A DNA stretch of 64,000 nt from Paludibaculum fermentans. Its GTDB lineage: Bacteria > Acidobacteriota > Terriglobia > Bryobacterales > Bryobacteraceae. The position numbers were made by a program, and so were the translations under genes. The notes beneath the pieces are model-generated. The model saw nothing but the letters and a program-made list of their open reading frames with translations. It was not told the DNA's origin and made no database searches. The stretch is from contig NZ_CP063849.1 of assembly GCF_015277775.1 (NCBI RefSeq), positions 5,161,501-5,225,500 of the forward strand. Direction: 5' to 3'. Positions 1-64,000 of the stretch are shown here, piece by piece; the stretch's first letter is position 1; each line of letters opens with the position of its first letter.

Positions 1-651
1 GGCGTCGATGGAAGGCTGGATCACGAAGGTGTTGAAGTTCGGATCGGTGTTTTCCACGCCGTCGAGGGAGTAGTGGTTGAACGAACTGCGCTGTCCGGCG
101 ACAGCGATCGACTGTTCGGAGCGGAAGCCGCCCTGCCGGGAGCGGGCCTGTCCGGCGGAAGGAAAGCCGGTGGAGGTATTCGGCGAGAGAGAGACTAACT
201 GGAGGTAGTTTCTGCCGTTCAAGGGCAGTTCCACGATGCGTTTGTTCTCGACAACCGTACCCAGGGTGGAGTTTTCCGTCGTGAGCGCGCTGGCCTGCGC
301 CGTAACTTCAATGGTTTCCGAAACGGAGCCGACGGCGAGATCCAGGTCGAGGCGAACCGTTTGCTGGACCTGGACTTCGATGTTAGTGGAGGCGGCGGCT
401 TTGAACCCGGGCTTTTCGGCCTTGAGGTTGTATGAGCCAGGCGGGAGTGACGGGAAGCTGTAGATGCCGGCTTCGTTCGTGACGGAAGAACGAGTGGCGT
501 TGGTGGCCAGATTCACGATGGTGACCGCAACTTCAGGCACGGGCGCGGAAGTTGTATCGCGGATCTGGCCGGTAATTTCACCCAGAGTCTGCGCAAGCAT
601 GGGCAGGCCCAGAGCAAGCACAATACAAACGACGTAGAAGATCCTCTTCAT
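1..651 (-). CDS. TonB-dependent receptor, Oar-like, N-terminal part (cut by window edge)
   Basis: Reading the minus strand from the ATG at 651 gives 217 codons without a stop, running off the left edge. Residues 1-20 are a signal peptide ending LGLPMLA. Residues about 23-105 form a carboxypeptidase-regulatory-like (transthyretin-fold) domain with the typical GEITGQIRD opening and NEAGIYSFPSLPPGSY segment. The plug begins with ELPLNGRNYLQL at 141-152, a hallmark of acidobacterial Oar-like outer-membrane receptors. The family is thought to import large or complex ligands through TonB energy, but the substrate cannot be told from this part. It is the second such receptor here; the other, at 26024-28978, is complete. 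Confidence 0.93.
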   Translation of the reverse strand, partial: MKRIFYVVCIVLALGLPMLAQTLGEITGQIRDTTSAPVPEVAVTIVNLATNATRSSVTNEAGIYSFPSLPPGSYNLKAEKPGFKAAASTNIEVQVQQTVRLDLDLAVGSVSETIEVTAQASALTTENSTLGTVVENKRIVELPLNGRNYLQLVSLSPNTSTGFPSAGQARSRQGGFRSEQSIAVAGQRSSFNHYSLDGVENTDPNFNTFVIQPSIDA

Positions 652-926
652 TGAGGCACCCCAGAGAGTGATGTATCGCCACAAGGCGAAAGTGTAGGTG
701 GAGCATATCAGTAGGGATTGACGATTTCAAGTTCGTGAACAGAACTTATTTGCGAACGGTTCACGGAAGCGGACGTCAAACTCCAGTTTTCAGTCGAGAT
801 TCAGGCGAAGATCGAGCACATCACGGGATAGCTAACGATGGACGGAAGGGAACGACTTCGGAGGGCTCGTCTTAAAGACGCAGGAGTGTAGCAGCGAATA
901 CACAAGAGAGCGATGTTGAACCGCAA

Positions 927-956
927 CTAGTTGATAAGTATGAATTTATCATCTAG
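927..956. promoter_or_regulatory. Operator-like inverted repeat
   Basis: CTAGTTGATAA at 927-937 faces TTATCATCTAG at 946-956. The 11-base arms have one mismatch and are separated by 8 bases. The AT-rich arms stand out from the GC-rich surroundings and look like a dimeric repressor site, although a weak hairpin is also possible. It lies about 280 bases upstream of the TonB receptor start at 651, so a role in that gene's control is only an inference. Confidence 0.4.
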
Positions 957-1004
957 GCAGCAGACAGACGCTTCGCTGCCTGGGGCGACCCAGGTGTGCA
1001 GCGA
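955..1004. ncRNA. Candidate structured RNA with two mutually exclusive hairpins
   Basis: AGGCAGC at 955-961 can pair perfectly with GCTGCCT at 975-981. Alternatively, TCGCTG at 973-978 pairs with CAGCGA at 999-1004 and CCTGGG at 979-984 pairs with CCCAGG at 989-994, closing a GCGA tetraloop with a four-base bulge at 995-998. The two folds share bases and cannot coexist, as in attenuators and riboswitches. There is no U-tract, and the transcribed strand is not known; the GNRA loop favours the plus strand. Confidence 0.3.
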
Positions 1005-1221
1005 TTCGCGGATTCGAACACCCGTCGGCATGATCCCTGAGTGAGTATAGATTGATAGCGCCCGGCGGAGCGGTCATGGCCTGTCAGAAATTGCAGCGGT
1101 GATATGAATCAATTCACCAGCCTGGGCTCAATCTGGAATGCGTGGCTGCACGTCGGGCGGCGGGTGGAATACAGGGCGCCTCGGCGCCCGTACCCGGGAG
1201 CTTACTCGTTGGACCGCCGGC

Positions 1222-2478
1222 TTAGCTGCGGGCGAAGTAGAGGTAAACCGCGCGTTCGATATCCGGCTTGTTGACCTGGAGCGGACGGTTCTCGTACTGG
1301 CTGATCGCACCGATGATGTTGATGATGTCGAGCGGATAGCAGGCACGGAGCTCTGTTCGCCCGCCGGACAGACAGAGTTTGCGCAGGTACTCACAGCTGT
1401 CGTATTCAGCCGGTACGTTCTTGGTGGAGACGACGCGCTGGAAGATCATGTCGAACACCTGAGGAGCCACCGGCTCGACTTCGATCTTGTTCTGAATACG
1501 CCGGAGAAACGCTTCGTCAGCGAGGTCCGAAGGGTCGAGGTTCGTCGAGAATACGACCATCAATTCGAATGGAATCTGGAACTTAACACCATAGCGGAGG
1601 GTGAGGTAGTCGACACGGCGGTCGAGCGGCACAATCCAGCGGTTCAGCAGGTCGCGCGGGCTCATCAACTGGCGGCCAAAGTCGTCAATGATGAAGATGC
1701 CGTTATTGGCCTTCATCTGGAGGGGCGCGGCGTAAATGCCGGACGCCTCATCCAGGCGCAGTTCGAGCATCGAAGGAATGAGTTCGCCGCCCACGACGAT
1801 GCAGGGGCGCTTGCACATCACCCAACGCGGATCGATGTCAGGATCGTCGAGTTCCAGCCGCGTGTGAACCACGGGGTCATACAAGCTGAGGATCTGGTTG
1901 TCGACTTCCACCGCGTAGGGAATGAGAACAGCGTCCTGATAGACGCGCAGCATGCGCTCCGCAATGGAGGTTTTGCCATTGCCGGAAGGGCCGTACAAGA
2001 AGATCGAGTTTTGCGAGATGAGCGCGGGGCCGAGTTGGTCCAGCAGGCGGTCCGGCACAACGAGGTCTGAGAACGCGGCGCGCAAAGCGCGGCGGTCAAT
2101 GTTTACTTTGGCGGCCTGGCGCTTGGTGGCGGCGTGATAGTCCCGCAGGGCCACCGGGCAGGCGCCGGCGTACTGGGAGATCTGAAAACGGTCGGACGCG
2201 AGTTGCTTGCCTGCTTGCGTGAGAACGAACGAGTAGTCGTTGCCCACCATGCCTTTCACTTCAATGAGCTGCTGCTGGCGCAACTGCCGGAACGCCTGAT
2301 CGATGATCGGGAGCGACAACCGGAGAGCACGGCTCAGGCTCTCCAGGGTGCTGAAGCCTTCGAGCATGGTGCGTCGAACCAGGAGGTCGATCACCAGGGA
2401 TTGGGAGATGCCAAGGTCCGTCAGATTCTGCGGGACGGGCGGGGCATAGTTGGCGCGAGGACCGACCAGGGAAGTCAT
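1222..2478 (-). CDS. AAA ATPase with N-terminal winged-helix region
   Basis: A 418-residue protein. Residues about 25-105 look like a winged-helix module (LSLPIIDQAFRQLRQQQLIEV). The AAA core has Walker A GPSGNGKT at 163-170, Walker B FIIDD at 262-266, a sensor-1-like VVFSTNLDP at 308-316 and an arginine-rich DEAFLRRIQNKI near 321-332. No transposase or restriction partner is nearby, and it lies divergently 102 bases from a secretin gene. A role as a regulator or assembly ATPase for an envelope machine is inferred from that neighbour only. The family is recognised as a predicted ATPase of unknown function. Confidence 0.85.
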   Translation of the reverse strand: MTSLVGPRANYAPPVPQNLTDLGISQSLVIDLLVRRTMLEGFSTLESLSRALRLSLPIIDQAFRQLRQQQLIEVKGMVGNDYSFVLTQAGKQLASDRFQISQYAGACPVALRDYHAATKRQAAKVNIDRRALRAAFSDLVVPDRLLDQLGPALISQNSIFLYGPSGNGKTSIAERMLRVYQDAVLIPYAVEVDNQILSLYDPVVHTRLELDDPDIDPRWVMCKRPCIVVGGELIPSMLELRLDEASGIYAAPLQMKANNGIFIIDDFGRQLMSPRDLLNRWIVPLDRRVDYLTLRYGVKFQIPFELMVVFSTNLDPSDLADEAFLRRIQNKIEVEPVAPQVFDMIFQRVVSTKNVPAEYDSCEYLRKLCLSGGRTELRACYPLDIINIIGAISQYENRPLQVNKPDIERAVYLYFARS

Positions 2479-2580
2479 GGCAGTGGTCTATCGACAGGAA
2501 CCCGGCGAGAGTTTAGCCGGGCCGGGCACGAATCAATACTGCACGTCCGGGCTGGCTGGGACGTCTTTCCTGATGTACTA

Positions 2581-4257
2581 GTGTCTCTGCGCATTTACAC
2601 TCTCGTGCTCTGCCTGTGCTCGCTGGGGATCGCTGGCGAGAGCGCCCCTTCGCTCTACAAGAAGGCGCGCAAAGCCGCGGCCAGGAACGACTATGCGGCC
2701 GCGTATCTCCTTGCGTCCCAGGCAGTTGCGGCCGACCCGGCGAAGCCGGAATACTGGAACTTCGCGCAGGCGGTGCGCAGCAGGGCGCTGCCGAACCTGA
2801 AGGTGGGCCTCGAGCCGATTGCGGTGGCAGCGGGACCTGGCGGCGCTGCGGGAGCGATTCCGAGGGTTACTGAGGAAACGTCGATCAACACCGAGGGGAA
2901 AACCAGCGCGGCCGCCCCGGATCCGGAGGTCACTTTTCCGGAAATCACTGAAAGCGAGCTGAAGGAGGCACGGCAGATCCGCCCGCTCCCCACCCTGGCC
3001 GGCGGCTCCGCCCTCAAGAGCTTCAATCTGCGCGGCGATGCCAAACGGCTGTTCGAGGAGGTCTTCAAGGCGTACGGGCTGAGCGTGGTGTTTGACGGCG
3101 ACTACCAGGCTGGAGCACCGGTACTGTTCCGGGCGGAAAATATCGACTGGAAAGAAGCCATTCGCGACCTGGAGAATGTCACCAGTTCGTTCGTGGTTCC
3201 GGTGAGCTCCAAGGTGGCCCTCATCGCCAAGGACACAACTCAGAAGCGGGCCGAGGTGGAGCCCGTGATCTCCGTCGTGATTCCCTTCCCTGAGCCGTTG
3301 AGCCCGCAGGAAGTCCAGGAAGCGGCCCGCGCCGTGCAATCGACCTTCGACATGACGAAGATGGGCATCGATAACGGCCGCAGGCTGGTCCTGTTCCGGG
3401 ACCGTGTTTCGCGGCTGCGGCCGGCCATGCAGCTATTTCAGGAACTGATGTTGCACCGCGGGCAGATCGTGACGGAAGTGGAGCTGATTTCGGTCAACCA
3501 GGATTCCTCCCTGAGCTACGGCATGACACTGCCCGGCAGCTTTCCATTTACGTATGTAGGAGATCTGTCGCCGCTCAACTACAAGCCTGTCTACGCGTCC
3601 ACATCAAGTCCTTACGCGACGTTTGGCGGCGGGCGAACACGTTTCGCCATGGGGCTGGTCGGCGCCAGTTTATTCGCCAGCATGTCGCGCGGCCAAACCA
3701 ACTCGCTGATGAAGGCGGAACTGCTGGGCCTGGACGGGCAGGCGGCGCAGCTCCATGTGGGGGATCGGTACCCGATCATCACCAGCATGTACTCCGGCGC
3801 GGCTACCGGCTCGACGACCGGCGGCTATGGCACGGCCCCGAGCATCAACTTCGAGGATCTGGGTATCGTGCTGAAGATCACTCCGCACCTGCACGGGACG
3901 GAAAGCGTGACGCTGGAGATCGAGGCGGAGTTCAAGGCGCTGGCGGGCTCCGCGGTCAATGACATACCGGTCATCTCCGAGCGGAAATTCGCGACCAAGA
4001 CGCGGGTTAAGTACTCTGAAACCGCTGTGATAGCCGGCCTCGTGCGCGAAACGCTGACGCAGAGCTGGAGCGGTATCCCGGTCCTGGCCATCGCGTCGCC
4101 ATTCCGCTCGAACGACAAATCGATGGAGCGGACACAATTGCTGCTCACTGTGCATCCCAAGCTGGTCAATCTGCCGCCCTCGGAGTTTCCGTCTCCCCAG
4201 GTTTGGGTGGGATCCGAAACACGTCCGCGAACAGTTCTCGAGCCAACGGCCAATTGA
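2581..4257 (+). CDS. Secretin-family outer-membrane protein with TPR-like N-terminus
   Basis: I start this at the GTG at 2581, because the signal peptide (SLRIYTLVLCLCSLGIAG) begins there and the longer reading frame upstream lies antisense to the ATPase gene. The product is 558 residues. Residues about 22-60 resemble a TPR helix pair, about 145-215 a secretin/TonB short N-terminal (STN-like) domain, and about 300-545 the secretin/GspD pore domain (QIVTEVELISVNQDSSLSYG; later TRVKYSETAVIAGLVRE). Secretins form outer-membrane channels for type II secretion or type IV pili. No inner-membrane, pilin or GspE-type partners are in the window, so it may be an accessory or orphan secretin. Confidence 0.88.
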   Translation: MSLRIYTLVLCLCSLGIAGESAPSLYKKARKAAARNDYAAAYLLASQAVAADPAKPEYWNFAQAVRSRALPNLKVGLEPIAVAAGPGGAAGAIPRVTEETSINTEGKTSAAAPDPEVTFPEITESELKEARQIRPLPTLAGGSALKSFNLRGDAKRLFEEVFKAYGLSVVFDGDYQAGAPVLFRAENIDWKEAIRDLENVTSSFVVPVSSKVALIAKDTTQKRAEVEPVISVVIPFPEPLSPQEVQEAARAVQSTFDMTKMGIDNGRRLVLFRDRVSRLRPAMQLFQELMLHRGQIVTEVELISVNQDSSLSYGMTLPGSFPFTYVGDLSPLNYKPVYASTSSPYATFGGGRTRFAMGLVGASLFASMSRGQTNSLMKAELLGLDGQAAQLHVGDRYPIITSMYSGAATGSTTGGYGTAPSINFEDLGIVLKITPHLHGTESVTLEIEAEFKALAGSAVNDIPVISERKFATKTRVKYSETAVIAGLVRETLTQSWSGIPVLAIASPFRSNDKSMERTQLLLTVHPKLVNLPPSEFPSPQVWVGSETRPRTVLEPTAN

Positions 4258-4274
4258 CATCCGCCCACCGGATG
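4258..4274 (+). terminator. Small hairpin just after the secretin stop
   Basis: CATCCG at 4258-4263 pairs with CGGATG at 4269-4274 around a five-base loop, immediately after the TGA at 4255-4257. There is no U-tract, so it may only stabilise the 3' end. Confidence 0.22.
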
Positions 4275-4342
4275 CTGTCCGATCAAGAATAGACTATGCT
4301 TGGCTCTGAACCGCAAGTGCGGACAAAGGAAGGAGACGGTTA

Positions 4343-4603
4343 ATGAGCGAAGGAACTACGAAATCCCCTGAGGATCTGGCCGCTGAGCTGGAAAAGCTAA
4401 AGGCCGAGAATGCGTCACTGAAGAAGGCTCGCAATGCGGGCGTCAGCTTCAAGGTGAGCGAAAAGGGTGCCGTTTCGGTGTACGGCCTGGGCCGTTTTCC
4501 CGTCACGCTGTACAAGGAACAGTGGGAACGCCTGCTCGCGTCCGGCGACCAGATCAAGTCATTCATGGCCGATAACGCGGACAAACTGAAGATCAAGGAG
4601 TAG
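4343..4603 (+). CDS. Small conserved protein with N-terminal coiled coil
   Basis: An 86-residue protein preceded by a strong GGAGA ribosome site. Residues about 8-30 form a short coiled coil (LAAELEKLKAENASLKKA). The rest is a compact basic domain (VSVYGLGRFPVTLYKEQWERLL) of a kind found as stand-alone conserved hypothetical proteins in several phyla. No catalytic motif is visible. The next gene begins 12 bases downstream, which suggests co-transcription with the SIS enzyme. Function is unknown. Confidence 0.85.
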   Translation: MSEGTTKSPEDLAAELEKLKAENASLKKARNAGVSFKVSEKGAVSVYGLGRFPVTLYKEQWERLLASGDQIKSFMADNADKLKIKE

Positions 4604-4615
4604 ACTCCCCCCTCC

Positions 4616-5683
4616 ATGTCAAAAATGCTGGCTGAGATCCGTGAGCAGCCCACGGCGCTCGAACGGACCCTGAAAGCGGAGCTGCGCGGATTTGAACGCC
4701 TGCGCGCCCGTTTCGAGAAGGAGCGGCCTCGCCTGGTTGTCCTGGCAGCCCGTGGGACCTCGGACAACGCAGCGCAATTTGGGCGCTATCTAATTGAAGT
4801 GACAACCGGAATTCCGGTTTCGCTGGCCGCTCCGTCAGTCTCGACCCTGTATCATTCCAATCTGCGGCTGGAAGGCGCCCTCCTCGCCGCCGTCTCGCAA
4901 TCGGGCGAATCCACCGACACGAATGTGGTGCTGGAAGAGGCGAAGAAGCAAGGCGCATTCACCATCGGCATCACCAACGAACCCGAGAGCACGCTGGCCC
5001 GCATCGCGGACCATGCGGTCCTGGTCCGTGCCGGACGGGAGAAGAGCGTCGCCGCCACGAAGACCTATACCGGGCAATTGCTTTCTTTCTACCTGCTGGC
5101 CTATGCGCTGGGGGCGAAGATCCGGATCGACGATCTCCGCCTGCTTCCGGATCTGGCGGCCAAGGCCCTCACGCTGGAGAAGGAAGTGGCGGCCCGGGCC
5201 GAGAAGTACAAGTACGCCCGGCATGCCGTTGTGATCGGGCGAGGGCTGAACTACGCGAACGCCTTCGAATGGGCTCTGAAGATGATGGAGACCTGCTACA
5301 TCATCGCCGAGCGCTTTTCCCAGGCGGACATTCTGCACGGACCCATCGCGATGGTTGAACCGTCGTTCCCGGCATTTGTCCTGGCGCCTCCCGGCCCGAC
5401 CTGGCCGGTGATGAACGAGATGATCACGAAGCTGAGCGGACTGCGCGCCGAGACCCTCGTGCTCACTGACAAGTCGAATGCCGAAGCGCCGAAATCCGCT
5501 CTGCGCATCCCGGCAAAACTTGCGTTCAAACCCGGCAAGAATGGACCAGCCCTGCCTGAGGACCTGCTGACGCCCATTCCGTACATCATCCCGGCCCAGA
5601 TGTTCGCCGCGTCTTTATCCGCGGTGAAGGGACTGGATCCGGACCAACCGCGAGGGTTGTCGAAAGTCACCCTCACCCTCTAG
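4616..5683 (+). CDS. SIS-domain protein, GlmS isomerase-like / NagB-II-type deaminase
   Basis: A 355-residue protein with two SIS domains. The first carries AARGTSDNAAQFGRYLIE and SQSGESTDT (the phosphosugar-binding Ser/Thr loop); the second, after about residue 195, carries VVIGRGLNYANAFEWALKM. The layout matches the isomerase half of glucosamine-6-phosphate synthase without its glutaminase domain. Such free-standing proteins are usually glucosamine-6-phosphate deaminases of the NagB-II type or related aldose-ketose isomerases. It probably acts on amino-sugar phosphates in the cytoplasm. The metallophosphatase gene follows 25 bases on. Confidence 0.88.
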   Translation: MSKMLAEIREQPTALERTLKAELRGFERLRARFEKERPRLVVLAARGTSDNAAQFGRYLIEVTTGIPVSLAAPSVSTLYHSNLRLEGALLAAVSQSGESTDTNVVLEEAKKQGAFTIGITNEPESTLARIADHAVLVRAGREKSVAATKTYTGQLLSFYLLAYALGAKIRIDDLRLLPDLAAKALTLEKEVAARAEKYKYARHAVVIGRGLNYANAFEWALKMMETCYIIAERFSQADILHGPIAMVEPSFPAFVLAPPGPTWPVMNEMITKLSGLRAETLVLTDKSNAEAPKSALRIPAKLAFKPGKNGPALPEDLLTPIPYIIPAQMFAASLSAVKGLDPDQPRGLSKVTLTL

Positions 5684-5708
5684 CCATGTAATACGATACA
5701 GGGCAGTC

Positions 5709-6770
5709 ATGCTGAAACAGACTGCCCTGTCCGCCCTCCTTTTGTGCCTGTCCGGCCTCCACCCATCCAGACTTTTCGCTGAAGACAAGATCGTTGGCGG
5801 TCCGTTTGCCGTCAACGTGACAGGCAAGAGCGCCACCATCGGCTGGGTCGTCCAATCCGGCGAGGTGAGAGTGGGCGAGAACCGGGTGGTGCCCGTGCTT
5901 CGGTCAGAGAAGATCTCGATGACCGGGCTGAAGGCCGGTGAAACGGTGACCTACACCATCCCGGGCGGGCTGCGCGGGACCTTCAAAACAGCGCCCGCCA
6001 AGCCGGTCGCTTTCGAAGCGGTGGTCTTTGGAGATACGCGCACCCGTCACGACCTGCACCGCAAGATCATCGGCGCCATCGAGAAGACGAACCCGGACCT
6101 GGTCTTTCATACCGGCGACCTGGTCACGGACGGACTGGATGTCGAGCAGTGGCCGCGCTTCTTCGACATCGAGCGCGTGATGCTGGACAAGACGGCGTTC
6201 TTCCCCGTGCTGGGCAACCACGAGCGGAACAGCCGCCGCTTCTACGAATTCTTCGATGTTTCCACGCCTTACTACTCAGTGGACTGGGGCGGAGTCCATT
6301 TCGTCCTGCTGAATTCAGACCTCGGCAATGCCGCATTGAGCGCCCAGGCTCGCGAGTCGTTCTGGGCCGAGCAGTTGCGCTGGCTGGACGAAGACTTGGC
6401 CAAGGCCCAGAAGGCGGAGTTCCGTGTCGTGGTCATGCACCATCCGCCGTTCACGGCCATGAAATCCCGGCAGTCCGGCGAAACTCCGGTGAAAGCGATG
6501 GTGCCGATTTTCGAGAAACACAAAGTGGCGGTGGTATTCAGTGGACACGATCACAACTACCAGCACCACCTGAACAAGGGCGTGCACTATGTCGTCACCG
6601 GCGGCGGCGGCGCGCCATTGTATCCAGTGGACGCACCCATTGAAGGCACGACTGTAAAAGTGGAGAGCACTGAGCACTACGTACGGTTGCTGGCCGCGCC
6701 AGGGTCGATCCGGATGGAAGCGATTGCATTGGACGGCCGGATGCTGGAGAGTTTGGAGCTGAAGCCGTGA
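5709..6770 (+). CDS. Exported calcineurin-like metallophosphatase (purple acid phosphatase type)
   Basis: A 353-residue protein with a signal peptide (ALSALLLCLSGLHPSRLFA). Residues about 27-95 look like a small fibronectin-like domain, as in purple acid phosphatases. The metallophosphoesterase core then shows the metal-binding series FGDTR (107-111), HTGDLV (134-139), GNHE (169-172), MHHPPF and SGHDHNYQ. It likely hydrolyses phosphate esters outside the cytoplasm. Neighbouring genes act on sugars and sugar phosphates, which would fit, but the substrate is not shown by the sequence. Confidence 0.9.
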   Translation: MLKQTALSALLLCLSGLHPSRLFAEDKIVGGPFAVNVTGKSATIGWVVQSGEVRVGENRVVPVLRSEKISMTGLKAGETVTYTIPGGLRGTFKTAPAKPVAFEAVVFGDTRTRHDLHRKIIGAIEKTNPDLVFHTGDLVTDGLDVEQWPRFFDIERVMLDKTAFFPVLGNHERNSRRFYEFFDVSTPYYSVDWGGVHFVLLNSDLGNAALSAQARESFWAEQLRWLDEDLAKAQKAEFRVVVMHHPPFTAMKSRQSGETPVKAMVPIFEKHKVAVVFSGHDHNYQHHLNKGVHYVVTGGGGAPLYPVDAPIEGTTVKVESTEHYVRLLAAPGSIRMEAIALDGRMLESLELKP

Positions 6771-6905
6771 GGAGGCAGCGGATCAGCCCGTTGGGAAATT
6801 TAGGGATACGGGCCTCTCTTTATGCCCGAAATCGGACCCAAAGCTCCGGAGCGGGCTACGCTGACACGGTCCGGCAGTATATGATGTTGTTTCGGTTCGC
6901 GCACC

Positions 6906-8552
6906 ATGACCCTACACCTAATTGACTATGTCGTCTTGGCGCTGTACTTCGGGTTCGTCCTGGGTATCGGCTGGTTCCTCCGTAAGAACGTCAAGTCCAG
7001 TTCGGACTTTCTGACCAGCGGGCACTCGCTGCCACTCTGGATCACGTCGCTGGCTTTCCTCGCGGCCAACATGGGCGCATTGGAAATGATCGGCATGTGC
7101 GGTTCGGGCGCGAAGTACGGCATGATGACGTCGCACTTCTATTGGGTGGGCGCCATTCCGGCCATGCTCTTTGTGGGTGTCTTCATGATGCCCTTCTACT
7201 ACGGCAGCAAGGCTCGCAGCGTGCCGGAATATTTGAAGCTGCGGTTTGACGAAAAGACGCGCGGCTTCAATGCGATCACGTTTGCGATCATGACGATCTT
7301 CAGCTCGGGCATCTCGATGTACGCGCTGGGCATCCTGCTGCAGGCGATTTTCGGCTGGAGCTTCACCTTCTCGGTGCTGGCGTCCGCCGGCATCGTGCTG
7401 GCGTACACCTACCTGGGCGGCTTGTCGAGCGCGATCTACAATGAGGTGCTTCAGTTCTTCCTCATTGTGGCCGGCTTCGCGCCCCTCGCTATTTTGTCGG
7501 TGCACAAGGCCGGTGGCTGGGACGGCATCGCTTCGCGGCTCAGCCCGAAGATGACGCAGTCCTGGCAGCATATCGCCAAGGCCGGCGACAATCCGATGGG
7601 CGTCGAGATCATCGGCCTCATCATGGGGCTCGGGTTCGTCTTGAGCTTCGGCTACTGGTGTACGAACTACCTGGTGGTGCAACGCGCCATGGCGGCCCGG
7701 AACATGACCGACGCGCGGAACACGCCCATCGTCGGCGCTTTCCCGAAAATGTTCATCCCGTTCGTGGTCATCGTGCCCGGCATCGCCGCCGCGGCCCTGG
7801 CCTCGATGAGCGTCGGCTACGCGCTGCCTCTCAAGAACGGCAACCCCGATTACGACAAAGTGCTGTTCAGCCTGATGGCGCAGTTCTACCCCAGCGGCAT
7901 GCTGGGCGTCGGCCTCACGGCGCTGGTCGCATCCTTCATGAGCGGCATGGCCGGAAATGTAACCGCGTTCAACACGGTATGGACCTACGACATTTACCAG
8001 AGCTACATTCGCAAGCACGCGCCTGATGAACACTACCTGTGGATGGGCCGCATGGCGACCATCTTCGGCACGGGGCTCTCCATCGGCGCGGCCTACCTGG
8101 CGCAGTCCTTCAACAACATGATGGACTTCCTGCAGCTGATTTTCGGCTTTGTGAACGCGCCACTCTTTGCGACATTCCTGCTGGGCATGTTCTGGAAACG
8201 CTCCACCGGCCACGGCGCCTTCGCCGGCCTGGTGAGCGGAACCGCCGCCGCGGCAGTCACTTATGGCCTGACGGAGGCGGAAGGCAAAGGCGGCTGGATG
8301 GGCGCTCAGTATCACTTCCCGTCGTCCATGGCTCAGAATTTCTGGGTCGCGATTGCCGCCTTCGGCTGCTGCCTGGTGGTCACGACCATCGTCAGCCTGG
8401 CCACGAAAGCGAAACCGGACGCCGAACTGGTTGGCCTTGTGTATAGCGTGACACCTCGCCAGACGGAAGAAGCGGAATGGTATCGCCGGCCCGCCACCCT
8501 GGCCATTGTGGCCAGCGTGATTTGCATTGCGCTGAACTTCGTATTCTTCTAA
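6906..8552 (+). CDS. Sodium:solute symporter (SSS family)
   Basis: A 548-residue polytopic membrane protein with about 13-14 hydrophobic segments. It begins with LIDYVVLALYFGFVLGIGWF and shows the family feature LGGLSSAIYNEVLQFFLIV in the fifth helix region. It resembles SGLT-like sugar transporters. A 59-residue membrane protein and galactokinase follow closely, so uptake of galactose or a related sugar is a reasonable inference. No Shine-Dalgarno sequence is obvious before the ATG at 6906. A second SSS protein of a different subtype is encoded at 22735-24282. Confidence 0.92.
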   Translation: MTLHLIDYVVLALYFGFVLGIGWFLRKNVKSSSDFLTSGHSLPLWITSLAFLAANMGALEMIGMCGSGAKYGMMTSHFYWVGAIPAMLFVGVFMMPFYYGSKARSVPEYLKLRFDEKTRGFNAITFAIMTIFSSGISMYALGILLQAIFGWSFTFSVLASAGIVLAYTYLGGLSSAIYNEVLQFFLIVAGFAPLAILSVHKAGGWDGIASRLSPKMTQSWQHIAKAGDNPMGVEIIGLIMGLGFVLSFGYWCTNYLVVQRAMAARNMTDARNTPIVGAFPKMFIPFVVIVPGIAAAALASMSVGYALPLKNGNPDYDKVLFSLMAQFYPSGMLGVGLTALVASFMSGMAGNVTAFNTVWTYDIYQSYIRKHAPDEHYLWMGRMATIFGTGLSIGAAYLAQSFNNMMDFLQLIFGFVNAPLFATFLLGMFWKRSTGHGAFAGLVSGTAAAAVTYGLTEAEGKGGWMGAQYHFPSSMAQNFWVAIAAFGCCLVVTTIVSLATKAKPDAELVGLVYSVTPRQTEEAEWYRRPATLAIVASVICIALNFVFF

Positions 8553-8562
8553 AGGAATAACC

Positions 8563-8742
8563 ATGCTGGATCTGCGAAAACCGGCCGGCTACTTCTTCGG
8601 CCTACTCGGCCTGCTGCTGACGGGGACGGGGCTGATGGCGAACTTCAACGCGCCATTGCTGGACTCCAACCTAAATCTGTACTTCGGCATCTTTTCCATT
8701 GCTTTTGGAGGCATCTTTCTGTGGCTCGCGCGCCGCGCATAA
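8563..8742 (+). CDS. Small two-helix membrane protein between symporter and galactokinase
   Basis: A 59-residue ORF too short for most gene callers, read from the ATG at 8563 with AAAGGA six bases ahead. It encodes two hydrophobic segments, about residues 8-26 (GYFFGLLGLLLTGTGLMA) and 38-55 (LNLYFGIFSIAFGGIFLWL), and ends RRA. It starts 10 bases after the symporter stop and overlaps galK by 22 bases, so it should be translated within the operon. I do not recognise a family. A small subunit of the symporter or an assembly factor is a possibility. Confidence 0.7.
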   Translation: MLDLRKPAGYFFGLLGLLLTGTGLMANFNAPLLDSNLNLYFGIFSIAFGGIFLWLARRA

Positions 8743-9824
8743 AGCACTATCACGCCCCCGGGCGCGTCAACCTGATCGGTGAACACACGGACTATAACGC
8801 AGGCTTCGTGATGCCCATCGCCATCGCGGTTGGCTGCGACATCCGGGTGGGTTCGATCCGGAAGAAAGAGATCCGGCTGACGTCCAGGCAGTTTCCCGGG
8901 GATCTTTCCTACCCCATCGATTCGATTGCGGGCATGTCGAAGACCGGCACGTGGGCCGATTACGTCCTGGGCGTGGCACAGCAGATCCTGGCGCTGGGTC
9001 TTGAGCTGAAACCGATGCATCTGGCGATCGACTCGTCGGTGCCGACAGGCGGCGGGCTCAGCTCCTCGGCGGCCCTCGAGGTTTCCGGAGCATTGGCCCT
9101 GCTGGGCGACAACGAGGTCACTAAGCTGGAGCTTGCCCAGTTGTGCCAGCGGGCGGAGCGCGAGTTCGTCGGCATGCCTTGCGGAATCATGGATCAATAC
9201 GCCTCGGTCTTTGGCGAGGCGCATAAAGCGATCATGCTGGATTGCCGGTCCAACACGCACAAACTGGCGCCCATCCCGGATGGCGCGGAAGTCGTGGTCG
9301 TCAACTCGATGGTAAAGCACGAGTTAGGCTCTTCGGCCTACCGCGATCGGGTGGCGGAATGCCATCAGGCACTCTCTCACTTCCCCGGGAAAACGGCTCT
9401 CCGCGACGTCACCCTGGGCGAATTGGAGCGTGCCGCATCCAAGATGGAAGAGATTCCGCTGGCCCGCGCCCGCCACGTCATCCTTGAGGACCTGCGCGTG
9501 GAGAACTTCTTCGCCGCGGCGGAGGACAACGACCTGCCACTGATGGGCAAGCTGATGGTGGAATCCCATCGCAGCCTGCAGCACGATTACGAAGTGAGCT
9601 GCGTGGAGTTAGATTCCCTGGTTGATACGGCGCTCACGATCGACGGCGTCTACGGCGCCCGCATGACCGGCGGCGGCTTCGGCGGCTGCACAGTGAACCT
9701 GGTGGATCCGAAAGATGTTGATCGCTTCGAAAACGAGATCATCGCGCGCTACCAGGCCCAGTGGAATCTGACTCCGGCTGTTTATCGCTTCACGCCATCA
9801 GCCGGCGCGCGGCGTGTGGAGTAG
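8721..9824 (+). CDS. galK: Galactokinase
   Basis: A 367-residue GHMP kinase that phosphorylates galactose at C1 with ATP in the Leloir pathway. It has the galactokinase signature PGRVNLIGEHTDYN at 13-26, the GHMP ATP-binding motif PTGGGLSSSAALE at 108-120, the catalytic-base region CGIMDQYAS with Asp158, and the third motif GARMTGGGFGGC near the C-terminus. The start is GTG at 8721, inside the preceding small ORF, and the next gene overlaps its end by 11 bases, so the three are probably coupled. No galT, galE or mutarotase is in the window. Confidence 0.95.
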   Translation: MARAPRIKHYHAPGRVNLIGEHTDYNAGFVMPIAIAVGCDIRVGSIRKKEIRLTSRQFPGDLSYPIDSIAGMSKTGTWADYVLGVAQQILALGLELKPMHLAIDSSVPTGGGLSSSAALEVSGALALLGDNEVTKLELAQLCQRAEREFVGMPCGIMDQYASVFGEAHKAIMLDCRSNTHKLAPIPDGAEVVVVNSMVKHELGSSAYRDRVAECHQALSHFPGKTALRDVTLGELERAASKMEEIPLARARHVILEDLRVENFFAAAEDNDLPLMGKLMVESHRSLQHDYEVSCVELDSLVDTALTIDGVYGARMTGGGFGGCTVNLVDPKDVDRFENEIIARYQAQWNLTPAVYRFTPSAGARRVE

Positions 9825-11496
9825 GCTTCTGCACAGGCGGGCCGTATGGCTTGCCTGTGTACTGGCTCTTGTCTCGCTACAGTTCGCCCGGCAGTTCACC
9901 GCCGCGCTGCAGGAGACGCAGGTTTTCGACGAAGGCCTGCACCTCTCGGCGGGTTACACCATCCTGCTGACCGGCGATTACCGCCTGAATCCGGAGCACC
10001 CTCCGCTGGGCCGGGTTCTCAATGCGTTGCCTCTGCTGTTTCTGAAGCCCGACCCAAAACTTGACTCGCAGGGATGGAAAGAAGCGGACGCCATCGCGGT
10101 CGGCCGCGATCTGCTGTATCACCAGCAAACTCTGAAGCCGGAGCAGATCCTGCTGCCTGCGAGGCTGGTGACGATTGCCCTGACCCTGGTCCTGGCCCTG
10201 ACCATGGCGTTCTGGATGCGAGCCCGCTACGGCCCACCGGCGGCGCTGCTGGCCGTATTCCTGGTCACGCTTGACCCGAACCTCTCCGCGCATGGGCACT
10301 ACGTCACCACCGACTTCATCGCAACACTGACTTGCTTCCTCGCCGTCCTGGCGTTCGACCGCATGCAGAGGCGGGGCCACCCGCTAGATATCCTTTGGGC
10401 CGGGCTCGCCCTGGGCGCGGCGTTGGTTTCCAAGTTCTCGGCCGTCTTCCTGCTGCCGGTCTTTGCCGTGCTGTGGCTGCTGCACCGGACACCCTGGCGC
10501 ACGACGCTGCTGCAGTTGGCGGGGCTGATCCTGGTGAGCGGGCTTGTGGTGGCCGTCAGCTATGGTCCGGAAACGCTGCGCTCGCGCCATGCGCCCCGGC
10601 TGAACGACGTCGTCAAGAAAGACACGGCGATTGGCTATGCGCTGCGCGTGGGCGGACGCTACCTGCACCTGCCGGCGCATCCCTTCTTCCTTGGATTGAA
10701 TGAGATGGCGTTGCATCAGAAGGCCGGACACCCATCCTACATGCTGGGCATGGTGCGGCTGCATGGGACGTGGAGCTATTTCCCGTTTGTCTTCCTGGTC
10801 AAGACCCCGTTGGGCGCCCTGCTGCTGTGCCTGCTGGCGCTGCCACTGCTGCGCCGTTTCAGCCGGGACCTGCTGGTCCTGGCGGTCCCGCTTGGCATCT
10901 ATTGGGTGCTCTGCCTGACCAGCGGGATCAACATCGGCGTGCGCCACCTGCTGCCGGTATTCCCCTTTACCTACGCGCTGGTAGCCGTTCTCATCGCCCG
11001 GCATTCCGTTCAGGTGTACAGGAAGGCGGCTCCCGCCCTGGTGGGCGTGGCCTGCCTTGTGCTGGTGGGCGAGTCCGCTTACATTGCGCCGCACGACATC
11101 GCGTTCTTCAATCCGGCGGTGGGCGGACCGGCGAACGGCCCGAAGCTGCTGTTGGACTCCAACCTGGACTGGGGACAGGACTTAGGGAATCTCCGGCGCT
11201 GGCTGGACGCGCGCGGGCGGAATGACGTCTGCCTGGCCTACTTTGGCTCGGCCGATGAGAAGTACTTCCGGTTTCAGGGCTGGGCGATCCCAGCCAATAT
11301 GCACCTGCGTGCAGGCGAGCGTCCGCCGTGCCACCTGGCCGCTATCAGTGTGACTCTGCTGGAAGGGGTCTATCACGAGCGCGCCTGGTACGCCTGGCTG
11401 AGGGCAAGACAACCGCTGGCCCGCATCGGGTGGTCCATCTACGTCTACGACACAACCGATGTTTCGGAGGGCAGGATCCCGAAGGAGAGCTTCTGA
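9814..11496 (+). CDS. GT39-like membrane glycosyltransferase (ArnT/PMT superfamily)
   Basis: A 560-residue polytopic protein. Near the N-terminus, FDEGLHLSAGYTILLTGDYR and NPEHPPLGR hold the acidic and lipid-phosphate-contact pattern of the first periplasmic loop in PMT/ArnT-like GT-C enzymes, followed by about ten membrane segments and a soluble tail. Such enzymes move a sugar from a polyprenyl phosphate carrier to an acceptor on the outer face of the membrane. I use the GTG at 9814, which overlaps galK, because no better start lies before the first helix. Donor and acceptor are unknown. Confidence 0.85.
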   Translation: MWSRLLHRRAVWLACVLALVSLQFARQFTAALQETQVFDEGLHLSAGYTILLTGDYRLNPEHPPLGRVLNALPLLFLKPDPKLDSQGWKEADAIAVGRDLLYHQQTLKPEQILLPARLVTIALTLVLALTMAFWMRARYGPPAALLAVFLVTLDPNLSAHGHYVTTDFIATLTCFLAVLAFDRMQRRGHPLDILWAGLALGAALVSKFSAVFLLPVFAVLWLLHRTPWRTTLLQLAGLILVSGLVVAVSYGPETLRSRHAPRLNDVVKKDTAIGYALRVGGRYLHLPAHPFFLGLNEMALHQKAGHPSYMLGMVRLHGTWSYFPFVFLVKTPLGALLLCLLALPLLRRFSRDLLVLAVPLGIYWVLCLTSGINIGVRHLLPVFPFTYALVAVLIARHSVQVYRKAAPALVGVACLVLVGESAYIAPHDIAFFNPAVGGPANGPKLLLDSNLDWGQDLGNLRRWLDARGRNDVCLAYFGSADEKYFRFQGWAIPANMHLRAGERPPCHLAAISVTLLEGVYHERAWYAWLRARQPLARIGWSIYVYDTTDVSEGRIPKESF

Positions 11497-11525
11497 CCGG
11501 GCGCTGGCCGTCCGGCGGTTGCGAG

Positions 11526-11834
11526 TCAGACGACCGGGTCGGCGCCGTTCTCCACCGGCCCCGCAATGGGCAGCCTGTGCTTCTTCTCCAGGTACTCTGA
11601 GAGCTTGAGCAGGGTGCGTCCGCCGCGGTCCACATACCGATTGGCGGCCTTCTGGTAGCGCCGCAGCACCTCACGGCGGTTGGCGTCGCGCAGTTCGCAG
11701 GACTCGATATCCAGCAGCACCTCCACTTCCCAGGACTGGAACGTGTTGCGCTGAATGCGGCCGCGCAGCAACTCCTGCATCAGCTTGTTGAACTGGTGCA
11801 GGCGCGCCTCAAGCTCGTGAACGGGTAAGTTCAT
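11526..11834 (-). CDS. Conserved hypothetical protein, last gene of the groES run
   Basis: A 102-residue soluble, charged, largely helical protein (HELEARLHQFNKLMQELLRG; LRRYQKAANRYVDRG). No signal peptide, metal-binding site or catalytic motif is visible and I do not recognise the family. It lies 68 bases downstream of the SirB1-like gene on the same strand. Its stop is 29 bases from the convergent stop of the GT39-like gene. Confidence 0.72.
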   Translation of the reverse strand: MNLPVHELEARLHQFNKLMQELLRGRIQRNTFQSWEVEVLLDIESCELRDANRREVLRRYQKAANRYVDRGGRTLLKLSEYLEKKHRLPIAGPVENGADPVV

Positions 11835-11902
11835 TTCCTCCGCGTAATGATTTTAGCTGGAATTGGGAGACAGTGCCTGGAATCGTTCGTTCCAGCAGGA
11901 GA

Positions 11903-12565
11903 CTAAGGCGCTACAAAACGAAGCCAATTCTCCACGATGCCTGCCCTGGGGTTGTCTCCGGCGCGGCGGTAAGAGCCCCATAGATTCCTCAACATGCGGC
12001 CCACAATCGCCCGCTTGCCGCAGGGCACAAACTGTAGTTCCACGCTCTGGCCGGGCCGCGCCGTGAGCTCGCGAATCTTTTCGACACAGTCCTCTTCGGT
12101 CAGCAGCCGGCCTTGATCGAACACATCGACGTAAACTCGCACCAGCCCGTCGTTGTACTGGCACACGAAGTGAGCCGGCAGGGCAACGCCATATACAGGC
12201 CGCAGCAATCGACGGGCGATCTCTAGGTAGATGACGGAGAGGGTAATCGGCAGTCCCTTGCGCCTCTCGATGACCAGCGGCAGGCAACTGTTCTCCGCCG
12301 CATAGTAGTCTTCCCGATCACCGCGCAGGCCCACCCCGTCGAACAGAACCCGGTTGACGGCGCTGAGGAAATGAGCCCCACCCGCGCCGGGCATCAGCAT
12401 GCCTTCGATTTGCCCGGCCCATTCATCCAGAAGCCGCAGGATCGGCTCGGGATCACAAGGCCCGGTGTGGATGGACGCCAGTTCGATTGCCGCGGCATCG
12501 AGTTCCATCGCCTGTTCATCGCCTGCCACCAGGGCTTGGAATGCGGCTGAAGGCTCTACCAACAT
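11903..12565 (-). CDS. SirB1/transglutaminase-like family protein
   Basis: A 220-residue protein. I prefer the ATG at 12565, which has GAGAA just upstream, over a longer frame that would overlap the preceding gene. It has the SirB1 N-terminal region (FLSAVNRVLFDGVGLRGD) followed by the transglutaminase-like-2 signature GLPITLSVIYLEIARRL and VALPAHFVCQY. The family's biochemical role is poorly defined, and the usual C-terminal TPR of SirB1 is absent. It sits in a six-gene run with groES and an OmpH-like chaperone, which may point to protein quality control. Confidence 0.85.
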   Translation of the reverse strand: MLVEPSAAFQALVAGDEQAMELDAAAIELASIHTGPCDPEPILRLLDEWAGQIEGMLMPGAGGAHFLSAVNRVLFDGVGLRGDREDYYAAENSCLPLVIERRKGLPITLSVIYLEIARRLLRPVYGVALPAHFVCQYNDGLVRVYVDVFDQGRLLTEEDCVEKIRELTARPGQSVELQFVPCGKRAIVGRMLRNLWGSYRRAGDNPRAGIVENWLRFVAP

Positions 12566-12608
12566 GATTTCTCGCAGGATAGTTTTCCAATAATGGACAT
12601 CGTCCGCA

Positions 12609-12908
12609 TCAGGCCCACTGGCCCAAGCCGCCGGACAGGGAAACGACACCCAACAACGCGACCACAGCCCCCGCCAGACGGAGTGAAGTGGCGGCGGGTG
12701 GGTTTCCAGCCGAACCACGGGACGTTACGGCCCAGGGATGCCCGCCCTGCAGCGCGCTGCTAAAGCGCTGGATACCTTCCATAAAGTCCTGGATCAGCCG
12801 CCATGCACCGGCGGGCTGGACGGCCATCCAGACGCCTGCATAGATCAATCCCGCGCCCACGACAACCGGCGCCAATCCCTGACCCGAACCGGCCGAAGGC
12901 AAAAGCAT
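12609..12908 (-). CDS. Small membrane protein of unknown function
   Basis: A 99-residue protein with two hydrophobic segments, about residues 12-30 (LAPVVVGAGLIYAGVWMAV) and 78-96 (LRLAGAVVALLGVVSLSGG), joined by a polar loop. No family is recognised. Support comes from its spacing, 52 bases after one gene and 43 before the next on the same strand, and from GAGG close to its ATG. It could be a two-helix inner-membrane protein. Confidence 0.6.
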   Translation of the reverse strand: MLLPSAGSGQGLAPVVVGAGLIYAGVWMAVQPAGAWRLIQDFMEGIQRFSSALQGGHPWAVTSRGSAGNPPAATSLRLAGAVVALLGVVSLSGGLGQWA

Positions 12909-12960
12909 GCCTCATGCTACCACTAGATCGAGTGGGCTCACCCCGGCCGCGCAGGCGTGG

Positions 12961-13437
12961 CTATTTGAAGAAGATATCCAGAAACTTCGTGTTGCGTCCG
13001 GTGGCATCGACGCAGTACTCAAACGGGCTGAAACTGAGGTTTCGGTCCTTCCGGTCCACGTAGAGCAGGACTTCTTCCTTCGGAAACTGGAGAATCTGGA
13101 TCACGCCCCCGTCGCACGAGCGTGTGCGGCGGATGCTCGCCAGCGTGATATCGGCGTGCGCGCTCTTCGGTCCCCAATCCTCCAGGAACCGCTGGAGGTT
13201 ATAGTCGCGGCACGGCTTAGCCGGATCGCAACCCCACAGGCGGTACGCGTCTTCGTATTTCTTATCTTTCAGCAGGTCGAGAAACTTCGAGATCTGCCGC
13301 TTCTCCTGGAAGTCGTGCAGAAAGAAGTAGCCGGCCACGGAAAGCAGGACAACAGCCACGGCGGCGATGACGACGCGTTTCACTCCACGTTCGCGCTTCG
13401 CATCGGAGACTCCGTAGCTGTCCAGATACCCGGCCAT
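12961..13437 (-). CDS. Membrane-anchored hypothetical protein
   Basis: A 158-residue protein with a short cytoplasmic N-terminus, one membrane segment at about 20-40 (VKRVVIAAVAVVLLSVAGYFF) and an extracytoplasmic domain with four cysteines (WGCDPAKPCRDY; RTRSCDGG; FEYCVD) that could form disulfides. A good AGGAGG lies nine bases before the ATG. The fold loosely recalls small NTF2-like lipoprotein-type domains, but I would not assign it. It follows the OmpH-like gene by 23 bases. Confidence 0.78.
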   Translation of the reverse strand: MAGYLDSYGVSDAKRERGVKRVVIAAVAVVLLSVAGYFFLHDFQEKRQISKFLDLLKDKKYEDAYRLWGCDPAKPCRDYNLQRFLEDWGPKSAHADITLASIRRTRSCDGGVIQILQFPKEEVLLYVDRKDRNLSFSPFEYCVDATGRNTKFLDIFFK

Positions 13438-13460
13438 GACTCGGGTCCTCCTGTCCTAGA

Positions 13461-13988
13461 CTACTTTTTCGACGGATACGCTTTGTCGTAAGCGGCGGTG
13501 ACGTCGGCTGAGATGTCCATCGTCGGCTTGAAGTACAGGAGGTTGGCGCCATCGACAACGAGATCCAGGCCCTTCTCCTCGGACACCTTCTTCACGACTT
13601 CCTGCAGCCGCTGACCCACGCGCTGCAGGATGTCCTGCCGCTCGCGATTCACTTCGTTCTGCAGGCCTTCGCTGTTGCGCTGCAGCTGGCGCTGCTTCAT
13701 CTGGATCCTGGCAGCCATGTCGGCCAGGGCGGCCTCGTTGTACTTGGCCTGATTGGTTTCGTAGTCCTGGCTCAGCTTGGCAACTTCCTTTTCGAGGTTC
13801 GCCAATTCATCCTGGCGGGGCCCGAATTTGGCCTTCAGGTCGGCTTCGGCCTGCTTGATCTCGGCCGTATCGGCCAGGGCCTTTTGCAGGTTGACGGCCG
13901 CGACCTTCACTTGAGCTGAGGCCACCACTGTGGCGCAGAGCATCAGGGCAGCCAAACCGGCGAGACGTTTCCAGCGGATCGCAATCAT
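13461..13988 (-). CDS. OmpH/Skp-family periplasmic chaperone
   Basis: A 175-residue exported protein with a signal peptide ending LCATVVASAQ, a short beta strand VKVAAVNLQKAL and a long coiled-coil region with many Gln, Lys and Glu residues (about 45-140). It ends in a strand-forming LDLVVDGANLLYF, the usual Skp architecture. Skp trimers hold unfolded outer-membrane proteins in the periplasm. I use the ATG at 13988; a TTG four codons upstream sits too close to the AAGGAG. It follows groES by 44 bases, so cytoplasmic and periplasmic chaperone genes are probably co-expressed. Confidence 0.88.
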   Translation of the reverse strand: MIAIRWKRLAGLAALMLCATVVASAQVKVAAVNLQKALADTAEIKQAEADLKAKFGPRQDELANLEKEVAKLSQDYETNQAKYNEAALADMAARIQMKQRQLQRNSEGLQNEVNRERQDILQRVGQRLQEVVKKVSEEKGLDLVVDGANLLYFKPTMDISADVTAAYDKAYPSKK

Positions 13989-14032
13989 GAGAATCTTCAA
14001 ACTCCTTAAAACTTACTTTGAGGGGCCCGGCT

Positions 14033-14320
14033 CTAGCCGAGCACCGCCAGAATTTCGTCCTCGCGTAGAATCAGGTACTCGACTCCATCAATCTTTACAT
14101 CCGAACCGGAGTACTTGCCGAAGAGAATAACGTCACCGGATTTCACTTCGAGACCGCAACGCTGCCCGTTCTCCAGCAACTTACCATTGCCGACGGCTAC
14201 CACTTCGCCACGCTGCGGCTTCTCCTTCGCGGTGTCCGGAATAATTATACCGCCCACCTGCGCTTCGCCTTGCTCCACGCGCTTTACCAGCACTCGGTCG
14301 TGTAACGGGCGCAGTGCCAT
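14033..14320 (-). CDS. groES: Co-chaperonin GroES
   Basis: A 95-residue protein that matches the family throughout: [12 protein letters not shown] at the N-terminus, the mobile loop with [13 protein letters not shown] that binds GroEL, the GEVVAVGNG segment and the terminal [12 protein letters not shown] with [20 protein letters not shown] lies before the ATG. GroES caps GroEL. No groEL follows: the next gene is an OmpH-like chaperone. The upstream region has a sigma-70-like promoter and no CIRCE element, so HrcA control is not evident. Confidence 0.96.
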
Positions 14321-14407
14321 AGGTTCTCTCCCTCGCTATTAGACGCCAGAACTTCGAATTCGGACGCACACGCCCTCTCTCGATGCGGCCGTGCTGGTCC
14401 ATCTTGC

Positions 14408-14437
14408 ATTGTAGAATCCCCGGAGCCACATCCTCAA
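14408..14437 (-). promoter_or_regulatory. Sigma-70-like promoter for the groES run
   Basis: On the minus strand, TTGAGG (plus 14432-14437) is followed after 18 bases by TACAAT (plus 14408-14413). Transcription would start near 14400 and give a leader of about 80 bases before the groES ATG at 14320. The -10 box is good and the -35 box is fair. Confidence 0.4.
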
Positions 14438-14589
14438 CTGCCGAATGCCCCCCTCGTCCGTTATGATGATCTCTGGAAGATCGCCTGCAGCAAGGTCGCA
14501 CGGAGTTGTTCCCGCGAGCCCCAAGCGCTGTCTTAACCGTTGTATGACGGAAGCGGGCATCCAGGCGTTTCGGAAAGATACAACGCCGC

Positions 14590-15177
14590 ATGAACGAATT
14601 CAGCGACGAAGAGCTGGTGGCTCGGGCGCTGGAGTCCGGCCGGCCGGACCCGTCAAATCCTTGGCTGCACGAACTTTTCTCCCGTCACCAGCGTCGCGTT
14701 GTCCTTTGGTGCCTGCGCTACTCCGCCAATCGCGAAGAGGCCCTGGACCTATCGCAAGAGGTGATGGCGAATACGTTTCGCCGCCTGGAGACCTTTCAGG
14801 GCAACTCCAAATTCACGACCTGGCTCTTCACTGTCTGCCGCAATCATTGCCTGAACGCCATCAAGAGCAAAGCCAGCCGGCCGGAGTCCGGTGGCGAGGA
14901 GTTGCTGTTGAGCCTGGCCGCTCCCTCCGGCGCGTCCATCGAGGACCGCCTGACCCAGGAATCGCAACTGGAGCTCGCCCGGACCTGGATTCGAGACTCG
15001 CTCGACAAGACCGAGCAGCGCGTGTTTGTCATGCACTTTCTGGAGGAGATCCCCTTGGACGCCATCACGCGGGCCATGGGACTCACCAATCCCAGCGGAG
15101 CCAAGGCGTATATAGTGAGCGCCCGCCGGAAACTGTCCGAAGCCGCGCGGCGATGGAGGTCGCAGCATGAACGATAA
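14590..15177 (+). CDS. ECF-type RNA polymerase sigma factor
   Basis: A 195-residue protein with sigma region 2 at about 30-95 (LDLSQEVMANTFRRLETFQG, then FTTWLFTVCRNHCLNAIK) and region 4 at about 130-185 (LDKTEQRVFVMHFLEEIPLDAITRAM, then AYIVSARRKL). It redirects RNA polymerase to a regulon in response to an envelope signal. The next gene, overlapping by 11 bases, encodes a membrane anti-sigma factor, the usual arrangement. No obvious matching ECF promoter was found in front of it. Confidence 0.92.
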   Translation: MNEFSDEELVARALESGRPDPSNPWLHELFSRHQRRVVLWCLRYSANREEALDLSQEVMANTFRRLETFQGNSKFTTWLFTVCRNHCLNAIKSKASRPESGGEELLLSLAAPSGASIEDRLTQESQLELARTWIRDSLDKTEQRVFVMHFLEEIPLDAITRAMGLTNPSGAKAYIVSARRKLSEAARRWRSQHER

Positions 15178-15847
15178 CGAGGCTCTCCGCGCCCCCGGCC
15201 ATTGCCTGGAACCTGCTGAAATTGAAGCCTTTGTGGAAGGGCGCGCGGATCAGCTCGCGGCCCACGTCGAAGCCTGCCCCGCTTGCAGCCACGTCGCCGC
15301 CTCCTATCGCGAATTCCTGGAAGCTGACGTCCGGGCCGACGAGAAGGCCGATATCGAATGGATCGAGTCACGCCTCAGGAAGCCCGCTCCGAAGCGTAGC
15401 TGGTTCGCCTGGCTGGGCCCATCACCCATGCCACGCTGGGCTTTCAGCCTGGCCGCGATCCTCCTGATTGTGGCCGGATCGCTGCAACTGCGCCGCATGG
15501 CCGGTCCGGGCCTGCGTACCCCTGAAACGGGCGCCAGCGTCGTCCGCTCGTCGCAGGTTCACCTCCAGTCCCCTTCCGGAGATGTGGAGACCGCCCCCGA
15601 TTTCTTCCAATGGGACCCGGTCGACAAGGCCGCGGCCTACGAGTTCCAGATCACCGAAGTAGACGGCACACCTCTCTGGACGGGCCGCACAAATCAGACG
15701 AAACTAAATTCCGCGCCGGACATCCAACGCTTCATGCTTCCGCGCAAAGCGCTGCTTTGGCGGGTGAAGGCACTCAGTGCCTCAGGTGGGGTGATCGCAG
15801 AGTCCGCTTCCGAGCGATTTAAGGTTCTTCCCTCCGCCAGCCGCTAG
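15167..15847 (+). CDS. Membrane anti-sigma factor with zinc-finger-like HxxxCxxC motif
   Basis: A 226-residue protein. The N-terminus carries HVEACPACSH, the anti-sigma zinc-finger pattern that clamps ECF sigma factors. One membrane helix follows at about 90-107 (WAFSLAAILLIVAGSLQL). The extracytoplasmic part, about 140-220, looks like a fibronectin-III-type domain (FFQWDPVDKAAAYEFQITEV; LLWRVKALSASGGVIAES). The start overlaps the sigma gene by 11 bases, so production is coupled. The exposed domain could sense an envelope or sugar ligand; that is inference. Confidence 0.87.
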   Translation: MNDNEALRAPGHCLEPAEIEAFVEGRADQLAAHVEACPACSHVAASYREFLEADVRADEKADIEWIESRLRKPAPKRSWFAWLGPSPMPRWAFSLAAILLIVAGSLQLRRMAGPGLRTPETGASVVRSSQVHLQSPSGDVETAPDFFQWDPVDKAAAYEFQITEVDGTPLWTGRTNQTKLNSAPDIQRFMLPRKALLWRVKALSASGGVIAESASERFKVLPSASR

Positions 15848-15896
15848 TTGAGTTATCCTTTCAAAACGCACGTGCGCGTATCAGAGGGCAGATCGC

Positions 15897-17069
15897 ATGA
15901 AACTGGTGTTGGTTTTCCTGACAGCCGGGCTGGGACTGTTATCAGCCGGTGACTACTCCGGATACTACGGCGGAAAGTACAAGGGTCTTTGGTTGGAAGT
16001 GTCCAGCGAAGCCGCGCCGCCGGGCGGCGTTGCGCAGGTTCGCATCACGCTGACCGAACCAAAGCCCATCATCCGTACGAAGCTTTACCTCGAATTCGAC
16101 GAGCAAGTGGTCGAGCAGATCATGTCCGTCGGCGCCTACAGCGAAAACGTGGAAGCCACAGGCGTCGCCACCCGCAGAGGGAACGTGCTGGTGGTCGAGG
16201 CAGCCTCCCCCACTGGCAACCTGGGCAAGCTGCCGTGGTACCCGATCTTCTCCATTTCTGTAAAGCTGCGCGATGGCCTGCCGGCCGGCACGAGCTCGCT
16301 TTTCACGATAGGAGCCAATTCGGAGTTCTACCAGCCCGATGGTACGCCCTGGACCATTGAAAGCAACAAAGCGGGCAGCGTGGCCGTCGACGGGTCCCTA
16401 TCTATTGATGATGTCTTCCCGGGCGGCGGCACGATTCAGCCGGGCGAGTTCGTTAAGGTGACTGGGCGCGGCTTCACGCCCCAGAGCCAGGTGGCGGCGT
16501 ACAGTGCACCCGGCGTGGCAAACTATGCCGCCGATGCGCTGCAGGTGGAATACGTCTCCTCCACCGAGCTCCACGTCACCTCCGGTACGCCCTTCAGCCT
16601 GGATCTGCGCTATCTCGAGGTGACCAATCCCGACCAGTCAGAGAAGCGCTTCTACACCTCGTTGAGCGGCATCGATACCTCCCCCAGCCTGTTCGATAAC
16701 CTGAGCGCGGCCAAACCGCTCTTTGCCCCGCGTACCTTCGACACTGCCATCCTGCCCGTCTCGCAACTCAGCCCGGAGTCCGGAGCGTTCCAGGGGATCG
16801 CGCTGCAGAATCCCTCGCAGGATGCGATCGCGGTTCGTCTCGAAGTGGCAAGTCCTGACGGGGTGGGTTTCGCCTCTGCCAACGCGACCCTGCTGCCGCG
16901 GGAACAGCTATTGAAAGATATGGAAGAGGTTTTCCCGGGCTTGGCCTTGCCGGCCGGCACCACGCTGCGGATTCAATCCAGCGCTCCGGTAAGATTGATG
17001 GGTATCGCAGGCGACCGCAACGCCGGCACGATTCAACCCGTTATCCCCTCCGTCCCGTCCTCAAACTGA
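15897..17069 (+). CDS. Secreted protein with cohesin-like and IPT/TIG-like domains
   Basis: A 390-residue protein with a signal peptide (MKLVLVFLTAGLGLLSAG). Residues about 28-165 resemble a cohesin-type beta sandwich (VRITLTEPKPIIRTKLYLEF; FSISVKLRDGL). Residues about 175-260 resemble an IPT/TIG domain (DDVFPGGGTIQPGEFVKVTG). The last part is a third beta-rich domain. There is no catalytic motif, so binding or surface display is likely. Its last 29 bases overlap the end of the convergent CHAT gene. It is 49 bases downstream of the anti-sigma gene and might be a sigma target. Confidence 0.78.
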   Translation: MKLVLVFLTAGLGLLSAGDYSGYYGGKYKGLWLEVSSEAAPPGGVAQVRITLTEPKPIIRTKLYLEFDEQVVEQIMSVGAYSENVEATGVATRRGNVLVVEAASPTGNLGKLPWYPIFSISVKLRDGLPAGTSSLFTIGANSEFYQPDGTPWTIESNKAGSVAVDGSLSIDDVFPGGGTIQPGEFVKVTGRGFTPQSQVAAYSAPGVANYAADALQVEYVSSTELHVTSGTPFSLDLRYLEVTNPDQSEKRFYTSLSGIDTSPSLFDNLSAAKPLFAPRTFDTAILPVSQLSPESGAFQGIALQNPSQDAIAVRLEVASPDGVGFASANATLLPREQLLKDMEEVFPGLALPAGTTLRIQSSAPVRLMGIAGDRNAGTIQPVIPSVPSSN

Positions 17070-19134
17070 GGGCGAGGCCCGCGGCGGCCAGGGTAGCGGC
17101 AGCGCCGCTCAGCAACACGCTCCAGGACCAATAGGGCGTCAGTGGACTCAAGCCGTCTCCGGACAGGACAAAGGCGGCCCAATCCTCCACAGGCGCCCCC
17201 TTTTGCATCATCTCGAGCTTGGCTGTGCGAACGGCGGCCCCGCGAGGCGTCCCGTTGCTCAACTCCCGGTAGAAGCGCTGCATGAAATCGGCGGCGGCTT
17301 CATCGCGGACCGCCCACAGCGAACCCACCACACTCCCGGCGCCCGATTCCAGAAAAGCCCGAGCCAGACTCATCGGAGAATCCCCCCGCGCCGCGGCTCC
17401 AGCCTCAGTCTCGCAAGCGGAAAGGGTGACCAGTTCAACCCCACGGAGATCCAGCTTGACCACATCGCGCAGATACAAGTACTCAGGCCCCGAGAAGAGG
17501 ATGCGCGAGCGTGCAGGGTTTTCGAAGTCCGCGGCGGCGTGCGTGGCCAGATGGATCACCCGGAAGTCACGCGCCTCGTTTAACGCCTGCTTGCGGGCCT
17601 CGCTTTTCACCCGCAGATCCGCCTGTCCATTCAGCTGTTTCGAGACCATGACCAACTCCGCGGCAGCGCGCGGCAGGTGCGCCCAATCCGGGTCTCCAGG
17701 CAAGGCCGTGCGGACCTCCGGATCACCGATTCCCAGCAGTTGAGCCTCCCAAGGCCAGCGCGCCCCGGTCTTGCGGGCGGCCGCAGGCAGGAATGTGGAC
17801 GAAGGCAGGCTCCAGGTCTCATACCGTTCCACCACCTTCGTGCCGTCGGCCCAAGCCAGGGCATCGAAGGCGACCCCGGCCAGCGTGCCGTCAGGCACCA
17901 GGACCAGGCGATGGATCCCGTCCAAAGGCGGCAGAACATCGGAAGCTGTTCGCGCCGGCAGGTGGATCGCGCTCCACTGGCTACCGGCTTGTGTGATCTT
18001 TAGCACGCCGGCCTGCTTCCGCCCCACCCAGTACACCAGCAGGGCTGAGCCGGCCGGCACTTTGCCGCGCAATTGCGGCAGGGGTAACGTGGTGCGCCCG
18101 CGCGACCGCTCCAGCCAATCCAGCCGTTCTGCATCGCTGGCCGCGCTCTCGATCAGGGCATCGAACACATCGCGCTTGTCAGCCAGAAACCCGCCGCGCA
18201 ATTCCGCGCGTCTCAGGTCAGCGCGCGTCGATTCGATGACGGCCGCCGCGGCCTGCCACTGCGACCGGTCGTGATCCACCCGGCCCAGGCCATAGAGGGC
18301 TTTCCACTGCTCTTCCGGCAATTTGAGACTGCGCGCGTTGTCCAGCACACTCTGCCAGCGGAGCCGGGCTCCGGCTTCATCGCCAGTCCGGAAGAGCGCC
18401 TCACCCAGGTACAGCTCGCACTGCAGCTCCTCGCGTTTGTTGCCGCTGCGGTGCGCCAGCGCGAGGGCCTCGGCGAACCCGGCGCGCGCGGCTGAGTAGT
18501 CCTGGAACTCCATGGCCTGCGCGATGGCGATGTTCTTCATGGCTCCCAACTGGCCATCGACGTCCTGAACCTGGCGGAATAAGGCGACGGAGGCGCGCTC
18601 GGTTTCCAGAGCCTTGTAGGGGTCGCCCAGGCGGCGATAGAGCGCCCCCAGGTTCGCTAGGACACGAGCCTCTTCCCCGGCCTCCAGCTTCTGGCCGGCC
18701 CGCCGCAGCTTCAGGTAGATATCCAGTGCGTCGTGATCCTTACCCAGCTTCTGCAGCAGTGCGGCGCGGTTTACGTCGACAAACTGCAGGACATCCGGCA
18801 CCCACGGCTCGCCTGCACGCTCTTCCGCCATGGTGGCGGCGCGATTGTAGACATCCCAGGCCTCAACATAGCGGCCGCGGTAGAAATGGACCGCGCCGAT
18901 GTTCACCCACGAGACAGCCTCCTGGCGCACTTCTCCGCGTTCGTGAAACAGGCTGCGGGCCTTGCCGAAGGCGTCCAGCGCCTTCTCATACTCGCCGCCA
19001 TAGAGGAACTCGCCGCCCGCCTTGTTCAGCGCCTGCGCATCGTCAACACCCTGCCCCCAACACACGGCACTGATGAGCATCACTGCCACCAGGCGAATGG
19101 TATGATGGCCCGGAAACGGTGCATCCCCCCTCAT
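17041..19134 (-). CDS. Exported TPR-CHAT protein with C-terminal membrane tail
   Basis: I start at the ATG at 19134, which has AAGGGG five bases upstream, giving 697 residues. A signal-peptide-like stretch (HHTIRLVAVMLISAVCWGQG) is followed by about six TPR-like repeats to about residue 330. A C-terminal CHAT (caspase-like) domain follows, with the catalytic pair IHLATHAAADF (His) and ELVTLSACETEAG (Cys). A final hydrophobic segment, VLLSGAAATLAAAGLALSL, ends RTGRRG. CHAT proteins are cysteine peptidases or their relatives. Export and anchoring here are inferred from the terminal segments. Confidence 0.9.
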   Translation of the reverse strand: MRGDAPFPGHHTIRLVAVMLISAVCWGQGVDDAQALNKAGGEFLYGGEYEKALDAFGKARSLFHERGEVRQEAVSWVNIGAVHFYRGRYVEAWDVYNRAATMAEERAGEPWVPDVLQFVDVNRAALLQKLGKDHDALDIYLKLRRAGQKLEAGEEARVLANLGALYRRLGDPYKALETERASVALFRQVQDVDGQLGAMKNIAIAQAMEFQDYSAARAGFAEALALAHRSGNKREELQCELYLGEALFRTGDEAGARLRWQSVLDNARSLKLPEEQWKALYGLGRVDHDRSQWQAAAAVIESTRADLRRAELRGGFLADKRDVFDALIESAASDAERLDWLERSRGRTTLPLPQLRGKVPAGSALLVYWVGRKQAGVLKITQAGSQWSAIHLPARTASDVLPPLDGIHRLVLVPDGTLAGVAFDALAWADGTKVVERYETWSLPSSTFLPAAARKTGARWPWEAQLLGIGDPEVRTALPGDPDWAHLPRAAAELVMVSKQLNGQADLRVKSEARKQALNEARDFRVIHLATHAAADFENPARSRILFSGPEYLYLRDVVKLDLRGVELVTLSACETEAGAAARGDSPMSLARAFLESGAGSVVGSLWAVRDEAAADFMQRFYRELSNGTPRGAAVRTAKLEMMQKGAPVEDWAAFVLSGDGLSPLTPYWSWSVLLSGAAATLAAAGLALSLRTGRRG

Positions 19135-19975
19135 GAAACCCCTTCGAATCGCATCCATTTGCCTGATCGTTTTGGGCCTATGCGCCCCCGTCAATCATAC
19201 CCTCCAGGCCCAGGCCCGCAAAAAGAGGCTCCTGGTGATCGGCGCCAACAACACGGTTGGCGAGCGGCAGGGCTTTCAGCACGATTCCACGTCGCAGGCC
19301 ATGGCTACACTCTGGAACCTCGGCCGCGAATCCACGCTTTGGGATACCTACTTCAAGAGCGATACGTATCTCCTGACGAAGCAGAAGCTGCCCAACAACG
19401 CCAAGAACCTCGACTATTTCGACGCGGTTGCCTTCTACACCACCGGCAACTTCCAGCTCACGGACGAGCAGAAGTCCGCACTGCTGTCCTTTGTCCGCGA
19501 CGACGGCAAGGGCTTCATCGGTGTGCATTCCGCTCCGGACAGCTTCTACGACTGGCCCGAGTATGGCGAGATGATCGGCGGGTATTTCGATGGCCATCCC
19601 TGGAATACGTTCCAGGCCCCCATCGTTGTCGAGGACCCGTCGAACCCCATCGTGCGCCACTTCTCGAAGGAGTTCACGACTCTGGACGAGATCTACCAGG
19701 CGAAGAACTTCTCGCGCGAGAAGTGCCGGGTGCTGCTGCGCCTGGATGAGAACAAGCTGGATCTGACCAAGCCGGCGGTGAAGCGAACGGACAAGGATTT
19801 CGCGGTGGCCTGGATCAAAAACTACGGCAAGGGCCGGGTCTTCTACTCCACGTTCGGCCACACCCCGGAATCGTGGGACCGGCCGGATATCCGCCAGATG
19901 TGGCTGGAAGCGGTCAAGTGGACCATGGGCCTGACCGAGGCCGACGCCACCCCGCGCCCGCGCCCTGCCAAGTAG
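19133..19975 (+). CDS. ThuA-like domain protein, exported
   Basis: A 280-residue protein with a signal peptide (IASICLIVLGLCAPVNHTLQAQ) and a ThuA (class-I glutamine-amidotransferase-like) fold. Recognisable segments are YFDAVAFYTTGNFQLTD, GKGFIGVHSAPDSFYDW, YFDGHPWNTFQAPIVV and GRVFYSTFGHTPESW. ThuA-like proteins are linked to trehalose and other sugar use, often beside Gfo/Idh oxidoreductases, but their reaction is unsettled. The ATG shares bases with the start codon of the divergent CHAT gene. No ribosome site is visible, so the mRNA may be leaderless or use another start. Confidence 0.88.
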   Translation: MKPLRIASICLIVLGLCAPVNHTLQAQARKKRLLVIGANNTVGERQGFQHDSTSQAMATLWNLGRESTLWDTYFKSDTYLLTKQKLPNNAKNLDYFDAVAFYTTGNFQLTDEQKSALLSFVRDDGKGFIGVHSAPDSFYDWPEYGEMIGGYFDGHPWNTFQAPIVVEDPSNPIVRHFSKEFTTLDEIYQAKNFSREKCRVLLRLDENKLDLTKPAVKRTDKDFAVAWIKNYGKGRVFYSTFGHTPESWDRPDIRQMWLEAVKWTMGLTEADATPRPRPAK

Positions 19976-19987
19976 CCTCCTGCTCGC

Positions 19988-20019
19988 GCGCACCCTGGCG
20001 GGCTCCTGCCGGGGTGCGC
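19988..20019 (+). terminator. GC-rich hairpin after the ThuA gene
   Basis: GCGCACCC at 19988-19995 pairs with GGGTGCGC at 20012-20019, starting 13 bases after the ThuA stop. There is no U-tract, so it would be an atypical terminator or a 3'-end stabiliser. Confidence 0.35.
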
Positions 20020-20306
20020 TCCCCCACACCCAGCCCCGCTGACGTTTCGCCGGTTCTCCGCCATCGTTCCATCCCGCTCATTCGTCAGCCTCCTCTCCGC
20101 ACTTTGCCCTCCACCCCTTGATTAAGTTCAACCTGGCCCGCTGGATAATCCGCAAATGCCGCAAAACCTGGCCGCGCCGCATCGCGGCGCAACGCCCCTG
20201 TGCCCGAAAGACAGTCCTTCTTGCAGTGGTGCTCCGGGTTAACATCCTACGCGGACGTTCTGGTTGTCTCATCACGCCCCAAGGGAAGGAAGCGGCGAAT
20301 AACCAG

Positions 20307-20334
20307 TCTGGACACCCGCCTCCGGGCGTCCAGA
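20307..20334. repeat. Strong isolated stem-loop
   Basis: TCTGGAC at 20307-20313 pairs with GTCCAGA at 20328-20334 and CCCG at 20315-20318 pairs with CGGG at 20323-20326, with one A-C mismatch and a four-base loop. It lies about 300 bases before the PEP-CTERM gene and is not followed by a U-tract. It may be part of a structured leader. Confidence 0.4.
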
Positions 20335-20629
20335 ATCGAGCAGTACGGTGAATGTCGTGCCCGCGCAGTTGCCTCTCGGCCTGCGGGAAACAAAGAGAAG
20401 AGCGGCCGGCTCGCTCGTGAATCGGGGCACCGGGACGCGCAAAGACATAATCACTGACCCGCCACGGTGAACCCCATATCAGGCTCACCCGGGAGAACCG
20501 GCGTGGTCGCGGGATAGCTGTTGAGCCGTTATTCATGGGCACGAGTGAACGCTCGGCCCCTGATCCCTTGCCGCTCTAAGCGTTCCGCGTAGCCCGCCGA
20601 AATGTCCAAGAAATATGCGGAGGGATTTA

Positions 20630-21739
20630 ATGTCCACTCGATTGTTGATGATCGCGTTGGTAACCGGGAGCTTGACCGGACCGGCGATGTTGGCCAGTCC
20701 GATTGCGGGTTTCCACCAGACAAACCTCGTATCGAACATCCCAGGCATGGCAGTGACCACCGATGCCAACCTGAAGAACCCCTGGGGCATTGCGATGAGC
20801 CCGGCGAGCCCCTTCTGGATTTCGGACAATGGCACCGGCCTATCCACGCTATACAACACCGCGGGCACCAAATTGGGCCTCGAGGTCACGATCCCCGGAA
20901 ACGGCACGCCCACCGGGCAAGTTTTCAATGGGACGCCCGGAGCCTTCAACGGGGATGCGTTTATCTTCGCAACCGAAGATGGGAAGATCGCCGGCTGGCG
21001 AGGCGGGCTTGGCACAAATGCGGAAGTTCTGCAGGACTTCTCAGGACAGGGCGCCGAATTCAAAGGGCTGGCCATTGGCACGAACGGCGGTGTGGTGACG
21101 CTCTACGCAGCCGACTTTGCGAACGGAAAGATTGATGTCCTCACGGACGGCGGGGGCGTGCCGCCATCCGGAAACTTCACTGACCCGGGCCTCCCGTCGG
21201 GCTTCGCACCGTTCAACATCCAGAACCTTGGCGGAGCGCTATATGTGACCTACGCCAAAGTCGGAGTCGGCGGGGATGACGAGGCCGGTCCGGGCAACGG
21301 CTTCGTCTCGAAGTTCGACCTCAACGGGAACTTCATTCAACGCGTGATCACGCAAGGCGCCTTGAACTCTCCGTGGGGGCTCGCCATCGCGCCGGCTGGT
21401 TTCGGCAGCCTCGGCGGCAAACTGCTGGTGGGCAATTTCGGAGATGGAAAGATCAACGCGTTCGACCTCAACGGCACCCTGGTTGGCACGCTGGCCGACC
21501 TGGGAGGCAATCCCCTGGTGAACAGCGGCCTGTGGGGCCTGGCTTTCGGCAACGGGAAACAGGGCGGCAACGCCAACTCGCTCTACCTGACCGCCGGACT
21601 GAATGACGAAGCGGACGGCCTGTTCGCGCAGGTGGATTCGGTGCCGGAACCGGCCACTTACTCACTCATCGGAGCCGGGCTGGCGCTGTCCGCCCTTGCC
21701 CGGCGCATTCGCCGCACCCGGAGTGCCGCAGGCGCCTAA
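20630..21739 (+). CDS. TIGR03118-type secreted protein with PEP-CTERM sorting signal
   Basis: A 369-residue protein. The ATG at 20630 is chosen over one five codons upstream because GGAGGG sits at ideal spacing before it. A signal peptide (LLMIALVTGSLTGPAMLASP) is followed by beta-propeller-like repeats typical of the family (NLKNPWGIAMSPASPFWISD; GALNSPWGLAIAPAGFG; NSGLWGLAFGNG). The C-terminus has VPEPATYSLIGAGLALSALA and an arginine-rich end, the PEP-CTERM signal that exosortases process. Such proteins are often tied to exopolysaccharide and floc formation; an EPS cluster lies 27 kb away, and no exosortase gene is in the window. Confidence 0.9.
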   Translation: MSTRLLMIALVTGSLTGPAMLASPIAGFHQTNLVSNIPGMAVTTDANLKNPWGIAMSPASPFWISDNGTGLSTLYNTAGTKLGLEVTIPGNGTPTGQVFNGTPGAFNGDAFIFATEDGKIAGWRGGLGTNAEVLQDFSGQGAEFKGLAIGTNGGVVTLYAADFANGKIDVLTDGGGVPPSGNFTDPGLPSGFAPFNIQNLGGALYVTYAKVGVGGDDEAGPGNGFVSKFDLNGNFIQRVITQGALNSPWGLAIAPAGFGSLGGKLLVGNFGDGKINAFDLNGTLVGTLADLGGNPLVNSGLWGLAFGNGKQGGNANSLYLTAGLNDEADGLFAQVDSVPEPATYSLIGAGLALSALARRIRRTRSAAGA

Positions 21740-21829
21740 CGCGGATTTCGAGACCGGAGGGGCTCCGTCCAAGCCGTCAAGGTGTCGATGGAGCCTCTTC
21801 TGCTTGGCCGCGGCAACTCGGTTTCCGCT

Positions 21830-21848
21830 GGCCCATCGTGGCTGGGCC
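21830..21848. terminator. Weak hairpin between convergent genes
   Basis: GGCCC at 21830-21834 can pair with GGGCC at 21844-21848. It lies in the 112-base gap between the convergent PEP-CTERM and DUF6807 genes and could serve either strand. There is no U-tract. Confidence 0.2.
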
Positions 21849-21851
21849 GAC

Positions 21852-22742
21852 CTACCGCCGGGCAAACTCGCCGTAGAGTTTCGCAATGTCGGGAGCGCCC
21901 TCATAGATGACGGCGCGGTAACGCATCACCAGCTTCTGCCCGGCCGGCAGGGTGTAGCCCCCGTCTGCATTCGGGTCCTTGGTGAAACTCTTCAGCGCGA
22001 ACGGATTCGCCGCGTTCAGCCCATAGCCGCGCGCATGCCATCTGGTGGGATGACGCAGGTTCGACGGGTGGTCGAACAAAGCCACTCCGGCCTGCCCGCC
22101 GTCCACGGAAGCCGAATAGTCCACCCACAACGCAGGTTTGCCCCAGATCGCCTTGGTTCCGGTGAGACCGTTGGAATTGCGCAGTCGCGCGCCTTTGTCC
22201 TCACGAAACGACTCGTTCAGGCGGAACGCGAAGCCTCCGTCGTCGCTGTCTCCGAACACGAGCCCGACTCCGCAATCGGCGAGAATCGTGATCACCGCAT
22301 CAATCGTGCGCAGGTTGCCCTTGTCCGCGAACCGGAACTCCTGGCGCATGGAACCGATAGCCTTCCCGTCCGGCGGCGTCATCGAGAGATCCACCACCAC
22401 GCTGCCCTTGCCAAGGCGAGGTTGGGCTTTGTTGATCAGGCGGGCCGTCTTGTCCCTGCCCTGCTCGCGCCAGAAATCAGCTCCATTGATGCTGCCGTGG
22501 CCGTACCAGAATCCGCGGTGCCAGCCATGATCCTTGCTATCGCCCTCTCGCGGCTCCAAAGGCCACCCTCGCGAAAGCACCTTGCCGGAAACCGTCTTGA
22601 TGGGATAGAGAAACGGCTTGTCGTAGGCCTCGCCCGAGTAGAAGCTGGCCGCGACCTGCGATCCCACCCGGATGGGCAGTGGAGCTTCTTCGGGGGCCAT
22701 CAGTGTAGCGGCACAACCGAACAGGAAGTTTCTTCTATGCAT
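21852..22742 (-). CDS. DUF6807 (PmoA-like) exported protein
   Basis: A 296-residue protein beginning MHRRNFLFGCAATLMA, a twin-arginine-like signal. The body matches the DUF6807 family, often labelled PmoA by similarity: FLYPIKTVSGKVLSRGWPL, KDHGWHRGFWYGHGSINGADFW and FDHPSNLRHPTRWHARGYGLNAANPF. The family is common in carbohydrate-use loci of Planctomycetes, Bacteroidetes and Acidobacteria; the methane-oxygenase label is misleading. Its start overlaps the SSS symporter stop by eight bases, with AAAGG before the ATG, so the two are translationally coupled. A role in sugar or uronate processing is inferred. Confidence 0.87.
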   Translation of the reverse strand: MHRRNFLFGCAATLMAPEEAPLPIRVGSQVAASFYSGEAYDKPFLYPIKTVSGKVLSRGWPLEPREGDSKDHGWHRGFWYGHGSINGADFWREQGRDKTARLINKAQPRLGKGSVVVDLSMTPPDGKAIGSMRQEFRFADKGNLRTIDAVITILADCGVGLVFGDSDDGGFAFRLNESFREDKGARLRNSNGLTGTKAIWGKPALWVDYSASVDGGQAGVALFDHPSNLRHPTRWHARGYGLNAANPFALKSFTKDPNADGGYTLPAGQKLVMRYRAVIYEGAPDIAKLYGEFARR

Positions 22743-24282
22743 GAGAGCCTTTCTCTACCGTTGCCTGCCGCGACGCCAGCCAGTGCCAGACCGTGCCCTG
22801 ATCGCCCGCTAGTGTTGGCTGCTCCAGAAGGCTGGCGGCCAGGCCGGCAACAAAGAGAATGACGTTGCCCACGGCGCCAATCGTCAGGTCGTCGCCTGGA
22901 TAGTTGAACGGAGCAAGATTCACCAGGGGAGCCGCGCCTTTTGTCAGCACAGCCCACACGGTGAATACCGAACTGCACACAATGCCCACCCAGGCGCTGC
23001 GGCGTGTCGCGCGGCGGCTGAGGAACGCCAGGAAGAATAGCCCCGCCAGGCCGCCGGAGGCGATGGCGGAAACCGCAAACCACATGGACAGCGCACTGCC
23101 CTTGGTCTGGACCAGGATGACCGCCGTGACGACGTTCAGGAGCCCCACCACCACCACCAGCAGGCGGGCCACCTTGAGCCGCTGCTTGTCCGTGGCGGCG
23201 GGCCGCGCGGCGCGGTAGAAATCTTCCACCAGGACCATGGACAGCGTGTTCAGGTCGCTGGCCAGCATGGTCATGGCGGCGCCGGTCAGCGCGGCCAGCA
23301 GCAGGCCCATCACTCCGGGCGGCAAATGCGCGCTGAGGAAATACGGGAACATCTGGTCGGCCTTCTGGATCGTCTTGGGGATCGCCTCTCCGGTCAGCCG
23401 GAAGAAGGACCAGACACAGGTGCCGATCAGCATGAAGAACGCCCAGACGGGCACACAGAGCAGCGCGCCCATCGCCACACCCCGCATCGCACCGCGATCG
23501 GACTTGGCCAGCAAATAGCGCTGCACCATGGTCTGGTCCGCCACGTAGCGCTGGCCATACCAGAACAGCCCATAGAGGATCGCCACGGGAATCGTGGGCC
23601 GCGTGAAGTCGAAATCCGGGCTGCCCAGTGCAAACTTCCCGCTGTGCGCGGCGGCGGCGAAGACGGCTCCGGGTCCGCCTGGAGGCAGGAAGAGAAGATA
23701 GCCCAGGGCCACGGCAATGCCCGCCCACATGACGAAACCCTGCACGACGTCGGACCACACCACCGCCTCGATGCCGCCGATGACGGTGTAGAACACCATC
23801 ACCACGGCTACCGCGAAGATCACCGTGACGATGTCCCACCCCGTCATGCTCGCGATGGTCAAGGCCATCAGGTATAGCACGAAGCCCATCTTGCTGAAGT
23901 GCGCCAGGGAGAATGCAATCGCGGCATAGACGCGCGCCGGCCGGCCGAAGCGCCGTTGGAAGTACTCATAGGCGCTCATCCCGACCTCTTCGCGATAGAA
24001 GGGGATGATGATCCTGCCGATCACCGGCAGCAGCGCCAGCAGCAGGAACCCGGGCACCAGCAGCGACCAGTCCTTTGCGTAGGAGGACCCGGGGTAAGCC
24101 ACAAAGGTCACGCTGGACACCATCGTCGCCAGCATGCTCATGCCCATGGCCCACGAGGGCACAGAGCGCTTCGCGACGAAGTAGTTCTCAGTGGAAGTCT
24201 GGCGGCGCGAGAACCACACACCCAGCCCGGCCATGAAGGCGAGGTAGGCGGCGACGATGGCCAGGTCGAAGGCGCGCGTCAT
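22735..24282 (-). CDS. Sodium:solute symporter (SSS family), second copy
   Basis: A 515-residue membrane protein with about 13 helices. The ATG at 24282 is preceded by AGGTGG at good spacing. It contains the SSS landmarks ENYFVAKRSVPSWAMGMSML, VAYPGSSYAKDW and VIGGIEAVVWSDVVQGFVMW. It resembles sialic-acid and sugar-type SSS transporters more than the copy at 6906. It is coupled to the DUF6807 gene and lies downstream of a glycosidase and a TonB receptor, so it probably moves the liberated sugar across the inner membrane. Confidence 0.92.
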   Translation of the reverse strand: MTRAFDLAIVAAYLAFMAGLGVWFSRRQTSTENYFVAKRSVPSWAMGMSMLATMVSSVTFVAYPGSSYAKDWSLLVPGFLLLALLPVIGRIIIPFYREEVGMSAYEYFQRRFGRPARVYAAIAFSLAHFSKMGFVLYLMALTIASMTGWDIVTVIFAVAVVMVFYTVIGGIEAVVWSDVVQGFVMWAGIAVALGYLLFLPPGGPGAVFAAAAHSGKFALGSPDFDFTRPTIPVAILYGLFWYGQRYVADQTMVQRYLLAKSDRGAMRGVAMGALLCVPVWAFFMLIGTCVWSFFRLTGEAIPKTIQKADQMFPYFLSAHLPPGVMGLLLAALTGAAMTMLASDLNTLSMVLVEDFYRAARPAATDKQRLKVARLLVVVVGLLNVVTAVILVQTKGSALSMWFAVSAIASGGLAGLFFLAFLSRRATRRSAWVGIVCSSVFTVWAVLTKGAAPLVNLAPFNYPGDDLTIGAVGNVILFVAGLAASLLEQPTLAGDQGTVWHWLASRQATVEKGSHA

Positions 24283-24379
24283 GGCGCCACCTGAGAACGT
24301 CTGCCGCAACCAGCTTCTATATGCATGACATCTTCCCGCTCACTCTCATCTGAAAATACTCAAACCCAGTATGCTCGAA

Positions 24380-24400
24380 AGCCGGCCGCCGTCCCCGGCT
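24380..24400 (-). terminator. Hairpin after the glycosidase gene
   Basis: On the minus strand, AGCCGG and CCGGCT (plus 24395-24400 and 24380-24385) form a six-pair stem followed by TTTC, directly at the glycosidase stop codon. It is a possible partial terminator between the glycosidase and the symporter gene. Confidence 0.3.
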
Positions 24401-25965
24401 CAATTCAGCCGCCCCGTGGTCCGCCGCAACACCGGCGAGCGGGCAATCGGCTTGCCCCCGGCCATGACGACCAGCCCCTTGCCACGGCCGAACTTGCGGC
24501 CCGTACGATCCCACAGGATGGTGAGCGTCGTGTTGTGATAGGGCACGTTATCCAGGCAGAACCAGTCCCAGCGCCCAGCCGGGATCAGCGGATTCACCTC
24601 CACGATATTGTCCGCCCGAGGCCGCAAGCCCACCAGTCCGGTAATCACCAGGTCGTTGTAGGACGAATGGTTATAGTGGTCGCCGCGCGCCGTGAACTGT
24701 CCTTTCTTAATGGCCAGAGCCCGGGCCCACCACTCGCCGGTCTGCGGATGGAGATTCTCGTCGATGAACGGCACCACCGTCCCATCGGGCCGCCGCAGCG
24801 TCTGGCTCCTGGTGTAGATCCCGAAGGTCTTGAAGTAGTCATCTACCGAGATGCCGCTCTGCTCGTAATCGTTCAGGACATTCGCCAGCGCCTTGAGCGT
24901 GATGGTGGTGGAGAAAGGCCAGCTCGGACCATTCCACTGGCAGTTGTCACCCACCTCGTGGATGCCGTAGGCGGGGTGCCGCTGCTCGGCGGTAGTCGGC
25001 CCGTATGGCGCAAAGAAACCTTCTGGGTCCATCAGTTGCTTCCAGGCAGCCTCGAACCCATGCCGGGGCTCCGGCAGCTCAAACAGCCAGGGGGTAAAGC
25101 CGATCTCCTCCCGCACACTGGCCAGTTGATTTGTATCCAGCCGCGCCTTGAAGAACCGGGCATCCTGGTCCCACAGCTGTTGCTCCACCAGTTCGCGCAG
25201 GCGGACGGCCTTCGCGTCATACATCAGGGCCAGTTCCTGCTTGTTGGCAAGCCGCGCTATGGCGGCTATGGCCTTCGCGTTGCCGAACATATAGCTGTTG
25301 ATCGTGGGACGGGCGTTCTTGTTCTTCCGCGACCCGCTGGCCGACTCCTCCATCCCGTCTCGTACGTCGTACTGCCAGAACAGCCCACCGGGCAACTGGC
25401 GGTCGCGCTCCCACTGCTGGTAATCGCTCACCAGCGCGTCCAGCAGGGAAGTTACGTACTTCGTGTCCCCGTCGGCCAGCCAGCGTTCATAGGCCGCCCA
25501 CGCCGTCCAGCCGCTGTACTGGTGGTAGTGGCGCTGCATGCCGCCCTGCTCACCCTTACGCAGCCAGAAATTGAGGTACTCGTCCAGGTAGCGCCGGTCC
25601 CGAAGCCAGCGGCCCTCTGCCAGATGGTGGCCCAGGGCGCAACTGATCGTGTTGTGCACCCCCGCGTGCCTGACAGGCCGCAGGAACTCAGTAATCACAA
25701 AACCATCCGGCGTCTGTTTGATGTGCTTGCGGAAGGTCCACCAGCGGTAGTACCAGGTCCGCTCGATATCAGGATCCGGACAGGTGAACAGCGGTGTGTT
25801 GCGCTGCATCCACTCGGCGGCCTGCGCGTCCGGGATCGCGTTGACCAGATCCTCAGGAAAGGCGCGGTTGAACTCCTGCGCGTAATGAGCGAAGTGCTCG
25901 CTACGCAAAACAGTTTGCCCGCTGGCGGCCGAGGCCAGCATCAGGAGTCCAATCAAGCTTCGCAT
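24400..25965 (-). CDS. Exported MGH1-like glycoside hydrolase (alpha/alpha-toroid, GH63-related)
   Basis: A 521-residue protein if started at the ATG at 25965, which opens the signal peptide MRSLIGLLMLASAASGQ. An ATG seven codons upstream is possible. Segments such as NTISCALGHHLAEGRWLRD, WQYDVRDGMEESASGSR, NGPSWPFSTTITLKAL and ARGDHYNHSSYNDLVITGL place it in the (alpha/alpha)6-barrel glycosidases of the MGH1/GH63 type, which cleave alpha-linked oligosaccharides. A periplasmic site is inferred. It begins 59 bases after the TonB receptor stop, so imported oligosaccharide could be its substrate. Confidence 0.85.
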   Translation of the reverse strand: MRSLIGLLMLASAASGQTVLRSEHFAHYAQEFNRAFPEDLVNAIPDAQAAEWMQRNTPLFTCPDPDIERTWYYRWWTFRKHIKQTPDGFVITEFLRPVRHAGVHNTISCALGHHLAEGRWLRDRRYLDEYLNFWLRKGEQGGMQRHYHQYSGWTAWAAYERWLADGDTKYVTSLLDALVSDYQQWERDRQLPGGLFWQYDVRDGMEESASGSRKNKNARPTINSYMFGNAKAIAAIARLANKQELALMYDAKAVRLRELVEQQLWDQDARFFKARLDTNQLASVREEIGFTPWLFELPEPRHGFEAAWKQLMDPEGFFAPYGPTTAEQRHPAYGIHEVGDNCQWNGPSWPFSTTITLKALANVLNDYEQSGISVDDYFKTFGIYTRSQTLRRPDGTVVPFIDENLHPQTGEWWARALAIKKGQFTARGDHYNHSSYNDLVITGLVGLRPRADNIVEVNPLIPAGRWDWFCLDNVPYHNTTLTILWDRTGRKFGRGKGLVVMAGGKPIARSPVLRRTTGRLN

Positions 25966-26023
25966 TGTTCGTCGGCCCGGCTCCATCCTATTACGAGCTG
26001 GAACCAGGCCGTGTCCCCCATCG

Positions 26024-28978
26024 CTAGAAGCTGAGCCGTGCATTGAACTGCATCACCCGGGCGCCACGCGTGGAAGTGAAGCGGCCGAAATTGCCCGCTT
26101 CAATCGCCGTGGAAATCCCGGAGAAGTTCGTGTGGTTCAGCGAATTGAACATATCGGCCCGCAGTTGCAGCCGCACGCGTTCGCTGAAGTCCAGATTCTT
26201 GGCCACGGCCATATCGAGATTCCAGAAGCCGGGCGCGCGCAGCGCGTTACGGCCGATATTGCCGAAGCGCAGCGGCGCATTCGCCAGGCCCACCGGAATC
26301 CTCGCGAAAACCGCCTTGTTCAGGAACTGCAGGGTGGCGGACGCATCAGGCATGTAGGCATTCCCTCCGATGTAGTCGGGCCGCGTGCTCTGGTACGACG
26401 TGCTCTGTGTGAGGTTGATCGGCGGTCCGGTTTCCGCCGTATAGATGCCCGACAGTTGCCAGCCACCCAGCAGCAGGCGGGCGCCCTTGCCCGTCCGTCC
26501 CGTCAGCTTCAGCAGAGGCAGCTCATACAGGTAGTCGATATTGAACCGGTGGCGGATGTCGAACGGGCTGGGGCCATAGTCGCCGCGGATGTTCGTCGAG
26601 TCCTGCGGCGGGTTCGGGAACCCGATATTGGCCGCATTGCTGTACGACATCGACCGGGCCCAGCTATACATCCCGCCCATCTGGAATCCGTTCGAGAACC
26701 GCTTGCGAACTGTGTTCTGCCAGGCGTTGTAGTTGCTGCTCTCCGAACCGTCGTAGTAGTTGTACTCGGAGTAGCCGTCGTAGGGACGCAGTCCGGTCAG
26801 CGGATTCACCTGGTTGATGCGCCGCACGACGTTCGCGTGGATGGCGTGGTTGCCTACATAGGCGGTCTCCACGGAAAAGGTCTTTCCGAGTTCGCGCGAA
26901 ATGCTCATGGTCCATTGAATGCTGGACGGCTGGGGGAAGCGCTGTCCGATCACCGTGCCCGAGATCGGCCCGGCTCCTTTCACCAGCGGCAGTACCGTCG
27001 CGTTCGTAGTCGGGTAGGAGATCCCGAAACGTCCGGCTTCGACCGCGCTGAACACCACGCGATTCGGCTCGTCGATCGCATTCTGGATCAGCTCCACCGG
27101 CCCGCCGAACTGGTTGTGCGCGCTGGTGAAGATGCCGCTGCCGGCGCGGATGACCGTCTTCGGCGTCACGGTCCACGCAAATCCGGCTCTCGGCGAATAG
27201 TCGAACTTGCTGCCGCTGTAGATGCTGTCGGGACTGGTGTAGGGACCGATGCCGAACGGGCCGGTGCGATTGAAGATGCGGCCGGAATCCTCAGTCGGCA
27301 CGGAAAACCAGTCCGCGCGCAAGCCCAGGTTCACCATGAAGTTCCGGCTGACCCGAAAGTCGTCCTGAATGAAGAAGCCGGTGATCCAGTTGCGCAGCGT
27401 GTAGGGCCGGACTCCAAAACTGATCGTCACCTGGCTGGGTTTGTTGGCCAGCAGATCGTTGGCGTTGGCGAACTGGAACTCGGGTACCGTCTCATTGTTG
27501 CGGCCCGATTCGTACATCTGGAACAGGCCGCCGAACTTGATCGAGTGCCGGCCGCGGGTCAATGCCACGATCTGGTCAAAGCTGTAGTTGATTCCCAGGT
27601 TCTCCATCAGCTCGCCGGAGTTGGAGAAGCCCAGCGAACCCGTGATGGCGCTCACCCCAAGGGTGAAGATACTGTCGAGCCGGGCTCGCTCAAACCGGTT
27701 GTAGCCGACGCGCGTCTCGGCGCTGTAACCGGCGCTCGAATGAATGTAGCTGACTACACCCTTGTGCGTTGTGACATCGAAGGTGCGCGTGTTCTGTGGA
27801 GAGACGCGCGGCGTCAGTTGGAACGGCGTGTCATAGGTGTAGCGAATCGAAAGCATGTCGCGATCGGTCGCCATGTAGTCGCCGCGCACGCTGTAGTGGT
27901 TGCTGTTTTCCACGCCCGACGCCGCGCTCTGGTAGAACCCGGTCACGGCGCCCGGCGCGTAGCCGGAGTTCGGCAGCGGGAACGTATCGAAGAAGGTCTT
28001 CATGGCGGGATTGGCCGCGGTGGCCAGCGCTCGGAACTCACCAGTCGGCACATTGCCGCTGACAGCCGTGAAGGCCCGCGACCTGTAACCTTCAAAGACA
28101 CCAAAGTAGAAGAGTTTGTTCTTGATCACCGGTCCGCCGATGGATCCGCCGAATTGGTTGAACGTCACCGGCGGACGGGTCGTCAGGAACTGGTTGCGGG
28201 CCGCGACATCTTCGATGCGATTGTTCTCGAACAACGAGCCGTGCATGTCGTTTGTGCCGCTCTTCGTAATCACATTCACGTTGCCCGACATCGTAGGACC
28301 GGTTTCGGCCGGTGCGATGCCGCTGGTTACCGTGACTTCACGCACCGCTTCCAGGCTCACTGCCTTAATGTAGCCAAGCGACGTAAGTGTCTCCGATTCG
28401 CCACTGCCGCTCGCGTTCGCGCCATCCACCGTGAACCGGAAGCCGTCCTGCGGCAGGCCGTTCATGGAGACCGCATTATTGCTCACGGTCATGCCCGCGC
28501 CCAGGTTGAGCAGCGAACTCCAATCCCGATTCGCGGTCGGCAACTCCTTCACGCGAGCCAGATTCAGATTCAGGGATTGCTCGGCGTTGGCGGTATTGAT
28601 CAGGGGTGTCTCAGCGCTCACCGTCACGGTCTCCGTCACCTCGCCCAGCGCCATGGCGTACTTCAGCCGCAGCTCCTGTCCGCCCGAGAGTTCGATGCCC
28701 GTATTGCGGGACTCCTTGAAGCCAGCACCCTTCGTGGTGATCGTGTAGAGGCCGGCCGGGAGAAATGTAAAGGTGTACTCGCCGTGCGCGTTCGTGACGG
28801 CATTCCAGCTTCCTCCGGTCTGCAGGTTGGCCGCATTGACGGCAGCCTGTGGGATGGCTGAGCCGCTCGGATCCGTGACGGTCCCGTAAATCGTGGCTGT
28901 GTTTACCTGGGCGAGGCAGAGGGCTGAAAAGAACAGCGCCGCGGCCCAGACCCGGGGCCAATGTCTGACTTGAGACAT
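26024..28978 (-). CDS. TonB-dependent receptor, Oar-like
   Basis: A 984-residue outer-membrane protein with a signal peptide (VWAAALFFSALCLAQ) and a carboxypeptidase-regulatory-like domain at about 28-105 (TIYGTVTDPSGSAIPQAAV). A plug follows (VKELPTANRDWSSLLNLG; SGNVNVITKSGTNDMHGSLF), then a long beta-barrel of the Oar type ending in a C-terminal phenylalanine (QFNARLSF), as outer-membrane barrels do. It likely imports a carbohydrate for the downstream glycosidase, symporter and DUF6807 genes. The exact ligand is not shown. Confidence 0.95.
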   Translation of the reverse strand: MSQVRHWPRVWAAALFFSALCLAQVNTATIYGTVTDPSGSAIPQAAVNAANLQTGGSWNAVTNAHGEYTFTFLPAGLYTITTKGAGFKESRNTGIELSGGQELRLKYAMALGEVTETVTVSAETPLINTANAEQSLNLNLARVKELPTANRDWSSLLNLGAGMTVSNNAVSMNGLPQDGFRFTVDGANASGSGESETLTSLGYIKAVSLEAVREVTVTSGIAPAETGPTMSGNVNVITKSGTNDMHGSLFENNRIEDVAARNQFLTTRPPVTFNQFGGSIGGPVIKNKLFYFGVFEGYRSRAFTAVSGNVPTGEFRALATAANPAMKTFFDTFPLPNSGYAPGAVTGFYQSAASGVENSNHYSVRGDYMATDRDMLSIRYTYDTPFQLTPRVSPQNTRTFDVTTHKGVVSYIHSSAGYSAETRVGYNRFERARLDSIFTLGVSAITGSLGFSNSGELMENLGINYSFDQIVALTRGRHSIKFGGLFQMYESGRNNETVPEFQFANANDLLANKPSQVTISFGVRPYTLRNWITGFFIQDDFRVSRNFMVNLGLRADWFSVPTEDSGRIFNRTGPFGIGPYTSPDSIYSGSKFDYSPRAGFAWTVTPKTVIRAGSGIFTSAHNQFGGPVELIQNAIDEPNRVVFSAVEAGRFGISYPTTNATVLPLVKGAGPISGTVIGQRFPQPSSIQWTMSISRELGKTFSVETAYVGNHAIHANVVRRINQVNPLTGLRPYDGYSEYNYYDGSESSNYNAWQNTVRKRFSNGFQMGGMYSWARSMSYSNAANIGFPNPPQDSTNIRGDYGPSPFDIRHRFNIDYLYELPLLKLTGRTGKGARLLLGGWQLSGIYTAETGPPINLTQSTSYQSTRPDYIGGNAYMPDASATLQFLNKAVFARIPVGLANAPLRFGNIGRNALRAPGFWNLDMAVAKNLDFSERVRLQLRADMFNSLNHTNFSGISTAIEAGNFGRFTSTRGARVMQFNARLSF

Positions 28979-29018
28979 GGTTTACTTCCTCCTCAATTTC
29001 AGTTCGTTCGGCTGCGCC

Positions 29019-30287
29019 TCACACTCCGCGAGGCTTTGACCAGTGGTCCCGGTAGGTACGCTGGGCGAGCTTGGCGGCCTCAGCGTCCCCCGTGACTGCG
29101 TCTGTGTTCGCGTCGTAATGAATCGTGCGTCCTGTCCGAGCCACGATGTTGGCCAGGTGACAATGCACCACCGAGCGGAATCCAATCTCGATCTCCGCGT
29201 TCGGCGCCTTCCTCGACTTCACACAGTCCACGAAGTTCCTGACATGCGCCTCATCTTCGCCCGCGCCCTGCTCGTGCTTGACCAGCTTGCCCTTGTCGTC
29301 AAAGACCTTATAGCCCCACTGCCGGTCCCACTTGCCGATCTGCACCATGCCGTTGCCGCCGTACACCGCCACGCCGTTCTCCACCCCCTCCAGGCCGTAC
29401 GGATTCCAAATGCGCAGCTCGAACATCAGCATCTTGCCCGGGTAGCGGAATGTGGCGTTGATCGTGTCCGGAGTCTGTTGATCGTCCTCGAAGTACAACT
29501 TCGCGCCGGTGCCGGCAGCCTCGGTGGGCAGCTCAACACCCAGCGCCCAGCGCGCCATGTCAATCTGGTGCGCCCCGTCATTGCCCGCGTCGCCGGTGCC
29601 GAAGTTCCAATGCCAGTGCCAGTTGTAGTGGAAGCGGTTCTCATTGAAGGGCATGAACTGCGCCGGCCCTACCCAGGTGTCGTAATCCACCTCCGCCGGT
29701 ACCGGGCTGTCGGCTTTGTGCCCGATGTCGTTGCGCCGCTGCACATCCCACGCCTTCGCCATCACCACCTTGCCGATGTTGCCGCCGTGGATATAGTCGA
29801 TTGCGGCCCGCGTGATCTCGCGGCTGCGAGACTGCGTGCCATGCTGCACAATCCGCTTGTTCCGGCGCGTGGCCTCCACAATCAGCCGCCCCTCGCGAAT
29901 GTTGTGCGAGCACGGCTTCTCCAGGTAGACATCCTTCCCGGCGTCGCAGGCCATGATGGCCGCCGGCGCGTGCCAGTGATCCGGAGTCGCGATCACAACC
30001 GCATCAATCGACTTGTCGTCGAAGACGCGCCGCATGTCTCGGATGACCTTTGGCGGCTTCCGGCCCGCCTTCTCCAGCAGCGCCGCGGCAGCGGGCACCA
30101 CCCGGTCGTCCACATCCACCAGGTACTCCACATTCGCGTCCGCCAACTTCGCAAACCCGCCCGTTAAGGCCCGGCCGCGGCCGCGCACTCCGATCACCGC
30201 TACGTTGACCCGGTCACTGGCAGCCGGCGCCAACCGGATCGCGCCGAGCCCCGCCGCCATGGTGGGCAGGAAATATCGCCTGTTCAT
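29019..30287 (-). CDS. Gfo/Idh/MocA-family oxidoreductase, exported type
   Basis: A 422-residue protein. The ATG at 30287 has AAAGGA six bases upstream and opens MNRRYFLPTMAAGLGA, a twin-arginine-like signal; a longer frame upstream is less likely. The Rossmann part has VNVAVIGVRGRGRAL and AVVIATPDHWHAPAAIMACDAGKDVYLEKPCSHN with the family EKP motif. The C-terminal domain follows (HWNFGTGDAGNDGAHQIDMARW). Enzymes of this family oxidise or reduce sugars and inositols with a nicotinamide cofactor. Export via Tat with bound cofactor is known for relatives. It is separated from the TonB receptor by 40 bases. Confidence 0.92.
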   Translation of the reverse strand: MNRRYFLPTMAAGLGAIRLAPAASDRVNVAVIGVRGRGRALTGGFAKLADANVEYLVDVDDRVVPAAAALLEKAGRKPPKVIRDMRRVFDDKSIDAVVIATPDHWHAPAAIMACDAGKDVYLEKPCSHNIREGRLIVEATRRNKRIVQHGTQSRSREITRAAIDYIHGGNIGKVVMAKAWDVQRRNDIGHKADSPVPAEVDYDTWVGPAQFMPFNENRFHYNWHWHWNFGTGDAGNDGAHQIDMARWALGVELPTEAAGTGAKLYFEDDQQTPDTINATFRYPGKMLMFELRIWNPYGLEGVENGVAVYGGNGMVQIGKWDRQWGYKVFDDKGKLVKHEQGAGEDEAHVRNFVDCVKSRKAPNAEIEIGFRSVVHCHLANIVARTGRTIHYDANTDAVTGDAEAAKLAQRTYRDHWSKPRGV

Positions 30288-30337
30288 TTTGAGTCCTTTC
30301 GGAATGCGAAATAATATTCGGATTTGTGTTGAAGTTG

Positions 30338-30366
30338 ACGTTATCATGCTATGAAAACCGCGTCAA
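30338..30366 (-). promoter_or_regulatory. Candidate promoter and operator between the Gfo/Idh and IclR genes
   Basis: On the minus strand, TTGACG (plus 30361-30366) is followed after 17 bases by TAACGT (plus 30338-30343), about 50 bases before the oxidoreductase ATG. The same bases form an inverted pair, TTGACG at 30335-30340 and CGTCAA at 30361-30366. The divergently encoded IclR protein could bind here. The -10 box is weak. Confidence 0.32.
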
Positions 30367-30399
30367 TACAGGTGTACAAAGTTTGCCGGTTGGGTTAGC

Positions 30400-31233
30400 A
30401 TGATGTTTTCGATGAAAGTTTCGGATACCGAGTCTTCCAAAAGCATGGTGATGTCGCTGGCCAAGGGCTTCCGGGTCCTGGAGGTCTTCGACGCCCGCGA
30501 GCCCGAGCTCACGCTCTCGCAGATCGCTGCCCGGGCCGAGCTCGATCCCGGCACGACTTACCGCCTGGCGAAGACCCTCGTCATGCTCGGCTACCTGTTG
30601 CCCGCCGAGGGCAAACGCTACCGCCTTGGGCTCAAGGTGCTGGATCTGGGCTTCAACGCCTTCGGACAGATGGACCTCAACACCATCGCGCGGCCGATCT
30701 TACGCTCGTTGATGGGGCCCATCAATGAGGCGGCCAGCATCGCCGTCCTGGATGGCCCCGAACTCGTGTACGTGGAACGGCTCCAGATGCCGCTCGGCCG
30801 CCTGGGCATCTCCCAGCGTGTCGGCGCCAGGGTACCCGCCTTCTGCACGGCCATCGGTCACGCCATTCTCGCCCATCTGCCGCTGGAAGAGCGGCTGCAG
30901 ATACTCAACGCCAGGCCGCGGACGAAGATGACTCCGAATACGCCCGTGACAATCCCGGAGATCGAATCGCGCCTTCAGAAGGTGCGCGAGCTCGGCTACG
31001 CGGTGTCAGATCAGGATACGGTGATTGGAGTGCGTGTGATCGCAGCGCCAATCTTCGATCCGGACGACCGCCCGTGGGCGGCCATCAGCGCCGCCGCGCC
31101 CTGGATGGCCTGCTCTCTCCAGGAGTTCGTGGAACATACGGCTCCGGCCGTCGTCAGCGCGGCCAAGCAGTTGACGAAGGTCTCGCGCATCTCGGGTTCG
31201 ACCGGATTTGCGCCGGGACGGCGGGGGGCCTGA
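30400..31233 (+). CDS. IclR-family transcriptional regulator
   Basis: A 277-residue protein with an N-terminal winged helix at about 20-85 (FRVLEVFDAREPELTLSQIA; LDPGTTYRLAKTLVMLGYLL) and a C-terminal effector domain (SIAVLDGPELVYVERL; VGARVPAFCTAIGHAILAHL). IclR proteins control catabolic operons in response to small acids or sugars. Two ATGs at 30400 and 30403 and a third at 30412 are possible starts. It is divergent from the Gfo/Idh gene and its TGA overlaps the ATG of the next gene, so it probably controls both sides. Confidence 0.93.
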   Translation: MMFSMKVSDTESSKSMVMSLAKGFRVLEVFDAREPELTLSQIAARAELDPGTTYRLAKTLVMLGYLLPAEGKRYRLGLKVLDLGFNAFGQMDLNTIARPILRSLMGPINEAASIAVLDGPELVYVERLQMPLGRLGISQRVGARVPAFCTAIGHAILAHLPLEERLQILNARPRTKMTPNTPVTIPEIESRLQKVRELGYAVSDQDTVIGVRVIAAPIFDPDDRPWAAISAAAPWMACSLQEFVEHTAPAVVSAAKQLTKVSRISGSTGFAPGRRGA

Positions 31234-32099
31234 TGAATCGAGTGGGCATCATTGGCATCGGCCTGGTGGGCACCGCCGTGGCGGAACGCCTGCTGGCATC
31301 CGGCTACACAGTGACCGGCTATGACGTGCGCGCCGAGCAAGTGGAAGCGCTCCGCCAGTTGGGCGGGGCACCCGCGTGTTGCGCCGCGGCCGTCGTCGCG
31401 GAGTGCGAGCGCATCATCCTGAGCCTGCCCACTTCAGCCATCGTCAGCGCGGTTCTGGAAGAGATCAAGCCCAAGCTAAAGCCAGGCTCGATTCTCATCG
31501 ACACGACGACGGGCGATCCGGAAGACGCGGTCGGGTTTGCTTCCATGCTCAGCCCGCTGGGCGTCGACTACGTGGACTCCACGGTAGGCGGCTCCAGCCG
31601 CCAGGTGAAAACGCGCGAGGCAATCTTCCTCTGCGGCGGCTCCGATACAGCCTTCGCCCGCTGCCACGACCTCTTCGAACAATTCTGCAAACAGGCCTTC
31701 CATGTCGGTCCCGCGGGCAGTGGTGCGCGCATCAAACTTGTGATGAATCTGGTCTTGGGCCTGAATCGCGCCGTACTCGCGGAAGGCTTGGAGTTCGCGC
31801 GCACTTCGGGCATCGACCCCTATGTCGCACTCGAGATCCTGAAAGCCGGCCCGGCCTACTCACGCGCGATGGATACCAAGGGCCCCCGGATGCTGAATGA
31901 GGAATTCGAGCCCGAAGCCAGGCTCTCCCAGCACCTGAAGGACGTACGACTCATCCTCGCTTCGGGCGAACGCCAGGGTGCGCGGCTGCCTCTTTCAGAG
32001 GTCCACCTCCAATTACTGGAAGCAGCTGAAAACGCGGGCTTCGGCGCCATGGACAACAGCGCCGTCATCAAGGCCTTCCAGAATCAAACACCTAAGTGA
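31233..32099 (+). CDS. 3-hydroxyisobutyrate dehydrogenase-like NAD(P)-dependent oxidoreductase
   Basis: A 288-residue beta-hydroxyacid dehydrogenase starting at the ATG at 31233, where TGATG joins it to the IclR stop. It has the Rossmann motif GIIGIGLVGTAVAERLL, the substrate loop DSTVGGSSRQVKTREAIFL (family DAPVSGG) and the catalytic-lysine region GSGARIKLVMNLVLG. Members include tartronate-semialdehyde reductase and 3-hydroxyisobutyrate dehydrogenase. In this locus, reduction of tartronate semialdehyde from sugar-acid breakdown is plausible. The DSTVGG variant leaves the substrate open. Confidence 0.9.
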   Translation: MNRVGIIGIGLVGTAVAERLLASGYTVTGYDVRAEQVEALRQLGGAPACCAAAVVAECERIILSLPTSAIVSAVLEEIKPKLKPGSILIDTTTGDPEDAVGFASMLSPLGVDYVDSTVGGSSRQVKTREAIFLCGGSDTAFARCHDLFEQFCKQAFHVGPAGSGARIKLVMNLVLGLNRAVLAEGLEFARTSGIDPYVALEILKAGPAYSRAMDTKGPRMLNEEFEPEARLSQHLKDVRLILASGERQGARLPLSEVHLQLLEAAENAGFGAMDNSAVIKAFQNQTPK

Positions 32100-32149
32100 T
32101 GACTTCAGTCGGCGGGGTGTGACTGCCCGCCCCATCCGGTGCGGAACCT

Positions 32150-32518
32150 CTATCCCAATACCTTTTGAATCACGGCGAGCAACTGCTCCGGACGGAACGG
32201 TTTCACGATCCAGGCCGTAGCCCCGGCGGTGCGCGCCGCCTGCTTCTTCTCCACATCCGACTCGGTCGTGAGCACCACGATCGGAACGTACTTGAAGGCG
32301 GCATGCGCTCTCAAATGCCGGATCAGCCCAATGCCATCGAGATTCGGCATATTCAAGTCGGTCAGCACCATTCCGAGCGGCATCGGACTGGCGAGTTTGG
32401 ACAACGCATCCTGCCCATCGCGCGCCTCGATTACTTCGTAGCCCGCGGAAACCAGCGTGAACGAAACCATCTGCCTGACAGTGCTGGAATCATCCACAGC
32501 TAGAATCTTCTTATTCAT
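32150..32518 (-). CDS. CheY-like single-domain response regulator
   Basis: A 122-residue receiver domain started at the ATG at 32518, which has GAGGG six bases ahead. Key residues are Asp9 and Asp10 in AVDDSS, phospho-acceptor Asp54 in LTDLNMP, Thr84/Thr85 and Lys106 in VKPF. It has no output domain, so it acts as a diffusible messenger as CheY does. It is the last gene of the chemosensory operon, 73 bases after the soluble receptor-like gene. Whether it drives a flagellar motor, pili or another output is not shown. Confidence 0.92.
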   Translation of the reverse strand: MNKKILAVDDSSTVRQMVSFTLVSAGYEVIEARDGQDALSKLASPMPLGMVLTDLNMPNLDGIGLIRHLRAHAAFKYVPIVVLTTESDVEKKQAARTAGATAWIVKPFRPEQLLAVIQKVLG

Positions 32519-32591
32519 TACCACCCCTCACTCGTTCGCCGAATCTCAGAATCATCGCCACTCTCATGGTCTTGCGCGCCCGGCCTGCCCA

Positions 32592-34373
32592 TTAGAAGAA
32601 CTCGATATCGTTTTCCGGCCCCGCTTCTGCGGCCGCCGGCGCGAGGGAATCCTCACTCGGCGCCTGTAATCCCGTCATGGCGGAATGGATCGATCGTTCT
32701 GACCGCATGGTGTATTGCCCCTGCCCCATTGCCAGGCTCTCAGGACTGGCCTCGGGTGCCTCCGCCGCGGCATCTCGCAGGGCATTGCTGGCCCGGAGCA
32801 GAACCTCGACAGCCGCGTCCTGCGTGCCGAACTCCTGCACGCTGGTGCCCAGGCGCTGCTTCAATCCCTCGATCAGTTCAATCGACCGCCGGTAGCCGCA
32901 CCCGGCCAGCGCTTGTGCTTCCTCCAACGCTGCCCCGTCCTGGCGCAGTCCGGCGATCTCCGCCTCAGTTTGACCAAATGAGTCAGAGGTCGATTCCAGT
33001 AAGTTGGCCTCCGCGCGGATCCCGTTCAGCAGGCTCTCCGTCCTCTCCGATGCCTGCTCCGCCTGCCGCGCCAGCTCCTGGATCGCATTGGCGACAATCT
33101 CCATCGAAGCGCCGGCTTTGCCAAGCCGAGCCGCCTGGATAGTCGCATTCAAGCCGATCCGCTGCATCATCACCCCCACCGCCCGCACTCCGGTGATGGC
33201 TTCCTCAATCTCGCGGAGGCTCTGCCGGACCGTCCATGACGTCGACACCAGCCGGTGCTCCGCTTCGCTGTTCCTGCCCAACAGGTTCAGCGTGGAGGCC
33301 AGGCTCGCCCGGACGCCCTCAAAAAACGCCGGCTCGCTGCCTTCCGATGCACCCAAGAGACGGGTGGCCTCAATCGCCACCTCACCCATGTTCCCCTCGA
33401 TGCGAATCAGAGACTCTCTGATCCTGTGTACGGAGGATTCAAAGACGGTTCGCGCATTGTCCAGTTGCGCGGCCTGCAGGTGGGCGATTGCCGGCAGCAG
33501 GTTCGGGCCCCCAGCCTCGCCGCCTGCCGCCTGCAGCGCCTGTTGTACATGTTCAATCTGCTGCCGGACAATGTCCTGGGATTGCAGGGCCATCACGAGA
33601 TCGCCCACCGACGTCGAGATACCCTCGAACTGCTGAGACAGGTGAGCGTTCGCATTGGCCACCGCACTTCGTTGCTCGCGAATCTTCCGAAGCCCGGCAC
33701 TTGTCTGCTCCATCAGTGGAGCCAGATTCGCCTGCCTCTGTGTCGCTACTGTGCCTGCCTCCGCCGCCGCGGCGGAGACCGTCTGAAGCAACGCCGCGAC
33801 AGACACCGCGCTGGTGCTCACCTGGTCGCGGATCTGCTGTGACAACTCCAGCACCGAGACGGCCAATCCGGCAAAATTCCCCTCCTCGTCGGCGAACCGG
33901 GCACTCTCCACCCGTGTCATGACCGCCAGAACATCAAAAGTGTGCAGAATCGGGCCGAACGCCTCGATGGCGGAGCCTAGCGCCTTCACATCGTGGCGCA
34001 GGCCGTTGACGCAGTCTTTGATCTGCCCCCCTCCGCCATCCCCCTGCGCATCCAGGAGTACGCCCTCCAGCGACGCGATCGAGGCGTCGTGGTTCGAAAG
34101 CTGGCCGGACAGCTCAGACATGTGCCTGGCTACCGCCCGCGCCATCGACTGAATCTCCATCAGGCGCCCGCCCACGGGCAGAAACACTTCCTCCGCCGAC
34201 AGGTTGAACCCGGAGAGATCCGAAGTCACCCGCCGAAGCAAGGCCGCTTCTTCAGCCGTCAGCCCGCTCACCCGGCGGCTGCTTACCGCACGCCCCAGCT
34301 TCTTCCACAGGCGGAGACAGAATTCGCTACCCAGCGCGCGCCTGGCGGCTGTCGCGCCTACTGTGCGTGACAT
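32592..34373 (-). CDS. Soluble receptor-like coiled-coil protein with CheZ-like DxxxQ motif
   Basis: A 593-residue helical protein with no membrane segment. Two stretches resemble the chemoreceptor hairpin tip: about 148-181 ([20 protein letters not shown]) and about 400-436 ([20 protein letters not shown]). Between them, [14 protein letters not shown] contains Asp267 and Gln271 in the DxxxQ spacing of the CheZ active site. The chain ends ENDIEFF, an acidic-aromatic tail like response-regulator-binding peptides. It sits between cheB and cheY, overlapping cheB by 16 bases. It may be a degenerate receptor, a CheY phosphatase or both; the motif match is seen, the function inferred. Confidence 0.8.
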
Positions 34374-35437
34374 AAGCGCACCACTTCGCGGGCGATCTCG
34401 CCGAGCGGCAGCACCCGGTCGACACCGCCAGCCTTAATCGCCTCGGCCGGCATGCCGAACACCACGGACGTCGCCTCATTCTGTGCAATGTTGAAGCTGC
34501 CGGCCTGCTTCATTTCCAACATGCCCCTGGCTCCGTCATCGCCCATGCCGGTCATGATTACGCCAATCACGTTTCGTCCCCCATATCGGGCCGCCGAACG
34601 GAACAGTACATCCACTGACGGCCTGTGGCGGCTGACCAAAGGTCCGTCCCTTAGCTCCACGAAGTAACGGGCGCCGCTGCGCTTCAGCAGCAGATGCCGG
34701 TTGCCTGGCGCGATCAGAACCTGGCCGCGGAGCACCGAATCGTTCTCCGCCGCCTCCTTCACCGCCACGCGGCAACTATGATCCAACCTCTGCGCAAACC
34801 GGGCGGTAAACGCCTCCGGCATGTGCTGCACGATGACGACGCCCGGCGCGTCCAAAGGCAATGCCTCCAGAAACTCACGGAGTGCCTCGGTCCCTCCGGT
34901 CGAGGCGCCCACTACCACTACCGTCTCAGTGGTCTGAATCAGGGCGCGGGACGCCGGAGCGGCAATCACGGCATCCGCCGTCAGCTTCGGCTTCACGCTA
35001 TCGATGCTCACCCGCGGCCGCTGCAGCCTTGCACGCGCAGCCGACTTAACCACGTCGCAAATGCGGACTCTCGACTCTTCCATGAACTCCTTTGCCCCTA
35101 ACTTCGGCTTGGCAATGATGTCCACGGCGCCCTTCTCCAGGGCCGCGAGAGCTGTGTCCGACCCATGCCCAGTCAGCGTCGAACAGACCACAACCGGGAT
35201 CGGATGCTGACTCATGATCCGGTCGAGGAATGTCAGCCCGTCCATGCGCGGCATCTCGATATCCAGGGTCATGACGTCGGGGATCTCCTGCTTGATTCGC
35301 TCCACCGCGACATATGGATCCTGCGCCACGCCAATCACCTCGATCTGTGGATCGGACTCCAGGACTTCCCTCAAAACCTGCCGCACCGAGGCGGAATCGT
35401 CGACGATCAACACCCTCACCCTGCCCGGAGTCTTCAT
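34358..35437 (-). CDS. cheB: Chemotaxis response regulator protein-glutamate methylesterase CheB
   Basis: A 359-residue protein with a receiver domain (Asp12-Asp13, phospho-acceptor Asp59 in [10 protein letters not shown], Lys110) and a C-terminal methylesterase. The catalytic triad is visible as Ser179 in GASTGG, His205 in QHMPEAFT and Asp301 in TGMGDDGA. It removes methyl groups from receptor glutamates and deamidates glutamines. It starts one base after the cheR stop and overlaps the following gene, so the adaptation enzymes are made together. Confidence 0.97.
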
Positions 35438-35438
35438 A

Positions 35439-36338
35439 TCAGTCCTTCCCCTGCACCAGTGCGCCCTCCCGCCTCTGATAAATCGCCGTTCCGATCGACC
35501 TCAGGGGCACATCTAGAGCTGACAGTGATTCCGAATGGCTCGCGAAAAAATACCCGCCCGGATTCAGGTTGCGGCAGATCCTGTTCACCACCTCCTCCTG
35601 AGTCTTCAGGTCGAAGTAGATCAGAACATTCCGGAAGAACACGACATCGAACATGTCTTTGATCCGGTAATCCGCCTCCATGAAGTTCAGCTGGTGAAAG
35701 CTGACCTTCTTGCGCAGGCCAGGGATGATTCTCACCCGCTCCTCCGCCCGGTTGCGGCTCTTCAGCAGATACTTCCCGCGCATCTCCTTCGGGACGGGCT
35801 CAATGAGAGATTCCGCGTAAATCCCGCTTTGGGCATGCCGGAGAACCTTCGTGGAGATATCGGTACCGAGCACTGCGAAGTCGAAACCGGTGTTGACGCT
35901 GGCGTACTCTGCCAGCACCATCGCAATCGTGTAGGGCTCCTCGCCGGAAGAGCATCCCGCCGACCAGACCTTCAGCCGCGAGTCAATCCGGCTGCTGCTT
36001 CGCATCAGGGTGGGGATCGCGATATTCCGCAGAAATTCGAAGTGCCCGGCTTCTCGAAAGAAGTCCGTCTTATTCGTCGTCATGGCGTTGATCAGGTGCT
36101 CCCGCTCACTGCCGTGGGAAGCGGCGAAGAAGTACTCCTCATACTCATTGAGCGAGCGCATCTTGAGCTCTCGCACCCGGCGCATCAAACGGCTCTGCAC
36201 CAACGGCATCTTCGATTCCGGCATCTTGATGCCAAGCTGGCAGGTGATGTAATTTGCAAACCGCGCAAATCCCTCCCGGGAGAGTTCGATCAGGCCATCC
36301 GGGACGTCTCCATTCACTCCAATATCAGCCCGCCTCAT
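35439..36338 (-). CDS. cheR: Chemotaxis protein methyltransferase CheR
   Basis: A 299-residue protein starting at the ATG at 36338, which has AAGGA close upstream. It has the CheR N-terminal helical domain ([34 protein letters not shown]) and a SAM-dependent methyltransferase domain ([32 protein letters not shown]). It methylates chemoreceptor glutamates and, with CheB, sets adaptation. No C-terminal TPR is present. The MCP encoded in this operon lacks a visible NWETF-type tether at its C-terminus. Confidence 0.96.
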
Positions 36339-36474
36339 GCCATCCTTCCCCTTTCCAGCCGCTGCGCTGCCGCGCCGGACAGGCGCCAACGCCTCGCACC
36401 ACCCGAATCCAGCTCATTCGCCAGATTCGCAACTGACGCCGAAATCGTGAGCCTCACCCGGAACGGCCGGCACC

Positions 36475-36858
36475 TCAACTCGACTGCCCTTGAGGGCTGC
36501 CCTGTATCGCCGCGCCGACCGCCGCCAATAGCTGCTCCTTCGAAAAGGGCTTTCTCAGCGTCTGGCAAGCCCCCATGAGCCGGGCAACCTTCAACATGTC
36601 TCGCGCACCGCCCATCCCGCTCATCGCCACGATGGGAACCTCCGGCCATTTGGCCCGCCGCGCGCGGATCACCTCCAGTCCGTCGCCGTCCGGCATGTAG
36701 ATGTCCGTAACGATTAGATCTACGGTCTCCGACTGGAGCGTCAGTGCGGCGTCCGTCCACCTTGAGAACACACCCACCTCGAGTCCCGCGGATTCGAGCA
36801 TGTCCCGAACCGACTCGAGAACCGACAGGGAGTCGTCAATTATCATGATTTTCGGCAT
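36475..36858 (-). CDS. Single-domain response regulator
   Basis: A 127-residue receiver domain from the ATG at 36858. It has the acidic pair in MIIDDS (Asp8-Asp9), phospho-acceptor Asp52 in VTDIYMPDGDG, the switch Ser80 in VAMSGMGG and Lys103 in LRKPF. It is separate from the CheY-like protein at the operon end, so the CheA kinase has at least three receivers here including CheB. One of them could act as a phosphate sink. The gap of 136 bases to cheR is the largest in this part of the operon. Confidence 0.9.
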   Translation of the reverse strand: MPKIMIIDDSLSVLESVRDMLESAGLEVGVFSRWTDAALTLQSETVDLIVTDIYMPDGDGLEVIRARRAKWPEVPIVAMSGMGGARDMLKVARLMGACQTLRKPFSKEQLLAAVGAAIQGSPQGQSS

Positions 36859-36888
36859 TGTTATTTCCATCCCGCGGTCGGTCACGGC

Positions 36889-37404
36889 TCAACTCGGGGC
36901 GCCCTCCAGGCTCATCGGGCGGTCTTCCCACGACGGCTCCGGATCACCCGGCGAAGTGAGTTGCTCGCAGGAGAAAACGGCATTGACGTCCAATATGATG
37001 ATGAAGTCTTCACCACGCTTCCCCATGCCCCGGATGAACTCGCTCCGCCACTGCATCGCAATTCTGGGCGCCGGAACTGTGTTGCTGCCATCCAGTTCGA
37101 TGACTTCGTGGACACTGTCCGCGATCCCCCCCAGCACGGCAGGCTGCCCGGCCAGTTCCAGCTCCATCACAATGATCCTGGTGTGCACGGTGTCGGCTTG
37201 CGGGGGCAGTCCGAATCGCAACCGCATATCCACCACGGGAGTCGCTTGCCCGCGGACATTGACGACTCCGCGCATATAGGCCGGAGCCGTAGGCACCTTG
37301 GTAACCTGGCAAACCTCCAGCACCTCACGCACTTGGGCTACATCGATCGCAAACAGCTCGTTCCCGAGCTTGAAGGTCATGTATTGACAGCTCTCGGCCT
37401 GCAT
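36889..37404 (-). CDS. cheW: Chemotaxis coupling protein CheW
   Basis: A 171-residue SH3-like coupling protein with the family pattern YMTFKLGNELFAIDVAQVRE, VPTAPAYMRGVVNVRGQATP and DFIIILDVNAVFS. It links CheA to receptors in the signalling array. It follows the MCP gene by 20 bases and precedes the response regulator by 30. A C-terminal extension of about 25 residues rich in Pro, Ser and Glu goes beyond the usual CheW end. Confidence 0.96.
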   Translation of the reverse strand: MQAESCQYMTFKLGNELFAIDVAQVREVLEVCQVTKVPTAPAYMRGVVNVRGQATPVVDMRLRFGLPPQADTVHTRIIVMELELAGQPAVLGGIADSVHEVIELDGSNTVPAPRIAMQWRSEFIRGMGKRGEDFIIILDVNAVFSCEQLTSPGDPEPSWEDRPMSLEGAPS

Positions 37405-37424
37405 GGCTTCCTTCCTGATTGCGG

Positions 37425-39251
37425 CTACTCTTGATACCGGGAGAACTCGCCATCCCGTGCGTCCGCGTTGCCGGCATTGTCGTCGAGGTCGATACTCGCT
37501 CCACTTCCCAGCACCTGATGCATCTGCGCCAATCCGGCCGTAGTCGGCCTGGCCGCCGCCGGCCTGCTGCCGGATATCGCGGTGCGCTGTCCGCGGCCCT
37601 GGTGCCTGTGCGAGGTCCTGAAGAGTTGCTCGTCCCCAGTCTTGAAAAACCCAATGCTGGCCTGCAGCACTTCCGATTGACTTGACAGCTCTTCGGCCGT
37701 GGATGCCATCTCTTCCGAAGCCGCTGCATTCTGCTGGATCACCTGATCCAGTTGCTGCATGGCCTTGTTCACCTGATTGGCCCCCACGCTCTGCTCCAGG
37801 CTCGCCGCCGCGATCTCTCGAACCAACTCCGCCGTCTTCTGGATGTCCGGAACCAGCCGGCTTAACAGTTGCCCCGCCCCTTCAGCCACCCGTACCCCCT
37901 CCACGGTCAACCGGCTGATCTCGGCCGCGGCTGTCTGGCTGCGCTCGGCCAGCTTGCGGACCTCCGAGGCCACCACGGCAAATCCCTTGCCGTGCTCACC
38001 CGCCCTCGCCGCCTCCACCGCCGCGTTCAATGCCAGCAGATCCGTCTTGCGGGCGATCTCTTCGATAATGTTGATCTTCTCCGCAATCTGCTTCATCGCT
38101 CCGGCAGTCTGCACAACGGCATCCCCGCTCGCCCGCGCATCCTCAGAAGCCTTCGAAGCGATCTTGTCCGTTTGCCGGGCATTGTCGGCGTTCTGCTGCA
38201 CGCTGGAAGCCATCTCCTCCATCGACGAGGTACTCTCCTCCGCGGCCGCCGCCTGCTCCGTGGCGCCTTGTGCCAGTTGCTGGGCAGTCGAACTCATCTC
38301 CTCGCTGCCGGTTGCGACATTGCCCGCCGCGGTCGCCACGTTCGACACGGTTTTTCGCAGGTTCGTCAGCATTCGGACGAGCGCGTGCCCCAACTTGTCC
38401 CGCTCTGAGCGGGCATTGGCATGCACCGTCAGATCACCTTCCGAGATACTGGCCGCCACTTGAGCTGCTGCGTTCAGGTTGTCCACCATTCCGTTCAGGG
38501 CCATCAGCATCTGCCCGAATTCGTCGGTCGACCTCACCTCCGCTTTGTTCGACAGGTCACCTTCGGACACCTGGTTCACCAGCTTGACCGCCGCAGCCAG
38601 GGGCTTTGTGAGACTGCCCGCCACCAGGATCGAGATCAGCAGGGCCATCGATAATGCAATGACCAACCCCACAATGATTCCCATGCGGGCACGGCTCACG
38701 GCACCTTCCACACCCTGTGAGGCGCGATCCGCACGCGCCTTGTTGTAATTCACGAGGTTCGTACTTGCCTCCAGGTAACGCAGAAACAGAGGTCTCTGCC
38801 GGATCGCCAACTCCAGCGCCTGCTTCACCGCTTCCGGGGTCCTCTGTTTGCTCATTGCGAAAATCCGGTCCGCTGCACCGTTGTAATCGGCCCGCGCCGC
38901 CTTCAGGCGGTCAAACAGCTCTCGATCCTTGTCATCCGACAGTGATTTCTCATAGGTCGCGTACATCGTCGTGATTCGTGTGCGCAGATCGTGCACTTCC
39001 GTATCCAGGCGCTCCATCTCCTCCCGGCTGCTGCTGATGATGTGCTGCAGCTCAAGACTGTAGGCGGCCTGCGTGTTCGCTTGAATCTGTCCGATGACAT
39101 AGACTCCGGGCAAGGCCGCCTGCGTCACAAGCGCGGAGTCCTGGTTAATCCGCTCCACCTGGCTGTATGCGAACACTCCGAGCACGAGGGCAATCGCGAT
39201 GACGATTCCGAATCCTGCTGAGATTCGCGTCCCGATCTTCCAGTTATTCAT
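37425..39251 (-). CDS. Methyl-accepting chemotaxis protein with 4HB-type sensor and two HAMP-like modules
   Basis: A 608-residue receptor. Membrane helices lie at about 10-28 and 190-212, flanking a four-helix-bundle ligand domain of about 160 residues. A HAMP domain follows at about 213-263 and a second HAMP-like unit at about 263-303 ([12 protein letters not shown] repeats [11 protein letters not shown]). The signalling hairpin tip is at about 397-420 ([20 protein letters not shown]). A flexible tail of about 55 residues ends the chain, without an NWETF-type peptide. It feeds CheA through CheW. Ligand unknown. Confidence 0.95.
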
Positions 39252-39370
39252 TTCCTTCTCCGTTTCTCTTACTCACCCCGTGACAGGTCTTCTTCCACTG
39301 CCGCGGATTCGCTCACACGCACGTCCGCCGCCGCTCTCGCTGGTTGGACGCCATCTCGTGGTCTCTCAAG

Positions 39371-41440
39371 TCATGTGGCCGGCGCGTAGTCCGTGGTCTG
39401 CTCGCTCGCCATATCCGGCAACCTCGCGCCAGCCTGGAGGCAGCCTCTGGACCCTGTGCCGGTACCTGCCGCGGGGTTCGCCTGCGCCATCCTCACAATC
39501 GCGGGAATGTTGAGAATCAACGCCACACGGCCATCGCCCATAATCGTCGCGCCGGACACCACTTCGATGTCCCGGTAATATCCGCCCAGCGACTGGATGA
39601 CCGTCTGATGGGTGCCAAGCACAAAGTCGACGACCATCCCCACCCGTTGCTCTTCATGCTGGACAATCACGACCTTCTCGATCGGCAGCGCCGCGCCGTC
39701 CATCCTGAACATGCGCCTCAGGTCGATATAGGGAACCAGCTCTCCGCGCACTGCAATCAGGTTTCGCCCGTTGCTGCGGCATCGTTGCGAACGCAATAGC
39801 TCGACATTCTCATTCACCACCGCCATCGGAACAATGAACTGATCGTTGCCGATCTGGATCAGCAGCCCCTCGATAATCGCCAGCGTGAGGGGCAGGGTGA
39901 TGCTGATTCGTGTGCCCTTGCCACGTTCGCTGGTGATCGCCAGACTGCCGCGCAACGTGTCGATTTGCCGCTTCACCGCGTCCATGCCAACACCGCGCCC
40001 GGATACGCTTGTCACCTTGCTGGCCGTCGAGAACCCGGGCAGCAGGATCAGCCCCTGTAGCTCCCTTTCGCTGAGACTGGCATCCGCCGCAATCAACTGC
40101 TTCTCCACCGCCTTCGCCCTCACCGCGTCAAGATCGATACCCCTTCCGTCGTCCTCCACGCAAACCACGACGTTTGAACCAATGTGGGTGGCGGACAAGT
40201 GCACCTTTACACGCCTCGGTTTGCCTCTCGCCTCCCGCTCATCAGGAAGTTCCGCTCCATGGTCCAGGCAGTTGCGCAGGCAGTGCACCAGGGGCTCTCC
40301 CAATTGATCGAGGATGCTCTTGTCCAGTTCGGTCTCAGCCCCCTCCGTCAGGAGGTCTGCTTCCTTCCCCAACTCATTCGAGAGGTCATGAACAAGCCGG
40401 CGGAACCCTCCGAATAAAGTGCCGATAGGCAGCATCCGGATGCCCAGCACGTTATCGCGCAACTCCGCCACCAATCGCTCCAGTTCCTGCACGGGATTCG
40501 CCAGCTCCGGCAGCCTGTGCTGCGAAACACTTTGAGCCAGGCGCGACTGATTCATCACCAGCTCGCCCACAAGGTTTACCAACCGGTCCAACCTGCTCGA
40601 TGGAACGCGAACAGTCGACTCTTTCGCCACGCTCTTCTTCGAGGATGTAGAATTGTTGGTCCGTGTGGCCGCAATGGCGCCTGGAACCTGGACCTCCGGT
40701 GCGCGAACGGTGCCCTTGACCACTCCCCCAGCGGGTTTCACTTCCAGGAGACACTCATCTTCCACAAAGATGAACACGTCCCGCACCGCGTTTTCGTCGC
40801 AGTTGGCAGTGAGCCGAATGCTCCACCATAAGTAACATTGGTCCGGCTGGATCCCATCCAGCTCCGGAACCAGATCGGTATGCGCCACCACCTCACACGA
40901 CCCGAGGCGCCTGAGATCCTTGAGCAGCGCAAGGGGATTGCCGCCTCTCGCAAACAAGCCCGCGTTGGGCCGGAACTCAATCAGCCAGGCACCCCCTGAT
41001 TCCCCACCACCAGCCGCACTGTCGCTCCTGGCAGCTGCGACAGCCGCTATTCCAGGCTCTCCGGCAGCGGCAAGATTCCGTGCCTCCTCAATCAGCCTCT
41101 CGCTGGATCCTTCCCGCACGTCGTCCCCGCCGAGTTCCGCGTCAAGCAGCAGCCGAATCTGATCCTTGGCCTTCAGAATCAGGGCCGCCAGTACGCCCGA
41201 CACCGGAACCACTCCATCCCTCACCTGGGCGAGCAGGCTCTCGATGTGATGGGTAAACCCGGCCACCGCGTCCAACCCGCACATCGCACCCGACCCTTTG
41301 ATCGTGTGGAAGGCTCGAAACAGGAGGTGGACTGTCTCTTCCGGCGCCTCTCCGGCCGCCATCGAAAGCGCCGCCGTTTCGATTTCCGCCAGCAGCTCCT
41401 CTGCTTCGTGCAGGAAAGTATCGACTGGGTTAGGTGCCAT
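39371..41440 (-). CDS. cheA: Chemotaxis histidine kinase CheA
   Basis: A 689-residue kinase starting at the ATG at 41440 with GGAG six bases upstream. The P1 HPt domain has His45 in FRAFHTIKGSG. A middle region (WLIEFRPNAGLF; LGSCEVVAHTDLVP) is of the type that binds response regulators. Dimerisation, kinase and CheW-like parts follow: N box LVHCLRNCLDHGAE, G1 CVEDDGRGID, G2 SGRGVGMDAVK, and P5 with LIAVRGELVPYIDL. It phosphorylates the local receivers. Its start overlaps the end of the STAS gene by 11 bases. Confidence 0.97.
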   Translation of the reverse strand: MAPNPVDTFLHEAEELLAEIETAALSMAAGEAPEETVHLLFRAFHTIKGSGAMCGLDAVAGFTHHIESLLAQVRDGVVPVSGVLAALILKAKDQIRLLLDAELGGDDVREGSSERLIEEARNLAAAGEPGIAAVAAARSDSAAGGGESGGAWLIEFRPNAGLFARGGNPLALLKDLRRLGSCEVVAHTDLVPELDGIQPDQCYLWWSIRLTANCDENAVRDVFIFVEDECLLEVKPAGGVVKGTVRAPEVQVPGAIAATRTNNSTSSKKSVAKESTVRVPSSRLDRLVNLVGELVMNQSRLAQSVSQHRLPELANPVQELERLVAELRDNVLGIRMLPIGTLFGGFRRLVHDLSNELGKEADLLTEGAETELDKSILDQLGEPLVHCLRNCLDHGAELPDEREARGKPRRVKVHLSATHIGSNVVVCVEDDGRGIDLDAVRAKAVEKQLIAADASLSERELQGLILLPGFSTASKVTSVSGRGVGMDAVKRQIDTLRGSLAITSERGKGTRISITLPLTLAIIEGLLIQIGNDQFIVPMAVVNENVELLRSQRCRSNGRNLIAVRGELVPYIDLRRMFRMDGAALPIEKVVIVQHEEQRVGMVVDFVLGTHQTVIQSLGGYYRDIEVVSGATIMGDGRVALILNIPAIVRMAQANPAAGTGTGSRGCLQAGARLPDMASEQTTDYAPAT

Positions 41441-41825
41441 AGCCGTCTCCAGACTTCCTCTCGCCGGAATCGGGTTTGCCGCTTTCGAGCCCAACCTGCC
41501 CAGTGGGCGGATCACTCCCCGGGTTTACTTCGGTCATGCCCGTCTCATAGAGCGAAAGGCCGAGCCCCTCGCTGCACGCCTTGACGGCCGGCGAGGGCGA
41601 GGCCAGGTTCAGACGGCCGCCCAGCCGATTCGCGGTCTTCACGGCGGAACAGAGCAGCTGAAGCGAGGCCGGGTCGCAGTGAGACACCTCGGACAGATCC
41701 AGTTCGGAAATCGAATGCGCCCCGACAATCCCGCAAAGCGCATCGTGCAGCGCATCTCCGTCGGTGATCTCGATCGTTCCGCTGATCTTCCATTGCCAGC
41801 CTGACGCGGCCTGGTGCAGCTCCAC
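41430..41825 (-). CDS. STAS-domain protein, first gene of the chemosensory operon
   Basis: A 131-residue protein from a GTG at 41825 with AGGGAG six bases before it. Residues 1-95 form a STAS (anti-sigma-antagonist) domain: WQWKISGTIEITDG, then ELDLSEVSHCDPASLQLL. In SpoIIAA the phosphorylated serine lies in DSSGL; here the string is DPASL, so that position is alanine and the site may not be phosphorylated. The tail is disordered. It is coupled to cheA by overlap. A partner could be the SpoIIE-type phosphatase encoded divergently. Confidence 0.87.
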   Translation of the reverse strand: MELHQAASGWQWKISGTIEITDGDALHDALCGIVGAHSISELDLSEVSHCDPASLQLLCSAVKTANRLGGRLNLASPSPAVKACSEGLGLSLYETGMTEVNPGSDPPTGQVGLESGKPDSGERKSGDGYGT

Positions 41826-42188
41826 TTCGTACTCCCTTCAACCGCTCCATCTTTCGGGCAGAGTTCCGCCTGTCCGCCATGCATTCCATCTGCTGGAACG
41901 GCGGGCGCCCCAATCGAGAGTGCCGCCTGGCTGCGCATTGCCCGGCCAGGCTCGAAGTCGCACCCTCGCCGGATCATATCGGCGGGGCACGGAAGAGTTT
42001 GCGATTTTTGCTGGGGGTCGTTGCGGTTCATGCCGCTAGGCACCGGCCTACTCTTGGGGGTGCACCGGCCTATCCCGGCGGCTTTCTTCTTCCTCCTCCC
42101 GTGCAGGGGTGGAGCTGCCTTCCGCACGGCGCCGAAACCGTGAGGGCCCTATCCAATCAGCCTTCACCTTGCGCGATAATCTAGCTCA
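41826..42188. other. 363-base divergent regulatory region
   Basis: This holds no convincing gene. It separates the chemosensory operon from the FHA-GAF-SpoIIE phosphatase and must contain promoters for both. A GATAAT lies at 42168-42173, about 15 bases before the phosphatase ATG, without a clear -35 partner. ACCGGCCTA occurs twice, near 42040 and 42065. Confidence 0.45.
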
Positions 42189-43808
42189 ATGCCTGAACTG
42201 GCAATTACCGCGCCCGACGGCAGCGTCCGCAGCTTGACGCTGGATCAGGGCCATCTCTCGTTGGGACGCTCCGGGGACAACAATCTGCCGTTCCCCGAGG
42301 ACGACTCGCTCTCGCGCCACCACCTGCTTTTCGAATCCTCACCTGGCAACTGGTTTGTCACCGATCTGGGCAGCAAGAACGGCACCTTCGTCAACGGCGC
42401 ACGGATCCCTAACCGCCGACCTCTGTCACCCGGAGACGTCATCTCCGCTGGCCGCGTACGCATCCAGTTCCGCTCCGCCGGACCGCCGCCGGCGCCCGCT
42501 CCCCCCATCTTCGATGAAGACAGCTCGCCATTCCGCTTGACCGCCTCCACCAATCTCGCCAGCGTCCTCTCCGCCCACGTCGCCGGCGCCGCCCGTTCCG
42601 ACCGTACGATCTCCATCCTGTTGCACGCCGGCCGGGAACTCGCCGCTCGCCGCCCGCTGGCGGAACTGTTCCCGCTGATTCTCGATCTGGCGATTGAGGC
42701 CTCCGGCGCCGAACGCGGCATCGTTCTCACCCTCGACAACGCCACTCTCGTCGCGCGCGCCTCCCGCGGCGAAGGCTTCCGCATCAGCAGCGCCATTCGC
42801 GACCGCGTCATCGACCAGCGGGCGTCACTCCTCGTGCGCGATACCAGCCTCGAGGAATCGCTGCGCGACCGCCGCAGTATCGTCACGCAAAGCGTCCGCT
42901 CCTTCATGGCTGTGCCCCTTCAGACCGAAGACCGCGTCTTTGGGCTCATCTACGTGGACGCCAGCGAATTTGTCCACTCCTTCTCTCCCGGTGACCTGGA
43001 CCTGCTCACCGTCATCTCCAATGTCGCGGCCATCCGCATCGAACACGAGCGGCTCGTCGACATCGAACGGCAGGATCGCCTGCGCGAAGCCGAGCTCGAA
43101 CAGGCCGCGCACATCCAGCAGGGACTCCTCCCCGGCGCTCCGCCCGACCTCCCCGGCATCGACATGGCCGGCTTCAACGCCGCCTGCCGCACCGTCGGCG
43201 GCGACTACTTCGACTACCTTCTGACCCCGGACAACCGCCTGGCCATCGCCATTGGCGACGTCGCAGGCAAGGGGATGCCGGCCGCCCTTCTCATGGCGAG
43301 CTTGCAGGCCCGCGTCACCTCGCTGGTGGAGTCCGCGGTTTCCACCGCCAGCCTCGTGCGCAGCCTCAACCGCGGTCTCTCTTCCTACTGCCCCCGCAAC
43401 CGCTTCATCACCTTCTTCCTCGCGATTCTCGATCCAGCCACAGGCGAGTTGCTCTACACCAACGCAGGGCACAATCCGACCATCCTGATGCGGAGCGCGG
43501 GGCAGGTGGAACTGCTGGAAGATGGTGGCCCTGTGCTCGCCATCCTGCCGTCGTTCCCCTACTCGGAGCACCGGACGCAGCTCCACCCCGGCGATCTGTT
43601 GTTCTTGTACAGCGATGGGCTCACTGAAGCCGAAAACACCGACGGCCAGGAATTCGGAGAGAGCCAGCTGATGTCGGTCCTCTCCGCAAACCCCACGGCA
43701 TCCGCGGAAGCGCTGATTACTGCCGTCCGCGGCGCGGTCCAGGAATGGACCGGCGGCCGGGCGCTGGCGGACGACCTCACCATGCTGGCGGTCCGCCTGG
43801 CCCGTTAA
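42189..43808 (+). CDS. FHA-GAF-SpoIIE (PP2C-type) serine phosphatase
   Basis: A 539-residue protein. An FHA domain at about 20-95 shows the phosphothreonine-binding residues GRS (26-28), SRHH (42-45) and GSKNGTFVNG (61-70). A GAF domain follows at about 140-295 (ERGIVLTLDNATLVARAS; FMAVPLQTEDRVFGLIYVDA). The C-terminal SpoIIE/RsbU phosphatase has TVGGDYFDY, IGDVAGKGMPAAL and ADDLTMLAVR with the metal-binding aspartates. RsbU-like enzymes dephosphorylate STAS-domain antagonists. The only STAS gene in the window is divergent to it, 363 bases away. Confidence 0.93.
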   Translation: MPELAITAPDGSVRSLTLDQGHLSLGRSGDNNLPFPEDDSLSRHHLLFESSPGNWFVTDLGSKNGTFVNGARIPNRRPLSPGDVISAGRVRIQFRSAGPPPAPAPPIFDEDSSPFRLTASTNLASVLSAHVAGAARSDRTISILLHAGRELAARRPLAELFPLILDLAIEASGAERGIVLTLDNATLVARASRGEGFRISSAIRDRVIDQRASLLVRDTSLEESLRDRRSIVTQSVRSFMAVPLQTEDRVFGLIYVDASEFVHSFSPGDLDLLTVISNVAAIRIEHERLVDIERQDRLREAELEQAAHIQQGLLPGAPPDLPGIDMAGFNAACRTVGGDYFDYLLTPDNRLAIAIGDVAGKGMPAALLMASLQARVTSLVESAVSTASLVRSLNRGLSSYCPRNRFITFFLAILDPATGELLYTNAGHNPTILMRSAGQVELLEDGGPVLAILPSFPYSEHRTQLHPGDLLFLYSDGLTEAENTDGQEFGESQLMSVLSANPTASAEALITAVRGAVQEWTGGRALADDLTMLAVRLAR

Positions 43809-43826
43809 CTCGACAAATCCCGTCAG

Positions 43827-45041
43827 TTACTCCTGCGGCTTACCGTGCTTGAAGATTCGCGACAATCCCTTCAGAGCGCGATCCACTTCCTTCTCGGTAA
43901 TGATGTAGGGCGGCAGCATTCTCACCACGTTGTCGTGCGTGACATTGAACAGCAACCCTAACTCCATGCCCTGCTTCACAAAGTGACGGCATGGAAAATC
44001 GATCTCGACACCGATCATCAGCCCGAATCCGCGCACGTCCTTCACAATGGAGTGCTTCTGCTGCAAGACGCGCAACCCGTCCAGGAAATACGCACCCACC
44101 CGCCGCATCTGCGGCAGCAGCTCTTCCAGGATCTCGTAGAACTCCAGCGCCACCCGGCACGCCAGCGCCCCGCCCCCGAACGTCGTCCCATGCATGCCCG
44201 GCGCAATCGACGCCGCGGCCTTCTCATTGCACAGGATCGCGCCCAGCGGCAGACCGCATGCGATGGGCTTGGCCATGGTCACGATGTCAGGCAGAATCGC
44301 CGGTTCGTGCAACTGGTAGGCGAAATGGGTGCCCGGACGGCCGATCCCGCATTGGATCTCATCGAACACCAGCAGCGCATTATGCTGCTCCGTCAGGGCT
44401 CTCGCCTTGCGCAGCAGTTCCGCCGGCATGGGATAGATGCCGCCCTCTCCCTGAATCGTCTCCAGGAAAACCGCCGCCGTCTTGTCCGTAATCGCCGCTT
44501 CCAACCCGGCTTCGTCGCACATATTGACGAACTTCACACCGGGCATTAACGGTTCGAAGTCCTTGCGGTACTTCGGCTGGCCCGTGATCGACAACGCGCC
44601 GATCGTCCGTCCGTGGAAGCTGTTCTCCAGGGCCACGATCTCGGTCTTCTCCGGATCGATCCGGCGCCCATGGGAATGCGCCATCTTGATGGCGCCTTCA
44701 ATCGCTTCAGTACCCGAATTACAGAAGAACGTTCTCTGTAACCCGCTGGTCTCACACAACTTCTTTGCGAGTGGGCCCTGGTATTCGTGGTAGTACAGAT
44801 TCGAGCTGTGAATCAGTTGCCCTGCTTGCTCTTTCATCACTCGCAAGATGCGCGGATGGGCATACCCTAACGAATTCACACCAATGCCGGAAATCAGGTC
44901 CAGGTAGCGCTTGCCTTCCAAGTCGGTCAGCCAGCAACCCCTTCCTCTCTTCAGCACCAGCGGATAGCGCCCGTAATTCTGCAAGAGATACGCGCGCTCC
45001 AGTTCCATCACCGCCTGCGTCGGCGAAGCCACGTTGTCCAT
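43827..45041 (-). CDS. argD: Acetylornithine aminotransferase family, class III
   Basis: A 404-residue PLP enzyme with the class-III pattern: YLDLISGIGVNSLGYAHPR, FFCNSGTEAIEGAIKMA (phosphate-binding SGTEA), LLVFDEIQCGIGRPG (Asp of the cofactor site) and MAKPIACGLPLGA with the Schiff-base lysine. The best match is ArgD, which makes N-acetylornithine for arginine synthesis, though related omega-transaminases cannot be excluded. No other arg genes are nearby. It is the last of three same-strand genes, 50 bases after the membrane glycosyltransferase-like gene. Confidence 0.87.
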   Translation of the reverse strand: MDNVASPTQAVMELERAYLLQNYGRYPLVLKRGRGCWLTDLEGKRYLDLISGIGVNSLGYAHPRILRVMKEQAGQLIHSSNLYYHEYQGPLAKKLCETSGLQRTFFCNSGTEAIEGAIKMAHSHGRRIDPEKTEIVALENSFHGRTIGALSITGQPKYRKDFEPLMPGVKFVNMCDEAGLEAAITDKTAAVFLETIQGEGGIYPMPAELLRKARALTEQHNALLVFDEIQCGIGRPGTHFAYQLHEPAILPDIVTMAKPIACGLPLGAILCNEKAAASIAPGMHGTTFGGGALACRVALEFYEILEELLPQMRRVGAYFLDGLRVLQQKHSIVKDVRGFGLMIGVEIDFPCRHFVKQGMELGLLFNVTHDNVVRMLPPYIITEKEVDRALKGLSRIFKHGKPQE

Positions 45042-45091
45042 TTATCTATGGTAGCGTCCTCTGCCCGGTTGGTCAGCGCAGCCCGCACCGG

Positions 45092-47518
45092 TCAGCGGAC
45101 GATGAACCCATCCAGGTCAAGATAACAACTGGCGATCGGAATCTTGCTCACGCCTTCCGGAAACCGCAACTGCATCAGGTGCTCCCCTGGATTCCCGGCG
45201 TCGTACTCCGGTGACAGCGTCTGCCACTTGGTCTCCAGCGAGAACTCGTTCACAGGTTTCTCTTCGCCCTCGTCGATCGACACCAGCCCCGAACACCGGT
45301 TCGCCGCCGCCGTGTACTTCAACTGGATCGACCGTCCCCGGAACCGGATCAATAGCCTCGACCGCGTGTCGTTCGTGTACACCAGCGTGCCCTCGTACGC
45401 CTGCGTAAACTGCAAATCCCTCGACCAGCGCCCCGAAAAATGGCTGAACCGGGTCACTTCGTCGTATGTCCCCGGCGGCGCAAAAGCCGGAGGCGGCCCC
45501 TGCATCCCAGGCGCTGGCGGAGCCCACTGCCGCAATTCCATATCGCCAAAGGACGCCACCGGTTTTGTGAACGCATCCAGGAAATCTCTCGAATACACAT
45601 TCGTCGCCGGCTTCGGACTCGATGCCGAGGGCGCGAGGAAATACTTGATCTTCAGATCCTGCGCCAGCCAGGAATGTCCCTCCGGCGAGGTCGACTCCCT
45701 CAGACGTGTTGAGAACAGGACGCTATGCCACGAATTGGTGAACGCATACCCATGGAAATCCGCCACCGCGTTGTTCTCCATCCACGCCGCCCTCTCGTTC
45801 GGATCGTGCGCGTTCAGCCAATCCACCAGCTTCCGCTCGGGCGCCGATACCGCCAGATACTCGTCCACCGGCTTACGGCTCAGAACCTGGTTCAGGGCGA
45901 ATTCCCGGTGATACCACCCCGCCGACGGCAGGAAGAAGAGGTTCAGCACCACCGTCAGGCCCGCCGCCCAGCCCAGGGCTCGGCCCAGTTCGGGCCCGTG
46001 CGCCCGGAAGGAGGAGATCGCGATCCCAATCAGCAGGGTCAGCATCGGCAGCGCCGGGTACGCATACCTCAGGTTCGACTGCCGCGCGAAGGTTCCGGCC
46101 AACCCGGCCAGCCCGACCCAAAGCAAGACGAAGCCGGTCCTCGGCCACCGCCGCCTGACTCCGACCAGCGCCACCGGCACCAACAGAAAGAAGAAGAACC
46201 CAAAACCCCCGTCCAACCCTTCCAGATACCGCGACGTGTGGAACGTCAGGTCGTACCACAACCGCCACGAGGGCGGCGTCGCGAACCGGACATCGATGAA
46301 GTTCTTCTGGACGTCATACAGCGGCGAGTGGAACACCGCGTTGAAAAATGGGAAAACCGGATTCGACGTCCGCACCCACGCCGAAACGTAAGTGTAGCCC
46401 CCCACCAGCACCGCGATCGGCAAACCCAGCACCAGGTGCCGGAACTTCACCAGCACCACGGCGGCCGCCAGCAGCGGCAGCGCAAAGGCCAGCGCACCCA
46501 GCTTGGTCGCCATCGCGATCCCGGTCAGGAAACAGCACGCGTAGAAGTACACCCCGCGCCGCTCCTTCACGTGCACCCGCAACAGCAGCGCCGCCCCAAG
46601 CAGTACCACCGCTTCCAGATTCTCCACGAACAGCGAGCCCGTCACCTGCTGCGTCAGGGGCGTGGACAGAAACGCCGCCGCCAGCAGGCTCGCGATCCAC
46701 CCCGGGACCCGCGCGTGCAGCCGCTCCATCAGAATCCACACAATCAATGCCAAAACGCCAAGATTCAGCAGCCGCGCCCCGTACTCCCCCGCCATCTGCC
46801 ACCCGATGGAGTACAGGAAATCGCCGCCCATCGGCATCACCGCCCAGATAAACTCGTGGATATTGAAATTCCACGAATGCGCGTAGGTCATCCTCGACGG
46901 AATCACCGTGTGCATCGCCAGCCCGTCCGCGCTCACCTCCGGCTTCAGCACAACCAGCCAGTGGCAGGCCAGCGGGAACAGCGCCACCGAAAGCGGAGCC
47001 AGGTCGTGCGCTGTCTTGGGGTAGTCAAACTCCAGCGCCGGCAGCCATTGATAGCGCAACGCGTAGTAGATGGGGATCGCCGGCAGAATCCAGTACAGCG
47101 CCCGGTAATGAATCGGCAGGCCCGCCGTCACCAGGACGAAAAACACCCAGGTGGCCAGCCCCGTCAGCACCGCCATCTGCGGACTGCGCGCCGTGAACGC
47201 CGGATGCCGCCGGAACCAGATCCCGCCAATCGCGAAACACGATGCCCCGAAATACCCCACCGCCAGCGGAGCCAGGGGCCCCACCGCCAGCATCGTGTAG
47301 ATCACCATCGACCCCGCCAGCGCCGGCAGATACCACCTAGGCGCCTTCAGCAGCATCACTCCGGTGAACAGGGCATAGAATACGGCGAATCCTGCGAATC
47401 GCGCCAGCCCAACCGGAGCCCACACGCTCTGCCCCGCCAGCCCGTTGTGGACGATCCCGAAGATCGTCAGGATCAACAGGACAGCCAGGACACCCCATGC
47501 CAAGGCGCGTTGTACCAT
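45092..47518 (-). CDS. Large GT-C-like membrane protein with C-terminal beta domain
   Basis: An 808-residue protein with about 14 hydrophobic segments in the first 560 residues and a soluble tail. The layout (first loop, helices, NLRYAYPALPMLTLLIGIAI) resembles polyprenol-phosphate-dependent GT-C enzymes, but I do not see a clear catalytic DE motif. The last 120 residues (RLLIRFRGRSIQLKYTAAAN; GLVSIDEGEEK) look like a carbohydrate-binding-type beta sandwich outside the cell. It follows the small exported protein by 16 bases. A role in surface glycan synthesis is an inference. Confidence 0.75.
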   Translation of the reverse strand: MVQRALAWGVLAVLLILTIFGIVHNGLAGQSVWAPVGLARFAGFAVFYALFTGVMLLKAPRWYLPALAGSMVIYTMLAVGPLAPLAVGYFGASCFAIGGIWFRRHPAFTARSPQMAVLTGLATWVFFVLVTAGLPIHYRALYWILPAIPIYYALRYQWLPALEFDYPKTAHDLAPLSVALFPLACHWLVVLKPEVSADGLAMHTVIPSRMTYAHSWNFNIHEFIWAVMPMGGDFLYSIGWQMAGEYGARLLNLGVLALIVWILMERLHARVPGWIASLLAAAFLSTPLTQQVTGSLFVENLEAVVLLGAALLLRVHVKERRGVYFYACCFLTGIAMATKLGALAFALPLLAAAVVLVKFRHLVLGLPIAVLVGGYTYVSAWVRTSNPVFPFFNAVFHSPLYDVQKNFIDVRFATPPSWRLWYDLTFHTSRYLEGLDGGFGFFFFLLVPVALVGVRRRWPRTGFVLLWVGLAGLAGTFARQSNLRYAYPALPMLTLLIGIAISSFRAHGPELGRALGWAAGLTVVLNLFFLPSAGWYHREFALNQVLSRKPVDEYLAVSAPERKLVDWLNAHDPNERAAWMENNAVADFHGYAFTNSWHSVLFSTRLRESTSPEGHSWLAQDLKIKYFLAPSASSPKPATNVYSRDFLDAFTKPVASFGDMELRQWAPPAPGMQGPPPAFAPPGTYDEVTRFSHFSGRWSRDLQFTQAYEGTLVYTNDTRSRLLIRFRGRSIQLKYTAAANRCSGLVSIDEGEEKPVNEFSLETKWQTLSPEYDAGNPGEHLMQLRFPEGVSKIPIASCYLDLDGFIVR

Positions 47519-47534
47519 TTTTTGGTTGACTCGG

Positions 47535-48029
47535 TTACTGAGCCTGGCGCGACAGCGGCTGCGGATCGTTCTCCGGAATCTCTCCGAAGTTGATCCCCTG
47601 CTTCGCCGCGTTTTGGATGTAGTAGCTCACCGTTAACTCCGCCGCCGACGTCTTCAGAATCTTGAACGTCCCCTTCAGCGGAGGCTTCAGGTCGAAACTC
47701 ACCACCTCACTCACCAGCTTGCCCTCGAAACGGAAACTCACCTTCGGATTCAACTTCTCGCCCGGCGGCACCGCATAGGTGCATTCATACGTCCCCTGCA
47801 CCTTGTCGCCTTCCTGCGTAATCTCCGCTTTCGCCGCAACCCATTGATAAACATCGCCATTCTTCTTGGCGTTCGGATTGGCATACACCCAGATCCCCGC
47901 CAGGGTCGGCAGCACCATCTGCATCGCCACGGGAGTCGCTCCCAGCTCTGGAGCGGCAGGCGCTTCCTGCCCGGCCAGGGCCTGTCCGGCGGCCAGCATA
48001 GTCAACAGGGGCACGGCTAGATATCGCAT
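47535..48029 (-). CDS. Exported protein of unknown function
   Basis: A 164-residue protein with a signal peptide (MRYLAVPLLTMLAAGQALAG). The mature part is beta-rich (LAGIWVYANPNAKKNGDVYQ; GTYECTYAVPPGEKLNPKV; LTVSYYIQNAAKQG) and looks like a small lipocalin-like or DUF-type binding domain. There is no catalytic motif, and I do not recognise a family. It heads a three-gene minus-strand run and has a palindrome and TATAGT box just upstream. Confidence 0.77.
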   Translation of the reverse strand: MRYLAVPLLTMLAAGQALAGQEAPAAPELGATPVAMQMVLPTLAGIWVYANPNAKKNGDVYQWVAAKAEITQEGDKVQGTYECTYAVPPGEKLNPKVSFRFEGKLVSEVVSFDLKPPLKGTFKILKTSAAELTVSYYIQNAAKQGINFGEIPENDPQPLSRQAQ

Positions 48030-48425
48030 GGATGGAAAGACCAGTCTAACTTTACTATAGCGGGCTATCCTAGATCCTAGGATAGGACCTCGTCTAATTC
48101 TCCTCTTAGACTATACCTGTAGTCCTGACAACACGAGAGAGATCAGCGCCGCCCGCTCCACCTGTTTGGGTCCGACGCCCGCCGCAAACCTGCTCAAACG
48201 TAAGTTCCACTACACTTTACCCGCCTCCTCGCACTCCGCCCCGGCTTCGATTTCTCGTGAGAATAACCCGCCCCGCCGTCACGATATTGATGGAGGCTGT
48301 CCCGCCTACAGCATGGACAGAGTACCTCGCCTGCGTTAGGATTAGGAATTATTATTTTAAGGACGGTCGGCCCTTCGTGTAGGTGAAAATACTACCACTT
48401 GCATGGGGCTTGCTGAGCGGCAGCT
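48030..48425. other. 396-base divergent regulatory region before the exopolysaccharide cluster
   Basis: No convincing gene is present. On the left it holds a -10-like box for the minus-strand run, a perfect palindrome at 48065-48085 and three GTCTAA-type elements. On the right it holds a direct TTAGGA repeat and AT-rich sequence before the NusG-like gene, presumably its promoter and leader. TTCTC-GT-GAGAA at 48252-48263 is a short palindrome. I found no JUMPstart/ops match. Confidence 0.5.
48044..48111. promoter_or_regulatory. Promoter region with a 9-base palindrome and three GTCTAA elements
   Basis: CTATCCTAG at 48065-48073 and CTAGGATAG at 48077-48085 form a perfect palindrome with a three-base centre. 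GTCTAA occurs at 48044-48049 and 48092-48097, and its complement TTAGAC at 48106-48111. On the minus strand, TATAGT (plus 48054-48059) could be the -10 box for the gene starting at 48029, which would place the palindrome over the -35 zone. Confidence 0.42.
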
Positions 48426-48944
48426 TTGTCTCAAAACGAGCTATCTCACAATCCGCCAAACTGGTACGCCCTGCGCGTCCGGCCCAACGCGGAGAAGGCT
48501 GCGGCCGAAACTCTGCGCCTCGCCGGCCTGGAGGAGTTCCTCCCCCTCGCCCGCACCCGCCGCAATTGGTCCGACCGCGTCAAATTACTGGATATTCCGC
48601 TTTTTCCCGGCTATTTATTCTGCCGTGTTTCTCTCGATATTCCCTACCGCATCGTCGATACCCCCGGCGTCTTAGGCTTCGTCGGCTTCCACGGAACCCC
48701 GGAGCCTATCCCCGTCGCGGAGATCGACGCCGTCAAACGCATGCTCGACGCCCGCCGCCGCCTCCGCTGCATGGCCCTCCTTCGCGAAGGCCAGCGCGTG
48801 GAAGTGCGCGACGGCCCGCTCGCCGGCCTCCAGGGCGTTCTCGCCCGCATTAAGAACGAGAATCATTTGGTCGTACACCTCCACCTGCTGCAACGCTCGG
48901 TAGCGGTGGAATTGGAAGGGGATGCGGTAATTCCTTATGCCTGA
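48426..48944 (+). CDS. NusG-like transcription antiterminator (UpxY/LoaP/RfaH type)
   Basis: A 172-residue NusG paralogue. The NGN domain has WYALRVRPNAEKAAAETLRL and IPLFPGYLFCRVSL; the C-terminal KOW-like domain has GQRVEVRDGPLAGLQGVL. Specialised NusG proteins of this kind are often the first gene of capsule or exopolysaccharide operons and let polymerase pass terminators within them. The start must be the TTG at 48426, since a stop lies four codons upstream in frame. It overlaps the autokinase gene by eight bases. Confidence 0.92.
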   Translation: MSQNELSHNPPNWYALRVRPNAEKAAAETLRLAGLEEFLPLARTRRNWSDRVKLLDIPLFPGYLFCRVSLDIPYRIVDTPGVLGFVGFHGTPEPIPVAEIDAVKRMLDARRRLRCMALLREGQRVEVRDGPLAGLQGVLARIKNENHLVVHLHLLQRSVAVELEGDAVIPYA

Positions 48945-51195
48945 AGATAAATTCGACGCGCTGGATCTCACCGGACCCGTGCGGCGCATGACGCCCGCCA
49001 TGGCCTACCAGCAGTCGCCGCTGGCGCCCGCCACCGTCATCTTGTCGGAAAGCGATGCGGATCAGGTCTCCCTGCCCCTCTCGCACTACCTCTGGATCCT
49101 CCGCCGCCACGTCTGGAAGATCGTGGCGTTCGTCGCCGTCATGCTCATTGCCACGGCCGTCGTCAGCCTCCGCCTCACCCCCGTCTACGAATCCACCTCC
49201 ACCCTCTACGTCGACCGCCAGGAAGCCAAGGGCATCGTCGGCCAGGAATCCCAAAGCCAGGCCTACTCCACCCTCGACGCCGAGTCCTTCCTCGCCTCCC
49301 AGATCCGCCTCATCCAGAGCGACTCCGTCGTCCGCCCCGTCGCCCAGCGCTACAGCCTCCTCGAACGCGAAAAGCAGATCAAGCAGGAGTCCGACACCGC
49401 CCGCGCCAAGGACGCCCCCATCCTCCTCAAGCAGCTCAAGGTCACCCGCCCCCCCAACACCTACCTGCTCCAGATCAGCTACCGCTCCACTGACCCCCAA
49501 CTCGCCGCCGACGTCGCCAACCAGATCGCCCAAAGCTACATCGAGCACACCTACAACATCCGCATCCGCAGCTCCGTCTCCCTCTCCAAATTCATGGAGC
49601 GCCAGATCGAGGAACTCCGCGCCAAAATGGAATCCTCCTCCGGCCGCCTCGCCCAGATGGAGCGCGAACTCAACGTCATCAACCCCGAGGAGAAGACCAA
49701 CATCCTCTCCTCCCGCCTGCTCCAGCTCAACACCGAATACACCAAGGCCCAGTCCGACCGCGTCGCCATCGAAGCCGCCTTCAACTCCACCCGCGCCGGC
49801 TCCCTCGAGTCCGCCCAGGTCTCCACCCAGGGCGAGGCCATCCGCCGCCTCATGGAGCGCCTGAACGAGTCCTCAGAACGCTTCGCCGAGGTCAAGTCCC
49901 ACTTCGGACCCAATCACCCCGAGTACCGTAAATCCCAGGCCCAGGTGAAGGAGATCCAGGAGCAGGTCGACGCCACCCGCCAGAACGCCATCAAGCGCGT
50001 CGAGGTCCAGTACAACGAGGCCAAGGCTCGTGAGCAGATGCTCCAGAAGAGCGTCGCCGAAACCAAGAGCGAGTACGACACCCTCAACCTCCGCAGCTTC
50101 GAATACCAGCGCGCCAAACGCGAGGCCGACGCCGACAAGAACCTCTACGACGAGCTCGTCCGCAAAATCCGCGAGGCAGGCATCAACGCCGGCTTCCAGA
50201 ACAACATGGTGCGCATCGCCGATCTCGCCCGCCCAGCCTGGAAACCCGTCTTCCCCAAGCTCAGCCTGAACCTCCTGCTCGCCCTGCTCTTCTCCACCCT
50301 GCTCGCCATCGGCGTCGCCATCCTCACCGACACGATGGATAACACCATCCGCGACCCCGAGCAGGTCACCCGCACCCTCAAGACCCACATCATCGGCACC
50401 CTGCCCGCCGTCAAGAACACCAAGGAGCTCATCCTGCCCGCCGTCGTCGACGGAGCCGGAGTCCTCCAGGCCGACGGAGCCCTGGTCAAAGTCCCGGGCA
50501 AGGTCATGGACCGCCAGTTCTCCACCTACGAAGAGGCGATCCGCACCATCCGCAGCTCCGTCCTCCTCACCGACTTCGACCGCCGCCTCCGCACCCTGCT
50601 CTTCACCTCGGCTACCGCCAGCGAAGGCAAATCCACCACCGCCGGCCACCTCGCCTACGCCCACGCCGAGCAGCAGAAGAAGACCCTGCTCATCGATTGC
50701 GACCTGCGCCGCCCCTCGCAGCACAAGCTCTTCGGCATCCAGCTCCACACCGGCCTGTCCAACGTCCTGAACGGCGAAACCAGTTGGCGCGACGTCATCG
50801 TCCACCCGGCCAACAACCCCTACCTCGACATCATCTCCGCCGGTCCGCCCAGCCGCCGCGCCGCCGACATGATCGGCACTTTACTGGGACCCATGATGGA
50901 AGAGATGGCCCGCGACTACGACCTGGTGATCCTGGACGCCCCGCCCCTGCTCGGCTTCGCGGAGAGCCTGCAAATGGCCAGTTCCGCCGACGGCGTCATC
51001 GTCGTGACCCGCGCCGGGGAAACCAGTCGCAAAGCGGTAGCCGCCGCCCTCTCCACGCTCCAGCACCTGCGAGCCAACGTGATCGGCCTGGTCCTGAATC
51101 AGGTCAAGAAGCACCACTCGGATCACTATTACTACTACGGCTACTACGGCAAATACTACAAGAAGTACCAGGCCGCCTCCGAATCCGCGACCTAA
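48937..51195 (+). CDS. Wzc-type polysaccharide co-polymerase with tyrosine autokinase (BY-kinase)
   Basis: A 752-residue protein. Membrane helices at about 61-80 and 443-463 flank a periplasmic coiled-coil Wzz-type domain with GPNHPEY near 324-330. The cytoplasmic BY-kinase has Walker A SATASEGKST (558-567), Walker A' LLIDCDLRR (584-592) and LVILDAPPLL. The C-terminus holds a tyrosine cluster, HYYYYGYYGKYYKKY, for autophosphorylation. It controls chain length and export of exopolysaccharide in Wzy-dependent systems. Coding bases are strongly C-rich at third positions. Confidence 0.95.
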   Translation: MPEDKFDALDLTGPVRRMTPAMAYQQSPLAPATVILSESDADQVSLPLSHYLWILRRHVWKIVAFVAVMLIATAVVSLRLTPVYESTSTLYVDRQEAKGIVGQESQSQAYSTLDAESFLASQIRLIQSDSVVRPVAQRYSLLEREKQIKQESDTARAKDAPILLKQLKVTRPPNTYLLQISYRSTDPQLAADVANQIAQSYIEHTYNIRIRSSVSLSKFMERQIEELRAKMESSSGRLAQMERELNVINPEEKTNILSSRLLQLNTEYTKAQSDRVAIEAAFNSTRAGSLESAQVSTQGEAIRRLMERLNESSERFAEVKSHFGPNHPEYRKSQAQVKEIQEQVDATRQNAIKRVEVQYNEAKAREQMLQKSVAETKSEYDTLNLRSFEYQRAKREADADKNLYDELVRKIREAGINAGFQNNMVRIADLARPAWKPVFPKLSLNLLLALLFSTLLAIGVAILTDTMDNTIRDPEQVTRTLKTHIIGTLPAVKNTKELILPAVVDGAGVLQADGALVKVPGKVMDRQFSTYEEAIRTIRSSVLLTDFDRRLRTLLFTSATASEGKSTTAGHLAYAHAEQQKKTLLIDCDLRRPSQHKLFGIQLHTGLSNVLNGETSWRDVIVHPANNPYLDIISAGPPSRRAADMIGTLLGPMMEEMARDYDLVILDAPPLLGFAESLQMASSADGVIVVTRAGETSRKAVAAALSTLQHLRANVIGLVLNQVKKHHSDHYYYYGYYGKYYKKYQAASESAT

Positions 51196-51202
51196 GGCGA
51201 GC

Positions 51203-51304
51203 GGGGACGTTCATCCTCGCTGGGGACGTTCATCCCCTGTCCCGAAACGTAGTCGACTCCAATCAGAGGCGACAATCGCAGGTGGACAGGGCGTGAACGT
51301 CCCC
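51203..51304. repeat. Long inverted repeat with an extra direct copy
   Basis: A 21-base arm at 51222-51242 (GGGGACGTTCA, then CCCTGTCC) is repeated inverted at 51284-51304 with two mismatches, separated by 41 bases. The first 14 bases, GGGGACGTTCATCC, occur a third time in direct orientation at 51203-51216. It fills most of the gap between the autokinase and flippase genes. It could be a dispersed intergenic repeat of the REP type, or a hairpin that tunes expression within the operon. Confidence 0.75.
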
Positions 51305-51377
51305 CTCCGCCGCACCCTCGAACCAGCCTCCAGCCGCCACGAACCAACCCGGCAAAGCCCGTCCACCCTGTAAGCCC

Positions 51378-52670
51378 GTGCCCACCCCGTCCCCCAGCCC
51401 GTCCACCCCGTCCTCCCTCCTGGGCGACCTCCTGGCCCTCTACGGCGTCCAGGCCATGAACTTCGCCGTCCCGCTCCTCACCCTCCCCTATCTCACCCGC
51501 ACGTTAGGCCCGGCCGCCTGGGGCGCCCTCGTCTTCGCCGAAGCCTTCGCCCGCTACACCGCCATGCTCGTCGAATACGGCTTCCAGCTCTCCGCCACCC
51601 GCGACATCGCCCGCAACCGCCACGACCCCGCCCAACGCGCCGCCCACATCGGCGGAGTCCTCGGCGGCCAACTCCTCCTCGCCGCCGCCGCCCTCTGCGC
51701 CATCCCCCCGCTCCTCCTCTGGGGCTCCCCCTTCCAGGGCCGCGGCCCCCTCCTCTGGACCGCCCTCGCCTGGGGCCTCGCCCTCGCCGCCAGCCCCCTC
51801 TGGTACTTCCAGGGCATGGGCCGCATGAAGGTCATGGCCGGCCTCGACATCACCGCCAAAATCATCGCCGCCGCCGGACTCTTCCTCCTCGTCCACCACC
51901 CCGGCGACGAAGGCCGCGCCGTCGCCCTCCAGGCCGGCATGGCGATCCTCTCCACCCTCTCCGGCTTCCTCCTCGTCGCCCGCGAAACCTCTCTCCCCCG
52001 CCCCTCCGCTGCCGCCGGCTGGGCCGCCCTCCGCGCCGGCTTCAGCATGTTCCTCTTCCGCAGCGCCGTCAGCCTCTACACCACCGCCAACGTCCTCATC
52101 CTCGGACTCTTCGCCGCCCCCGCCGCCGTCGGCATCTTCGGCGCCGCCGAACGCCTCATCCGCGCCGCCATGGCCACCTTCGCCCCCCTCAATCAGACCT
52201 TCTTCCCCCGCATCTCTTACCTCATGCAACACGACCCCGCCGCCGCCCGCCGCACCACCCGCGCCTCGGCCCTCCTCATGCTCGCCCTCGGCCTCTCCCT
52301 CGGCATCTTCCTCGCCGCCGCCGCCCCCTGGATCGTCGCCATCCTCCTCGGACCCCGCTACGAGGCCGCCATCCCCATCCTCCGCATCCTCGCCCTCCTC
52401 GCCCCCCTCGTCGCCGTCAGCAACGTCCTCGGCATTCAGTGGATGCTCCCCCTCGGCCTCGAACGCGACTTCAACGTCATCCTCCTCGCTGCCGGCCTCC
52501 TCAACATCGTCTGCGCCTGCGCCCTCGCCCCCCGCTTCGGCGGACTCGGCATGGCCTGCTCCGTCGTCGCCGCCGAAGCCGCCGTCACCCTCGGCATCCT
52601 CATCTGCCTCCGCCGCCGCGGACTCAACCCCCTCGCGCCTCCGCGCACCTGGGAGCAGGCCGCCGCATGA
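51378..52670 (+). CDS. Wzx-like polysaccharide flippase (MOP superfamily)
   Basis: A 430-residue protein with about 12-14 membrane helices, starting at a GTG at 51378. The N-terminus LALYGVQAMNFAVPLLTLPY followed by TRTLGPAAWGALVFAEAF is typical of O-antigen/exopolysaccharide flippases. It likely turns undecaprenyl-linked repeat units to the periplasmic face. Base composition is extreme, with nearly every third codon position C or G. Its stop overlaps the glf start as ATGA. Confidence 0.92.
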   Translation: MPTPSPSPSTPSSLLGDLLALYGVQAMNFAVPLLTLPYLTRTLGPAAWGALVFAEAFARYTAMLVEYGFQLSATRDIARNRHDPAQRAAHIGGVLGGQLLLAAAALCAIPPLLLWGSPFQGRGPLLWTALAWGLALAASPLWYFQGMGRMKVMAGLDITAKIIAAAGLFLLVHHPGDEGRAVALQAGMAILSTLSGFLLVARETSLPRPSAAAGWAALRAGFSMFLFRSAVSLYTTANVLILGLFAAPAAVGIFGAAERLIRAAMATFAPLNQTFFPRISYLMQHDPAAARRTTRASALLMLALGLSLGIFLAAAAPWIVAILLGPRYEAAIPILRILALLAPLVAVSNVLGIQWMLPLGLERDFNVILLAAGLLNIVCACALAPRFGGLGMACSVVAAEAAVTLGILICLRRRGLNPLAPPRTWEQAAA

Positions 52671-53800
52671 CCTTCGACTGGCTCATCGTCGGCGCCGGAT
52701 ACGCCGGCTCCGTCATGGCGGAGCGCATCGCCTCCGTCCGCAATCAGTCCGTCCTCCTCATCGATCGCCGCGATCACATCGCCGGCAACGCCTTCGACAC
52801 CCTCGACCCCCACGGTGTCCTCATCCACCGCTACGGCCCCCACGTCTTTCACACCAACTCCGTCCGCGTCTGGGACTACCTCTCCCAGTTCACCGAATGG
52901 CGCCCCTACCAGCACCGCGCCCTCGGCCTCGTCGACGGCCAACTCATCCCCGTCCCCTTCAACCTCCAGTCCCTCCGCCAGCTCTGGCCGCCGGACGCCG
53001 CCGCCGCCCTCCAGGCCCGCCTCATCGCCGAATACGGCATGGACGTCAAGGTGCCCATCCTGCGCATGCTCGAGCACCCAGACCCCGAGATCCAGCACCT
53101 CGCCCGCTTCATCTACGACAACGTCTTCGCCGGCTACACCCGCAAACAATGGGACCTCGAGCCCCGCCAGCTCGACCCCTCCGTCATGGCCCGCGTCCCC
53201 GTCCACGTCAGTGAGGATGACCGCTACTTCCAGGACCGCTTCCAGGCCCTGCCCCGCGACGGCTACACCGCCATGTTCCAGCGCATGCTCAGCCACCCCA
53301 ACATCCAGCTGCGCCTCAACACGGACTACCGCGCCCTGCCCCCCGGACTCGAGTGGCGCCGCATGGTCTACACCGGACCCGTCGACGAGTTCTTCGAACA
53401 CCGCCACGGCCGCCTGCCCTACCGCAGCCTCCGCTTCGAGTTCCCTCACGTCCCCGCCGCCCAACACCAGCCCTGCGGCCAGGTGAACTACCCCAATACC
53501 GAGCTCTTCACCCGCGTCTCCGAGTTCAAACACATGACCGGCCAGGAAATTGCCGGGACCACGCTGGCCGTCGAGTATCCGCAGCCCCACGAACCGGGCT
53601 GCAACGAGCCTTACTACCCCGTACCGCGCCCCGAAAGCGCCGTCATCCATGAGAAATATCAGGCCGAGGTAGCCGCCCTCTCCGGGACCACCATCTTCAT
53701 CGGCCGCCTCGCCGACTACCGCTACTACAACATGGACCAGGTAGTCGCCCGGGCCCTGAAAGTCTTCGAGGATTCCGTGGAGCCGCTCGACCGTGACTAA
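52667..53800 (+). CDS. glf: UDP-galactopyranose mutase
   Basis: A 377-residue flavoenzyme from the ATG at 52667, overlapping the flippase stop. It has the FAD-binding VGAGYAGSVMAERIA, RYGPHVFHTNS and FAGYTRKQWDLEPRQLD with the conserved arginines and tryptophan. It ends in GRLADYRYYNMDQVVARAL. It converts UDP-galactopyranose to UDP-galactofuranose, implying that the polymer made here contains galactofuranose. The galactokinase at 8721 could feed the same sugar pool. Confidence 0.96.
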   Translation: MTFDWLIVGAGYAGSVMAERIASVRNQSVLLIDRRDHIAGNAFDTLDPHGVLIHRYGPHVFHTNSVRVWDYLSQFTEWRPYQHRALGLVDGQLIPVPFNLQSLRQLWPPDAAAALQARLIAEYGMDVKVPILRMLEHPDPEIQHLARFIYDNVFAGYTRKQWDLEPRQLDPSVMARVPVHVSEDDRYFQDRFQALPRDGYTAMFQRMLSHPNIQLRLNTDYRALPPGLEWRRMVYTGPVDEFFEHRHGRLPYRSLRFEFPHVPAAQHQPCGQVNYPNTELFTRVSEFKHMTGQEIAGTTLAVEYPQPHEPGCNEPYYPVPRPESAVIHEKYQAEVAALSGTTIFIGRLADYRYYNMDQVVARALKVFEDSVEPLDRD

Positions 53801-54839
53801 CTCCTCCGTCCAGCCCGATCTCCGGCCCCTCCCCCTGCCGCCGCTCGCCCGGGATCCGCTGGTGTCCATACTCGTCGCGAACTACAACTACGCGCGATAC
53901 CTGCCCGACTGCCTCAACAGCGTATTGCAGCAATCGTACGGAAACTTTGAAGTCCTCATTTGTGACGACGGCTCCACGGACGACTCGCTTCGTGTTCTCG
54001 CGGAGTTTGCGGCGAGCGACCATCGAATCCGGTTCATTGCCCAGCCAAACGGGGGAATGGCCTCCGCCCTCAATCGCGCCTATGAGCAGGCCAAAGGCCA
54101 GCTGATCGCGCTGATTGATGCGGACGATACCTGGCATGACTCGAAACTCGATCGCATCGTGCAGGCCTTCCAGCAGAATCCCGCAGCGGGCATGGTGACG
54201 CACCAACTTCGCGCGGAAGACACCGATGGCCGAATCGTTCGCCGGATCCTTCCACCGAGGCTCGACAGTGGTTGGCTAGCACCCCGCTGCGTCAACGGCG
54301 AATGCCTGCGTCTCCCCCCTTGCTCCGCGCTCTCGGTGCGATCGGAGGTCGCAAAGTCGATCTTCCCGATCCCGCCTATCTTCCGGAGCTCGGCCGACAG
54401 GATCGTGCAGGAGCGGGCTCTCCTCTATTCAGAGGTCGCGGCAGTGCCCGAAGTCCTTGCAATGTACCGCGTGCACGGCAACAACCTCACGGGCCTTGCC
54501 GGCCCCCTGGATTCCCTGTCCATTCAGAAGACGGTCGCATTCCTCGAGAATGTCTGGAAGGCTAGAGCGGAGTTTGTTTGCGAGATCCACGGCATCTCGC
54601 TACAGCCGGATCGTTGGCGAGTAGCGGAAGGATCCGAGTACCAATTGGCGCTCTCCCTTCTCGCCAAGGACGGGAAGGCGCGCCCGGACGTCAGTCTCAT
54701 CTCCGATCGGAAGCGCCGGATTGCCTGGTCGATCCTCACCAGGCTGCCTGACGCCATCGCCATCCAGGGACTCAGGTTCTGGTGGAGACCGAATCCGGTA
54801 AAGCGGTTCACCGACTCCCTCAGTCGCCTTTTCTCCTAG
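53793..54839 (+). CDS. Family 2 glycosyltransferase
   Basis: A 348-residue GT-A enzyme from a GTG at 53793 that overlaps glf by eight bases. The donor site is VSILVANYNYARYLPDCLNS and ICDDGSTDDS, with the metal-binding ALIDADDTW. It adds a sugar to the growing lipid-linked unit in the cytoplasm; donor and acceptor are unknown. From here codon use becomes less C-rich than in the autokinase-glf block, a visible shift. Confidence 0.93.
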   Translation: MTNSSVQPDLRPLPLPPLARDPLVSILVANYNYARYLPDCLNSVLQQSYGNFEVLICDDGSTDDSLRVLAEFAASDHRIRFIAQPNGGMASALNRAYEQAKGQLIALIDADDTWHDSKLDRIVQAFQQNPAAGMVTHQLRAEDTDGRIVRRILPPRLDSGWLAPRCVNGECLRLPPCSALSVRSEVAKSIFPIPPIFRSSADRIVQERALLYSEVAAVPEVLAMYRVHGNNLTGLAGPLDSLSIQKTVAFLENVWKARAEFVCEIHGISLQPDRWRVAEGSEYQLALSLLAKDGKARPDVSLISDRKRRIAWSILTRLPDAIAIQGLRFWWRPNPVKRFTDSLSRLFS

Positions 54840-54916
54840 CTATCCACGCGGCTCCTGCTTTCGGCCCTAGCGGGCAGAAGATCTCATCACCGGGCACGCA
54901 GCAACCCTTACCTCAC

Positions 54917-56236
54917 ATGCAGGTGACATTCCTACCCACGGGCGAAACCGTTATCAAGCTTTCGGGAGCATCGGCGCGCCACGCACCTGCCGACCCCAAG
55001 CCCCTGCCGCGCTACCTTTCGATTGCGGCCATCGCACTCCAGACGATTGCGCTGTTTAAACTGACGACGAGAGACCCACTCGCTACGGACCTGGGTCTTC
55101 AGGCGACATTCGAAGTAGCATGCACTGGGCTTTCCTTGTTCCTCGCTGTCTGGGCACAGCTCCTCTCGAAGCGCCGAATTCCGATCAAGCCGCCGTACAC
55201 CCTCCTGGCCCTCGTCTATTTGATCTGCCTGGCCGCCAGCATCAACTCCTTCTATCCCGTCTTGAGCGCGGCAAAGGCGGGGTTGTACCTCGCAAACCTC
55301 TGCACCATCGTTCTTGCAAGCAGGCAACTCGGAGCAGACAGGACTCTGAACGTTATCTATTGGACGTTGCTCTCCGCTGTCGCCGTGGGCCTCTGCGTTG
55401 GGTTGTACCTGCCGGACATGTACCCGCTCTTCATCGGTGAGTACGGCAATTGGCGAAGCCGTCTGGCCGTCCTGGCTCTTCATCCGGGCCTGTTGGCCGA
55501 AATGGCGGGCATTGCGCTCCTGGTGGGCGCCTCGCCGCGAACTTCGAAACACTGGGCTACTCAGCTGTTTTTTGCGACCGTGCTCGTCCTGACTGTCGCA
55601 AGGACGAGCATCGTCGTAGCCCTCATTATTTTTGGAATTGCGATCGTCAAGAATCACACAGCCGTGGCACGCCGGGCCATTGTCGGGCTTAGCTACTGCT
55701 TCCTGTTCGCGCTGGTAGCGGCCATTCTCATCGCACTCCAGGGAGATCTCATCCAGCCAATTCTTGGCTATATGGACTCCGTCTATCTTCGGACTATCAA
55801 TGACAGCACTCTGAGCGGCCGGAGCTTCCTGTGGGCTCCGGCTATGGACATCCTCCTCAACTCATGGGCTTTTGGCTACGGCATTGGGGGTGCCCGGGGA
55901 CAACTACTGGCCACGGTTGCGTGGGCCGGAGAGGCTCACAACAGCTATCTGGATATCGGCTTGGCATGCGGGTTTGTAGGCGCCTCACTCTTCCTGCTCT
56001 CCTGGTTCATCGTAGTGAGGCAAGGGCTGCGGGATTTTGGCCGGAACTACTTCTATCGCCTCCTGATCCATTTGTTCCTGTTCGCCGTCTCATGGGTCGG
56101 CGCGCTCATGTCTCTTGGTGGGACGATCGGGATCCTAACTCTCATCGTCCTCGCATCTGAAGAACCAGAGACGAATTACGCTCAAATCATCAGGCGGGCC
56201 GAGAGCGCGCTCCGAGCCGCTGGCATCAAGTCGTAG
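54917..56236 (+). CDS. O-antigen ligase/polymerase-like membrane protein (Wzy candidate)
   Basis: A 439-residue protein with about 11-12 membrane helices. I prefer the ATG at 54917 to one at 54782, which would lie inside the previous gene; neither has a good ribosome site. The large periplasmic loop before AGEAHNSYLDIGLACGFVG fits the O-antigen ligase/Wzy superfamily, where the histidine of the AHN motif is conserved. In this cluster it is the likely polymerase. A ligase role is also possible. Confidence 0.87.
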   Translation: MQVTFLPTGETVIKLSGASARHAPADPKPLPRYLSIAAIALQTIALFKLTTRDPLATDLGLQATFEVACTGLSLFLAVWAQLLSKRRIPIKPPYTLLALVYLICLAASINSFYPVLSAAKAGLYLANLCTIVLASRQLGADRTLNVIYWTLLSAVAVGLCVGLYLPDMYPLFIGEYGNWRSRLAVLALHPGLLAEMAGIALLVGASPRTSKHWATQLFFATVLVLTVARTSIVVALIIFGIAIVKNHTAVARRAIVGLSYCFLFALVAAILIALQGDLIQPILGYMDSVYLRTINDSTLSGRSFLWAPAMDILLNSWAFGYGIGGARGQLLATVAWAGEAHNSYLDIGLACGFVGASLFLLSWFIVVRQGLRDFGRNYFYRLLIHLFLFAVSWVGALMSLGGTIGILTLIVLASEEPETNYAQIIRRAESALRAAGIKS

Positions 56237-56243
56237 TTACTCC

Positions 56244-57431
56244 ATGCGCATTCTCCTTGCTCACTCGTTCTACCGGGCACGCGGAGGCGAGGATGTCGTC
56301 TTCGAGGCGGAGACCCACCTCTTGCAGCATCACGGTCATCAGGTATTCTGCCTCGCCACCCAGAACAAGGACTTCGAGATTCTGGGCACGGCCGGACGGC
56401 TGTCGTCGATGATCTGGAATCGAGGCATCTATCAGCAGACGAGGCAATTGGTGGAGGCCAACCGCATCGAGGTGGTTCACGTTCACAACACCTTCCCTGC
56501 GATGTCTCCATCCATCATCCGGGCCGCAAAATCCAAGGGGGCCGCGGTAGTTCAGACCCTTCACAACTACCGGATCTTCTGCCCGGCCGCTACGTTTCTT
56601 CGAAACGGAATCAAGTGCGAAGAATGTCTCGACTCTCCGATGATGTGGCCCGCTATCCGTCACCGTTGCTACCAGCAAAGCACAGCCGCAACAGCGGCAA
56701 TCGCGGCCGTGTATGCCTTGCACCGGGCCGCTGGCACATGGCAAAAGCAAGTCGACCGCTTCATTGCCCTTTCTGACTGGATGAAGACCAGAGTGGTGGC
56801 GGCAGGGCTGCCGGCGGCGAAGGTTGCCGTCAAACGCCACTTCGTTGAGAACGCAAGCCCGAATCTTGACCGACAGAGAGCCGGTGCCTTGTTCGTCGGG
56901 CGCTTGACTGAGGAGAAGGGTCTCCGCATCCTTCTGGATGCCTGGGACCGGCTACCATCGCCTCCGCCGCTCACAATTGTGGGCGAAGGGCCTATCGCCG
57001 CTGAACTGCAGTCCACATATTCAGGCCGGGCGGAGATCCGATGGACCGGCCAGCTCGGTCGTCATGAAATCCTTCGCCTTATGGAGGAGGCCGAGTGCCT
57101 CGTCGTCCCTTCTATCCTCGACGAACCATTTGGGCTGGTAGTGATCGAGGCATACTCGGCAGGACTTCCCGTCATCGCCTCTCGCGTAGGCACCTTGCCC
57201 GAACTCGTCCTGGAAAACCAGACCGGCTTTCTATGCTCACCGGGAGATCCGGTTCAGCTGGCTGCCTCCATCACTCGAATGTTCTCTGATTCGACACCTC
57301 GCAAGGATTTCCAGCAGAGCGCGCGCGCCGCGTACGAAGGCAGATATCAACCCGAAACGAATCACCAGTTGCTCATGGACATCTATCACGACGCTTTGGA
57401 GGGGCAGCGATCACGTCGCGTGGCAATCTAG
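56244..57431 (+). CDS. Family 4-type glycosyltransferase
   Basis: A 395-residue GT-B enzyme. The N-terminal part has ILLAHSFYRARGGEDVVFEA and VVHVHNTFPAMSPSII. The nucleotide-sugar half has GALFVGRLTEEKGLRILLDA, LTIVGEGPI and VPSILDEPFGLVVIEAYSAG with the EX7E motif. It is a retaining cytoplasmic transferase. It starts eight bases after the polymerase-like gene. A CxxC pair (KCEECLDSP) in the middle is a subtype feature. Confidence 0.93.
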   Translation: MRILLAHSFYRARGGEDVVFEAETHLLQHHGHQVFCLATQNKDFEILGTAGRLSSMIWNRGIYQQTRQLVEANRIEVVHVHNTFPAMSPSIIRAAKSKGAAVVQTLHNYRIFCPAATFLRNGIKCEECLDSPMMWPAIRHRCYQQSTAATAAIAAVYALHRAAGTWQKQVDRFIALSDWMKTRVVAAGLPAAKVAVKRHFVENASPNLDRQRAGALFVGRLTEEKGLRILLDAWDRLPSPPPLTIVGEGPIAAELQSTYSGRAEIRWTGQLGRHEILRLMEEAECLVVPSILDEPFGLVVIEAYSAGLPVIASRVGTLPELVLENQTGFLCSPGDPVQLAASITRMFSDSTPRKDFQQSARAAYEGRYQPETNHQLLMDIYHDALEGQRSRRVAI

Positions 57432-57477
57432 CAGCGGCGTCCGCTATTACTTTCCATGAAGGCTCCGGTGACCTGAA

Positions 57478-58623
57478 ATGATCTGCGTTTCCCATCCCCA
57501 AGGCGAACCAAGAAACCCACGCTGCTGGTCCGGAACACCCAGCAACATCGTCCGCGCCCTGGAATCGCTGGGACTTCCAGTGCAAACGGCCAACCTCGCC
57601 TCAACTAACCTCTGGAAAGGCCTCCACTTTGCCGCCGCGACACTCCAGGGCCTTGGACGGGACTTCCACCGCGCTCGGCTCTCCCGGTCTGCCGCCTTTC
57701 GCAAACTGGAAAGATCCATGGCCGGCACGGGGTGCAGCCGCGCCCTGCATATGACGACACTTTCGATGCCCGGCAGCAGCAGCAATTCCAGCTTCCAGCA
57801 CTACGTCTACATCGACTCCACCTATGCGCTCCAGCGGGCCCAACGCCCCGCCGCCGACCCGCCGCACGCGCAAGACCTGTTTGACGCACTCGAAAGAGAA
57901 ACATTCCAGCAGGCCCGGCACATCTTCACGGTAGGCGAGTACGTCCGCGACAACGTCATCGCTCACTACGGGATCGATCCGGCACGAGTCACCGCCGCGG
58001 GCACCGGTCGAGGCAAGATCGCCCCCTTCCATGGACCGAAGAACTTCGACCAGGCCCCAATCCTGTTTGTCGCCAAGGAACGCTTCGTGGAAAAGGGCGG
58101 GCTTCTACTCCTTGAGGCCTTCCGGACGGCTCACGCCAGGAACCCGCGCCTCCGCTTGGTCATGGTCGCCCCACCTGAGTTTCGCGGCCCCATCGAGGGC
58201 ACGCCCGGAGTCCAGTTCCGTACCGCCTTGCCCTGGTCCGAACTGGAGTCCTTGTTTCAGCAGGCGGCCCTGTTCGCCATGCCCGCGCTCTACGAACCAT
58301 GGGGCCTCGTCTACCTCGAAGCACTCGCGTGCCGCTGCCCCGTACTGGGGATGCGCCGCAATGCCATGCCGGAACTCACCGGAAATGGGAAATTCGGATT
58401 TTTGATCCAGGAACCCACCGCCCAGGCTGTCTCTGAGGGCTTAGTGGATGCCTTCAGCAACGCCGATCGGCTGCGGCGCATGGGAGAGGCGGGCCAGACG
58501 GAATGTCTTCGCCGTTACACCTGGGAGAGAACAGCGGAGCGGATTGCACGCGTCATGGGTCTGCCTGGGGCCCCCGCCCAGCCCGCGTTCACGAATCATC
58601 GATCGAAGGAATTTACTGCATGA
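57478..58623 (+). CDS. Glycosyltransferase of the GT1/GT4 group
   Basis: A 381-residue GT-B protein. The first half (FTVGEYVRDNVIAHYGIDPARVTAAG) and the second (PILFVAKERFVEKGGLLLLEAF; MPALYEPWGLVYLEALACRC with the EX7E motif) match family-4-like transferases. It probably adds a further sugar to the repeat unit. Its TGA overlaps the ATG of the next gene (ATGA), so the two are coupled. The N-terminal region is more divergent than the rest. Confidence 0.9.
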   Translation: MICVSHPQGEPRNPRCWSGTPSNIVRALESLGLPVQTANLASTNLWKGLHFAAATLQGLGRDFHRARLSRSAAFRKLERSMAGTGCSRALHMTTLSMPGSSSNSSFQHYVYIDSTYALQRAQRPAADPPHAQDLFDALERETFQQARHIFTVGEYVRDNVIAHYGIDPARVTAAGTGRGKIAPFHGPKNFDQAPILFVAKERFVEKGGLLLLEAFRTAHARNPRLRLVMVAPPEFRGPIEGTPGVQFRTALPWSELESLFQQAALFAMPALYEPWGLVYLEALACRCPVLGMRRNAMPELTGNGKFGFLIQEPTAQAVSEGLVDAFSNADRLRRMGEAGQTECLRRYTWERTAERIARVMGLPGAPAQPAFTNHRSKEFTA

Positions 58624-59657
58624 ATAACGCCCGGTGGATTGTCGTGACCACCATCAATCCGCCCACCGAAACGGTGCGGCGTCTCGCGGAGCTGTGCCCT
58701 GAATGGCAGATCCTCGTAGTCGGCGACCGGAAGACGCCGCCCGATTGGCACTACCCTGGTGTTCGTTTCCTCAGCGTCGACGAGCAAAAGACCTTGCCCT
58801 TCGCCCTGGCCGAGCGCTCACCCTTCAATCACTACGCCCGCAAAAATCTGGGGTACCTCTACGCCATCGCGCACGGGGCGGAAGTTCTGCTCGAAACGGA
58901 CGACGACAATATCCCCTACGACTGGTATCCGGGCGCTGTCAGCCCGGCAATCGTCGCCCGGAGTGTCGAGTCGGCCGGCTGGCAGAACGTCTATCGTCAC
59001 TTCTCTTCGGCGCGAATTTGGCCTCGTGGATTTCCGCTGGAGTTCGTCAACGAGAGCCTTCGCACGGACTGCGCGCTCTCTCCCCCTTTTGAACAGACCT
59101 GCGCGATCCAACAGTTCCTCGCCGACGAGAACCCCGACGTGGACGCAGTCTACCGGCTCACAACCGAAGGCGACATCTTCTTCCGCGGCGAAGACGTAGT
59201 GCTCGGCTCCGGCTCCTGGTGCCCCTTCAACTCGCAGAACACACTCTGGTGGCCGCAGGCATTCACCTACCTCTATCTACCCTGCAGCGCCACATTCCGC
59301 ATGACCGACATCTGGCGCTCGTTTGTCGCCCAGGCCTGCCTCTTCGCGTCCGGAGGGCGGCTGGCCTTCCGCGGCGCCAATATGTTCCAGCGCCGCAACG
59401 ATCACAGCCTCATCCGGGACTTTGCGGATGAAGTAAGTGGCTACCTGAACAACGTTGCGATTATGGATAAGCTCAGCCGCCTGCCCCTCGCCGGCATCGA
59501 CCCGGCAGCTCAGCTCGACGCCTGCTATGAGCAGATGACGGCCTCCGGCTACCTCCGCCCCGAAGAACTGGACCTGGCCCGGCTTTGGCTCGCCGATTTG
59601 CAGTCCGCGCGGATCCAGGCGCAGTCTGCCAAACCGTCATTACCTCTCATCGCATGA
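58620..59657 (+). CDS. STELLO (DUF288) family glycosyltransferase-like protein
   Basis: A 345-residue protein. The ATG at 58620, with AAGGA upstream, is chosen because the family begins at WIVVTTINPPTETVRRLAEL. The STELLO pattern continues with LVVGDRKTPPDW, LSVDEQKTLPFALAERSPFN, YARKNLGYLYAIAHGA and the putative metal site LLETDDDNIPY. Plant STELLO proteins associate with cellulose synthase; bacterial ones occur in glycan loci. Enzymatic activity is inferred from the GT-A-like DDD motif. Confidence 0.87.
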   Translation: MNNARWIVVTTINPPTETVRRLAELCPEWQILVVGDRKTPPDWHYPGVRFLSVDEQKTLPFALAERSPFNHYARKNLGYLYAIAHGAEVLLETDDDNIPYDWYPGAVSPAIVARSVESAGWQNVYRHFSSARIWPRGFPLEFVNESLRTDCALSPPFEQTCAIQQFLADENPDVDAVYRLTTEGDIFFRGEDVVLGSGSWCPFNSQNTLWWPQAFTYLYLPCSATFRMTDIWRSFVAQACLFASGGRLAFRGANMFQRRNDHSLIRDFADEVSGYLNNVAIMDKLSRLPLAGIDPAAQLDACYEQMTASGYLRPEELDLARLWLADLQSARIQAQSAKPSLPLIA

Positions 59658-59670
59658 CTGTTTGTCTCCA

Positions 59671-60933
59671 ATGAACACCGAACCGACACGCTATTCGCAG
59701 GCGCTCAATGCCCTGCGATTCTTCGCCGCAATGTGGATTGTCTTTGCACATTTCGGCATTCGGCCGCTCGGCGCACTCGGCCTGCCCGCCGCGTTCCTGG
59801 ACCTCCTGCAAACGAGGTCGATTGCGACATCTTTCTTTTTCCTTCTCTCCGGCTTCCTGCTGACACAGTCCCTCTACGGGAAAAGGGTCCGCATCCGCTC
59901 CTTCCTGACCCGGCGCATCACGAAGCTCTACCCCGTACATGCGCTCTGTTTCCTGGCCATGGTCCCCACCGCCTTCATCGGGCTGGATAGGATTCGCGGG
60001 GAGGACGTCGCGGTGCACAGCCTCCTGTGGCTCACAATGGTCCATGGCTTCTTCCCGAAGGTCCAGCTCCTCTACAACTCTCCCGCTTGGGCGGTCACGA
60101 GCTTTGCTTTGGGCTACGGCGCAATCCTGTGGACGCGCCGCTGGACCCGCTGGAGCACCGCCGCCCTGCTCGCTGCAATGGGGCTCTTCTGGATCATCGA
60201 CCTGGCTCCGAATCTGTGGCTGGTGACGCACTTCAGGCAATCGTTCCAATACTCTTTTCCCGGTGACCCGGCGGTCCATGTCGCCCCCGAGCTCGACCAG
60301 GCGACTTCGTTCATTCACGCGTTCCCGCCCCTTCGAATCCTGGAGGTGATGTTCGGCTCAGTTTTGGCTCTTCTCGCGAATCGAGTGCAGCCGGCGGACA
60401 AGCCACACTGGTGGGCTGGCGACTCGTTTCTGGCTGCGTCGGGACTGGCGACAGCGATCTTTCTCTCTGTCATGGGCAGCAGTTTCACCACACGGTTTCT
60501 GGCCGGCCATGCCCTGTTCCTGCCACTGTTGGCCGTGCTCGTTCTCGGCGTCTGGTTCAACCGCGGCAACCTGGAACGCCTGCTTTCGAACCCCCTGCTG
60601 CAGTTGGGCGGCAGCAGTTCCATGTTGATCTACTTCGGCCATTGGCCCGCATGTTGGGGCATCATCTGGTTCGCACAGAAGTTCGGAGGGCTGTCCGCCA
60701 GGCAGACCATGGAGAGCCCAATGGTCTTCCTCATCATGCTGGCCGGCTCCATCCTGCCTGCATTGCTTCTCCAGCGCCCCTATGATAAGTTCTGCGGCGA
60801 TATTGCCAGACGGCTGGGCGCCTACTGGATCCCGGCCTCGATGGTGACCCCGCTGCCGGCGGAATCGTCCGCGGCCCGGCGCTCGACCTCGGAATCGGCG
60901 TCCGCGGCAAGACTGACAGGAGAGATCGTCTAG
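59671..60933 (+). CDS. Acyltransferase 3 family membrane protein
   Basis: A 420-residue protein with about ten membrane helices. It opens with ALNALRFFAAMWIVFAHFGI, the histidine-containing first helix of the OafA/NodX-like acyltransferase-3 family, followed by FFFLLSGFLLTQSL and SFLTRRITKLYPVHAL. It likely transfers acetyl or similar groups to the polysaccharide. I use the ATG at 59671 and not the TTG three codons upstream. The SGNH protein downstream could complete or reverse the modification. Confidence 0.92.
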   Translation: MNTEPTRYSQALNALRFFAAMWIVFAHFGIRPLGALGLPAAFLDLLQTRSIATSFFFLLSGFLLTQSLYGKRVRIRSFLTRRITKLYPVHALCFLAMVPTAFIGLDRIRGEDVAVHSLLWLTMVHGFFPKVQLLYNSPAWAVTSFALGYGAILWTRRWTRWSTAALLAAMGLFWIIDLAPNLWLVTHFRQSFQYSFPGDPAVHVAPELDQATSFIHAFPPLRILEVMFGSVLALLANRVQPADKPHWWAGDSFLAASGLATAIFLSVMGSSFTTRFLAGHALFLPLLAVLVLGVWFNRGNLERLLSNPLLQLGGSSSMLIYFGHWPACWGIIWFAQKFGGLSARQTMESPMVFLIMLAGSILPALLLQRPYDKFCGDIARRLGAYWIPASMVTPLPAESSAARRSTSESASAARLTGEIV

Positions 60934-60938
60934 GAGGA

Positions 60939-62408
60939 GTGCAGGCATTGTCCCGTGAGAGCTTCGCCGCTGTATATCGGCAGCTAAGGCTGTTCTGTCT
61001 GGTCCTGTCGGCCGCCGGCCTTGCCCGGGGAACCTCACCTGTTCCCGTTTCCGCGGAACCCGCCCAGCAGCCCTCGTGTTCACTCTCTTCCTTCGCCTCA
61101 AACTGGATCGCCCAGGCCCCACCAGTGGCTGGCACCCGGAAAGTAGTCGTACTCGGCTCTTCGAGTGCGGCCGGAGTCGGCGCCACCCGCTACGAGCTCT
61201 CCTGGGTGGGCTTGCTCACCTCGGAACTTCGCAACCGCGGCTTCGAGGTCGTCAACAGTTCCATCAGCGGCAGCGGCACCAGCACCTCGCTGGCTCGCTT
61301 CGACTCCGACGTGACGCCCCAGCAACCAGACTTCGTGGTCCTCGCCACCTCCATCTTCAACGAAGGGTTCGTGAATGCACCGCAAGCCGCCTGGTCCCGC
61401 TACATCGCCAACACCCGGGAACTCATCCGCAGGACGCGGGAACTCGGCGCCATCCCCATCGTCGTTGGCATGTACCCGAGCGATTTCTATACCGCAACCA
61501 ACATCGCCTTGATCTCTCAGCTATACCGGACGGAGGAAACTCTGGGCGTCCCCATGTGGGATTTCTGGAGTATCGTTTCGGACCCCACGGGCAATTGGCT
61601 GCCCGGCCTGACTCGGGATGGCCTGCATCCCACCGATGCCGGACACAGCTACTTCTTCAACTCGATCCCTCTTTCCTTGTTCGATATCGCCTACCGCCCA
61701 TCCCAGGAAGACATGGAAAGCACCCCCGGCTCCTGGCAGACGCCAACCGCGGGTGAGGGCTTGGAGTTGGGGCGAATCGACATCGCGCTCGACCGCGCCA
61801 GCGACTCCTGGACCTCGGCCGCCTGGATCCAGGACGCGGGAGAGAACGAATGGCGTGTCTATCTGCGCTTCGGTTCTGACCAGGGCGAACGCTATCGGCT
61901 CGAACGCCACGCCACGAACCTGGTTCTGAGGGAAGGCGAATCGGAAACGCTCCTGGTGCCCGTCACGGTTGGACCAGGCCGGACTTGGCGCCATGTCGCC
62001 GTCTCTTACCAGTTCGCGACTCGGAGCCTGCGTGTCTACCTGGATGGTCTCCTCGTTGGGCAGTACCAAACGGCCCAGCCCGAACCGATGTCCCGTTTCG
62101 AATTCGGCAGCGGTTGCCTGAATTGCTCCTTCAGCGATCTGGCCGTGTACAGATCGAACCTCGACTCGGATCAGCTCGCGCAAATCATGACGGGTCTGAT
62201 CCCCCGGCGATCGCTTGAGTTCTGGGCGCCGCTTCGGGAACTCAACCTGCTGCCCCGCAATTTGGCCCGTACGAATCCCTCTTTGAGCGTGTCAGGCGCC
62301 TGGCAATATCAATCGGGCGAGGCCCCGGCTCTCTGCGGGCGCGACAATACACAGCAGCAGTCGCCAGCTCGGGGTTCGGAACCGTCTGGCGCGGGATTCA
62401 ACCGCTAA
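60939..62408 (+). CDS. Exported SGNH hydrolase fused to a LamG-like domain
   Basis: A 489-residue protein with a signal peptide (LRLFCLVLSAAGLARGTSP). The SGNH/GDSL part, about 65-260, has the nucleophile in VVVLGSSSAAGVG and the Asp-His pair in RDGLHPTDAGHS; the block III asparagine may be that of IFNEG. The LamG/concanavalin-like domain at about 270-430 is seen in WTSAAWIQDAGENEWRVYLR and SLRVYLDGLLVGQY. It may add or remove O-acyl groups on the exopolysaccharide. The start is GTG 60939 or TTG 60948, the latter better spaced from AGGAGG. Confidence 0.88.
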   Translation: MQALSRESFAAVYRQLRLFCLVLSAAGLARGTSPVPVSAEPAQQPSCSLSSFASNWIAQAPPVAGTRKVVVLGSSSAAGVGATRYELSWVGLLTSELRNRGFEVVNSSISGSGTSTSLARFDSDVTPQQPDFVVLATSIFNEGFVNAPQAAWSRYIANTRELIRRTRELGAIPIVVGMYPSDFYTATNIALISQLYRTEETLGVPMWDFWSIVSDPTGNWLPGLTRDGLHPTDAGHSYFFNSIPLSLFDIAYRPSQEDMESTPGSWQTPTAGEGLELGRIDIALDRASDSWTSAAWIQDAGENEWRVYLRFGSDQGERYRLERHATNLVLREGESETLLVPVTVGPGRTWRHVAVSYQFATRSLRVYLDGLLVGQYQTAQPEPMSRFEFGSGCLNCSFSDLAVYRSNLDSDQLAQIMTGLIPRRSLEFWAPLRELNLLPRNLARTNPSLSVSGAWQYQSGEAPALCGRDNTQQQSPARGSEPSGAGFNR

Positions 62409-62470
62409 CTTATTTTTGGCCATACCGTGGCGCTCTCCTTCGACAGAGCAAAAGTTTGAACGCAACAGCC

Positions 62471-63262
62471 ATGCGCAACGTCGCTCCAATCACCGTAGGC
62501 CCGGCGAGCCGGCTCATCCTGGGCATGCGCGTCGACGCTACCTCCTATGCCAGCGCCGCCGGCCAGGTGGTCGCCTGGGCGAACGCAGCCGAGTCCAGGT
62601 ACGTCGTCTTCTCCACCGTCAATAACGTGATGGAGGCATTCGACTGCCCCGATTATCGTGCCATCGTAAATGGCGCGGACCTCGTTACGCCCGACGGCAT
62701 GCCGCTGGTCTGGGGCCTCAAATGGCTAGGCCTTCGCGCGGCGACCCGAGTCTATGGACCCGACTTCACGGCTCTGGCCCTCGGCCTGGCCGCTGGTGGG
62801 AAAATCCCCGTTGGATTCTATGGAGCAAGCCAACAGGTCCTGGATGCTCTGCTTCGCTCCGTCCGGAGCCGGCACCCTGACCTCGACATCGCCTACTCCT
62901 ACGCTCCGCCGTTCCGCCCGCTCACTCCGCAGGAAGACGAGGCCGTCGTTCAGGCAATTTCCACCTCCGGTTGCCGGATCCTATTCGTGGGACTCAGCTC
63001 GCCCAAGCAGGACGTCTGGATGGCCCAGCACCGCGGCCGTATCCCCGCTGTCATGCTCGGCGTCGGCGCCGCCTTCGACTTCCTCTCCGGCACGAAACCC
63101 CAGGCCCCCCGCTGGATGATGCGCCTCGGGCTCGAATGGCTCTTCCGCCTCGCCTCCGAACCGCGCCGCCTCTGGAAACGCTATCTGAAGTACAATCCGC
63201 GCTTCGTCGCCCTTTTCGCTTTACAATTGCTTGGTTGGCAGCGGGGCGAACAAAGCAGCTGA
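62471..63262 (+). CDS. WecG/TagA/CpsF family glycosyltransferase
   Basis: A 263-residue GT26 protein. Family marks are FSTVNNVMEAFDCPDYRAIV, NGADLVTPDGMPLVWGLKWL with the catalytic aspartate, ILFVGLSSPKQDVWMAQH and LGVGAAFDFLSG. It adds the second sugar (N-acetylmannosamine or similar) to an undecaprenyl-diphosphate-linked sugar at the membrane face. The ATG at 62471 is used; a TTG at 62456 is in frame. It fits just before the gene for the initiating phosphotransferase. Confidence 0.93.
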   Translation: MRNVAPITVGPASRLILGMRVDATSYASAAGQVVAWANAAESRYVVFSTVNNVMEAFDCPDYRAIVNGADLVTPDGMPLVWGLKWLGLRAATRVYGPDFTALALGLAAGGKIPVGFYGASQQVLDALLRSVRSRHPDLDIAYSYAPPFRPLTPQEDEAVVQAISTSGCRILFVGLSSPKQDVWMAQHRGRIPAVMLGVGAAFDFLSGTKPQAPRWMMRLGLEWLFRLASEPRRLWKRYLKYNPRFVALFALQLLGWQRGEQSS

Positions 63263-63294
63263 GATTCCTGGCTGCGCTCCGACACAAACTTGTT

Positions 63295-64000
63295 GTGCAT
63301 ACAGCCCGCCCCAGTCATGCCGGCCTCCCCGCCGGTCCGCCCGCGGACTCCGATCTGCCCCTCGGAGGCGCCCTGCCACGGCTCGACGCGGATTCCTCGT
63401 CCTCTCGCCCCCAGGTCCGCGCCTCCGGCCGCGTGCGCGCCACCTGGGCCATCCTCCTCGCCGACCTCGCGGCCCTCGAGCTCTCCCTCTTCCTCGGCTA
63501 CTCCCTCCGCATCTTCCTCCTCCCCTGGTTCCCCCAGGAGTTCCAGCCCCAGCACTACAAAGGCCTCGCCCTCGGCGTCCTCGTCATCCCCCTGGTCTAC
63601 TTCCTCCTCGATCTCTACCCCGGCTATGGCATGAATCCGGCCGAGCGCCTCCGCAAACGCGTCCAGGCCACCTTCGTCGTCTTCAGCCTCCTCCTCGCCT
63701 GGGACTACCTCGTCCAGGGCCACCAGTGGTCCCGCGGCATCGTCCTCTGCACCGGCCTCTTCGCCTTCATCCTGCCCGCCCTCTTCGACGAAATCGCCCG
63801 CCACTTCCTCTCCAACGCCGGCGTCATGGGCATCCCCGTCCTCGTCCTGGGAGGAGGCAAGACCGGCCGCCACATCATCCGCCACCTCCTCGAAAACCCC
63901 GGCCTCGGCCTCCGCCCCGCCGCCATCCTCGACGATGATCCGGCCCTGGAGGAAACCCGCATCTTTGGCGTGCCTGTCGCCGGAACACTCGACGAAGCGC
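63295..64000 (+). CDS. WbaP-like undecaprenyl-phosphate sugar phosphotransferase, N-terminal part
   Basis: From a GTG at 63295, 235 codons are open to the right edge, with the C-terminal catalytic domain outside the window. A disordered, Pro- and Ser-rich start of about 40 residues is followed by four hydrophobic segments (ATWAILLADLAALELSLFLG onward). A CoA-binding-like Rossmann region with IPVLVLGGGKTGRHIIRHLL and LGLRPAAILDDDP comes next, as in WbaP/EPS polyprenyl glycosylphosphotransferases. These load the first sugar phosphate onto undecaprenyl phosphate. Codon use again is strongly C-rich, as in the autokinase-glf block. Confidence 0.88.
   Translation, partial: MHTARPSHAGLPAGPPADSDLPLGGALPRLDADSSSSRPQVRASGRVRATWAILLADLAALELSLFLGYSLRIFLLPWFPQEFQPQHYKGLALGVLVIPLVYFLLDLYPGYGMNPAERLRKRVQATFVVFSLLLAWDYLVQGHQWSRGIVLCTGLFAFILPALFDEIARHFLSNAGVMGIPVLVLGGGKTGRHIIRHLLENPGLGLRPAAILDDDPALEETRIFGVPVAGTLDEA

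Follow-up and report, generated by a model that had tools for sequence, protein, structure and literature searches.

The window analysed here is a 64,000-nucleotide stretch of the Paludibaculum fermentans genome (contig NZ_CP063849.1, positions 5,161,501 to 5,225,500). It contains nine co-directed genes, which presumably form a single operon, in the order STAS, cheA, transmembrane receptor, cheW, receiver, cheR, cheB, the gene for a soluble chemoreceptor-like protein, and a further receiver. The eighth gene encodes the protein with which this report is concerned. The nine genes are located as follows.

41430..41825, minus strand, STAS-domain protein, encoded first in the operon
39371..41515, minus strand, cheA (Hpt, dimerisation, ATPase and CheW domains)
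37425..39251, minus strand, transmembrane chemoreceptor (4HB-HAMP-MCPsignal) with EFSRY close to the end of its tail
36889..37404, minus strand, cheW
36475..36885, minus strand, CheY-type receiver between cheW and cheR
35439..36389, minus strand, cheR
34358..35437, minus strand, cheB, overlapping the start of the following gene by 16 bases
32592..34373, minus strand, soluble, chemoreceptor-like tandem-hairpin protein with a CheZ-like site (ORF of 593 aa)
32150..32524, minus strand, CheY-type receiver, the likely substrate, with Val at the position of CheY K92

The last of these receivers contains equivalents of D12, D13, D57, N59, T87, E89, and K109. At the other end of the operon, a gene for an FHA-GAF-SpoIIE-type phosphatase (42189-43808, plus strand) starts divergently beside the STAS gene (region 41430-43808). 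A STAS frame was detected at 17 of the 96 family loci described below, including the one in the window. Together, these observations point tentatively to a connection of this chemosensory class with partner-switch regulation.

The highest 19-residue mean Kyte-Doolittle hydropathy of the tandem-hairpin protein was 1.43, compared with 3.03 in the transmembrane receptor of the same operon. Because the peak is this low, no membrane helix is indicated, in agreement with the initial annotation of this sequence, and neither a sensor domain nor a membrane helix was found by Pfam scan and hydropathy. The two profile comparisons that the annotation had proposed came out differently: the protein exceeded the cut-off of Pfam MCPsignal (PF00015; 37.6 versus 34.6 bits, best stretch 373-474), whereas Pfam CheZ (PF04344) gave no match at E<=1, so that membership of CheZ as defined by Pfam was ruled out. 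The CheC, CheX, and FliY family profiles also gave no match at E<=1. Among the ten window proteins scanned (the nine of the operon and the divergent neighbour), none matched Pfam CheZ, CheC, or CheX. The annotation had likewise seen no such gene in the operon, but it missed two CheX genes that lie elsewhere in the genome and score over the cut-off. No CheZ over the cut-off was found in this genome, the best score being 19.0 versus 30.7 bits. The genome also contains two FliG genes, and the idea that the operon works without flagella was therefore set aside. A 1157-aa frame of the same genome (L136, G000:C1:5040183-5040536) matches CheZ weakly (19 bits) and sits near other frames that weakly match the tandem-hairpin protein.

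The features of the protein are as follows; row counts refer to the 85-row alignment described in the next section.

33504..34262, minus strand, first repeat (residues 38-290), a hairpin with a degenerate tip and an intact DxxRQ site
34191..34193, minus strand, codon of Glu61, invariant in 85/85 rows
33831..33932, minus strand, first tip-like stretch (residues 148-181), with Glu156 (85/85) and Phe167 (80/85) kept and the receptor Asn lost
33549..33584, minus strand, QxxDxxRQQxEH motif (residues 264-275), the CheZ-like site
33573..33575, minus strand, codon of Asp267, aligned with CheZ Asp143
33561..33563, minus strand, codon of Gln271, aligned with CheZ Gln147
32595..33503, minus strand, second repeat and tail (residues 291-593)
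33066..33176, minus strand, second tip-like stretch (residues 400-436), with Asn409 (85/85) and Gly421 (84/85) kept and Gln in place of the receptor Glu
32805..32819, minus strand, decayed counterpart of the DxxxQ site in the second repeat (residues 519-523, DAAVE)
32685..32714, minus strand, YTMxSERxxH motif (residues 554-563), with Tyr, Met, and Glu invariant in 85/85 rows
32595..32609, minus strand, C-terminal acidic-aromatic peptide DIEFF

Both tip-like stretches lie exactly where the initial annotation had placed them, D267 and Q271 are present in the 14-residue segment that it had singled out, and the protein ends in ENDIEFF, as it had reported. What that reading overlooked, besides the CheX genes, is that the protein consists of a duplicated unit and belongs to a large family.

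Distribution and conservation of the family

A related-locus search with the single protein gave no match, but an alignment-based search found relatives. With the whole protein as query, 18 of 200 genomes of its own order (its own genome included) were matched at 21 places, most near full length and five over the last three quarters; the distribution of the family within the order is patchy. The protein and the 20 others found in this way make up alignment A1 (21 rows), in which M1, E61, E156, Q264, D267, R270, Q271, H275, Q303, L322, and N409 are invariant, as are Y554, T555, M556, E559, E591, and F593 in the C-terminal part (21/21). A search with the A1 profile against the contigs of 84,980 species yielded at least 383 relatives. 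The best 80 were kept, and their sources include Geomonas, Geobacter, Desulfovibrio, Syntrophobacterales, and Ignavibacteria. In total, 102 loci scored >150 bits (window included), and removal of 6 duplicates left 96 family loci. The motif is found in 95 of these; the exception (L125) is the C-terminal piece of a split gene, the N-terminal piece of which carries the motif.

Of the 96 loci, nine were excluded because of their length, L128 was omitted by choice, and L065 was dropped for being nearly identical to L063; this gave an alignment of 85 rows (A3), 66 of which make up alignment A6. E61, E156, Q264, D267, R270, Q271, H275, N409, Y554, M556, E559, and F593 are invariant in all 85 rows, a conservation that is biased for the pattern used because the 80 kept relatives were found by patterns with the motif or the YTM element. 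The order search used the whole protein and the search of the class around Geomonas the whole A1 profile, of which the motif is a small part. In that other class (around Geomonas paludis), the motif and an N[VIF][ED]LF end were each present in 30 of the 30 best-scoring loci, for which the frame was chosen by the same motifs. The initial annotation had named homologues with neither D267 nor Q271 conserved as evidence against its reading, and both are invariant in 21/21 and 85/85 rows. The conservation of the site is more than chance, and the gene belongs to a widespread family. The protein of the window departs from the family consensus at residues 265-266, where it has SQ rather than FH.

In the class searched around Geomonas paludis (G593), 78 of 146 genomes contain the family, and 1 of the 146 has Pfam CheZ. 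This exclusion of CheZ is not general, since 8 of the 24 family-bearing genomes tested also carry CheZ over the cut-off. In the sample of the window's own phylum, the A1 profile matches 8 of 396 genomes at E<=1e-15, partly via compact or ordinary receptors. A plasmid collection contained one match to the protein, in Methylosinus, which is annotated as 'hypothetical protein' and lies after cheW, cheR, and cheB; it keeps D..RQ, H, and YTM, and its end differs. The compact protein L130 (see below) had no match in the plasmid collection. The family is apparently undescribed: in the open PMC literature, as distinct from subscription papers and non-PMC preprints, no title or abstract opening among the matches listed describes a DxxxQ phosphatase on a receptor scaffold.

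Tandem hairpins and compact relatives

Profile and protein searches also identified compact relatives of 314 to 470 aa, each of which has a single hairpin, whose receptor tip is intact, together with a QF[QE]DxVxQ site and an end such as DVELF, DITFF, or EVDLF. The first half of the tandem protein matched the compact members with a probability of 99.4 (E 4e-21, 252 columns) and the second half with 99.7 (E 5e-27, 280 columns), and the two halves matched one another with 98.0 (E 3e-13, 180 columns, gap-free). Ordinary receptors, used as a control, matched both the first half (92.5, E 5e-7) and the second (97.6, E 3e-12), and part of the likeness between the halves is thus general receptor likeness. 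In the second half, the equivalent positions show no conservation of D and Q. The most plausible reading of the protein is that the compact unit was copied in tandem, with the site kept in the first copy and the tail in the second.

The phylum of the Azospirillum MAG G601 contains receptor-like proteins of 360-412 aa (L204-L213) in which the tip is intact, QFQDRVSQ is present, and the end is mostly of the ITFF type; these proteins adjoin a CheY gene. The compact-site pattern occurs once each in 10 of 398 genomes of this phylum, compared with 0 for the backward control, and nine of the 10 matches are receptor-like frames with the motif (L207 is not).

Spacing was compared in 22 compact members (19 plus L129, L130, and L131), nine of which come from the phylum of G601. 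The distance from the tip Leu to the Asp is 116 residues in 21 of them and 114 in L131; in the protein of the window it is 116 (residue 151 to D267), and in the tandem family the distance from E156 to the Asp is 111 in 80 of 85 rows. By Tsr numbering, we take the +116 place to be the C-terminal methylation helix. D at +116 together with Q at +120 was found in only 2 of 63 tip-bearing frames outside the tandem family, both of them compact members. Q alone at the second position was found in 39 of the 63, i.e. it is frequent in ordinary receptors, and the D is therefore the new and specific element.

The two tips are degenerate in complementary ways. The first keeps the receptor Glu and Phe (residues 156 and 167) and has lost the Asn, and the second keeps the Asn (409) and the glycines (77 and 84 of 85 rows), lacks the receptor Phe, and has Lys in place of the Glu in 55 of 85 rows. 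Both have thus lost residues that are invariant in 17 ordinary receptors from the same loci and the window. These tip residues make array contacts in receptors. The complementarity suggests that the two hairpins may pack on each other as a pseudo-dimer; the model of the whole protein (pLDDT 80.6, pTM 0.56), which has no helix break at the second tip, argues against such packing. The model of the first half (pLDDT 86.6, pTM 0.49) is a hairpin of receptor length with arms at 3-122 (with short breaks) and 130-248 in fragment numbering. In a Foldseek search with this model, the 11 PDB matches with E<=0.001 were all receptor entries, and CheZ was absent among the best 50 matches listed. When A6 and A5 were searched against the sequences of PDB chains, receptors were likewise returned, with no CheZ in the best 60 of 152 and the best 60 of 91 matches, respectively.

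The family thus shares with chemoreceptors (PF00015) its fold, its tip-like stretches, and its operon, and the best Foldseek matches of its first half are receptor cytoplasmic domains. It differs in having no sensor domain or membrane helix, in its degenerate tips, and in the DxxRQ at what is presumably the place of the C-terminal methylation helix. The likeness of both halves and of the models to receptors, the MCPsignal score above its cut-off, and the frequency of Q at the second position would all suit a cytoplasmic chemoreceptor or array scaffold, in which DxxRQ is structural or docks CheY but has no catalytic role, the protein serving only to recruit CheY to the array. We regard such a role as unlikely, given the residues lost from both tips and the rarity of D plus Q at this spacing in tip-bearing frames; an invariant D, R, Q, and H on one helix would also exceed the needs of a coiled coil.

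Comparison with CheZ and other phosphatases

When the family profile was aligned with a CheZ profile of 16 rows (E. coli first), the probability was 91 (E 1e-6, 50 columns), and D267 fell on D143 and Q271 on Q147. The 17 ordinary receptors matched CheZ with a probability of 52 and aligned elsewhere. By halves, the probability was 82 for the first and 3.7 for the second. With hhalign, the first half scored 43.3 against CheZ; none of the 60 block-shuffled CheZ profiles and none of the 60 column-shuffled ones came up to this value (best shuffle, 32.6). The compact members align with CheZ over 139 to 141 columns with a score of 53.2, which was matched by 0 of 120 shuffles, the best of which (44.2) came fairly close. 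With a motif matrix made from CheZ only, the best window of the whole protein was the DxxRQ site in 80 of 85 members; the three misses shown, of five, belong to a divergent group (L043-L047). The matrix scores overlap those of the controls, with 17 of 85 members above the best of 916 other frames (18.2); the protein of the window (14.3) scores below this value and below the best shuffled sequence (15.9) and above the best of the 17 receptors (8.1). The evidence from the matrix is therefore the place of the match rather than its score. Pfam CheZ picked out only one of ten relatives (L113) among the matches listed, at 18.1 bits versus a cut-off of 30.7.

The resemblance extends to the predicted orientation of the site. 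Measured from the hydrophobic centre of their helix, D267 and Q271 lie at 149 and 171 degrees (125 and 165 degrees in CheZ; the helical moments are small, 0.13 and 0.15), and both probably face outward, similarly to CheZ. Burial of the two residues, which the initial annotation had named as evidence against its reading, is thus not indicated by the helical moment, small as it is. By hairpin geometry, Glu61 may lie roughly opposite Asp267. In CheZ proteins, AxxFQ is reported to precede DxxxQ directly (PMC7750401). Similarly, members of the family have an outward-facing DxxxQ on helix two of a hairpin, preceded in most of them by F(Q/H)D. The family also has an acidic C-terminal peptide and lies in a chemotaxis operon near cheY; the repetition of the end peptide in some members is also seen in some alpha-proteobacterial CheZ. 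It differs from CheZ in the distance from the tip to the D, 116 residues as opposed to some 43 for E. coli CheZ (whose tip is reported near residue 100; PMC7750401), in its receptor-type tips, tandem duplication, and invariant R270 and H275, and in its NVELF end, where CheZ ends in IDxLF or LLDSLGF.

In two of the CheZ rows, L152 and L156, the peptide at the end is itself repeated, similarly to five family tails. Short CheZ-like proteins of Ignavibacteria (L145-L148) contain LSLQVQDIT[AS]QQL, a motif midway between those of CheZ and the family, and two others of 505 and 558 aa (L144 and L151) have a large insertion between two matched parts.

Chances are about even that the resemblance to CheZ is convergent, a short motif having arisen on a receptor helix, with a similar chemistry but no common ancestry. 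The match of the tandem family to CheZ covers 50 columns around the motif, and coiled coils produce background matches, as with the ordinary receptors, which aligned elsewhere; the longer alignment of the compact members, with its score beyond all shuffles, argues against convergence. This alternative concerns the history of the protein and not its function, and it overlaps with the explanation preferred below.

The consensus HDxxRQ, in which H is found in 82 of 85 rows, also recalls the HDxxxQ helix of HisKA_3 kinases, which are reported to use DxxxQ as phosphatase residues beside their histidine (PMC3510030). As a phosphotransfer or phosphatase helix of this type, the motif would put the protein on the kinase side. 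This reading was ruled out, being extremely improbable, because the protein of the window has Q266 and not His; in addition, 12 compact rows have Q or E at this position, no HisKA_3 or ATPase domain was found at E<=1 in the protein or among the matches listed for ten relatives, and the surrounding fold is a receptor hairpin.

The CheX, CheC, and FliY phosphatases have a fold other than that of the proteins with a CheZ-like site. CheY dephosphorylation, the role proposed for the family, would be common to both; the family has DxxxQ instead of the ExxN motif reported for CheX, CheC, and FliY (PMC3510030) and gave no Pfam match to them. The nearest reported system is CheT of Sinorhizobium meliloti, which a review describes as a DXXXQ phosphatase of CheY that lacks significant similarity to the chemotaxis proteins of the model pathway and has a CheZ-like predicted structure, in complex with CheR (PMC12654446). 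Set beside CheT by description only, the family shares the DXXXQ motif and the chemotaxis operon and differs in being a receptor-derived double hairpin where CheT is reported to be CheZ-like.

Neighbouring receivers, the C-terminal tail, and proposed function

A short receiver on the same strand was found at 82 of the 96 family loci, within 1.2 kb downstream at 71 and within 3.5 kb upstream at 11; at the other 14 loci there was none within these distances. As in E. coli CheY, D12, D13, D57, and K109 are present in all 82 receivers, N59 in 76, and E89 in 80. For the compact members, a receiver frame on the same strand of the same 3 to 4 kb locus was found in 19 of 19. K92 of CheY is the partner of CheZ D143. 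Among the neighbouring receivers this residue is not maintained as lysine (the one in the window has V, and 38 of 82 have D), and a salt bridge between D267 and K92 like that of CheZ is unsupported.

Every one of the 96 family proteins ends in F, the commonest end being NVELF (50 of 96), and the tail is acidic, with a mean net charge of -4.9 over the last 25 residues. In five tails (L066, L071, L081, L090, and L127), the NVELF-like end motif occurs 2 to 4 times. We suggest that the tail is a putative docking peptide for CheY that replaces the end peptide of CheZ. NVELF has N, E, and F in common with NWETF, and the tail might accordingly be compared to a tether for CheR or CheB, in which case the protein would serve adaptation and not signal ending; cheR frames occur at 74 and cheB frames at 62 of the 96 loci, and the S. 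meliloti phosphatase CheT is reported to bind CheR (PMC12654446). The tether rule xZxxZ requires aromatics at positions 2 and 5 (PMC7390727), and only 4 of the 96 tails, not including DIEFF, fit it, on which basis the tether reading of the tail was ruled out. Several of the receptors encoded at these loci bring their own tails, of the EFEKF kind, and DxxRQ would be left unexplained; a role in adaptation is accordingly quite improbable.

Overall, the family members are most likely CheY phosphatases that use the chemistry of CheZ on a receptor scaffold, and the protein of the window is probably the phosphatase of the adjacent CheY-type receiver, built on a chemoreceptor fold. The initial annotation had already suggested a DxxxQ phosphatase on such a scaffold. 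Its suggestion gains from the conservation and outward face of the site, the in-register match to CheZ, the spacing of 116, the adjacent CheY, and the near absence of CheZ from a class in which the family is common; on the other side stand the missing matches to CheZ in Pfam and among the fold matches listed, and the unconserved K92 of CheY. Further points against it are the frequency of Q at the second position in ordinary receptors, the overlap of the matrix scores with the controls, the two CheX genes of the genome, the 14 loci with no receiver in range, the patchiness of the family in its order, the 8 of 24 genomes that carry CheZ as well, and the SQ at residues 265-266.

Homology, duplication, conservation, position, and gene context are demonstrated by the comparisons above; the following mode of action is what we infer. 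The two tandem chemoreceptor-like hairpins would form a rod, with the active site of the first copy on the outer face of its C-terminal helix. There, D267 would orient the active site of CheY and Q271 would position the water for attack, the roles that D143 and Q147 have in CheZ. In the second copy the site is lost; this copy carries the conserved YTMxSERxxH element and the acidic tail with its aromatic end peptide, which may keep CheY close to the active site. Through its receptor-like tips, the enzyme would be located within the receptor array or next to it. A broader and rather doubtful proposal is that chemoreceptors gave rise to signal-ending enzymes, the methylation helix becoming a CheZ-type site that is embedded in the array and switchable by receptor signalling; the tandem form would then be a single-chain pseudo-dimer, one half with the site and the other with the docking tail, and CheZ perhaps a shortened descendant.

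Should the protein prove to be a phosphatase, a name could be given to a component missing from many chemosensory systems, with two residues to test, and the ending of the signal would sit on a receptor scaffold. The family could explain how many bacteria without CheZ end the chemotaxis signal.
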